Part shown: positions 1 through 36,589 of the stretch, piece by piece
How positions within the stretch are numbered: the stretch's first letter is position 1
Layout of the letters: every line of letters begins with the position of its first letter
NCBI GenBank assembly: GCA_030613055.1
Contig: JAUWMR010000043.1
Location: 1 to 36,589 of the forward strand
DNA from: Desulfobacteraceae bacterium
Lineage (GTDB): Bacteria; Desulfobacterota; DSM-4660; Desulfatiglandales; Desulfatiglandaceae
Direction of reading: 5' to 3'
Length of the DNA stretch: 36,589 bases
Program-made: the position numbers and the translations under genes
The notes under the pieces: generated by a model
Seen by the model: only the letters and a program-made list of their open reading frames with translations
What the model was told of the DNA's origin: nothing
Database searches by the model: none

Positions 1-335
1 CCGAACTGCTTTGCCAACTTTGATATCTCACGGGTCATCAGTGCAGGATTCTTTTTCGTATAAACCACCCCATCCGCTGTGGTGATATCCGGGTTTTCCA
101 GGTAGGGATTTGATCGCATTCCTTCTTTCTTTAGAACATAAATACCACCATAATGAGCATTCCAACGCCGTGTAAGCACAATACTCTCAAAATATCCCTC
201 GGCTGAAAGGTAGGCAGATCTCATGATCATTTGGTTTTGTTTTAGGGTTACAGACAAGATAGCAGCCAACATTATTAAAATGACTACCAGCCCTGCTGCC
301 AATATACCTAACTTTACCTTGTAGGTTAATTTCAT
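1..335 (-). CDS. Partial membrane sensor with Tll0287-like (DUF3365) domain
   Basis: The N-terminal 111 residues are present and the frame runs off the left edge. The protein begins MKLTYKVKLGILAAGL, with a membrane span at about residues 8-29. An extracytoplasmic stretch follows that carries RRWNAHYGGIYV (about 56-67), the signature I associate with Tll0287-like/DUF3365 domains, which sit at the N-terminus of many bacterial histidine kinases and chemoreceptors. The start is ATG at 335 with AGGAGT about five bases upstream. It lies downstream of the 1097-aa sensor gene on the same strand, so the two may form one signalling locus, although a 302-base gap with an inverted repeat separates them. 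The output domain lies outside the window, so I cannot say whether this is a kinase, cyclase or receptor. Confidence 0.75.
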   Translation of the reverse strand, partial: MKLTYKVKLGILAAGLVVILIMLAAILSVTLKQNQMIMRSAYLSAEGYFESIVLTRRWNAHYGGIYVLKKEGMRSNPYLENPDITTADGVVYTKKNPALMTREISKLAKQF

Positions 336-451
336 ATTTTACTCCTGAGTTTCGTAATGAAGGGTAGTAGCCATTTTTTTGTTGAACTTTCTTTAAGAGG
401 CATAATACAAATTTCCTGTGAGCTTCTAAAAAATTATATTCTTAATCAGTC

Positions 452-635
452 GTAACTACTCACGTAGTCAGGTTGAAGCTGTTTAGACTGAAGGCTGAAG
501 GGGTCCGAAAAGCACGATTGACGCACTTTGGTGGAGAGAGAACAGATTCTCACACCAAACATGACTTCAGAATGAGCCGTATTCCCATTTTCCCTAACAG
601 TCTTCAGCCTTCACCCTACCCACCTGAGTAGTTAC
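452..635. repeat. Imperfect inverted-repeat element between two sensor genes
   Basis: This fills most of the 302-base gap at 336-637. The outer arms are 11 bases and perfect: GTAACTACTCA at 452-462 and its complement at 625-635. Inner arms TGAAGGCTGAAG (489-500) and its complement (602-613) are also perfect. About 100 unpaired bases lie between them, with no open frame I would call. The right arm abuts the stop codon of the upstream sensor gene (638-640). A related string, CTGAGTAATTACGA, occurs at about 19330-19343. The structure fits a small non-autonomous repeat or a long hairpin that could terminate or protect the upstream transcript. The family is not recognised. Confidence 0.5.
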
Positions 636-637
636 AA

Positions 638-3600
638 TCAGTCAACGATCTTATATTTATCCGGCTGGCCCAATCCTCGTAGTAGTTCGTTGATTTCTTT
701 TTTAAGCTTGATCATTCGTTCTTCACGTCCAACGGCCAGCTTACCGAACCGTTCGAGTTCCTCCATATTCTGAACCAATTTCTCTTCCGCCTGTCTACGT
801 TCAGTTATATCACGAAAAACAACCACGACACCCGCGGTTGTTTCACCATGACCTATCGGCGTGGCTGAATATTCTACCGGAAAATTGGTGCCGTCCTTGT
901 GCCACAGTACCTCGTCATCCACGGAAAAGGCCCTTCCCTCGGTGTAGGCCTTGTACATCGGGCAATCATCCTGCGGGTAGGAACTGCCGTCGGCGTGGCT
1001 GTAATGTGTTGTATCATGAACGTTCATACCCAGCAGTTCTTCACTGGAGTAACCCAGCATCCTGTAAGCAATGGGATTAATAAAGATGATATTACCCTTT
1101 GTATCAACACCAAAAACACCATCCCCGACTGATTCCAAAAGCAGGCGCGAACGTTCCTCAGCTTCTGCGAGTTCTGCCGTCCGCTTTTCGATCCTGTGGG
1201 TCATTGAATTGAAGACTTTTGCCAGGGCGCCGACCTCATCCTTGGAGGTAAGATCAATGTGATGGGAATAGTCGCCTCTTTTGATGGTTTGCGCTCCCGC
1301 TTTGAGCACGGCAAGAGGCGAAATGATTCGGCGCCTCAGCAGGAAGAAAAAATAGATGGAAAACCCGATCGTGATAGCGATCAGTACCGTGATGCCAAGG
1401 ATGATGGTCTGGTTGCGTTGACGCACCAGGTTCAGCTCACCGGCGGTTCTCCATTCCAGTAAGGAGAAGAACTGGTCGACCGGTTTCATGATCCTGGCCT
1501 TGGCGTCGTGATACTCTTTTCCATGCAGGAGCTTGCGTGCCATGGCCATGTCCGGCTCACCCTTGATCGTGAACTGGCCGTTGTCATTTTTATACAGACC
1601 CTTGACGGCGTTCATGGCAACGTCTTCCAGATTGATCAGATCGTCCGACTCTTTTTTTGCCACTGACAGTTTTTCCCGTTCCTCATCGGAGAACCCAAGA
1701 TCGGTTATCCTTTGCTCGATGCTATACATCTCGCCGTCTTGATCCAGTTCCACAACCCCGGCGGCCACATGGTCCCAGTAGGAACGGGTGAACTTCTTAG
1801 GGTGGGCCTGCTTGCCGTCGCGAATGGCAATGATTGTCTGGAAGTAGTGCTCGTATTTCGGGTCTCCGGTCACCACGTATGTACGGGCAAACCGTGTCAA
1901 ATCGTCGGATGATTGTTTGAGTTCGAGGGCCAAGTTTAGAGATTCGACCTTCCATGTCTCGATGGCGTGATACTGCCGTTGGCTTTCCAACAGCATGATG
2001 ACGAAGGCAGCACTGGAGACGATCAACGACGCAAAGACGAAGGAGATAAGGAGCAGGGTATCCCGAATGGAGAGTTGCCTGGGCCGTCCCTTCATCAACC
2101 AAACAATGGCGATGATCACCGCGATGCAGGCGAAAATGGCGCCCAGGCTCTGTAACAGGAATTTAGCTTGATCGAACTGGACCTGCTCAGGAGGGGGGGG
2201 CTCTGCAAACACTGCCGCCACGGGCACACACTTGCGGTGGATCTCTTGGACCTCCTGCGGCGATAGCGACCCCAGGGCTTTATTCAGGATTTCGGCAAGT
2301 TCGGGCCAGTCCTTGCGTATGCCGAATGCCAGGGGAACCGGTGGTTGTGATGTCCTTCCCATTACCCGCAGGTTGGTGATGAGTTCCTTCTCCATCAGGT
2401 AAATGGCCACGGCCCTGTTTCCGACATAGGCGTCGGCTTCTCCGCGGGATACGGCGTCCAGGCAGTCACTGGTGTTCATGTACTCTCGTATCTTAATTTC
2501 AGGGTGATCGTGTTTAAAACGCTTTATGGTGTAATAACCGCTCTCCAGTGCAACAGTCTTGCCGTAAAGATCCTTGTCACCACTGAAATATGGTTTATCC
2601 TTATGACCGACAATGATCTGCGGGATCGTCAGGTAGGGCGTCGTAAAGTTAAAGAATGGTTCCCGATCCGGCTTTGGGGTGATGTCCATCAGAGCATCAA
2701 GGCTTTTGGATTTGACGGCATCAAGGTTCTCTTTAAAAGAGGCTGGAACGACATTGAGGACGCCACCCAAACGCTTATTTATGGCATTGAGGTAGTCGAC
2801 ACCAATGCCCCGGGGCACACCCGCTTCATCCACATAATTCAGCGGTGGCCAGGCATTCATGATGCCCACATGAATTTGGGGATGCGCTTCCAGCCAGGCT
2901 TGTTCTGCTGGAGTTAGATCAGTTAAAGCAACATCTGATTGAGTCAAAGGCAGCTTTGATTTGGGCTCCAGACCAAATATCAAAAATTTAAGGTCCGGCT
3001 CATCCTTGATGACTCCCGCCTCATACATGGCATTGGCGATACGGCGCACACGCTCCGGGTCAATCGACCCCAGGGGATAGGTTTCCGGCAGGATCAGTTT
3101 CGCTGTCTCCTTTGCCTCGTAGCGCAATGCTTCACGGCTTTTGTTGGTTGTGTTGTACTTGCTGGAAATCAGCTCGATGATTTCTTCAGGGTGTTGTAGA
3201 GCATAGGTCCAACCCCTCAGGGATGCCTCTTTGAATGCCTCGACCAGTTCCGGACGCTGCTCGGACAGCTTTGCGGAGGTAATTAGAGAGTCACCATAGA
3301 AATCCACGCCATAAGCAGCCGGGTCAAGGATGTTGTAGGGGATACCCTTTTGTTGCAGGATAAATGGCTGGTTGGTGATATAGGCACTCATCACATCTGC
3401 CTGGCCGTTGACGATAGCCATGGGATCGAAATTGTGATCGATGTAGGATAGTTTCTTAGGATCGATGCCGTTCTTTGCAAAGAAGGAGAGGAATTCGACA
3501 GCATTGCGCTCCTGAGCGGTTAACATCAGACGTTTGCCGTACAGATCACCGGGCGTACGTATCCCCGCGTCGCGACGACTCAGCAGCACCAGGGCGGAAT

Positions 3601-3931
3601 GTTTAAAGATATTGGCCAAGAGTTTGACCGGCTTACCCTGGAGATAAGCCTTGGTCGCCGAAGAGGAGACCGTGGCAAATTGTGCACGACCCGACAGCAC
3701 CTCTTCGTTCACGTCCATGCCGGACTGATACTCCCGTATATTGACATCCAGGCCGACCTCTTTATAGAATCCCATTTCCTTAGCGGCGTAATAGCCCGCA
3801 AATTGAAACTGGTGTTTCCAGAAGAGCTGCAGGGTGACGGTCTCTGCTTTTTCAGCCGCAAATGTTGGGGCGTTTGAAAAAACGAAACACAATGAAAACA
3901 AAAGAATTAGAAAATATCTTAGGATGCTCAT
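638..3931 (-). CDS. Double solute-binding-domain sensor with HAMP and PAS, no output domain
   Basis: A 1097-aa membrane sensor. A signal peptide (about 1-25) is followed by an NMT1/THI5-type binding domain (about 30-325; VTLQLFWKHQFQFAGYYAA) and an SBP_bac_3-type domain (about 345-570). Spans at about 597-613 and 625-648 precede an extracytoplasmic helical region of about 190 residues. A third span (842-864), HAMP (about 866-920) and one PAS/S-box domain (about 928-1048, ending VVVFRDITERRQAEE) follow. The last 50 residues are a charged helix with no H-box, ATP-binding, GGDEF or EAL motif, so an unlinked partner must give the output. The NMT1/THI5 family includes binders of pyrimidines, sulfonates and similar small molecules, and the ligand here is unknown. 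The start is ATG with AAGGAG just upstream. The domain order is clear, but the function beyond sensing is inference. Confidence 0.85.
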   Translation of the reverse strand: MSILRYFLILLFSLCFVFSNAPTFAAEKAETVTLQLFWKHQFQFAGYYAAKEMGFYKEVGLDVNIREYQSGMDVNEEVLSGRAQFATVSSSATKAYLQGKPVKLLANIFKHSALVLLSRRDAGIRTPGDLYGKRLMLTAQERNAVEFLSFFAKNGIDPKKLSYIDHNFDPMAIVNGQADVMSAYITNQPFILQQKGIPYNILDPAAYGVDFYGDSLITSAKLSEQRPELVEAFKEASLRGWTYALQHPEEIIELISSKYNTTNKSREALRYEAKETAKLILPETYPLGSIDPERVRRIANAMYEAGVIKDEPDLKFLIFGLEPKSKLPLTQSDVALTDLTPAEQAWLEAHPQIHVGIMNAWPPLNYVDEAGVPRGIGVDYLNAINKRLGGVLNVVPASFKENLDAVKSKSLDALMDITPKPDREPFFNFTTPYLTIPQIIVGHKDKPYFSGDKDLYGKTVALESGYYTIKRFKHDHPEIKIREYMNTSDCLDAVSRGEADAYVGNRAVAIYLMEKELITNLRVMGRTSQPPVPLAFGIRKDWPELAEILNKALGSLSPQEVQEIHRKCVPVAAVFAEPPPPEQVQFDQAKFLLQSLGAIFACIAVIIAIVWLMKGRPRQLSIRDTLLLISFVFASLIVSSAAFVIMLLESQRQYHAIETWKVESLNLALELKQSSDDLTRFARTYVVTGDPKYEHYFQTIIAIRDGKQAHPKKFTRSYWDHVAAGVVELDQDGEMYSIEQRITDLGFSDEEREKLSVAKKESDDLINLEDVAMNAVKGLYKNDNGQFTIKGEPDMAMARKLLHGKEYHDAKARIMKPVDQFFSLLEWRTAGELNLVRQRNQTIILGITVLIAITIGFSIYFFFLLRRRIISPLAVLKAGAQTIKRGDYSHHIDLTSKDEVGALAKVFNSMTHRIEKRTAELAEAEERSRLLLESVGDGVFGVDTKGNIIFINPIAYRMLGYSSEELLGMNVHDTTHYSHADGSSYPQDDCPMYKAYTEGRAFSVDDEVLWHKDGTNFPVEYSATPIGHGETTAGVVVVFRDITERRQAEEKLVQNMEELERFGKLAVGREERMIKLKKEINELLRGLGQPDKYKIVD

Positions 3932-4083
3932 AATGGCTCCTTCTTTATTCCTGGTTTTTTCATACGATGATCCCTGATGTCGTACAAGAAACCTATCATT
4001 ATCATTCGTTTCTTACAATCTCCACTGACAAAATCGGCAGGTGAAGTTCATAGAGACTGTTCAACACCCCCATCAACTCGGCT

Positions 4084-4239
4084 TTATCCCTCAATCTTCC
4101 TGTCAGCTTCGTCACAGGTGGAACAGCCCCTTTCCTCACTCATAGCCTTGACTTCGGGATAATCTTTGAACTGCTCAACCAGATCAAAAAGATCTTGCTG
4201 TTTGTGGTCTTTAATCCATACCATGTCTTTCACTCGCAT
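4084..4239 (-). CDS. Small CxxC protein (51 aa), unknown
   Basis: A short minus-strand frame upstream of the large sensor gene. It reads MRVKDMVWIKDHKQQ at the start and ends EERGCSTCDEADRKIEG. The composition is protein-like: charged, with a predicted amphipathic helix over DLFDLVEQFKDYPEV and one CSTC pair that could bind metal or be redox active. No strong Shine-Dalgarno site precedes the first ATG at 4239, and an internal ATG at 4224 is an alternative. It could share a transcript with the sensor gene, whose start is about 150 bases downstream. The overlapping plus-strand frame looks spurious. I do not recognise the family. Confidence 0.45.
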   Translation of the reverse strand: MRVKDMVWIKDHKQQDLFDLVEQFKDYPEVKAMSEERGCSTCDEADRKIEG

Positions 4240-4390
4240 TTTGGTTGATTATGTGAGTTACTTATACCAATATGTAAAGTAAAAGATAAGCAAAATAGAA
4301 GCTATATTTAATTATTTCAACCTGTTAAACGGGTTTTACTTTTTACGAGTTCATCAATCTTTATCGACTAAAAAAAGGAACTTGACAAAA

Positions 4391-5044
4391 ATGACTATCA
4401 ACTTTTCCAAGTCATCCAAGTATATTGCCAGTTATCCGGATGTCGCTTTCGGGCTTACCCTGATTTCCGGGTGCCGGAATTTTTTTAATCCGCCAGGTTT
4501 TGATCAATACAAGAGAAAGTTGCTTCGCAAGATGAGGAAACGGGTAACTTTGGCACAGATCACGGAGCGTATAGAGATATATGACAGTTTTTTTAAGAGC
4601 TTCGGTTATGAGTGTCCGTTGCCAAAGCACTTAAAGAGGACGATCAACAGTGGTTTCCCCAGGTATAATCTTATGGTGGATGCCCACTTCATGGCAGAGA
4701 TGTGCGCAGGTATCCTGGTGGCTGTCACCGATTTCGACCGTTTTGAAGGGAAGCTGACCTTGGACCTGGCAGAGAATGGTGAGATATGCCGTGGGATGGG
4801 CGAACGGGACATAAGGACGAAAGAAGGAGAGATCGTTTTCAGGGATGAAAAGGGAATTGTCTGTGTTCTCTGTCAGGGGGCGGATGAAAAGACAAGGGTG
4901 CAGGAAGATACTCAAAATGTTCTCTTCTATACCTATGCGGTTCCCGGTATTGATGGCCATTATCTCAAAGAGGGATTGAACATCGCTTCTGAAACCATGT
5001 CAGAATTCGGAGAAGGAAACATCGAAGGTGTTGAGATTTATTAG
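4391..5044 (+). CDS. B3/B4 tRNA-binding-domain protein (PheRS-beta-like)
   Basis: A 217-aa free-standing relative of the B3/B4 domain of phenylalanyl-tRNA synthetase beta (COG3382 style). The core stretch SGFPRYNLMVDAHFMAEMCA and the later GEIVFRDEKGIVCVL match the family pattern: substrate-pocket strand, then a GE-x-V-x-D turn. The domain normally helps recognise amino acids for editing. Stand-alone members are poorly characterised and may edit mischarged tRNA, which is inference here. The ATG at 4391 is preferred because AAGGAA lies about ten bases upstream; a TTG three codons earlier is too close to that site. A weak hairpin at 4319-4335 followed by a T-rich tract lies in the leader. A strong terminator follows the gene. 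Confidence 0.8.
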   Translation: MTINFSKSSKYIASYPDVAFGLTLISGCRNFFNPPGFDQYKRKLLRKMRKRVTLAQITERIEIYDSFFKSFGYECPLPKHLKRTINSGFPRYNLMVDAHFMAEMCAGILVAVTDFDRFEGKLTLDLAENGEICRGMGERDIRTKEGEIVFRDEKGIVCVLCQGADEKTRVQEDTQNVLFYTYAVPGIDGHYLKEGLNIASETMSEFGEGNIEGVEIY

Positions 5045-5066
5045 CCACCTCATCAGCTTGAAAATG

Positions 5067-5109
5067 AAAAGGGTTTGTTCCTGCATATATAGCTGGAACA
5101 AACCCTTTT
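5067..5109. terminator. Rho-independent terminator, probably bidirectional
   Basis: A perfect 15-base stem (5067-5081 with 5095-5109; core GGGTTTGTTCC) closes a 13-base loop. The plus strand then reads TATATTTTT. It lies 23 bases after the B3/B4 gene stop. On the minus strand it starts eight bases after the tRNA 3' end, so it can end both converging transcripts. Confidence 0.85.
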
Positions 5110-5116
5110 ATATTTT

Positions 5117-5193
<77 letters not shown>

Positions 5194-5203
5194 GAAGCCT
5201 GTA

Positions 5204-5231
5204 AGGTTATCACCTTATAATTTTTTGTCAA
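5204..5231 (-). promoter_or_regulatory. Probable promoter of the initiator tRNA
   Basis: On the minus strand a perfect TTGACA (5231-5226) is followed after 16 bases by TAACCT (5209-5204), a weak -10. The predicted start of transcription falls a few bases before the tRNA 5' end at 5193, as expected for a tRNA gene. Confidence 0.5.
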
Positions 5232-5283
5232 ATAGAAAAGCTATGTGCATGGAATTTCTCTTTCTGGCAGGCGATTAATTATG

Positions 5284-6813
5284 TTATGCGGCCGGAAGTC
5301 GGATAATGAACGTGGTCCCTTCACCCGGCGTGCTGATTGCCGAAATTTCGCCTTTGTGGGCTTCAACAATTTTATAGGATATTGACAGACCGAGCCCTGA
5401 TCCCCTTTCCCTGGTCGTATAGAATGGCTCGAAGATATGATCCAGCTCTTTCTCGCTGATCCCGATCCCTTCGTCACGTATGCGAATCTCGGCACCATAA
5501 GACCATTTTTCTGTGCTGATCGTTATTTTCCCTCCATCATCCATGGCTTGAATACCGTTGGCGATGATATTCATGAACACCTGTTTCATTTTGTCCGGAT
5601 CGCAATCAGTCTCCCCCAAGTTGGAGGCAAGATCTGCCACAAAGCCATATTTTTCCGGGGAATATATGTCACCCATTATTTTTATTACATCAAGGATTAC
5701 GGAATTGATATCCGCAGGCCTTTTCATAAGCTTGTATTCTTTGACAAAATCGCCCAAATTTGCGACAAGTTTCTCCAGCCGGTTGACCTCGTCAAAAATC
5801 ATATCCAGCTTCTGCATGGACTTGGCATCGGTCAAACTTTTTTTTATCTGATGGGAAAACCCCCCTATTATCATAAGGGGGTTTTTTATTTCGTGGGCAA
5901 CATGGGCTACTGTCTGACCTACTGCGGCAAGGCGCTCAGACTGCAAGAGCTTTTTCTCCAGTTGTTTCTGTGAAGTGACATCTCTGATTATGGCCGTGAA
6001 TGTGATCTCCCCCTCCGTTTCGTGATAAGAGAGCCCCAATTCAATTGGAAATTTCTTCCCCCCCTTTTTCAGGGCGGTTAGGGATAATGTCTGTCCCATG
6101 ACATTTGGTGTTTTAGTCTCCATAAATCTTTTTACAAACCTGTAGTGATCACCGTATTGAAGTGGGACAATCATATTGAGATTTTTCCCTAAGACATCGG
6201 ACCTGGAATATCCAAATATTCGCTGGGCAGCATTGTTAAAAAGCACAATCTTGTGATCAGCATCAATACTCAGGATCGCATCGGTAGCAGTATCTAAAAT
6301 GGTCCTGAATTTTTTCTGGGAAGCCTTGAGTCTTTTTATCAAATTTCGATGATCCGTCAGATCCCTGGAAATTTCCACAAAGTATTCAGGGGTCTCTTCC
6401 TGAATTACAACCGGATACATGATACGAATAAGTTCTCTATGATCATCTCCCTCCCCGTCATGGTAATGGGTGATCTTGACTTTTTTTCTCGTTCTTTTTG
6501 CCTCTTCAAGGGGGCACAATTGTCTACCGGTACCACAGGGCCTGTCGGACCCGCTTGTGACTTTGTGGCATTTCTGGCCTAACACATCTTTTTTCTCCAC
6601 CCGGTAATGCTCTAAGAAAACCCTATTTACATCCTGAATGATAAAATTGGAATCAATAACCATAATCTCTTCGTTTATCCCGTCAAACAAGGTCTCTAAA
6701 AAGAGATTGCTCATTTTCAAATTTTCAATTTCCTGCTCCTTCCGGCCCAGACGTTCCGTCAGCAGGGTGATTTCTTCCATGAGTTGCCTTGTTTTTTCCG
6801 TCTCCATATTCAT
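5284..6813 (-). CDS. Soluble PAS-PAS sensor histidine kinase
   Basis: A 509-aa kinase without membrane spans. A short coiled coil (1-40) leads to PAS1 (about 40-155), which carries four cysteines at 82, 93, 100 and nearby (KCHKV, RPCG, LCPLEE). PAS2 (about 165-283) follows. The dimerisation box holds H307 in AHEIKNPL. The ATPase region shows the N-box N419, G1 DEGIGIS (447-453), F-box FEPFYTT (461-467) and G2 GSGLGLS (471-477), so all catalytic motifs are intact. Its ATG overlaps the stop of the 208-aa gene (ATGA), which indicates translational coupling. No response regulator is encoded nearby. The cysteine-bearing PAS could sense redox state or bind a metal centre, which is inference. Confidence 0.93.
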   Translation of the reverse strand: MNMETEKTRQLMEEITLLTERLGRKEQEIENLKMSNLFLETLFDGINEEIMVIDSNFIIQDVNRVFLEHYRVEKKDVLGQKCHKVTSGSDRPCGTGRQLCPLEEAKRTRKKVKITHYHDGEGDDHRELIRIMYPVVIQEETPEYFVEISRDLTDHRNLIKRLKASQKKFRTILDTATDAILSIDADHKIVLFNNAAQRIFGYSRSDVLGKNLNMIVPLQYGDHYRFVKRFMETKTPNVMGQTLSLTALKKGGKKFPIELGLSYHETEGEITFTAIIRDVTSQKQLEKKLLQSERLAAVGQTVAHVAHEIKNPLMIIGGFSHQIKKSLTDAKSMQKLDMIFDEVNRLEKLVANLGDFVKEYKLMKRPADINSVILDVIKIMGDIYSPEKYGFVADLASNLGETDCDPDKMKQVFMNIIANGIQAMDDGGKITISTEKWSYGAEIRIRDEGIGISEKELDHIFEPFYTTRERGSGLGLSISYKIVEAHKGEISAISTPGEGTTFIIRLPAA

Positions 6814-7436
6814 CCCCTTGCACCAGGAAAATAAAAGACATATTCGGAAGAGAGGATATCAAACATTTCATCTGTTCCTGTCCTGATGGCATGGTAAAGT
6901 TTTTTCAATGAGTTTGCATTCATTAAAGAGGCCCTGTATTCGAACTCGTTGTAAAACATAGAGTCTATCGGGAGCAGTATCTGATCGACTGGTCCATACC
7001 AGTGTATATTGAGTTTTTCCTTCATTGCAAATACCTTCTTGTACATAGCCCTTAAAATGTCTGTTCTCAGAATAGGATTCACCTGGTTGATCATGCAGTC
7101 CATCAGCCCTATTAGATAATACACCTCTCTCATTTCATATTCATTTTTCCTGCAGGCGTACATGGCCCTCATTGTATAGGCCATGCCTCCCTTTAGAGTA
7201 AAATGGGATGGAAGGTGCCAGATGTCATTGCCCCCGGTCTTAATGACCTCTTCGTGATGGTATTCCAGCTCGGCGGCCTGGGATCTCAGTATTTGAATAA
7301 AATGAGCAGTTTTCCAATACGCCTTCCGGAATTCCCATGGTCTTGAAACGATCAGGTGGTCCGGCGACTTCCTGGTTTTGTCATGAAGGTCTATTACCTT
7401 GGCCATTTTCTTACGGCCTGGGATGACATGTTTCAT
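6810..7436 (-). CDS. Conserved-looking protein of unknown function (208 aa)
   Basis: A soluble-looking, alpha-helical protein rich in Tyr, His and Met, with no signal peptide, membrane span or motif I recognise. The first start overlaps xerD by 26 bases. The internal ATG at 7406 (MAKVIDLHDK) would avoid the overlap, but neither has a strong ribosome-binding site. The stop overlaps the kinase start (ATGA), so the two are probably made together, and this protein may be a partner or ligand-binding regulator of the kinase. That role rests on context only. Confidence 0.7.
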   Translation of the reverse strand: MKHVIPGRKKMAKVIDLHDKTRKSPDHLIVSRPWEFRKAYWKTAHFIQILRSQAAELEYHHEEVIKTGGNDIWHLPSHFTLKGGMAYTMRAMYACRKNEYEMREVYYLIGLMDCMINQVNPILRTDILRAMYKKVFAMKEKLNIHWYGPVDQILLPIDSMFYNEFEYRASLMNANSLKKLYHAIRTGTDEMFDILSSEYVFYFPGARG

Positions 7437-8292
7437 GGATCTCTTTTAGCCGTTTTCTGGTAACATGGGTATAGATCTGGGTTGTAGCGATATCTGCGTG
7501 TCCTAACATCACCTGGACCGACCTGAGATCAGCGCCGGCCTCCAGGAGATGGCTGGCAAAAGAATGCCTGATACTATGCGGCGTCAATTTTTTTTTGATG
7601 AGGGCCTGACTGCCGTATTTTTTTATAATTTTCCAGAAGCCCTGGCGGGTCATAGGGCGGCCCCTGAAATTTAAAAAGAGGTATGGCGAATTCACACCTG
7701 TTATCAACTGAGGCCGCGCATTTAAAAGATATTCCTTTACTGCATAGATGGCCTTCTCACCAATGGGAACGATTCTCTCCTTGGAACCCTTGCCTATGGT
7801 TCTAACGAAACCGGCCTCAAGATTAATATCCAGGACTTTAAGTCCAATTAGTTCGGAGACTCTTAATCCGGTGGCATAAAGTATTTCCAACATTGCCCTG
7901 TCCCTAAGACCAACAGATTGGGATCCATCCGGCTGGGACAGGAGAAGCTCCATCTCTGCCTGGCTCAAAACATCTGGCAGGCGTCTTTTCAGCCGGGGTG
8001 TTTCAAGAAGCCTTGTGGGATTGCTCCTGATTTTACCCTCGGATACAAGAAAACGGAAAAACATACGGACTGCAGAGACATTCCTGGCTACGCTGTTGGA
8101 CGAAAGCATTTTGCCGAGCACGGTAGCATATTCCGAAATCCGGTCCGGAGATACTTTTAGAGGAGTAAGTTTTCGATTTTCCAGGAACTGGAAAAATTTG
8201 ACCAGATCCCTGCTGTATGCCCGGACAGTATTATCCGCAAGCCCCCGCTCAATCCTGAGATAATTGATGAATTGATCTGCAAGGTTGTACAT
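7411..8292 (-). CDS. xerD: Site-specific tyrosine recombinase XerD
   Basis: A tyrosine recombinase of 293 aa from the ATG at 8292, close to the 298 aa of E. coli XerD. The open frame extends 31 codons further upstream into the M24 peptidase gene, but family members begin at MYNLADQFINYL. The N-terminal SAM-like domain holds RGLADNTVRAYSRDL. The catalytic set is complete: R144 (ATGLRVSEL), K168, H239 and R242 (HSIRHSFASHLLEAG), H265 (LGHADIATT) and nucleophile Y274 (YTHV). XerD with XerC resolves chromosome dimers at dif during division. No dif-like site or integron cassettes were seen nearby, so a housekeeping role fits best. It lies 40 bases after the peptidase. Confidence 0.88.
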   Translation of the reverse strand: MYNLADQFINYLRIERGLADNTVRAYSRDLVKFFQFLENRKLTPLKVSPDRISEYATVLGKMLSSNSVARNVSAVRMFFRFLVSEGKIRSNPTRLLETPRLKRRLPDVLSQAEMELLLSQPDGSQSVGLRDRAMLEILYATGLRVSELIGLKVLDINLEAGFVRTIGKGSKERIVPIGEKAIYAVKEYLLNARPQLITGVNSPYLFLNFRGRPMTRQGFWKIIKKYGSQALIKKKLTPHSIRHSFASHLLEAGADLRSVQVMLGHADIATTQIYTHVTRKRLKEIHETCHPRP

Positions 8293-8332
8293 TATCGAAT
8301 ACCGGGTTGCGGGTTGAAGAAATGCCAGCGCA

Positions 8333-9451
8333 TCAGGATGTGAAATCGTAAAAGTTACCGGCCTTGGTGAGGATTCTCGGACCATCTTTATTAATTACGA
8401 CCATTTCTTCAAGCCTGACGCCCCCTCTGCCAGGGATATAAATACCTGGCTCAACTGTAACCACCATTCCTTTCTTAAGTTTCTCAGGTTTTCGTGGCCC
8501 GAGCCTCGGCCTCTCATGGGTGGCAAGACCTACACCATGACCGAGGGCGTGACCGAAGTATTTCCCGAATCCTGCATCACGGATAACCTGCCTGGCGATC
8601 GAATCGGGGTAATCGGTATCTACTCCCGGTCGAATCTCCTTTAATGCGGCCAACTGGGCCTGCCTCACGGTCCTGTATATCTTTCTGAAATCGGGCATGG
8701 GTTTCCCTAAAAAAACAGTCCGGGTCATATCCGAACAATATCCTCCCAGCCTTACGCCAACATCTATGATAATCGGTTCCTTCGGCCTGATCTCGCGGTT
8801 TGTGGGAACGGCGTGGGGCAAAGCGCTGTTAGGACCGGATGCCACGATGGAGGGAAAAGCCAGGTCTTCAGCTCCTGCTTCGAGAGCCAGGTCCTCTATC
8901 TGTTTTGCCACTGCCTTTTCTGTTATGCCTGTTCTAAGCCCGGAAATTACCTCGTCCAAGACAGCCGCGATCAATTCTGCTGACGTCGCGAGGACCTCGA
9001 TCTCGAGATCGTCTTTTACCTCTCTCATTTTCTCCACAAGTCCACTTATTGGCACAAGATTAACCTGCGGTGAAAGTTCTTTGAATTTCTCGACCAATCG
9101 GCCATGGAGCCCCCAGGTCAGATAGTCCTCTTCAAAGGCCAGGATTTTAGTTCCCATTTGATTCACTATTGCGGGAAACTCCTCGATCAAATCCTGCCCT
9201 AACGTTTGGATCTCGAAACCAACGGCCTCATTTTTGGCAGCAGTAGTGTATCTTGAGTCCGTTATTAAAACAGATCGGGCCTCACTTATTAGCAGCGACC
9301 CCGATGATTCAGCAATCTGGGCATCACTCGCCTTAAACCCAGACAGATATCGCCTGTTTTCAGGCTGAATTATCCATACGGTATCCGCAGTCATCCTGGA
9401 AAGCTTTTGCTTCAGGGATGTTACACGTTTATGGTAAACTAATTTATTCAT
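8333..9451 (-). CDS. M24 family metallopeptidase (Xaa-Pro aminopeptidase-like)
   Basis: A 372-aa cytoplasmic dimetal peptidase with an N-terminal creatinase-like domain (about 10-140) and a pita-bread catalytic domain (about 155-365). All five metal ligands are visible: D230 (IIIDVGV), D241 (CSDMTRT), H305 (HALGHGVGL), E334 (VEPGIYI) and E348 (VRLEEMVV). Members of this size remove N-terminal residues before proline. It is first in a minus-strand cluster with xerD, the 208-aa gene and the PAS kinase. The start is ATG with GGAAAG four bases upstream, and a promoter candidate lies at 9496-9524. Confidence 0.9.
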   Translation of the reverse strand: MNKLVYHKRVTSLKQKLSRMTADTVWIIQPENRRYLSGFKASDAQIAESSGSLLISEARSVLITDSRYTTAAKNEAVGFEIQTLGQDLIEEFPAIVNQMGTKILAFEEDYLTWGLHGRLVEKFKELSPQVNLVPISGLVEKMREVKDDLEIEVLATSAELIAAVLDEVISGLRTGITEKAVAKQIEDLALEAGAEDLAFPSIVASGPNSALPHAVPTNREIRPKEPIIIDVGVRLGGYCSDMTRTVFLGKPMPDFRKIYRTVRQAQLAALKEIRPGVDTDYPDSIARQVIRDAGFGKYFGHALGHGVGLATHERPRLGPRKPEKLKKGMVVTVEPGIYIPGRGGVRLEEMVVINKDGPRILTKAGNFYDFTS

Positions 9452-9495
9452 ATACTTTCCAATGGGCTATCAGCCATTCTGTGCATTATAGAGTC

Positions 9496-9524
9496 ATATT
9501 AACAGAGTCGCGGGCTAATTGCAA
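9496..9524 (-). promoter_or_regulatory. Candidate promoter for the M24 peptidase cluster
   Basis: On the minus strand TTGCAA (9524-9519) is followed after 17 bases by TAATAT (9501-9496), each with four of six consensus bases. The predicted start lies about 40 bases before the peptidase ATG. The call rests on sequence match only. Confidence 0.4.
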
Positions 9525-9543
9525 TTGTGGGAGCGAGCAACAG

Positions 9544-9657
9544 TATCCCGCTGTTGACATAACCTATCACAAGCTGTTAGTAGATCTTGATCAAGTGGTA
9601 ACGGGTATTTGTTACTTAATATGGCTGGCGGACAGCCTCCTCGTGAACGGCGGGATA
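9544..9657 (+). promoter_or_regulatory. Possible structured leader upstream of the RNase gene
   Basis: Outer arms TATCCCGCTGTT (9544-9555) and AACGGCGGGATA (9646-9657) pair with one G-T position. Between them sit a palindrome CTTGATCAAG, a hairpin GTAAC/GTTAC and a hairpin GGCTG-GCGGA-CAGCC. The whole lies directly before an exoribonuclease gene, which suggests a folded leader that could autoregulate it. However, a TTGACA at 9554-9559 could be the -35 of a promoter starting inside this region, in which case the outer stem would not be transcribed. No known riboswitch or RNA family is recognised. Confidence 0.35.
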
Positions 9658-9685
9658 GCGGCACAAGGAATACACGGGTCATAAA

Positions 9686-11671
9686 ATGAATCAGGGAAGA
9701 ATAATCGAATATATTGACCAAAGCAGATTCGTCTGTACCCTTTGCCTGGAAGACAAAGGTAACAGGTTGCATTTGTTGACGCCCTTGAACCGAGAAGTCA
9801 ATCTGTCACCAAAAAGGGCAATCCTGATTTCTGATTCTACTGTTGATACCATGAAGCCCAGAGAAGAGCTGTTAGAGATGCTGAAGCAGGCACAGGAAAA
9901 CAGAATAGGACTCAAAGGGCAAATAGACGTCAAAGAGCTCTGGATGCTGGTGAACAATGAAAGAGAGAGTTTTGACAACAAATACCTCGCCCAGCTCGTT
10001 TTCGGAGAGGTCATTGCCGATGATCATGTCTCCGCTATAGTGCGGGCGCTGTTTGAAGACCATGTGTATTTTAAGATGAAAGATAGTCGATTTTTTCCCA
10101 ATTCCGAAGGTAAAGTAGATCAAATTAAAAAGCAAGAAGAGGAAAATGCCTTAAAGGCAAAGAAACTCGAGCAGGGAAGCGCCTGGCTCAAACAGGTACA
10201 GGAGGGCAATAAAACTGATGGGCCATCCTGCAGGAATGAAATTATTGACCTTCTTGTTCAGATGGCGCTCTATGGGAATGATGCGCAGGAATTCAAATAC
10301 GGGAAGGAACTGCTTTCAAGGGTGGGCATAACCGATATCCGCAAATCCCGGGAAATGCTTATAATGTTAGGAATCTGGGAAGAGGATGAAAATCTTGATC
10401 TTATCCGGTTAGGAATTAAAACGTCCTTTACAAAAAGGCAACTGGATGAATCGGCTACCGTAGCCCAGGCGGAATTTGACCGAACCGAACGCGAAGACTT
10501 AAGAGATATTCCTGCATTTACAATTGATGGCCCCCTCACCCGTGATTACGACGATGCCCTGAGCCTTGAAATAGCAGGGGACTCCATACATATCGGCATC
10601 CACATTGCTGATGTGGCCGGGGCTATTTTACCCGGTAGTGTCCTTGACCTGGAGGCAGCAGAAAGGGCGGCGTCTCTTTATCTGCCCCGCAGGCAGATAC
10701 CCATGTTTCCTGATGAACTATCTCAGGACATCCTGAGCCTGAAACAGGAATGCGACCGCCGGGCCATCTCTCTTTTAGCCCGGTTTGATAGAAACGGTGA
10801 GTTGCTTGGCTACCGGTTTGTGCCCAGTGTGATTCGTATAAGTAAGCATTTGACCTATGATGAAGTGAATGAAAGACTGAATGACGATGATTCGTTCAAA
10901 ATGATGTATCAAATGAGCCAGCGGCTGCGCCAGAAAAGGATGGACAGAGACGCTCTTGATCTTTCACTTCCCGAATTACACGTAAAACTCAATGATGACT
11001 CATCGTTGTCATTGGCATTGATTGAGCAGGATACGCCCTCACGAATGATAGTGGCTGAATTCATGATCCTGTACAACTGGCTGGTGGCAAGGTTTTTGAG
11101 TGATAATCAAATTTCCGTTCTCTTCAGGACTCAGCAGGAACCAAATGAGAGATTGCCTTTAGAAGAACCGGGACATATCTTTTTCGTTTTCCAGCAGCGC
11201 CGGAAGCTCAGCCCCCTTCAGATAAAAACTTCACCGGCCCCCCACACTGGCTTGGGCCTGGACATCTATACCCATGCCACATCTCCCATTAGAAGATATC
11301 TTGATCTTGTGAGTCAGCGTCAAATAATGAGCTTTTTCAGGGGAACAAAGCCAATTTATGATGAGAAAGAGCTTGAAGAGATCAGGCTGTTTATTGAACC
11401 GGCAATCAAGGATCTTGCGAGGGTGAAGAGAAACCGCCAGCGCTACTGGATCCTGAAGTACCTTTGCCAGCATCGTGGGGAAAATTTCAAAGCCCTGATC
11501 CTGAACGAACTAAAGACCAAATATCGTATAGTATTAAAAGATTTTCTTCTTTTAGCTGAAATAAAGCAGCAAACCGGTGTGATTCTCAGTCCGGGACAGG
11601 AGATCCTTGTTAAGGTCCAGAAGGCCGATCCGTGGGATGACCTGCTCCGGCTTGAATATGTTGATGTATAA
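9686..11671 (+). CDS. RNase II/R family 3'-5' exoribonuclease
   Basis: A 661-aa RNB-family exonuclease that would degrade RNA processively from the 3' end. The N-terminal 260 residues are cold-shock/helical in style. The RNB domain follows (about 270-595), with the active-site block DGPLTRDYDDA giving acidic residues D281, D287, D289 and D290. The later HATSPIRRYLDLVSQRQ is the conserved RNA-cleft motif. The C-terminal tail (about 600-661) looks like a short S1-type barrel. This is shorter than E. coli RNase R (813 aa) and near RNase II length, and it resembles the VacB-like group seen in cyanobacteria and Deltaproteobacteria. The ATG at 9686 has only a weak ribosome-binding site. It is divergent from the M24 peptidase. 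Confidence 0.9.
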   Translation: MNQGRIIEYIDQSRFVCTLCLEDKGNRLHLLTPLNREVNLSPKRAILISDSTVDTMKPREELLEMLKQAQENRIGLKGQIDVKELWMLVNNERESFDNKYLAQLVFGEVIADDHVSAIVRALFEDHVYFKMKDSRFFPNSEGKVDQIKKQEEENALKAKKLEQGSAWLKQVQEGNKTDGPSCRNEIIDLLVQMALYGNDAQEFKYGKELLSRVGITDIRKSREMLIMLGIWEEDENLDLIRLGIKTSFTKRQLDESATVAQAEFDRTEREDLRDIPAFTIDGPLTRDYDDALSLEIAGDSIHIGIHIADVAGAILPGSVLDLEAAERAASLYLPRRQIPMFPDELSQDILSLKQECDRRAISLLARFDRNGELLGYRFVPSVIRISKHLTYDEVNERLNDDDSFKMMYQMSQRLRQKRMDRDALDLSLPELHVKLNDDSSLSLALIEQDTPSRMIVAEFMILYNWLVARFLSDNQISVLFRTQQEPNERLPLEEPGHIFFVFQQRRKLSPLQIKTSPAPHTGLGLDIYTHATSPIRRYLDLVSQRQIMSFFRGTKPIYDEKELEEIRLFIEPAIKDLARVKRNRQRYWILKYLCQHRGENFKALILNELKTKYRIVLKDFLLLAEIKQQTGVILSPGQEILVKVQKADPWDDLLRLEYVDV

Positions 11672-11685
11672 ATTTGAGGGTCCAG

Positions 11686-11827
11686 TAAAAAGTCGGAAAG
11701 TACGTCATTGCGAGCCCCACATAGCGGTATAAACTCCGCGAAGCAATCTCATTGGCTGTAACATCTTGAAATCAGGAGATTGCTTTGTCGCTTCGCTCCT
11801 CGCAATGACAGATGAAATGACTTTTTA
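11686..11827. repeat. Palindromic interspersed repeat (GTCATTGCGAG type)
   Basis: Outer arms TAAAAAGTC (11686-11694) and its complement (11819-11827) enclose perfect inner arms GTCATTGCGAG (11704-11714) and CTCGCAATGAC (11799-11809). Further pairing lies inside, with GAAGCAATCTC facing GAGATTGCTTTG. Elements with these ends are scattered through many bacterial genomes as REP- or MITE-like sequences. It lies 14 bases after the RNase stop and faces the convergent M99 gene, so its RNA hairpin may also end transcripts. It has no coding capacity. Confidence 0.75.
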
Positions 11828-11908
11828 TGAGCGCATCAAATTTAGCTCCATCCATCCGCGATGGGATAATGCCTGAATTGCGTAATATTGGAGACATTTC
11901 GGGGCAGG

Positions 11909-13690
11909 TTATTTCAGGGCAAAATTGATCTTACCGAGTACGATTCGGCCTTTCTTCACGATGGCCTCATATTTGCTTTTTTTAGCATGATTATTAAATA
12001 ATTTTCCCATGCTCTGTTTTTCATGCGCCTTTAGCCGGTATTGGCCAATACTCAGGTGAACCCCCCTGGTACCGTGGAGATTTGTCCGGACATGGTCAAG
12101 GCATATTTCATCTCTTGCTGATACTGAGAGCGTATCCCCCGGTTTTAATACTGCGTGAGAGTGGTTGTTGACCTTCAGTAACAAATAGTCAAACGAGGGC
12201 GGGCTCAGGCTCACATAAAACCGGGACAAAACATTGCTGCCAAGAGAAGCAACAATTTCATACATCTCCCCTTTATTTTTCAGGGAATAACGTCTCATGA
12301 GATCTGTCGCAGTGTTGATATCATAGCCTCTGTCTTCGCCCGTATTATTTTTCCAGTTCCCCACAAACCCTTTGAAGTTTATCTTTAATGCCGGAGTTAA
12401 CGCATACGAGGGAACAATATCTAAAATTTTAATGTGGTCTCCCCTGACCAAATGGAGTGTTTCTCCTGGCAATAAAACACTTCGGTGTCCCCTGGCCTTG
12501 ACCACCAGATATTTAATCTTTTGCGTACGCTCTGCCATACCGCCTGTCACCGCGCGAGTACCGGATATCCTGATGGCAATTTCAGCAAATTTCTGGTTAT
12601 CTTTTCTGACAAGCAGGTTTGTGTTTTTTTTGATGACAAAATCTTTACGGAAATCGCTTAAATCGCCGTATCCTAAAATATCCAGGCTTAATCCCCGTTC
12701 ATAATTGGCCTCAATATGGGTTATGTTAATGGTATCTCCGGCCTGGAGGTTGATAGTTTGCTTGTCCTTGACTACGTTTGCTGTTTTTCCATTGATGGAA
12801 ATCACCAGATATTTCAAAACAGGCGGGTCTAAGGCAATTCCCGGGTGTTCCGGGATAATATTGAATAACTTCATAAAGGCATTAATGACCAGGTTGTGAT
12901 ATTGCACCTTCAGATTAATGGAAGGGAGAAACTTGGAGGTTTCAACGCCGAAGGCAGGAATATGATGTTTTGTAAGGGCATAATAGGTGGCAGACTTTCT
13001 CTGTTCCTTGTGAGTGCTTTCAGGACTATCTGTCAGGGTGTTGTTGAAGTGAAATTTGTACAGGTCATTTTTGATATAGGGGTTTACTTGTGCAATGACT
13101 TTTCGGGCGATTTCTCCTAAATTTATATGTTGTCCTGTCTTCTGTGGGGTATATGTTTCGCAATCCGCGATAACAGACTGACCAAACCGCGTTGGATTCC
13201 GCCACTTATCAATGTAATCAGGATAGTAATAACCCGAGCCATCGTGGAGGTTCAGGAGATAATCGCTTTGCCCGATCAGCTTCTTCAGGATGGAGACGAT
13301 CTTGTCCTCCATGCTGTCGGTGGTGTTTTCATGGGAGAATTTTCTGTTCATATCCCCGTGCGGACCTCGCTTGTTCAATAGTATTGAGTAGAAATTGGCC
13401 CTTGGTACGACTATGAGATTCCCTTTTTCAAGGCTCATGTCTGCATAAAGATCAGCCGATAGAAAGCCTCCCGGCTCATTACCCTGTATCCCTCCTATCA
13501 ACATCAGGGTTTTGCCTGGTTGCTTGCCGTAAATCTTATACACATTTAATTCATAGACGGTATTGGGAAAATAGACTAAGTGCTCTCTTTGTGATCGCGC
13601 AGAGGAGGGGGAGTAAAAGAGGGGGATTTGAATCACGAGGCATAGAAAAATAAAGACAGCCTTTTGTTGAAGGCAGGAATTATGGAGCAT
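11909..13690 (-). CDS. Secreted M99-like zinc carboxypeptidase (Csd4/Pgp1-like)
   Basis: A 593-aa exported peptidase from the ATG at 13690. GAGGTGG lies just upstream, and this start is preferred over one eight codons earlier. A signal peptide ends near residue 32. The catalytic domain (about 38-285) has GGIQGNEPGG with Q69 and E72, LNLHDGS with H149, and FGVETS with E250. Glutamine in place of the usual histidine zinc ligand, and these spacings, match H. pylori Csd4 as I recall it (Q46, E49, H128). Csd4 and C. jejuni Pgp1 trim peptidoglycan tripeptides and help set helical shape. After the catalytic domain come three similar beta-rich repeats starting KYLVIS (about 293), KYLVVK (393) and DYLLLK (501). 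It overlaps the coiled-coil gene by 11 bases. Confidence 0.75.
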   Translation of the reverse strand: MLHNSCLQQKAVFIFLCLVIQIPLFYSPSSARSQREHLVYFPNTVYELNVYKIYGKQPGKTLMLIGGIQGNEPGGFLSADLYADMSLEKGNLIVVPRANFYSILLNKRGPHGDMNRKFSHENTTDSMEDKIVSILKKLIGQSDYLLNLHDGSGYYYPDYIDKWRNPTRFGQSVIADCETYTPQKTGQHINLGEIARKVIAQVNPYIKNDLYKFHFNNTLTDSPESTHKEQRKSATYYALTKHHIPAFGVETSKFLPSINLKVQYHNLVINAFMKLFNIIPEHPGIALDPPVLKYLVISINGKTANVVKDKQTINLQAGDTINITHIEANYERGLSLDILGYGDLSDFRKDFVIKKNTNLLVRKDNQKFAEIAIRISGTRAVTGGMAERTQKIKYLVVKARGHRSVLLPGETLHLVRGDHIKILDIVPSYALTPALKINFKGFVGNWKNNTGEDRGYDINTATDLMRRYSLKNKGEMYEIVASLGSNVLSRFYVSLSPPSFDYLLLKVNNHSHAVLKPGDTLSVSARDEICLDHVRTNLHGTRGVHLSIGQYRLKAHEKQSMGKLFNNHAKKSKYEAIVKKGRIVLGKINFALK

Positions 13691-14504
13691 TTTCCACCTC
13701 AAATTCTTTCTCAAAGATCAGATTTCCAGATTGATCGTATATAAGGACTTTCATTGAGGAAGGTGATTCGCTTTGTGAACCTAAAAAGAATTCTCCTTTG
13801 ATTGCCTTGAAGCGCTTGATTATAAAATGCTGGCCCTGTTTGTAAGTAATTGGGAGCCCGTTTTTAAGCGCCACCTTCGGGTATGTCCACGACTGCGGGG
13901 GGGCTGTTTGATTATTCATGGCAATCATGTGCAAATAGCCATCCACCGGGGTTTTATCTTCTTGTATGTTGATCAAGTTAAAGGCAATATTTATTTTTGT
14001 CTTTTCCTTGCGAATTGAAAAGTCCCTGACATCCACCATTGTTTCCCTGGTTACTCTCTCAAATCTTTCAAGCAGGCTATCCTCCAGGACTGGCGTAACT
14101 TTTTTTTGTTCAACCTTTTCATGGTCACCCGGTATAATTATTTTTTCATCGATGGCTTTTGGAGGATGAATACGGTCTTCCAACAGAGTCAGGTGCTGTC
14201 TGGTTCTATATAGATCTCTTCTGGCGGTATCAACCTCATGCTGAAGCACTTTTAGCCGTTTCGACATGGTATCGTTTGTCCAGCGTTTGCCAAAATAGTC
14301 ATTAATAATGAGGATGGAAATCACAAGATAGAGTACCATGATTAGTGATGCCCAAAAAAGTAACCTTGGAGAAACCTTATAACTTCGAATCTTTCCGACT
14401 TTTCCGACAACCATTATGGTCAAGTCGGATTCCCGCTTAGGTTTTCTTTTTGCCGTGCGGGCTGTATTTAGAGGGGGTGCCATGTCTCTTTTTTGATCTT
14501 CCAA
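13680..14504 (-). CDS. Single-span membrane protein with coiled coil, unknown
   Basis: A 274-aa protein with a basic cytoplasmic N-terminus (about 1-46), one membrane span (about 47-67; LLFWASLIMVLYLVISILII), a coiled coil (about 75-112) and a periplasmic beta-rich domain (about 140-270). No enzyme motif is seen. The start overlaps the upstream transpeptidase gene by 37 bases, and an internal ATG at 14483 (MAPPL) is possible. The tail overlaps the M99 gene. Wedged between two peptidoglycan-trimming enzymes, it may anchor or position them. Helicobacter uses one-span proteins such as Csd5 for this, but I see no clear sequence relation, so the role is inference. Confidence 0.7.
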   Translation of the reverse strand: MEDQKRDMAPPLNTARTAKRKPKRESDLTIMVVGKVGKIRSYKVSPRLLFWASLIMVLYLVISILIINDYFGKRWTNDTMSKRLKVLQHEVDTARRDLYRTRQHLTLLEDRIHPPKAIDEKIIIPGDHEKVEQKKVTPVLEDSLLERFERVTRETMVDVRDFSIRKEKTKINIAFNLINIQEDKTPVDGYLHMIAMNNQTAPPQSWTYPKVALKNGLPITYKQGQHFIIKRFKAIKGEFFLGSQSESPSSMKVLIYDQSGNLIFEKEFEVENAP

Positions 14505-15784
14505 TCTTTTCCACTCCTTATGAGCAACAGGTCTTTCATGCCCAAATCGTAATAGGTGCCTGCCCTGTAACCCTGCTTAAACCGGACCAGCGCAGTGCGG
14601 CCTGATCGCTTGATAATCTTTAGTTGACTGATCCTGATACTTACCGAGGAATACTTTTTGTTCAGCCGGGCCTTGCGGCTTTTCCAGGCGGACAAATCCA
14701 TCCCGTCAGATCGAAAGTCCCGATCATAGAAGGAGATGTAGGATCTGAGGTTCTTTTCCTCCCATGCCTTTTTCCAGGAATGAACAAGTTTCTCGATCTC
14801 TTCAAAAGGAGTTGGGGGCCGGAAAGAAGGCACCTTTTTTACTGCCTTGTGCTCAGTAAAAAATTCACCGATTATTTTCCACTCATTGCTGTTTTTTCCG
14901 AAATATAGTCTTTTTTCTCCCCTGCTCTCAAATAACTCGGTGCTGTAGGTCTGGTCAAATCTGGCCAAAACCACATCATTTGCCTCATAGAGCTGAAGAT
15001 TGTCAATGCTTACACAAATCTTTTTATATTTATTCGCAAGCCTGACCTTATGTTCCTTCCAGCGCTTCCAGTCCATACCTCTTGATGAAAAGCGCTGGCT
15101 GTAAAGATCCATGTATTGACCCATGTCCTTATTCTGCCAGGTGCGACTCCATTTTTTTATCAGCTTCTCCAGCCTCATTGATTCCTTTTTCAGGTTTTTA
15201 TCAGGAATCATATTAATCTTAGGTGTTATAATAACAGGTGTTTCATACAACCGTATATATCTGGACAGGTCTTTGATGCTATTGTTTTCCAGAACAATGC
15301 ATCCGTTCGTATCCCTGGGTTTGAGGGTTTCATTTGTCCCGTGGAACCAGATCCCGTAACCACCCTTCCCATGTTTTTTATCTAACTGATTCGGGTAGTC
15401 AATTGGAAAGGCCCTGATCCCGTAAGTGGAGGAGAGTTCCTTTTTCACATATGTTTTTGTGCAGAAATAGATTCCTTCAGGGGTTTTTTTGTCATTTTTC
15501 TTTGATTTGGGCCCGCTGTTTTCTCCGGTTGAGCACCTGAATGTCTTTACAGGTTTGAATCGGTTATCTTTATGATATACGAAAATCTTTTGAGCGGATT
15601 TGTCCACAAGGATCGCGTAATCATTTCCCTTTCCAGGCCATTTTAGCAGGTGGACCGGGATAAGCTTAACAGCGGCATGAGCCCCCTGAAAACTAAAAAG
15701 GAGGACCAGGAAGGAAAAAATGATTCCCCAAATTATACTAATCGATACAAAATTTTTCTGCGTGTTTTCCGTTTTGAGTTTCAT
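14468..15784 (-). CDS. YkuD-domain L,D-peptidase/transpeptidase with two NTF2-like domains (Csd6/Pgp2-like)
   Basis: A 438-aa envelope enzyme. A signal sequence or span covers about 18-37. The YkuD domain (about 54-190) has H148 (FHGTNE) and nucleophile C162 (DTNGCIVL); the usual serine before GC is Asn-Gly here. Two similar domains follow at about 203-310 and 328-438, each starting W-x3-W and containing FxSxGMD, then a W-K segment. These are NTF2-like. H. pylori Csd6 and C. jejuni Pgp2 pair a YkuD domain with one NTF2-like domain and act as L,D-carboxypeptidases that trim tetrapeptides and affect helical shape. A crosslinking role is the alternative. It starts nine bases after purB and overlaps the coiled-coil gene. 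Confidence 0.82.
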   Translation of the reverse strand: MKLKTENTQKNFVSISIIWGIIFSFLVLLFSFQGAHAAVKLIPVHLLKWPGKGNDYAILVDKSAQKIFVYHKDNRFKPVKTFRCSTGENSGPKSKKNDKKTPEGIYFCTKTYVKKELSSTYGIRAFPIDYPNQLDKKHGKGGYGIWFHGTNETLKPRDTNGCIVLENNSIKDLSRYIRLYETPVIITPKINMIPDKNLKKESMRLEKLIKKWSRTWQNKDMGQYMDLYSQRFSSRGMDWKRWKEHKVRLANKYKKICVSIDNLQLYEANDVVLARFDQTYSTELFESRGEKRLYFGKNSNEWKIIGEFFTEHKAVKKVPSFRPPTPFEEIEKLVHSWKKAWEEKNLRSYISFYDRDFRSDGMDLSAWKSRKARLNKKYSSVSIRISQLKIIKRSGRTALVRFKQGYRAGTYYDLGMKDLLLIRSGKDWKIKKETWHPL

Positions 15785-15793
15785 GTTCCGGTA

Positions 15794-17086
15794 CTAACTA
15801 AATACCCTCTCAAATATGTCGTCCACATGCTGGAGATGATAATCCAGATCAAACATATCTTCAATCTCTTTTTTACTCAAGTATTTGGCGATTTCCTGGT
15901 CCCGGGCAATAAGCTCTTTAAATCCCTTGCCCGTCTCCCACACTTTCATTGCATTTCTCTGGACCATAACGTATGCCTTCTGCCTTTCAATCCCCTTTTC
16001 AGCTAATTTCATGAGGAACTGCTGGGAAAAAATAAGCCCCCTGGTTTTCTTCAGGTTTTCGGACATATGGTCGGGATGAACCACAAGGCCACCAATGATC
16101 CCGGTCAGTCGGTGAAGCATAAAATCAATCAGGACGGTACTGTCCGGGCCAATTACTCTTTCCACGGATGAATGGCTGATGTCGCGTTCATGCCAGAGGG
16201 CCATGTTTTCCATGGCAGCAAGGCAATTGGAACGCACCAGGCGGGCAAGACCCGAGATGTTTTCACACCCGATTGGATTTTTCTTATGGGGCATGGCGGA
16301 TGATCCCTTTTGTCCTCTGGCAAAGGGTTCCTCTGCCTCAAGGACTTCCGTTCTCTGGAGATGTCGTATTTCGACTGCAATCTTTTCCAGCGTACCTGCA
16401 ACAATTGCCAGACTTGTAAAATATTGCGCATGTCGGTCACGCTGTACTATCTGTGTGGATATCTCCGCGGGTATAAGCCCGAGATTTTTTAAGGCACGGG
16501 CTTCAATTTCCGGGGAAATATTTGCAAAGGTACCTACGGCACCGGACAGCTTACCATAGCTGATCACATCACGGGCTTCGATCAGGCGCTTCATATTCCG
16601 TTTCATCTCAGCATACCAGACAGTTAGCTTGAGGCCAAAGGTAATAGGTTCGGCATGGATGCCATGGGATCGCCCGATCATCACGGTGGACTTGTGTTCA
16701 AACGCCCTTTTCTTAATAACTTCCATAAATTCTTTGACATCCTGAATTATTAAGTCCATGGCCTCTTTTAAAAGGAGTGCGAAACTGGTATCTAAGATAT
16801 CGGATGACGTCAGCCCTAAGTGGATATATCGTGAGTCAGGCCCAACATATTCAGCCACGTTTGTCAAAAACGCGATAATATCATGTTTGGTCTCCTCTTC
16901 TATCTCCAGGATGCGCTCAACAGAAAACGCCGCTTTTTCCTTGATATTTTTAAAAGCATCTTTCGGGATTACGCCTTCTTCCGCCATGGCCTCGCATGCT
17001 GCAACTTCAACCTCAAGCCATTTTGCATATCGATTCTCAGACTCCCAGATGCTACCCATTACAGGGCGCGTATAGCGACTGATCAT
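15794..17086 (-). CDS. purB: Adenylosuccinate lyase
   Basis: A 430-aa fumarase/aspartase superfamily lyase that works twice in purine synthesis, converting SAICAR to AICAR and adenylosuccinate to AMP, with release of fumarate. The signature loop GSSAMPHKKNPIGCEN is intact, as are TSSDILDTSFAL and the GRSHGIHAEP motif. The start is ATG at 17086 (MISRYTRPVMG) with AGGAGT six bases before it. A 34-codon upstream extension of the frame looks non-coding. Three envelope genes follow with a gap of nine bases, so a housekeeping gene may carry them on one transcript. Confidence 0.95.
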   Translation of the reverse strand: MISRYTRPVMGSIWESENRYAKWLEVEVAACEAMAEEGVIPKDAFKNIKEKAAFSVERILEIEEETKHDIIAFLTNVAEYVGPDSRYIHLGLTSSDILDTSFALLLKEAMDLIIQDVKEFMEVIKKRAFEHKSTVMIGRSHGIHAEPITFGLKLTVWYAEMKRNMKRLIEARDVISYGKLSGAVGTFANISPEIEARALKNLGLIPAEISTQIVQRDRHAQYFTSLAIVAGTLEKIAVEIRHLQRTEVLEAEEPFARGQKGSSAMPHKKNPIGCENISGLARLVRSNCLAAMENMALWHERDISHSSVERVIGPDSTVLIDFMLHRLTGIIGGLVVHPDHMSENLKKTRGLIFSQQFLMKLAEKGIERQKAYVMVQRNAMKVWETGKGFKELIARDQEIAKYLSKKEIEDMFDLDYHLQHVDDIFERVFS

Positions 17087-17156
17087 ATTAAAACTCCTGA
17101 TTTCAGAGATCGTTAATAGTTGAGTGGTTGAGTCCCCGCCTGCCGTACTGCGGGCA

Positions 17157-17378
17157 GGACATGGGGATCTCTTTTTTAAAAGCCGCATATGCTTACATCA
17201 TTACATGGCACGGCAGTTAGGACCTGAAATTCAAGCAACGGACAGCCCCATGTAGAAATCTTCATCATTAAGACCGCCATCCCTGCCTTCTCCGAGCCAA
17301 TGGTCAAAGCCCTGGGGGCGTGTTGCTGGCATTAGGTGAATTTGTGATGCGGCTTTTAAAAAAGAGATTCCCATGTCC
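17157..17378. mobile_element. Segment bounded by near-perfect 32-base inverted repeats
   Basis: The arms at 17157-17188 and 17347-17378 are complementary over 32 bases with one mismatch (core TCTCTTTTTTAAAAGCCGC). They enclose 158 bases. The intergenic gap of 330 bases between purB and the prenyltransferase is almost filled by it. A 33-codon minus-strand frame lies wholly between the arms. No transposase and no clear target duplication are seen; the flanks share only GTAC-type bases in opposite orientation. It could be a non-autonomous mobile cassette or a very long RNA hairpin. Confidence 0.5.
17231..17332 (-). CDS. Small open frame (33 aa) inside the inverted-repeat segment
   Basis: It reads from an ATG at 17332 and begins MPATRPQGFDHWLGEGRD, then continues with an acidic, protein-like stretch to ...FYMGLSVA. 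No Shine-Dalgarno site precedes it, and I do not recognise the family. Its position exactly between the arms of a 32-base inverted repeat makes it worth noting. It may equally be a chance frame or a remnant of a larger gene. Confidence 0.3.
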   Translation of the reverse strand: MPATRPQGFDHWLGEGRDGGLNDEDFYMGLSVA

Positions 17379-17416
17379 CGGTACTGTTTTCAAGGAGCTA
17401 AACAATTACCAAATAG

Positions 17417-18313
17417 CTACAATAACCTGCTTAGGACCAAACCGAGGGACAAAAGCAGCCCATGGGCAACCAGCACCTGAATCGTAAGGGCCTGTGCAGG
17501 TATTATTCCCTCGTGTGAACGATATTCTTTCCATAATATCCTCATTGCCATGAAAGCAAGAGGAAAAGCAATGAATGACAGCATTATCAGGCAGGATATT
17601 CGCCCCGCACCGGTCAAAAAAACGACAACGACAAAGGCCAGTACCATGATAGCGCAGTAGAGATACCTGCTAATCTCAGTGCCCCACCTTACCACCAGAT
17701 TCTTCTTGCCGGCTTCGCGATCCGCCTGGTAATCGGGAAATTGATTAATCCATATAACACCCGCAATGAAGCACCCATGGGGAAATCCGAGAAGGAAGGC
17801 GTTCCAGCTAAGAGATCCGGACATTACGTAATATGTCCCCAGGGTTATCATCGGGCCAAAGGCAAGGAATATCAGGATTTCTCCCCATCCCCTTGACATG
17901 AGCTGCAGTGGAGGCGCTGAATAGGCCCAGCCCGCGGCGAGGCCAAAAAGACCAATGGCAAGTACCAGGGGCCTGTCCAGATAAACGAGCAAGATCCCCG
18001 CGGACGAACCCATAAGAAAAAAAAGCAATGCCATTAAAAGCACTATACGGGGTTCAATTTTTCCATCCTGAATAACACGGCTCCCGCCACTGAAGGGCGT
18101 CAGGCGCAGGTTTATAGGATCGCTTCCCCTGGCATCGTAATAATCGTTGAGCAGATTCGCGCCTAAATGCAGTGCTGCCACTCCCAGGGCAGTAATAATT
18201 AACAACGGAAAAGAAAGCCTATTATCTGTAAAGGCAATAGCTGCGCCAATAATAACCGGGATCAGAGACCCGGCCAAAAATGGTGCCCTGAGGGCTTTTA
18301 GGTAAGCATTCAT
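17417..18313 (-). CDS. menA: UbiA-family prenyltransferase, MenA-like
   Basis: A 298-aa polytopic membrane enzyme of about eight or nine helices. The first aspartate motif is NLLNDYYDARGSD (about 54-66) and the second is DYQADREAGKKNL, as in 1,4-dihydroxy-2-naphthoate prenyltransferases that attach the isoprenoid tail of menaquinone. The ATG at 18313 (MNAYLKALRAPF) fits family N-termini; a TTG 12 codons earlier is possible. No other menaquinone genes lie in the window, so another UbiA substrate cannot be excluded. A short palindrome AATAAC-AAT-GTTATT lies upstream at 18401-18415. Confidence 0.75.
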   Translation of the reverse strand: MNAYLKALRAPFLAGSLIPVIIGAAIAFTDNRLSFPLLIITALGVAALHLGANLLNDYYDARGSDPINLRLTPFSGGSRVIQDGKIEPRIVLLMALLFFLMGSSAGILLVYLDRPLVLAIGLFGLAAGWAYSAPPLQLMSRGWGEILIFLAFGPMITLGTYYVMSGSLSWNAFLLGFPHGCFIAGVIWINQFPDYQADREAGKKNLVVRWGTEISRYLYCAIMVLAFVVVVFLTGAGRISCLIMLSFIAFPLAFMAMRILWKEYRSHEGIIPAQALTIQVLVAHGLLLSLGLVLSRLL

Positions 18314-18471
18314 GATTGTGTAGTGTTGGATAGTACGGTTTATTTTCAAATCAAAATTGCTGCAATATTATTTCAGTAAATCCGAATTATTGTTTACCAG
18401 AATAACAATGTTATTTCAAGCAATTAAAATATTACCAGCAGGGTTTGCACGTATCTTAAAAACAAGTTGGC

Positions 18472-19116
18472 TTACCTGACGGGAGAATCCGGCCCCCACA
18501 TCTTTAAAGGACAGCGGTCACAAAAAGGCTTTCTCTTGCAGTAGTTTTTTCCTGCCTGTACGATCAAGGCGTGGAATTCATTGAAAAGCGCCGGATCTTC
18601 GGGCAGATGATCCATGAAAAAATCCTGCAATTCATAGTAAGTTATCTGCTCCTCTGAAATCATGCCATGCCGGCCAAGAATACGGTGTGTGTAGGCGTCA
18701 ATGACAAAAACCGGACGATGGGCCGCATAAAGAAGAATGCTATCAGCGGTTTCGTGACCAACGCCGTTTACAGAAAGAAGGCCTTCTTTGAGGGTTTGTG
18801 TGTCATCCTCCATGAACAGGGAAAGATCGGACTGATAGCGATCTTTAATAAAATCCATGAGATTTTTTAATCGTTTGGCCTTGATGTTGAAATACCCGGC
18901 CGGACGGATTTCTCGTGCCAGTATGGATGCAGGCAGGGCGATCAGGCTTTCGATGGAGAGCAGATTTTTCATCTTCAGGTTCTCAATTGCCTTTTCAACA
19001 TTTTTCCAGTTTGTGTTCTGGGTAAGAACAGCCCCGACCATCATCTCCAGATCCGTCTCTGCCGGCCACCAGTTCTGGGGACCAAAATGGTCAAGCATGA
19101 GATCGAACATCTCCAT
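18472..19116 (-). CDS. Endonuclease III-related DNA glycosylase (MagIII-like)
   Basis: A 214-aa HhH-GPD glycosylase from the ATG at 19116, which has GGAGA just before it. It fits COG2231-type proteins such as H. pylori MagIII, which remove alkylated purines. VGAVLTQNTNWKNVEKAI, the hairpin VNGVGHETADSIL and catalytic Asp in FVIDAYTHRI (D140) are seen. The position of the endonuclease III lyase lysine is Glu (GHETAD), so it should be a monofunctional glycosylase. The C-terminus has only three cysteines in C-x5-C-x2-C order, so a full iron-sulfur loop is not evident. A longer frame upstream includes the simple repeat GCAACACGCAACAC and is probably not translated. Confidence 0.8.
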   Translation of the reverse strand: MEMFDLMLDHFGPQNWWPAETDLEMMVGAVLTQNTNWKNVEKAIENLKMKNLLSIESLIALPASILAREIRPAGYFNIKAKRLKNLMDFIKDRYQSDLSLFMEDDTQTLKEGLLSVNGVGHETADSILLYAAHRPVFVIDAYTHRILGRHGMISEEQITYYELQDFFMDHLPEDPALFNEFHALIVQAGKNYCKRKPFCDRCPLKMWGPDSPVR

Positions 19117-19240
19117 CAGTCTCCGGCCGGTTAGGCTAAACTTCGCGTGTTTGGTGTTGCGTGTTGCGTGTTCTATTTTCATTTTGTACCCTAAAGATTA
19201 TCTGTCATAAGCCTGCATGCTGCAAGCCTGCCCTATTGCC

Positions 19241-19269
19241 TTGACAGGGCCTGAAAGATACCTTAGATT
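19241..19269 (+). promoter_or_regulatory. Candidate promoter for fusA
   Basis: A perfect TTGACA (19241-19246) is followed after 17 bases by TAGATT (19264-19269; four of six). The predicted start is about 80 bases before the fusA ATG. The leader contains CTGAGTAATTACGA, which resembles the arm of the repeat at 452-635. Confidence 0.5.
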
Positions 19270-19357
19270 TAGCGTCCGTGTCAATCACGCCGGAGGCAGG
19301 ATTGACGGTTCTGTCTGTCCAATAAATACCTGAGTAATTACGAATGAGATATAATTT

Positions 19358-21388
19358 ATGGCATCCGCGCACAAACTTACCGGGATTCGTAACATAGGCA
19401 TTATCGCACACATTGACGCCGGTAAGACTACCGTCACTGAACGCGTCCTGTACTATACGGGTCGTGTCCACAGGATGGGCGAGGTCCATGATGGTGAGGC
19501 TACAATGGACTGGATGTTGGAAGAAAAGGAAAGAGGTATCACCATTACCTCTGCTGTGACTTCCACACAATGGCGCGGCCACGATATTAATATCATAGAT
19601 ACACCCGGTCACGTGGATTTTACTATCGAAGTGGAACGCTCACTACGTGTCCTTGATGGTGCTATCGGGATTTTTTGCGCCGTGGGAGGCGTGGAACCAC
19701 AGTCTGAAACCGTCTGGCACCAGGCAGACAGGTACAAGGTCCCGAAGATTGCCTTTATCAATAAACTGGACCGGGTTGGGGCAGATTTTTATAGGGCCGT
19801 ACAGATGATCAGGGATCGACTTGGCGCTGTACCCCTGGTGGTCCAATTGCCGTGGGGCATAGAAGATACCCTCAAAGGTGTTATTGATCTTATCAAGATG
19901 AAAGGTATTTTATGGGAAGAAGAGACATTAGGCGCCGAGTTTAGAGAAGTCCCTGTTCCCGAGGAGTTGATGGACGATGTTAATAATTACAGGGATCAGC
20001 TTCTCGAAACCTTAGCCGACAAGAATGATCAGATAATGGAGAAGTATCTCTCAGAAGAAGAGATCGGGGTTCAAGAGATTAAGCAGGCCATTCGTTCGGC
20101 CACAATCAACCTGGATCTGGTTCCGGTGTTTTGCGGTGCAGCGTTGAGAAACAGGGGTATCCAGCCCCTTTTAGACGGGATTGTTGACTACCTGCCTTCT
20201 CCCCTGGATATCCCGCCCATTGTCGGGCATATTCCCCAATCGGGAGATGAAGAGTCCCGGCCTGCAGACGTGAAGGGACCATTTTCCGCCCTGGCATTTA
20301 AGGTAATGATGGATCAGGGAAGAAAAATGACATACGTGCGGGTTTACTCAGGGACTGTAAAAACAGGGGGGCTGATTTATAACCCGGGCAGGAATATCAA
20401 AGAAAAGTTATCCCGAATCCTGAAAATGCATTCAAATAAAAGAGAGCGCGTAGATCAAGCATCAGCAGGTGATATTATTGCTGCCATGGGACTTAAGGTG
20501 ACAACCACAGGAGATACTCTTTGCTCGGAAGACGGCCCGATCCTGCTTGAACCGATTCAATTCAATGAACCCGTCATCAGCGTTGCTATTGAGCCTAAAA
20601 AGGTTCAGGATCACGACAAGCTTATGGATTCCCTTGCCAAGCTATCGGATGAAGATCCAACATTCAAGTTTCGGATAGACGAGGAGACAGGGCAGACTAT
20701 CATCTCCGGGATGGGTGAATTGCACTTGGAAATCGTTGTCGGCAGGCTCATGCGCGAATATTTTGTGGAGACTAACCAGGGTAAACCACAGGTGGTCTAC
20801 AGGGAGACGCTGGCAAAGCCGGTGACGCACGAGGAAGTGTTTCAGCAGGAAATGGCCGGGCAACAACATTTTGCCGGGGTGAAGATCGAAGTTTCACCCC
20901 TGCCGAGAGGGACAGGCAATCGCTTTATTGACCGGTGTGAATCCCCTGTTCTTACCGGAGAGTTTTTGGATGCCATAAGCCAGGGGATATCTGAAGCAGA
21001 AGCCGGCGGTGTTCTTATGGGCTACCCGGTCATAGACGTGCAGACAGCGCTTTTAGATGTCCGGATAAAGGAGACATCAGACGTGATGGCCTTTAGAATT
21101 GTCGCAAATATGGCCTTTAAAAAGGCCTGCCAGGGAGGCGAGCCTCTCCTTCTTGAGCCGATCATGAAGGCCGAAGTCCTGGTGCCGGATGAGTTTACAG
21201 GTGAGGTCATTGCTGATCTGAATACCCGGCAGGGAAAGATTGAAAATATCTCCATCAAAGGATTGGTTCAGGTTCTCAAGGCCAGTGTTCCGCTTTCAAG
21301 GATGTTCGGCTATTCAACCTCTCTTCGGTCTGCGTCCCAGGGTCGTGGCACCTTTACCATGCAGTTCAGCCACTACGACAAGGCATAA
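19358..21388 (+). CDS. fusA: Translation elongation factor G
   Basis: A 676-aa translational GTPase that moves tRNA and mRNA through the ribosome. G1 AHIDAGKTT (17-25), G2 in RGITITSA, G3 DTPGHVDF and G4 NKLDR are all intact, followed by domains II to V ([26 protein letters not shown], ending FSHYDKA). It is not beside rpsL, rpsG or tuf, so it is either the relocated main EF-G or one of the paralogues (spdEFG type) known in spirochaetes, planctomycetes and Deltaproteobacteria. I cannot decide between these without comparison. The ATG has only a weak ribosome-binding site. moaA follows on the same strand after 75 bases. Confidence 0.93.
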
Positions 21389-21463
21389 GCGGAGATATTC
21401 TCTGGCGCGTTTTTTTCCGGCTCGGGTCTGCAGCATTAGAATTAATATGATTTGGATTGGATT

Positions 21464-22474
21464 ATGAAAAAAATGGAAAACAATCATATGCAGTTGATTG
21501 ATCCCTATAATAGACACCTTAAGTATCTGCGTATCTCAATTACTGACCGGTGTAATCTTAGATGTGTTTATTGTATGCCGGGGGGTGGTATTTCCAAATT
21601 GAGGCATGAGGATATCCTGACATACGAAGAGATTCTTCGCCTGACCGGTATTGCGGCAGACCTTGGGATTGACAAGATCCGGTTGACCGGAGGAGAACCC
21701 CTTATCCGTAAAGGCATATGTGATTTCATCGCCCGGATAACGGCGCTTGCAGGCATAAAGGACGTTTCCCTGACCACGAATGGGATATTCCTTATGGAAA
21801 AGCTGGAGAAGATCAAATCCGCAGGTATGAAAAGGATCAATATCAGCCTGGATTCCCTTAAGAGAGACCGATACAAAAAAATAACAGGCCTCGACGGCCT
21901 TGAAAATGTCCTGGCAGGGATCGAGGGGGCAAGGCAGTCTGGTTTTTATCCTGTAAAAATAAACATGGTGGTCATGGAGGGCCTTAACGATGACGAGGTC
22001 CTGGATTTTGCCAGGCTATCCTTAGATCATCCCTATCATGTCCGGTTCATTGAATACATGCCTATTGGTACAACCAATACTGACGTTTTATTACACCATG
22101 TTCCCAGTTCCTCTATCAAAGCCAAATTGGCCGGGCTCGGACGAATGGTGCCAATCGAGAAAGACACAAATGACGGCCCTGCCGAGCGATTTAGATTCGA
22201 AGGAGCGGCCGGTGAAATAGGTTTCATCAGTCCCCTGACCCATCATTTCTGTCCCACATGCAATCGGCTTCGGTTAACTTCCAGCGGCTATTTGAGGCCC
22301 TGCCTCTTATCTGATCAGGAGGAAGACTTAAGAGGTCCAATGAGAAGCGGGGCCTCGGATAGAGATTTGAGGGATATTTTCTTCAAGGCTGCCTTCAACA
22401 AGCCCTGCACACACCATCTAACTGCCGAAAGCTCAACCCCCCTGTCGACACAGATGTCTACTATCGGGGGATAA
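21464..22474 (+). CDS. moaA: GTP 3',8-cyclase MoaA (molybdopterin synthesis)
   Basis: A radical-SAM enzyme that converts GTP to the first molybdopterin intermediate with MoaC. The N-terminal cluster motif is C-x3-C-x2-C in TDRCNLRCVYC, followed by LTGGEPLIRK. The C-terminal cluster is CPTCNRLRL with a third cysteine 13 residues on (LRPC). The conserved double glycine ends the protein (STIGG), so it is complete. The start is uncertain: ATG at 21464 has a weak GGATT before it, and an ATG at 21488 (MQLIDPYNRHLKYLR) fits the family as well. No other moa genes are in the window. It converges with the amidohydrolase gene. Confidence 0.93.
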   Translation: MKKMENNHMQLIDPYNRHLKYLRISITDRCNLRCVYCMPGGGISKLRHEDILTYEEILRLTGIAADLGIDKIRLTGGEPLIRKGICDFIARITALAGIKDVSLTTNGIFLMEKLEKIKSAGMKRINISLDSLKRDRYKKITGLDGLENVLAGIEGARQSGFYPVKINMVVMEGLNDDEVLDFARLSLDHPYHVRFIEYMPIGTTNTDVLLHHVPSSSIKAKLAGLGRMVPIEKDTNDGPAERFRFEGAAGEIGFISPLTHHFCPTCNRLRLTSSGYLRPCLLSDQEEDLRGPMRSGASDRDLRDIFFKAAFNKPCTHHLTAESSTPLSTQMSTIGG

Positions 22475-22501
22475 ATGTGCTCGTTCCCGGATAATCTGAT
22501 T

Positions 22502-23353
22502 TCAGGCCCGGGCAGACAATCCAAGCAGGTTTGCCGCGTTTAAGCCGGTGATCTGCTCTATTGCCCCGGAAGAAAGCCGTGCTGATTCCATCTCTTTGAA
22601 GTATCTGTTTGGTTTTATGAGGGGATAATCGGTTCCGAAAAGAATCTTGTCAAACCCGATCAACTCTCCGGCCAACCTGTAAATATCCGGGGAGTAAAGG
22701 TAGGGTGAAGCAGCTGTATCCAGCCAGACATTTTTTAGGGCCTCACGGACCTCTTTTTTCATGAGGGCGTAAAAGAAAATTCCCCCTCCCCAGTGGGCTA
22801 AAACAATCCTGTTTGTGGGATAGGCCCTGATGAAATGATATATCTGGCGGAGAGTCATTGGGGCTTTTCCGGGATACTCATGTCCAACCGGTTCATTGGT
22901 ATGAAGCAGAAAGGGTACATCAAATTGAGTACAGAGGTACATGACTTCTCTTAAGCCCTCAATTGTTTCAGGAGATATGCCTGAGCCATATATTGCTATT
23001 TCTCCCACGCCTGAGAGCCCTGCATTAAGGCATCTTTCCACCTCTTTTGGAGCTCCGGGCGAAATGGGAGAAAAACAGCAAAGTCCGATCAAGCGGTCAG
23101 GGTTGTGGAGTACCGATTCAATGACATAATCGTTGTGCCTGCGATAGTTTTCCTCCTTTTCCCATGGAAACCCGAAGATAACCGATCTATGAACGCCTTC
23201 CTCATCCATGCTCTTAAGGAGTTCTGTTGCACCCACGAGTTTTGCCCGGGACGAGTAATAAATGGATTCAAAGGCGGGTTCACGGGAAAAGACAAGAGAT
23301 CTGTTATCTCTAAAAAAGGAAGGAAAAATGTGTGTATGAAAATCAATAATCAT
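22502..23353 (-). CDS. Amidohydrolase-family protein (COG2159 type)
   Basis: A 283-aa TIM-barrel metal hydrolase or decarboxylase. The metal-binding HxH is in IIDFHTHIF (H6, H8), a further histidine in LLHTNEP, another in LAHWGGG, and the catalytic aspartate in FGTDYPL near the C-terminus. This is the pattern of the Amidohydro_2 group, whose members act on varied cyclic or carboxylated substrates, so the substrate cannot be named. Its start overlaps the stop of the TlpA-like lipoprotein gene by four bases (ATGA), which implies coupling, although no functional link is obvious. Confidence 0.85.
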   Translation of the reverse strand: MIIDFHTHIFPSFFRDNRSLVFSREPAFESIYYSSRAKLVGATELLKSMDEEGVHRSVIFGFPWEKEENYRRHNDYVIESVLHNPDRLIGLCCFSPISPGAPKEVERCLNAGLSGVGEIAIYGSGISPETIEGLREVMYLCTQFDVPFLLHTNEPVGHEYPGKAPMTLRQIYHFIRAYPTNRIVLAHWGGGIFFYALMKKEVREALKNVWLDTAASPYLYSPDIYRLAGELIGFDKILFGTDYPLIKPNRYFKEMESARLSSGAIEQITGLNAANLLGLSARA

Positions 23354-23865
23354 CCCAATAGTCCGATCAAAGCCTGCTGAAGGACACCAGATTTATACCC
23401 CACGATTTTTTCTCTTATTCTGCCCTCGCGATCTATAAGGAACATTGTTGGAATAGCAATTTGTTCCCCTTGAAAATAGTCTTCCAGTACCTTTCTTTCA
23501 TAGCGCAGCACCTTATAACTGATGCCGAATTTTTCTTTAAATGCACGAAGGTAGTCGTCAGTGAACTGGAAGGGATCATCTAAGGAGATGCCTAAAACGA
23601 TCAGTCCCTTATCCCTGTATTTTTTTTGCAGCCTGCCCAGCTCGGGAATAGTAAATCTGCATGGCTGACACCATGTTGCCCAGAAGTCCAGGAGGACTAC
23701 GCTGCCACGGTGCTGTTTTAGGGATATCTTTTGGCCGGATAGGTCGGAAAGAGAAAAATCAGGGGCTTTTATGCCTTTCCCGCCATCTTTTTGGCATCCG
23801 ATGATGAATAGAAACAGGGTAATGAATATCAATATTGAGATTTTTGACACGGCGTTAAAATGCAT
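23350..23865 (-). CDS. TlpA/ResA-like thioredoxin-fold lipoprotein
   Basis: A 171-aa protein from the ATG at 23865, which has GGAG about seven bases upstream. A lipoprotein signal ends FIIGC (C24), so it should be anchored in the membrane and face the periplasm. The thioredoxin-like domain has APDFSLSDLSGQ, then the active site FWATWCQPC (C66, C69) and the cis-proline in IAIPTMFLID. Members reduce disulfides, for example in cytochrome c maturation. No cytochrome genes are adjacent. The longest frame starts 14 codons earlier but lacks support. Confidence 0.9.
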   Translation of the reverse strand: MHFNAVSKISILIFITLFLFIIGCQKDGGKGIKAPDFSLSDLSGQKISLKQHRGSVVLLDFWATWCQPCRFTIPELGRLQKKYRDKGLIVLGISLDDPFQFTDDYLRAFKEKFGISYKVLRYERKVLEDYFQGEQIAIPTMFLIDREGRIREKIVGYKSGVLQQALIGLLG

Positions 23866-24042
23866 ATATACTCCACTTTGAAAATAAAGAGCGAACGCAT
23901 TCACCAAAGCTTGCTGCGGAGAGCTTTGATTATGTGTTGTTTTCGTTACTTATGAGCCAACATATTCCGGAAGGTTACAAATTGAGTTTCCATTTTTACC
24001 TCACATGTGAATACTAATGCAAGGAATTATCGGGCGTGAACA

Positions 24043-24990
24043 ATGAATAAGAAATTTTTATGCTGTAAAAAACTGGTCTGCTTTTTTCTTTTTGCTGTCT
24101 GGCTGTGCCCTTGTGAGGCGGCAGGAGAAAAAAAAGACATCGAGGATATCAGACCCGCGGCCAAAGCCGGCACATGGTATCCCGGGTCCAAGGATACCCT
24201 GACCGGAACCGTCCGGAGATTGCTGGAAGGGGCCGAACCCCGCAACGTGGTCGGGACTATAAAGGCCATTATCGTTCCTCATGCCGGATACATATATTCA
24301 GGGGGTGTTGCGGCTCATGCCTACCGACTCATTCGAGGAAGGCAATTTAAGAGGGTTATTCTTGTGGGTCCGAGCCATCACATGCGATTTGAGGGAGCAT
24401 CCGTAAATCTCCAGTCCGCATATAAAACCCCTCTCGGCATAGTGCCAGTTGATCAGGAAATGGGCAGAAAGCTCCTCAATGCAAGTCCCCACATAAGATG
24501 GATCAGAGCTGCCCACACGCACGAGCACTCTTTAGAACTGCAATTGCCTTTCCTTATAACAGTTCTTAAGGATTTTAAAATCATTCCCATTATTATGGGC
24601 CATTATGACTATGATACCTGTTTGAATATTGCCAATACCCTCGTGAGTTACCTTGGTGAAGCAGAAGACACCCTGCTTTTGGCCAGCAGCGACCTTTCTC
24701 ACTTCTATTCCTACACACGGGCCAGAGCGCTGGACCTCAAGTTTATCGACCGGGTGCGCGCATTTGATCCGCAAGGTCTTTACGATGACCTGGTCTCGGG
24801 TAAATGTGAGGCATGTGGAGGCGGGCCTGTAATAACCATCCTGCTTGCAGCCCGGAAAATGGGTGCGGACCGGGCAGTAATCTTGAAATATGCAAATTCA
24901 GGGGACGTAACAGGAGACCACCACAGGGTTGTGGGCTATCTATCCAGTGCGCTTATCAGGTCATCTGATACGGGTCCACGTCAGAAATGA
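24043..24990 (+). CDS. amrB: Memo-family protein (AmmeMemoRadiSam system protein B) with signal peptide
   Basis: A 315-aa Memo-fold protein (about 38-305), related to class III extradiol dioxygenases. Candidate metal or active-site residues are H80 (VPHAGYIYSGG), H112/H113 (GPSHHMRF), His in SSDLSHFY and Cys in CEACGGGP. Unusually, it begins with a hydrophobic signal segment (about 10-27, ending CEAAG), suggesting export. The AMMECR1 and radical-SAM partners of this system are not in the window. The biochemical role of the bacterial system is unsettled. Its 3' end overlaps the convergent priA gene by 35 bases. Confidence 0.88.
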   Translation: MNKKFLCCKKLVCFFLFAVWLCPCEAAGEKKDIEDIRPAAKAGTWYPGSKDTLTGTVRRLLEGAEPRNVVGTIKAIIVPHAGYIYSGGVAAHAYRLIRGRQFKRVILVGPSHHMRFEGASVNLQSAYKTPLGIVPVDQEMGRKLLNASPHIRWIRAAHTHEHSLELQLPFLITVLKDFKIIPIIMGHYDYDTCLNIANTLVSYLGEAEDTLLLASSDLSHFYSYTRARALDLKFIDRVRAFDPQGLYDDLVSGKCEACGGGPVITILLAARKMGADRAVILKYANSGDVTGDHHRVVGYLSSALIRSSDTGPRQK

Positions 24991-27406
24991 GATGAACGCC
25001 ACTACCCTTAAGTTCCTTTTTTAAACGCCTTTCCACGCCAGAAATGAGATGTTGCATTAATGAAATGTTTTTGCCCTTGAGCAGGATCTGCCATCGGTAT
25101 TTCCCCTTCAGCTTTGAAATGGGGGCCTCCACAGGTCCTAATACCAGGATCTCCTTTCCCCTTTTAGGCCATCCAACCAAGATGTTCTTTATTTCCTGGG
25201 TTACACTGAGGGCGACCTCTGCGGTTTTTGTCTTATTATTTCCTTTGAGTCTCAAACATGTCAGGTGAGAAAACGGTGGGTAACCTAATTGTTCTCTAAG
25301 CCCCAGTTCCTTGTCGAAAAAAGAACGGTAATCGTGTGCCTTTGCAGTGCGGATTGCATAGTGATCCGGATTAAAGGTCTGGATAATAACCCTGCCTCGC
25401 TGCTTGCCCCGTCCTGATCTTCCGGCAACCTGTGAAAGGATCTGAAAGGTCCTCTCCCCTGCCCTGAAATCGGGAAACCCTAATGAAAGATCAGCGGCAA
25501 TGACACCCACTAAAGTAACTTGAGGGAAATCATAGCCCTTTGTTATCATCTGGGTGCCGACGAGGATATCTATTTTATGCTCGCCAAATTTTTTCAGGAT
25601 TTTAAATGCCTGGCCTTTTTTCCGTGTACTATCCGCGTCAAGTCTCGCAATGCGGGTTTCAGGAAAGATATGTTTGAGTTCTTGCTCGAGTTTTTCTGTG
25701 CCGAATCCGTAAGGCTTCATACGCTTCCGGCCGCATGAGGGGCATTTTGATTGGATTTCAGAAAAAAAACCGCAATAGTGACAGATTAGGCGGTTTTCCA
25801 TTAGATGGTAGGTCAAAGATACATCGCAGTTCGGACAACGGATCGGTTCGCCGCAGGATCGACAGAGATATAGGCTGCGAAAGCCCCTGCGGTTCAGAAA
25901 AAGGATCGTCTGATTCCCGGTAGTCAGGTTTTCATCAATCGCCTCTCTAAGCCTGGGGCTTAGGATTTGTTCTTCAGCGCGCTTGCCCTCGAGGTCTTTC
26001 ATGTCAACGATTTCCACGTCAGGCAGCGGTCGTTTTTCAATCCTGTCCGGCATTAAAAGTAAATGATATTTCCCGCTGACGGCATTCTGGAATGACTGGA
26101 CCGATGGTGTGCCCGCGCCGAGGATCACCAGGGCCTTAGCCATTTTTGCTCTCACCAGGGCAGCATCCCGTGCCTGGTAGCGGGGGCTTTTTTCCTGCTT
26201 ATAGGATGAATCATACTCTTCATCCACAATAATCAGACCCAGTTTTGAAAAAGGGGCGAACAGGGCGGAGCGGGCGCCGATAACCAGGCCCACTTCCCCC
26301 CTAACCATGCGCATCCATTCATCGAATCTTTCCCCCTCGCTGAGCCTGCTATGATAAATAGCGAGCCGGTTGCCGAGCCGCGATCTGAAAATTCCTTCCA
26401 GATAGATGGCAAGGGATATTTCAGGGACCATCATGATGGCCTGCCGCCCTGAGTTTATGACATGTTGCACAGCCCGGCAGTAGACTTCTGTCTTACCGCT
26501 GCCCGTCACGCCATAGAGCAGGCAGGGATGAAAGGTCTGTTTGTCGAGAAAAGACAGTATATGACGCAGGGCGCGCTGCTGCTGTCCGTAAAGTTCAGCC
26601 GGTGGTGAGGAAGGGAACATGATTTCTCCTGCCGGGTTTCTACACACAGGCCCCAAGTATTCTTCTAAGATGCCTTTTTTTACCCATTTCCTGATAAGCC
26701 ATGATCCATTGCTGAATTTAGAGGCCAACACACTTGCAAGCGTCGGCCAGGAGCTGAAAAGAGTCTCAAGGAATTCGACCTCATTTTTGGTCTTTGACGA
26801 GTTGGTGCGCCCGGAAAGAACCGCATCAAGATCAATCCCGTCGCGGGGCCTTACAAATTTCCTCATAAGCGGGCCTACCCGCCTTTTTCTGGTCCGGTCT
26901 TTAACGGTTAGCCATCCCCTTTTCTGTAGCTGATAGACCTTGGTGAGGGGCCACTCGAGCCTCTTGTCAGGATGCTTTTTTATCCATGAAAGGATCTCCT
27001 GTTCTTCAGACCCTGGAGGTAAACCATCCAGAATGCCTGCGCCCTTTTCAGTAAGGAAGGCCGTCTTGAAAGGGTTTGCGTTCAGTCCGCCGGGCAGGGC
27101 AGACTGGATGATTTTGCCTACCGGATGTATGTAGTAATCTGCCATCCATTCAAAAAATGGCACAAGTTGTTCCGGAAAAAGTGGCTCGGGGTCAAGGATA
27201 TCCAGGATCTCTTTTAGGTCGCGGTTATGACACTGGCAGGTTTTTTCAAGGATATAGCCGGTGACTTTCCGATTATTGAAGGGTATTAGAACCCGACAAC
27301 CGACACGGGCGTTAGGAGCAAGGTGTTCAGGGACTGCATAGGAAAAAGTCCCCATTACCGGAACCGCGGCTGCTATTTTCAGGCAGGACAGGTTTTCATT
27401 ATTCAA
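24956..27406 (-). CDS. priA: Primosomal protein N' (PriA helicase)
   Basis: An 816-aa 3'-5' DNA helicase that restarts stalled forks by loading the replisome. The N-terminal 3'-binding domain (about 1-110) precedes Walker A GVTGSGKTE (299-307). Walker B is DEEY (395-398) rather than the usual DEEH. Eight zinc cysteines lie at 515, 518, 524, 527, 542, 545, 555 and 558. GTQMITKGYDFP and VAGRSGRG mark the C-terminal helicase lobe. The start is a TTG with AGGGA about nine bases upstream; no in-frame ATG is near. The 3' end overlaps amrB on the other strand. Confidence 0.95.
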   Translation of the reverse strand: MNNENLSCLKIAAAVPVMGTFSYAVPEHLAPNARVGCRVLIPFNNRKVTGYILEKTCQCHNRDLKEILDILDPEPLFPEQLVPFFEWMADYYIHPVGKIIQSALPGGLNANPFKTAFLTEKGAGILDGLPPGSEEQEILSWIKKHPDKRLEWPLTKVYQLQKRGWLTVKDRTRKRRVGPLMRKFVRPRDGIDLDAVLSGRTNSSKTKNEVEFLETLFSSWPTLASVLASKFSNGSWLIRKWVKKGILEEYLGPVCRNPAGEIMFPSSPPAELYGQQQRALRHILSFLDKQTFHPCLLYGVTGSGKTEVYCRAVQHVINSGRQAIMMVPEISLAIYLEGIFRSRLGNRLAIYHSRLSEGERFDEWMRMVRGEVGLVIGARSALFAPFSKLGLIIVDEEYDSSYKQEKSPRYQARDAALVRAKMAKALVILGAGTPSVQSFQNAVSGKYHLLLMPDRIEKRPLPDVEIVDMKDLEGKRAEEQILSPRLREAIDENLTTGNQTILFLNRRGFRSLYLCRSCGEPIRCPNCDVSLTYHLMENRLICHYCGFFSEIQSKCPSCGRKRMKPYGFGTEKLEQELKHIFPETRIARLDADSTRKKGQAFKILKKFGEHKIDILVGTQMITKGYDFPQVTLVGVIAADLSLGFPDFRAGERTFQILSQVAGRSGRGKQRGRVIIQTFNPDHYAIRTAKAHDYRSFFDKELGLREQLGYPPFSHLTCLRLKGNNKTKTAEVALSVTQEIKNILVGWPKRGKEILVLGPVEAPISKLKGKYRWQILLKGKNISLMQHLISGVERRLKKELKGSGVHLISDVDPYQMT

Positions 27407-27459
27407 TGTCTTGATCCCTGAACAGGAAAAAGGTGGACTTTTGCAACGTTAGGGTTTGC

Positions 27460-28269
27460 TTACCGGTACTTTTCTTTTAACATCCGTATGATATCTCTAA
27501 GCCGCTCGTCTTCCGGGGGGGCAGGCTCTTTTTCAATGCTCTGATAGGGGAGCGCCGTTTCTACGGGTATTTCTAAGAGCGGGTATTCAATTGGTACATT
27601 GATCTGCAGGTCAATTATAGAATAACGCCTCCCGATATCTTGGCCCGAGGTATAGGAAATCAAAAACGGATACCAGCCCTTTCCAAGTTTTCTGTAATCA
27701 TGGAAGCGGATCGTCACCATCCTTTTTGCCTGATCAACCGCCATCCGGTATCTAAAAAGCAGGGGAAGGAATGTCTTTTTTCCGATCAGGAGTTTAGGGC
27801 TCTCAGGGCTTTTGTCTCCTATTCGATATGCAACAACGCCGTTAAGCCGGGTAAACCCAACAGATTCAATATTAATGCCTGTTTGTATCAGGAGCGTCAT
27901 AATCGTATTGCCATGGCCGGGCATCAAGAGCCTGCGGAAGCCCCTGTCCGTTGTAATTTGCCTGGTCCTCATCCAGTAAGTTGAAAAAATCCCGCCCTCT
28001 ATCTGGCGTATAATCTCGGAACGAAAAAAACAGGGAGCCTTAAGCCACACCCTTTCTTCAAGGGAGGCGGTATCCTCTTGACCATCCTGATCTGCCAGAC
28101 GGATGGACTGTGTAATAATAAGCGTGTTATGTCCTGAGAAATTAGCGGCCATCATTTTGACTAATTGCTCAACGGGCATAAAATATGCCCTGCTATTATT
28201 CGGAAAAAACAGGGCCGGAAACGCAATAAATACAAATATAATAGACTTAATGAATGCATTATGAATCAT
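27460..28269 (-). CDS. Secreted LolA-like protein, unknown role
   Basis: A 269-aa exported protein with a signal peptide (about 1-28; FVFIAFPALFF, then NSRAYF). The mature part alternates beta strands with repeated RxxxxR and basic patches and ends in an acidic and basic helix (about 248-269). It has the look of LolA/LolB-like lipid-binding half-barrels (an early LVKMMAANFSGHNTLIITQSI stretch, with the later part DQAKRMVTIRFHDYRKLGKG), but similarity is weak. The ATG has GGAGA upstream. It lies 53 bases before priA on the same strand. Confidence 0.6.
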   Translation of the reverse strand: MIHNAFIKSIIFVFIAFPALFFPNNSRAYFMPVEQLVKMMAANFSGHNTLIITQSIRLADQDGQEDTASLEERVWLKAPCFFRSEIIRQIEGGIFSTYWMRTRQITTDRGFRRLLMPGHGNTIMTLLIQTGINIESVGFTRLNGVVAYRIGDKSPESPKLLIGKKTFLPLLFRYRMAVDQAKRMVTIRFHDYRKLGKGWYPFLISYTSGQDIGRRYSIIDLQINVPIEYPLLEIPVETALPYQSIEKEPAPPEDERLRDIIRMLKEKYR

Positions 28270-28339
28270 TGGTACAGTCTCCGGATATCCTTTTCGTATT
28301 AGTTCACCTATTAAAAAAATTGTATAATTTGATAATGTG

Positions 28340-28368
28340 TTGACATATAATAATATTTATATTATAAT
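28340..28368 (+). promoter_or_regulatory. Perfect-consensus sigma70 promoter
   Basis: TTGACA at 28340-28345 and TATAAT at 28363-28368 match both hexamers exactly with the ideal 17-base spacer, in a very AT-rich stretch. The predicted start is about 28375, about 43 bases before the ATG of the small cysteine-rich protein. This implies strong or constitutive expression unless it is repressed. Confidence 0.85.
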
Positions 28369-28417
28369 TTTTTAATATTAAATTATATTTAAGTATGCTT
28401 ATTATATGGAGGTCTTT

Positions 28418-28600
28418 ATGAATAATTATGTTGTCTGTCAAAAAAAGAGAAATTCTCCGCGTCTAAATGTCCGTATCTGCCAGGAAAAATGCCCGCTTAA
28501 GCATGAATGTAAAGAATATCTGACTTACATTGAATTGTCCACAGGGCAAAAGAAGGTCCTTGTATCTCCTGGAAACCATGGTCTGGCTCTTGCCACTTAA
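28418..28600 (+). CDS. Small cysteine-rich protein (60 aa), unknown
   Basis: Start ATG at 28418 has GGAGGT seven bases upstream, a better site than the ATG four codons earlier. The protein begins MNNYVVCQKKRNSPRLNV and has four cysteines: C7, then C-x3-C-x5-C in ICQEKCPLKHECKEY. These could bind zinc or an iron-sulfur centre. It has no signal peptide or membrane span and a basic N-terminal half. A perfect consensus promoter precedes it. I do not recognise the family; similar short Cys-rich proteins occur in Deltaproteobacteria. Confidence 0.7.
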   Translation: MNNYVVCQKKRNSPRLNVRICQEKCPLKHECKEYLTYIELSTGQKKVLVSPGNHGLALAT

Positions 28601-28614
28601 TGCACAACCTCATT

Positions 28615-28746
28615 TCAGCGATCAGGATATTTATTAGGGTCAATCCCCTGAATTCTCCTTATGACCACATGTCCTCGGTCCTCGATTTCCACCACTTTTG
28701 ATTCGTAGCTGGAAATGTCATAATCAGCCGATAAGCGGCATTTTTT
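28615..28746 (-). other. Unexplained open frame past the end of mtgA
   Basis: In the +1 frame relative to mtgA, an open stretch of 43 codons ends with TGA at 28615-28617. It translates to an orderly charged sequence including SSYESKVVEIEDRGHVVIRR and ends DPNKYPDR. No ATG, GTG or TTG lies at its start, and the first in-frame GTG is mid-way. It begins within a run of seven A that forms part of the last mtgA codons, so a frameshift, a sequencing or assembly indel, or an unusual start could join it to mtgA. Confidence 0.3.
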
Positions 28747-29425
28747 TCATATCTTTTAATATTTTTTTCTGCCTTGCCAATACCTGTGTGTTGGGACGAA
28801 TTGGAGACCATTTGTGGGGACTTGGTAAAACAGCTACCAGCAGTGCGGCCTGATAACGGGAGATACTGGACGCGGGGATGTGAAAATATTTTATTGAGGC
28901 CGTTTCAACCCCCATGAGATCCTGCCCCCAATCAACAGTGTTGAGATAGATTTCCAGGATTCTTTCTTTGCTCCAGAATAATTCAATCAGCGAGGTATAG
29001 TATGCCTCAGCCATTTTTCTAAACAAGTCCCTATTGGGCCAGAGGAAAACCGTCCTGGCAGTCTGCATGGTAATTGTACTTGCCCCTCTGATTTCCCTTT
29101 TAAAAAACATATCTTGAATGGCCAGATTCATTTCAGTGAAATCAAAGCCATGATGGGACAGGAACCTTTGATCTTCGCCTGCCAGAATTGCTTTTCTGAG
29201 ATGAGGTGAAATCTCATTGAGGGGCCTCCACGAATTGTAGACGCGATGATCACTCACAAGCTTCCCAACCCGGACCCATTGCCAGAGTATTGTAGCTGTA
29301 AAGGGCGGATTTGCAAACCTCAATGAAAACACCTGAAGAAGGGTAATAGCCCAAAGAACCAGGAAAAATCTAAGGCCCCATCTTAGTATTCGTCGTTTTA
29401 TCGATGGTTTCCTTTTAGCAGGCAA
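28724..29425 (-). CDS. mtgA: Monofunctional peptidoglycan glycosyltransferase
   Basis: A 233-aa membrane enzyme that polymerises lipid II into glycan strands. It has one N-terminal span (about 16-36) and a GT51 domain. The catalytic glutamate is in AGEDQRFLSHHGFD; GASTITMQTARTVFLW, KERILEIYLNTVDWG and AALLVAVLPSPHKWSP are the other family motifs. It is complete without a transpeptidase domain. The only plausible start is TTG at 29425, seven bases after the mazG stop. The gene order cvpA, mazG, mtgA suggests one transcript. Confidence 0.95.
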   Translation of the reverse strand: MPAKRKPSIKRRILRWGLRFFLVLWAITLLQVFSLRFANPPFTATILWQWVRVGKLVSDHRVYNSWRPLNEISPHLRKAILAGEDQRFLSHHGFDFTEMNLAIQDMFFKREIRGASTITMQTARTVFLWPNRDLFRKMAEAYYTSLIELFWSKERILEIYLNTVDWGQDLMGVETASIKYFHIPASSISRYQAALLVAVLPSPHKWSPIRPNTQVLARQKKILKDMKKMPLIG

Positions 29426-29431
29426 TGGGCT

Positions 29432-30229
29432 CTACCCCACAGGGCTTTTCACCTTTTTACAGGCAGATTTCATTTGTTCGGCCGTGGCTTTTTCAGGCTC
29501 AATACCTGAATTTTTTAGTTCCCTCTCAATCCTAATAAAATATTCCAGGAATCTATTATTGGCTTCCCTCAAGATGTTTTCGGCATTTAGCCTGTACTGT
29601 CTGGAGAGACTCGCCAGGCCAAACAGGAGGTCGCCCATGATTTCGGCAACCCTGTCCCCGCCCTCACTGGCAAGGGCCGAGCGCAATTCGTCAAATCCCT
29701 TCTGAACCTTGCGCCAGGTTTCATCGGGGTTCACCCCTTGAAAAGCCATCCTTGAGGCCCTTTCGCTTAATCTGTGGGCCCTTAACAGGGCCGGAAGATT
29801 CACAGGAACGCTCGATAACAGATGGGACAGGTCGTTGGTTTTCCCTTTCTCGGCTTTTTTAATGTTTGCCCAGTTATTGGCCACATCCTCCGCACTATTA
29901 ACCTTCACTTCACCAAAAACGTGGGGATGCCGGTGAATCATTTTTTTTGTGATTTTTTCGACTACGTCAATGAAATCAAATTCATTCCTCTCATCGGCCA
30001 ATCGGGCCAAAAAGAGCACCTGGAACAGAAGGTCTCCTAACTCAAGACAAACGTCTTCGGGTGATGATTTTTCAATGGCATCAAGCACCTCGAATGCCTC
30101 TTCAATGAGGTATATCTTGATGGTTGAATCAGTTTGCCTGGCATCCCACGGGCAACCTTCGGGGCCCCGGAGTCGCGCCACCAGATTAGTAAGAGCTACT
30201 ATGGCTTTGGATAATCTATCGGAATCCAT
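29432..30229 (-). CDS. mazG: Nucleoside triphosphate pyrophosphohydrolase MazG
   Basis: A 265-aa all-alpha NTP pyrophosphatase that removes aberrant nucleotides and lowers ppGpp-linked pools in E. coli. Two MazG repeats are visible: the first with GCPWDARQT, YLIEEAFEVLDAI and ELGDLLFQVLF (the EExxE plus ELGDLL metal site), the second with GFDELRSAL and IMGDLLFGLASLSR. The ATG at 30229 (MDSDRLSKAIVALTNLV) is chosen over one 21 codons upstream, and leaves a 14-base overlap with cvpA. It precedes mtgA. Confidence 0.93.
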   Translation of the reverse strand: MDSDRLSKAIVALTNLVARLRGPEGCPWDARQTDSTIKIYLIEEAFEVLDAIEKSSPEDVCLELGDLLFQVLFLARLADERNEFDFIDVVEKITKKMIHRHPHVFGEVKVNSAEDVANNWANIKKAEKGKTNDLSHLLSSVPVNLPALLRAHRLSERASRMAFQGVNPDETWRKVQKGFDELRSALASEGGDRVAEIMGDLLFGLASLSRQYRLNAENILREANNRFLEYFIRIERELKNSGIEPEKATAEQMKSACKKVKSPVG

Positions 30230-30785
30230 CTTGGCCGGCAGGACTTTGAGCCTTTTTTGCGGCTGTCGTGTCTTTCCCCCTTTTGTTTCCAAGGAATTTT
30301 CTTTTCCAGTTCTGGTAGAAACCCGGGGATATGAGTTTGATCATGGACTGGTAGGAAGTAATAACAATAGGCGCTAATTTTGACTGGGCAATGAGAGGTG
30401 TCTTTGACGGAACGAAAAAGGTGATAAGGATAATAACGAGATATGTTATGATTATTCCCTTTATAATCGCAAGGCCCGCACCTAACGTCCTGTCCGCCCA
30501 GCCAAAAAAGGCCTTTTTCATCATTATTTTTAGCCCCCAGCCTGCAAGATTGCACAAAACCAGAACGATAATAAAAATGGCCGCGAAGCTGATCATCGGA
30601 AGAAACATTCCGTATGGCAGGTATGACCTAAGATAGGCTGTCATCTGTGGTTGATAATGATTGGCAAGCAAGACCCCTGCGATTATCCCTGTCAGAGAGC
30701 CTATCTCCATGAAAAAGCCTCTAAAAATACCGCGTACGACAAGAAAGATAATTGTCGAAATTATGGCCAGATCAAGAAAATTCAT
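30216..30785 (-). CDS. cvpA: CvpA family membrane protein
   Basis: A 189-aa inner-membrane protein with four predicted spans (about 4-20, 28-42, 60-80, 102-124) and a basic cytoplasmic tail. The opening NFLDLAIISTIIFLVVRGIF and the FGWADRTLGAGLAIIKG loop are typical of CvpA, named for colicin V production and linked to envelope stress. No ribosome-binding site precedes the ATG. A 25-codon frame ends one base upstream, so translation may be coupled. Confidence 0.85.
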   Translation of the reverse strand: MNFLDLAIISTIIFLVVRGIFRGFFMEIGSLTGIIAGVLLANHYQPQMTAYLRSYLPYGMFLPMISFAAIFIIVLVLCNLAGWGLKIMMKKAFFGWADRTLGAGLAIIKGIIITYLVIILITFFVPSKTPLIAQSKLAPIVITSYQSMIKLISPGFYQNWKRKFLGNKRGKDTTAAKKAQSPAGQDGFR

Positions 30786-30786
30786 A

Positions 30787-30864
30787 TTAAATTCTTATCA
30801 AAGCATCAATGATTTCGTCAAGGTGAATGTATAATTTCTGCCTACGGAAAACATATGCCTCCAT
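30787..30864 (-). CDS. Possible leader open frame (25 aa) before cvpA
   Basis: An ATG at 30864 opens MEAYVFRRQKLYIHLDEI and continues to a TAA ending one base before the cvpA ATG. The lack of a ribosome-binding site at cvpA makes coupling attractive, but the frame itself has none either. An overlapping frame (MFSVGRNYTF) with GGAGG just upstream is an alternative. It is not recognised. Confidence 0.25.
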   Translation of the reverse strand: MEAYVFRRQKLYIHLDEIIDALIRI

Positions 30865-31132
30865 AAGGAGCGGTTTTGCAGAAGAAAAATATGTATGGAT
30901 ACCTCGCGGTTAAATCCTGCCCGGAATGAGATAGGCTGGCTTTGTCTCAAAATGATAACTGCTAAATGTCAACAAGTGCTTGTTAGTCTGTTTCGTTTAT
31001 GGTAAAAAATGATGCTGTCCGGGAAAACCATGTTTTATACATATGATTTTTTCTTTTTCACCGGGTTCCCATGGCTGCCCTGGCAGATCATCGCGTGTAA
31101 GGCATTTTTGTAAAGTATCTCCATGAGGTATT
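30865..31132. other. Divergent intergenic region upstream of cvpA and the HD-GYP gene
   Basis: With the possible leader frame set aside, the whole gap at 30786-31132 has no gene I would call. It contains an operator-like palindrome AACAAG-TG-CTTGTT (30971-30984). On the plus strand AAGGAG with a TTG at about 30877 opens a 17-codon frame that is probably chance. No convincing promoter was found. Confidence 0.4.
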
Positions 31133-32365
31133 ATGGATATTGAGAAAGTTGAGCTTATTGCCCAGGTAAGCCTGGACATAAATGAGTTAAAAGACCTGGA
31201 TATTCTCCTGGAAAGAATTCTGACGCATGTCCGGAGGTTTTTTCATGCCGATGCGGGGTCCATCTATTTGAAACAGGAAGATAAATTGAAATTCAGTCAT
31301 ACTCAGAACGATACTCTGCAAGAAAGGCTGGAGCCCGGAAAAAAGCTTGTCTATAATACATTTAATGTTCCAATAAACAATGACTCTATTGCCGGTTATG
31401 TTGCTAAAAACAAAAAGGTTGTGAACATCACGGATGTTTACAAAATGGACAGCTCAAAACCTTTCACATTTGGCTCAGATTTTGACCGTCTTTCAGACTA
31501 CAGAACCTGCTCGATGCTCACCGTTCCCATGACCAACCAGCGGGGGGAGGTCCTGGGTGTCATGCAAATGATTAATGCGCAGGACGATCAAGGCCATATT
31601 ATCCCTTTTTCCAATTCCGATGAAGCCCTTGTCCAGCATTTTGCTGCCAATGCTGCTCTCGCATTAGAAAGGGCCCAGATGACCAGGGATATCATCATGC
31701 GAATGATCAGCATGGCCGAGCTAAGAGACCCCAAGGAAACTGGTGCCCATGTCAACCGGGTGGCTGCGTATTCGGTTGAAATCTACGAGGCATGGGCAGT
31801 AAAAAAAGGGATTGCAGAAGATGAAATTGAAAGGCAGAAAGATATTCTTAGAATGGCTGCTATGCTGCATGACGTGGGAAAGGTGGCTATCAGCGATATG
31901 ATCCTGAAAAAGCCCGCAAGACTGACATCGGATGAGTATGAGATGATGAAATGTCATTCTTATCTGGGCGCAAGGCTTTTCAGGAATGCCCGCTCGGAGT
32001 TCGATGATATGGCCGCCGAGGTAGCACTTACGCATCATGATAAGTGGAACGGAAAAGGCTACCCCGGGCACATTGATCCATTGACAGAAAAATCCATTCC
32101 CGGCTTTGAGGGTCCGGATGGCAAACCCGTGCCTAAAAAAGGAGAAGAGATTCCCCTTTTCGGGAGAATCGTTGCGGTTGCTGATGTATACGATGCGCTT
32201 TGTTCTAGAAGATCGTACAAAAAAGCCTGGAGCGAAGAGCGGGTCCTTGAAGAAATACGCAACTGCTCCGGAACTCATTTTGATCCCGAGGTCGTAGAGG
32301 CATTCTTTTCGTGTCTTGATGTGTTAAGATCCATTGTGAAGCGCTACCCAGATGAACCTGATTAG
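31133..32365 (+). CDS. GAF/HD-GYP domain protein (probable c-di-GMP phosphodiesterase)
   Basis: A 410-aa soluble protein. A GAF domain (about 20-180) ends in a helix that leads into the HD-GYP domain (about 190-400). H246 and D247 (MLHDVGKVAIS) and HHDKWNGKGYPG (301-312) keep the HD and GYP signatures of enzymes that degrade cyclic di-GMP. VAVADVYDALCSRRSYK follows. Between GYPG and that segment, about 27 residues (HIDPLTEKSIPGFEGPDGKP and on) are inserted relative to the usual short loop. The GAF ligand is unknown. The ATG has GAGGT four bases upstream. Gene context gives no pathway. Confidence 0.93.
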   Translation: MDIEKVELIAQVSLDINELKDLDILLERILTHVRRFFHADAGSIYLKQEDKLKFSHTQNDTLQERLEPGKKLVYNTFNVPINNDSIAGYVAKNKKVVNITDVYKMDSSKPFTFGSDFDRLSDYRTCSMLTVPMTNQRGEVLGVMQMINAQDDQGHIIPFSNSDEALVQHFAANAALALERAQMTRDIIMRMISMAELRDPKETGAHVNRVAAYSVEIYEAWAVKKGIAEDEIERQKDILRMAAMLHDVGKVAISDMILKKPARLTSDEYEMMKCHSYLGARLFRNARSEFDDMAAEVALTHHDKWNGKGYPGHIDPLTEKSIPGFEGPDGKPVPKKGEEIPLFGRIVAVADVYDALCSRRSYKKAWSEERVLEEIRNCSGTHFDPEVVEAFFSCLDVLRSIVKRYPDEPD

Positions 32366-32372
32366 TAAACCT

Positions 32373-32398
32373 GAAACAACACCTCTTGTCTTTGTTTC
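32373..32398. terminator. Weak hairpin between convergent genes
   Basis: GAAACAA (32373-32379) pairs with TTGTTTC (32392-32398) around a 12-base loop, between the HD-GYP stop and the convergent yhhQ stop. There is no U-tract, so termination is only possible. Confidence 0.3.
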
Positions 32399-32408
32399 CA
32401 GCGAAACC

Positions 32409-33125
32409 TTATTTACTGATTATTAGGGGATTGAATCGCGTATCGTAATCATATACGTCCATGCCCTCGTGCCGCTTGAGGAATTTTACAGATGCATATG
32501 TAAAAGGTGTGGCTACGGCCTCATAGACTGACTTGACCAACCACTGTGTGATGACGGTCAGGGCCAGTGCCCCGGGTGGAATTGTCCCTGCAAAGGCCAG
32601 GGTGATAAAGACAAGAGAATCGAGTCCCTGGCCTACTAATGTGGAACTGATTGTGCGCATCCACAGCCAGCGACCCTTTGTAATGATTTTCATCTTGGCC
32701 ATTATAAAGGCGTTTAAAAATTCTCCAATTAGATAGGCTAAGAAGGAGGCCGTCAGGAGCCTGGGCGTAAACCCCAAAATCCGCTCATAGGCGATCTGTC
32801 CGTCCCAGAATGAGGCAGGTGGCATGATCTTGCCTAACCAGACGGCGAGAACCACAATAAAATTGCAAAAAAAACCGAGCCAGATCACGCGCCTGGCCTG
32901 GGAGTATCCATAAACTTCCGTCAAGACATCTCCTGCAATATAACTGACAGGAAATATCAGAACACCTGCCGGCAAGACCAGTCCGAAAATAGCAATTAAT
33001 TTCACGGATATGATATTTGCAGTAACCAGACAGGTTATGAAAAGGGCCACTACGAATACAAAATAATGGCTGTATCGTGACGGGCCTTTTTGAGCGCTCT
33101 TTTTTTCTTTAGTCTCGGATTCCAT
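32409..33125 (-). CDS. YhhQ/VUT family queuosine precursor transporter
   Basis: A 238-aa protein with about six membrane spans. SVKLIAIFGLVLPAGVLIFP, then SYIAGDVLTEVYGYSQARR and SSTLVGQGLDSLVFI are the family hallmarks. E. coli YhhQ imports the queuosine precursors preQ0 and preQ1 for tRNA modification. No preQ1 riboswitch was recognised in the 219-base gap upstream, which otherwise holds nothing I can call. AGGAAAG precedes the ATG. No queuosine synthesis genes are in the window. Confidence 0.88.
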   Translation of the reverse strand: MESETKEKKSAQKGPSRYSHYFVFVVALFITCLVTANIISVKLIAIFGLVLPAGVLIFPVSYIAGDVLTEVYGYSQARRVIWLGFFCNFIVVLAVWLGKIMPPASFWDGQIAYERILGFTPRLLTASFLAYLIGEFLNAFIMAKMKIITKGRWLWMRTISSTLVGQGLDSLVFITLAFAGTIPPGALALTVITQWLVKSVYEAVATPFTYASVKFLKRHEGMDVYDYDTRFNPLIISK

Positions 33126-33344
33126 TAAATTCTTTCCTAAAAGGGTTCCTGCTCCTTATTTGTAATATTAAACATATCTCCCCCTTGCATCAACTCTTTC
33201 TTTCTGTAATTTGCCATCGGTGGTTAAAAAGTAGACATTATTATAAAGATTCACACACAGGCTCACATTTACCGGCACAATACTCATTCGCTCCCCTACC
33301 CAGACTCCATCTGGCCCGTGAGAAAGGAGAACAAAAAAACGGTA

Positions 33345-34076
33345 CTAATCATGGCCGTGGGGGGCTTTTCCGTGCGGATGCCTGTGGTAATGACTATGCA
33401 GGTTCTCGGATCTGCCGTTATACTCGATTTTACCTCCTTGCATGCTATAAATATCACGGGTGGTCCTGGCAAGAAAGTCATACTCGTGAGAAACGATCAC
33501 GTAACTGGTATCGAGGCTGTTCAATATATCAATGATGCGTATGTTCGTATGCTCGTCAAGGCCGGTGGCGGGTTCGTCCAAAAGAAGCACATCGGGTTTC
33601 ATTACCAGGACCGTTGCAAGGGCCACAAGCTTTTTCTCTCCGCCTGACAGATTGTGTGTTATGCGGTCCTCAAAGCCATTCAGGTTCAGAGCTTTTAATG
33701 TTTTTAGAGACATTTGGCGGGCCTCTTCGGGATTTTTGCCAAGGTTCAACGGCCCAAAGGCGACATCTTCCAAAACAGTAGGACTGAAGAGCTGGTCATC
33801 GGCGTTCTGGAATAGGAAGCCCACTTTTTGCCTTACAATACGAAAGTCCTGTTCGGATTCTACGGGTTTGTCGAAAATTCGGACAGTGCCGGATGACGGT
33901 TTTAAAAGCCCCATGATGATGTGCAGCAAGGTGGTCTTTCCACTCCCATTGGGACCGATCAGACCCAGTTTTTCGCCTTGCCTTAGCTCAAACTGCAGGT
34001 TGCCCATAACCGATTCGCCATTCCGGTATGAAAAGCTCACGTTTTCCAATTGGATAACTATGCTATTTCCATCCAT
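33345..34076 (-). CDS. nikO: ECF nickel/cobalt transporter ATPase with His-rich tail
   Basis: A 243-aa ABC ATPase of the ECF type. Walker A GPNGSGKTT (41-49), Q-loop in FLFQNADDQLF, signature LSGGEKKLV, Walker B VLLLDEPATGLD and switch histidine VSHEYDF are intact. The last 17 residues are rich in histidine (HSHYHRHPHGKAPHGHD), which may hold or sense metal. Its start overlaps the membrane gene nikQ by 19 bases. The neighbours make a complete M-L-Q-O set. Nickel is favoured over cobalt because of the L-type gene, but the metal is not proven. Confidence 0.9.
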   Translation of the reverse strand: MDGNSIVIQLENVSFSYRNGESVMGNLQFELRQGEKLGLIGPNGSGKTTLLHIIMGLLKPSSGTVRIFDKPVESEQDFRIVRQKVGFLFQNADDQLFSPTVLEDVAFGPLNLGKNPEEARQMSLKTLKALNLNGFEDRITHNLSGGEKKLVALATVLVMKPDVLLLDEPATGLDEHTNIRIIDILNSLDTSYVIVSHEYDFLARTTRDIYSMQGGKIEYNGRSENLHSHYHRHPHGKAPHGHD

Positions 34077-34816
34077 TCCACGATCCCCAATCCAATGATG
34101 GCAATTGACATGAGAGCTGACCAGATTTTTTCAGGCCGGGAGAATGAAAATTCGTGAAGACAGTAGAACTTTCCTTTGAACCCGCGACAGACCATGGCCT
34201 GGTGTACACGTTCTGCCCTGGCAGTGGCCTTTACTAAAAGCATCCCGATAAGATACGCATATGTCCTGTATGTGTGCATGTTGTTTCCAGCACGGAAACC
34301 TCGAATCTTAGCCGCCCTTATTAGGCGCGCATACTCCTGCTCGATAACAAACGTGTACCTGTAGGTCAAGAGTAGAAGATGGACGATTTTTTCAGGAATC
34401 CTCAAGCGGTTCAGGGCATATCCCAACGTGGCGATGGACGTGGTAGCAATCAGGGCGATAAAGAACAGAAGGATAGCGTTTGACTTGATTGTGATCTTTG
34501 CTGAAAGAAGAATACCTTCGCGAGTCACGGCCAATGGTCCCAGGTAGAACAGGGGTTCCCCAGTGAAAGTAAGGGGCAACACTACCCAGAAGAGAAGAAT
34601 CAAACCGTTGACAAGCACAACTTTCCTTAAGACTTCCTGCAAATTCAATCGGGCCAGGCCAATCAGCAGAAATGAGAGAGCAAGGGCAGCAAACAGTGTC
34701 GGAAAACGATCTGAAAGTGCTATAATAAAGGAATAGACCGTTGCGAAAATGATTTTCAGTCGCGGGTCAAGACGGTGTATCTGGGAATGCCCGTTAGCAA
34801 GGGATTCGTGTATCAT
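34058..34816 (-). CDS. nikQ: ECF nickel/cobalt transporter transmembrane protein (CbiQ/NikQ type)
   Basis: A 252-aa energy-coupling T component with about five or six spans. The opening HRLDPRLKIIFATVYSF is the usual start of this family, and the coupling helices with the Ala-Arg-Gly motifs are seen as AAKIRGFRAG and MVCRGFKGK, which engage the ATPase. ATGA overlap with nikL and a 19-base overlap with nikO show one operon. Confidence 0.9.
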   Translation of the reverse strand: MIHESLANGHSQIHRLDPRLKIIFATVYSFIIALSDRFPTLFAALALSFLLIGLARLNLQEVLRKVVLVNGLILLFWVVLPLTFTGEPLFYLGPLAVTREGILLSAKITIKSNAILLFFIALIATTSIATLGYALNRLRIPEKIVHLLLLTYRYTFVIEQEYARLIRAAKIRGFRAGNNMHTYRTYAYLIGMLLVKATARAERVHQAMVCRGFKGKFYCLHEFSFSRPEKIWSALMSIAIIGLGIVEWMEIA

Positions 34817-35487
34817 TTCTTTGATGCATCCGCATTATCATGTTTTTCCCCGGCGGATTTACGTCGATAATTAAAATAGGCGCCAATACCCATAAGCCCC
34901 AGGATGTAGCCAATTCCGCCTAAGATTTCTGTGATTGACGGACTGTGCTCCCTGGATTCGGCTAACATTTTCATGATCGGCTTAAGTTTCTTGTCCAGGG
35001 CATTTTCCACTGCCATCTGGATTTCATCCGGGCTGACGCCTGACTTTGGCGCTGTCCGGGCCTGCTTCTCAGATTTCTCTACGTCAGCTTCCTTAGATGT
35101 AGCAGTACCGGTCTCCCCGGCAGACACGGCCTGGATTTCTTCCAACGGGATTGTCCATTCGCCTCGATGCCCCATGCCGGCCAAAAGGACAATCTTCATT
35201 CCCGTCTTTTTTGGCACTTTAAAAGAAAATTCTCCTTTATCATTTGTCTTTCCCTTCAGGAGCTGGTTTCCGTCCAGATTATAAACAATCACCTCTCCGC
35301 CCTTTACCTTTCTTCCTCCACTGAATTTGCTCTCAGTATATATGGTATCTCCATCAATCCAGGCGAATATAATGGCTTTATGGGCGCTTGCCGGATCAGG
35401 TGAGACAAGAAAGAAAAACGCAAAAAACAAGACAATAAGGGTATCAATAATACAATCGTGTCTTTCCATATGACTGTGATATCGCAT
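34813..35487 (-). CDS. nikL: NikL-like accessory protein of the nickel/cobalt transporter
   Basis: A 224-aa protein with a signal anchor (about 14-35), a periplasmic beta domain (about 36-115) containing TNDKGEFSFKVPKKTG as in carboxypeptidase-regulatory-like folds, a charged helix, and a C-terminal span (about 187-203; GYILGLMGIGAYF). This topology fits the NikL components that replace NikN in nickel ECF systems. The ATG at 35487 has GAGGAG seven bases upstream. It lies between nikM and nikQ. Confidence 0.7.
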   Translation of the reverse strand: MRYHSHMERHDCIIDTLIVLFFAFFFLVSPDPASAHKAIIFAWIDGDTIYTESKFSGGRKVKGGEVIVYNLDGNQLLKGKTNDKGEFSFKVPKKTGMKIVLLAGMGHRGEWTIPLEEIQAVSAGETGTATSKEADVEKSEKQARTAPKSGVSPDEIQMAVENALDKKLKPIMKMLAESREHSPSITEILGGIGYILGLMGIGAYFNYRRKSAGEKHDNADASKK

Positions 35488-35528
35488 CTGATTGCTCCTC
35501 AGTAGTAACTCATGTGCGCAGTTCTACC

Positions 35529-36134
35529 TTATTCGTGAAATCCGGGAAGCATAGCAGGTTGAACCTTTTTCAAAAACGTGACACAGAAGGCAGTAATGAT
35601 CCCTTCAATGACCATTACGGGAAGATGAGAGATCACCAGCAACGTAGAGACCTGAAAAAAATTCTCTTCCGTGAAAACAAGCGCGAGTCCAACCATAATG
35701 GCGCCCAAGAAAACGGAAAATGCCCCGCAGGCAAACGACCCAAAGAGTGCGATGGAATTCCTTTTGTGCACCATGCTGCCGAACAGGTAATAGCACAAAA
35801 CAGCAGGCAGGGCCATGGTCATTGTGTTGACCCCTAAAGTTGTGATACCTCCGAACTGGAAGAGTAATGCCTGGAGTGTCAAAGCCACAAGAATGGCGGG
35901 GAAGGCCCCCCATCCTAATAAGAGGCCCACAATGCCGTTGAGGATAAGGTGAACGCTTGAAGGCCCGATTGGCACATGGATCAGCGAGGCCACAAAAAAC
36001 GAGGCCGAAAGAATAGCCGTGTGGGGAATTCGATCATAATCTATTCTTTTTAGACCAATTGCAGTGCCCGCGGCCGCAAGTACCATTCCCGAGAACAGAA
36101 CCTGGCCAGACAATACACCTTCAGATATGTGCAT
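35529..36134 (-). CDS. nikM: ECF nickel/cobalt transporter substrate-binding protein (CbiM/NikM type)
   Basis: A 201-aa membrane S component with about six spans. The N-terminus begins MHISEG, whose amine and His2 form the metal site in NikM/CbiM structures; the exact start at ATG 36134 is therefore needed, and GGAGG sits eight bases upstream. HVPIGPSSVHLILNG and LQALLFQFGGITTLGVN are further family motifs. It heads the operon. No clear NikR operator or cobalamin riboswitch was seen upstream. Confidence 0.93.
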   Translation of the reverse strand: MHISEGVLSGQVLFSGMVLAAAGTAIGLKRIDYDRIPHTAILSASFFVASLIHVPIGPSSVHLILNGIVGLLLGWGAFPAILVALTLQALLFQFGGITTLGVNTMTMALPAVLCYYLFGSMVHKRNSIALFGSFACGAFSVFLGAIMVGLALVFTEENFFQVSTLLVISHLPVMVIEGIITAFCVTFLKKVQPAMLPGFHE

Positions 36135-36137
36135 GCT

Positions 36138-36163
36138 AAGGCCCCTCCAGTAACAAAGGCCTT
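36138..36163 (-). promoter_or_regulatory. Hairpin that would enclose the nikM ribosome-binding site
   Basis: AAGGCC and GGCCTT arms (36158-36163 and 36138-36143) pair over six bases. The GGAGG for nikM (36144-36148) lies in the loop and touches the stem. It may tune translation; the stem is short and could be chance. Confidence 0.3.
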
Positions 36164-36210
36164 CCGAATCATTAAGCGTTAGCGTATCTATTATGCTTAA
36201 ATATTAATAA

Positions 36211-36241
36211 GACATAAATCCCGCACAAGCGGGATTATGTC
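36211..36241 (-). terminator. Probable terminator after the porin-like gene
   Basis: A 13-base stem with one bulged A (36211-36224 with 36229-36241; core ATCCCGC/GCGGGAT) closes a four-base loop. It lies 48 bases after the stop of the porin-like gene on the minus strand and is followed by TTATTAATATTT. Confidence 0.65.
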
Positions 36242-36288
36242 AAGTTCGGTAATACTGTTTATTGTCACTCTGCAATTACTGTTAAATT

Positions 36289-36589
36289 TCAGAAACTCAC
36301 CGTAAACTGGATACCGGCAATAGTCTCTTTACCCAGTCCTCCAAGGTTCACCCCGCCGTTTTCCTGATCACCATAGTCAAATACAAAATATTGTGGGGCA
36401 ATAGTAAAATGCGGGGCAACATTTATTGGTACAACAATACCCCACATATCCCTTTCTCGCGTCAGGTCATTGGCAAGACCCGGCCTGTCTAACTCCTCAT
36501 CCTGCATACCCCATATACCGTGTATCTCAAACATCGGCGATATGGTATAGGCCACGTCTATCCAGAAGGCATTCACTTCACTGTTGTAC
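36289..36589 (-). CDS. Outer-membrane beta-barrel (porin-like) C-terminus, cut by the edge
   Basis: About 99 residues are present, and the frame stays open to the right edge. Alternating strands with aromatic residues (VNAFWIDVAYTISPMFEIHG, DMWGIVVPINVA, TIAPQYFVFDYG) end in a C-terminal phenylalanine (GIQFTVSF), the signal for outer-membrane assembly. The upstream part and substrate are unknown. Confidence 0.8.
   Translation of the reverse strand, partial: YNSEVNAFWIDVAYTISPMFEIHGIWGMQDEELDRPGLANDLTRERDMWGIVVPINVAPHFTIAPQYFVFDYGDQENGGVNLGGLGKETIAGIQFTVSF

Follow-up and report, generated by a model that had tools for sequence, protein, structure and literature searches.

In Helicobacter and Campylobacter, peptidoglycan-trimming carboxypeptidases and the bactofilin CcmA all contribute to cell shape. 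The trimming enzymes belong to two families, represented by Csd4/Pgp1 and by Csd6/Pgp2 together with Bd1075, and for Bd1075 the mechanism of one-sided targeting was called unknown by Banks et al. in 2022 (PMC8938487). Two described proteins are precedents for binding to a bactofilin: LmdC, an M23 endopeptidase that binds bactofilin through its hairpin, with about 15 uM measured for LmdC 1-38 (PMC10945521), and Csd5, whose cytoplasmic region binds CcmA (PMC9507126) and which was described in 2012 as restricted to H. pylori (PMC3310797).

Here we describe a locus of a Desulfobacteraceae bacterium that encodes relatives of both carboxypeptidases side by side, found in a stretch of 36,589 nucleotides to which we refer as the window. 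Three overlapping genes on the minus strand, csd6-like, MID and m99, make up the locus, whose features and flanks are as follows.

15794..17188, minus strand: purB (TIGR00928, E 2e-164), a conserved syntenic upstream neighbour thought to lie outside the mechanism
14468..15784, minus strand: csd6-like gene (PF03734 and two stretches of PF24125, above cut-off)
15299..15343, minus strand: YkuD catalytic pair H148...C162, invariant in 20/20 relatives
13680..14504, minus strand: MID, a proposed one-span membrane adaptor, starting at TTG 14504 or at an in-frame ATG seven codons on
14373..14423, minus strand: MID cytoplasmic beta-hairpin, residues 28-44 (AF2 strands 28-33 and 39-44), the proposed bactofilin-docking motif
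14169..14369, minus strand: MID membrane helix and coiled coil, residues 46-112 (AF2 helix; hhalign match to M23)
13695..14042, minus strand: MID periplasmic Ig-like beta-sandwich, residues 155-270 (AF2 strands 157-269; VIA match)
11909..13690, minus strand: csd4/pgp1-like m99 gene (PF17033, E 2e-39; Csd4 4q6m, E 1e-32; Foldseek to Csd4 4wck, E 9e-27)
13475..13486, minus strand: metal ligands Q69 and E72 (QxxE), invariant in 21/21 relatives
13244..13246, minus strand: metal ligand H149, invariant in 21/21 relatives
9686..11671, plus strand: RNase II-family gene (rnb; RNB domain), a convergent downstream neighbour also present in relatives

The sequence-only reading had placed the three genes in one overlapping unit behind purB, and the open reading frames bear this out: 14468-15784 (438 aa), 13680-14504 (274 aa) and 11909-13714 (601 aa), all on the minus strand, with purB ending about 10 nt upstream of the trio. 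The csd6-like gene and MID overlap by 37 nt. With the m99 start placed at the ATG at 13690, MID and m99 share 11 nt; the open reading frame program had set this start at a TTG at 13714. Metal-ligand numbers given here count from the ATG and become Q77, E80 and H157 when counted from the TTG.

The sequence-only reading had named a YkuD enzyme with NTF2-like domains, and by family the csd6-like product is indeed a secreted YkuD enzyme of L,D-carboxypeptidase type that carries two NTF2-like Cds6_C domains, with Pfam E values of 2e-21 for YkuD and 7e-40 for the two Cds6_C stretches, all above the curated cut-offs. Its nearest solved structure is Bd1075 (7o21, phmmer E 2e-47), and Csd6 (4xzz, E 1e-21) and Pgp2 (6xj6) were matched as well. 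The order of YkuD followed by Cds6_C is shared with all three known enzymes, and the catalytic His and Cys align with those of Bd1075, whereas the known enzymes carry a single Cds6_C domain and the window's enzyme carries two; in some relatives the enzyme additionally gains the MID sandwich as a C-terminal domain. A search of plasmids for a csd6 copy found none, and comparison with PHROG gave no useful match.

The m99 product is, by family, a secreted metalloenzyme of the M99 D,L-carboxypeptidase type, and its long C-terminal half is rich in beta structure; it scores 136 bits in Peptidase_M99 against a gathering cut-off of 27, and Csd4 is the best match of its predicted structure. The Gln-Glu-His set named in the sequence-only reading holds, as Q69, E72 and H149 align in phmmer with the Gln, Glu and His of the Csd4 metal motif, where the ligands are Gln46, Glu49 and His128 (PMC4220969). 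Csd4 residues R86, R94, N93 and E222 correspond to R108, R116, N115 and E250 of the window's enzyme, all of them invariant, the last being the catalytic Glu (21/21; aligned to Csd4 with the numbering of PMC4220969). The two proteins differ at Asn147, a position occupied by His126 in Csd4, and in the length of the beta-rich C-terminal half, which spans about 300 aa in the window's enzyme, while the whole Csd4 chain has 437-439 aa. A further difference from Csd4/Pgp1 is that the window's m99 is encoded beside a Csd6-like gene.

The protein encoded between the two enzymes, MID, matched no Pfam family, including M23 and SH3. In the sequence-only reading it had no recognised homologue, a view that has to be revised, since its N-terminal half, comprising the hairpin, the membrane helix and the coiled coil, matches LmdC-type M23 peptidases (hhalign probability 96, E 1.6e-9, alignment columns 32-126). 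When an HMM of the hairpin and membrane segment of these peptidases was run against 1018 open reading frames, 13 M23 proteins ranked first, followed by 28 MIDs (best E 1.5e-7) and then by all others. This signal requires the hairpin plus the membrane segment; the hairpin by itself (24 residues) was too short as a query and gave no significant match in either direction. MID thus shares with LmdC a cytoplasmic hairpin, one membrane helix and a coiled coil, but carries an Ig-like sandwich in place of the M23 peptidase domain, a family also absent among the Pfam families listed for 30 aligned MID relatives. Having no M23 match, MID is therefore no LmdC and shares with it only the putative docking half. 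DUF6776, a bactofilin neighbour elsewhere, was considered and rejected, as it was not among the 25 Pfam families listed of 48 weak matches for MID members; no co-mention of DUF6776 and bactofilin was found in the open-licence papers searched.

Predicted by AF2 with pLDDT above 90 along most of its length, the helix of residues 46-112 leads towards a sandwich that resembles a GH2 Ig-like domain (VIA Z 11.3, rmsd 2.1 over 94 residues), and Foldseek with the MID model returned generic beta-sandwiches only. The Ig-like fold found by VIA is uninformative on function. In three genomes (L247-L249) the sandwich is fused to the Csd6 enzyme adjoining bactofilin, which argues for its location in the periplasm. 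In our model MID resembles H. pylori Csd5 as a bitopic protein with a tail to bactofilin and a periplasmic beta domain (PMC9507126). Csd5 carries an SH3 domain and has ties with both MurF and ATP synthase (PMC9507126); the C-terminal domain model of MID resembles Ig-like sandwiches.

The trio is widespread in Desulfobacterota. It is adjacent on a single contig in 17 of the 22 M99-bearing genomes, with two more interrupted at contig ends, so that the physical linkage proposed from the window extends well beyond one genome; neither this spread nor the match of the M99 model to Csd4 counts against the sequence-only reading. Of 50 motif-selected loci, 34 have both CSD6 and MID adjoining M99, as do 23 of 40 loci drawn phylum-wide, and MID homologues were present in 41 of the 61 genomes searched. 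The parts are nevertheless separable, because several relatives have MID but not the enzymes, in the order purB-MID-rnb, and Desulfobulbaceae and genome G037 have csd6-m99 but no MID. The genes purB and rnb were rejected as functional partners and regarded as syntenic only. In some other clades, the genes right after M99 are of housekeeping type (glycerol-3-phosphate dehydrogenase, TsaD, rRNA adenine dimethylase, phosphoesterase and GcpE).

The likely functional partner beyond the trio is bactofilin rather than purB. A bactofilin gene lies near the module on the same strand in 13 of the 40 phylum-wide M99 loci and in 17 of the 50 motif-selected ones, mostly overlapping M99 or standing no more than 120 nt away, and relatives show the gene order csd6-MID-m99-bactofilin. 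All five linked bactofilin genes that were checked score above the Pfam Bactofilin cut-off. The linkage is spread over several M99 clades, with at least four changes forced by well-supported branches of the tree. In two genomes (L239/L244) the order is csd6-MID-m99-M23-bactofilin, which places an M23 peptidase gene of LmdC build in the same operon as MID. This synteny supports a role of MID with bactofilin independently of its N-terminal likeness to LmdC, and hairpin and synteny together suggest that MID may bind bactofilin.

We regard the locus as a probable peptidoglycan-trimming module associated with bactofilin, in which MID would couple bactofilin to two periplasmic carboxypeptidases and thereby bend the cell. 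MID would cross the inner membrane once, and its cytoplasmic hairpin would attach to bactofilin filaments in the way known for the similar LmdC hairpin, while coiled coil and sandwich would extend into the periplasm and hold or position both enzymes. There, the Csd6-like L,D-carboxypeptidase would convert tetrapeptides to tripeptides and the Csd4-like D,L-carboxypeptidase these to dipeptides. Acting where the filament marks, both would lower crosslinking on one side, and the cell would bend. The role in curvature is a proposal read across from Csd4/Pgp1, Csd6/Pgp2 and Bd1075; as a counterpoint, H. pylori Csd6 was not seen interacting with CcmA (PMC9507126).

MID might instead act as a peptidoglycan-side or membrane scaffold for both enzymes, with bactofilin unneeded in the window's clade and the bactofilin link a separate, lineage-specific arrangement. 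Such a reading would fit the finding that the trio of this clade sits between purB and the RNase II gene, with no bactofilin beside it in the window or in the 20 loci of its M99 clade in the tree, and that MID is found in some bactofilin-negative MAGs (the bactofilin search gave no match in five MID-bearing relatives, several of them incomplete MAGs). We nevertheless think it rather unlikely, as the MIDs of the window's clade retain the hairpin (consensus LTVMI..VGKVRSFKIS), the window's genome holds three bactofilin genes, all away from the trio and located near C84:133966, C24:14050 and C77:17429, and bactofilin is present in 21 of the 22 M99-bearing genomes (Fisher p 0.011, uncorrected for ancestry).

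Improbable in our view is that the module serves recycling or outer-membrane protein attachment, by trimming or detaching wall-linked peptides in the manner of DpaA/YafK, and not shape. The YkuD part does match LdtF_DpaA_YafK weakly (E 7e-10, far below cut-off), but the enzyme is much nearer to Bd1075, Csd6 and Pgp2 and has their Cds6_C domain, its partner is of the Csd4/Pgp1 family, in which the known members have a role in cell shape, and bactofilin linkage in relatives points the same way. That the three genes are mere neighbours, kept side by side through a conserved gene order around purB and the RNase II gene, has hardly any probability left. These two genes do enclose MID even in relatives that lack csd6 and m99, but in other clades csd6-MID-m99 stays together without purB and rnb and with bactofilin instead, and these trios, like the fusion of the sandwich to Csd6, already make such a reading unlikely.

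The module reading thus keeps the enzyme families, catalytic residues, linked set and co-occurrence of the earlier interpretation, and replaces its middle protein without kin by one related to LmdC-type M23 peptidases. No earlier report of the operon was found in limited searches of open-licence papers, and the novelty lies in the likely function proposed for MID. About evenly balanced, to our mind, is the broader proposal that MID represents a new family of transmembrane adaptors tying bactofilin filaments to non-M23 peptidoglycan enzymes, in which an LmdC-type docking half is combined with an exchangeable periplasmic end, either an M23 peptidase or a recruiting sandwich. If true, MID would offer a direct way to aim Csd4/Csd6-type carboxypeptidases at one side wall. 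With both enzymes and an LmdC-like docking half in one operon, joined in relatives by bactofilin, the link between enzymes and cytoskeleton becomes directly testable, and the locus suggests that such enzymes may be directed to one side of the cell through a bactofilin-linked operon.

Three minus-strand open reading frames overlapping end to start, about 10 nt behind purB, bear out the overlapping gene set that the sequence-only reading had placed here:

14468-15784, minus strand: csd6-like ORF, its end overlapping the start of the MID ORF
13680-14504, minus strand: ORF of MID, a one-span coiled-coil membrane protein, its end overlapping the start of the m99 ORF
11909-13714, minus strand: m99 ORF (csd4/pgp1-like), overlapping the MID ORF; the frame as called begins at 13714

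For m99, the ATG at 13690 is the more likely start. An RNase II-family gene (rnb) faces the trio convergently, and a dispersed intergenic repeat lies between it and m99 (window 11700-11815), with 24 matches in the same genome, most of the longer ones being 86-97% identical. Elsewhere in the window (641-3931), a 1097-aa protein with NMT1-like and family 3 solute-binding domains followed by HAMP and PAS is predicted to be a double periplasmic-sensor protein.

Both enzymes add new members to known families. The m99 product matches the M99 peptidases of Pfam; H. pylori Csd4 is its closest solved relative by sequence (E 1e-32), and its model is closest to Csd4 structure 4wck (E 9e-27). The Gln-Glu-His set proposed earlier was recovered as a predicted metal site, as Q69, E72 and H149 (ATG numbering) align with Csd4 Gln46, Glu49 and His128 (numbering of PMC4220969) and are invariant in 21/21 sequences. 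Equally invariant are R108, R116, N115 and E250, corresponding by alignment to Csd4 Arg86, Arg94, Asn93 and Glu222, whereas the position of Csd4 His126 is held by an invariant Asn147. Because the M99 model (mean pLDDT 79.6) contains weak stretches, e.g. 100-112 and 379-389, the metal-site geometry rests on alignment. A second, diverged M99-like copy stands in tandem with an intact one at L170:7938-9104, its GGIQG.E motif changed to NNIPGGMPGG, and is perhaps a non-catalytic partner; at L210:5014-5913, a VanY-type D,D-carboxypeptidase gene adjoins the m99 of another M99 subfamily.

The csd6-like product carries a YkuD and two Cds6_C domains, all over Pfam cut-offs, in agreement with the proposed YkuD enzyme with NTF2-like domains. 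Among solved structures it comes closest to 7o21 (Bdellovibrio Bd1075, PMC8938487), Csd6 and Pgp2, and its His148 and Cys162 are unchanged across 20 relatives. Pgp2 (Csd6 type) trims tetrapeptides to tripeptides and Pgp1 (Csd4 type) tripeptides to dipeptides (PMC10151779); by family precedent, the csd6-like and m99 enzymes would catalyse these same two steps, respectively. At L090:7216-10152, the frame of the Csd6-like protein runs to 978 aa and includes a long additional part, with MID adjoining and M99 absent.

MID has no Pfam family and had been described as lacking a recognised homologue, which does not hold for its N-terminal half: profile comparison matched it to LmdC-type M23 peptidases of related genomes (probability 96, E 1.6e-9). 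Its AlphaFold2 model (mean pLDDT 78) shows a beta-hairpin (28-44), a helix (46-112) and a beta-sandwich (157-269), and the profile alignment spans hairpin, membrane helix and coiled coil; across 31 members, an N-terminal LTVMI..VGKVRSFKIS is conserved before the membrane helix. As a ranking control, an HMM of only the M23 hairpin and membrane helix, run against 1018 ORFs from the initial set of loci, placed 13 M23 proteins with such an N-terminus first, then 28 MIDs, then any other protein. The reverse search ranked M23 proteins 1-4 among non-MID ORFs at weaker E-values (best 0.003), and neither hairpin nor membrane helix alone as query carried the match. The tail of LmdC, a bactofilin-binding M23 endopeptidase, binds that cytoskeletal filament protein, and hairpin changes disturb the interaction (PMC10945521).

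Of the host and 60 relatives, 41 genomes have MID, 22 M99, 29 Cds6_C and 47 bactofilin. The trio, which might have been confined to a single genome, lies together on a single contig in 17 of the 22 genomes with M99, contig ends breaking 2 more. Both csd6 and MID adjoin m99 in 34/50 motif-selected loci, almost all of which come from MAGs with a Deltaproteobacteria or Desulfobacterota lineage label, and in 23 of the 40 M99 loci that a phylum-wide draw of 218 genomes yielded, the two sets overlapping in some genomes (L228 resembles L163, for instance). A separate, divergent M99 clade accounts for 8 of the 14 phylum-wide loci that have neither neighbour.

Docking of MID on bactofilin was proposed on the strength of its hairpin and of a single bactofilin-csd6-m99 locus (L087 of genome G008), before wider M99 loci were examined; the gene order of the latter lends the idea independent support. 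L153-L163, L165, L166, L168, L181 and L182 have a co-directional bactofilin gene directly 3' of m99, which it overlaps or follows by no more than about 120 nt, and L174 repeats the order of L087, which it resembles. All five such bactofilin genes checked exceed the Pfam Bactofilin cut-off, and the phylum-wide draw links bactofilin to 13/40 M99 loci. L239 and L244 read csd6-MID-m99-M23-bactofilin. The Csd6 enzyme of L247, L248 and L249, encoded next to bactofilin, carries the MID sandwich as a C-terminal fusion; since this enzyme is of periplasmic type, the MID C-domain would be periplasmic and the tail cytoplasmic. In a tree of 80 distinct M99 sequences (28 from bactofilin-linked loci), linkage takes 9 changes to explain, of which well-supported branches force at least 4; it is therefore not confined to one clade, although it may have arisen once and then been lost.

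Against docking, none of the 20 loci that represent the window's own clade in the tree has an adjoining bactofilin, the host's three bactofilin genes lying elsewhere. In several relatives MID is the only gene between purB and rnb, while Desulfobulbaceae and G037 have csd6-m99 but no MID. In G037 (L138/L089), csd6 and m99 overlap directly and the m99 frame begins LEDQGRGMAAD, resembling the start of MID; the locus suggests a clean loss of MID. Bactofilin is present in 36/41 MID genomes versus 11/20 others (Fisher p 0.008, ignoring shared ancestry). No association of Csd6 with the bactofilin CcmA was seen in H. pylori (PMC9507126), so either this module is arranged differently or the contact is an indirect one. 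One host bactofilin gene (L085:6964-7922, contig C24) lies directly upstream of an apparent F1Fo ATP synthase operon; in H. pylori, an interaction between Csd5 and ATP synthase has been reported (PMC9507126).

We found no earlier description of the module in the open-licence literature searched. Its gene content points to two predicted trimming carboxypeptidases and an LmdC-like adaptor without the peptidase, tied to bactofilin in relatives, and as a whole it would represent a new form of the known bactofilin-wall-enzyme theme.
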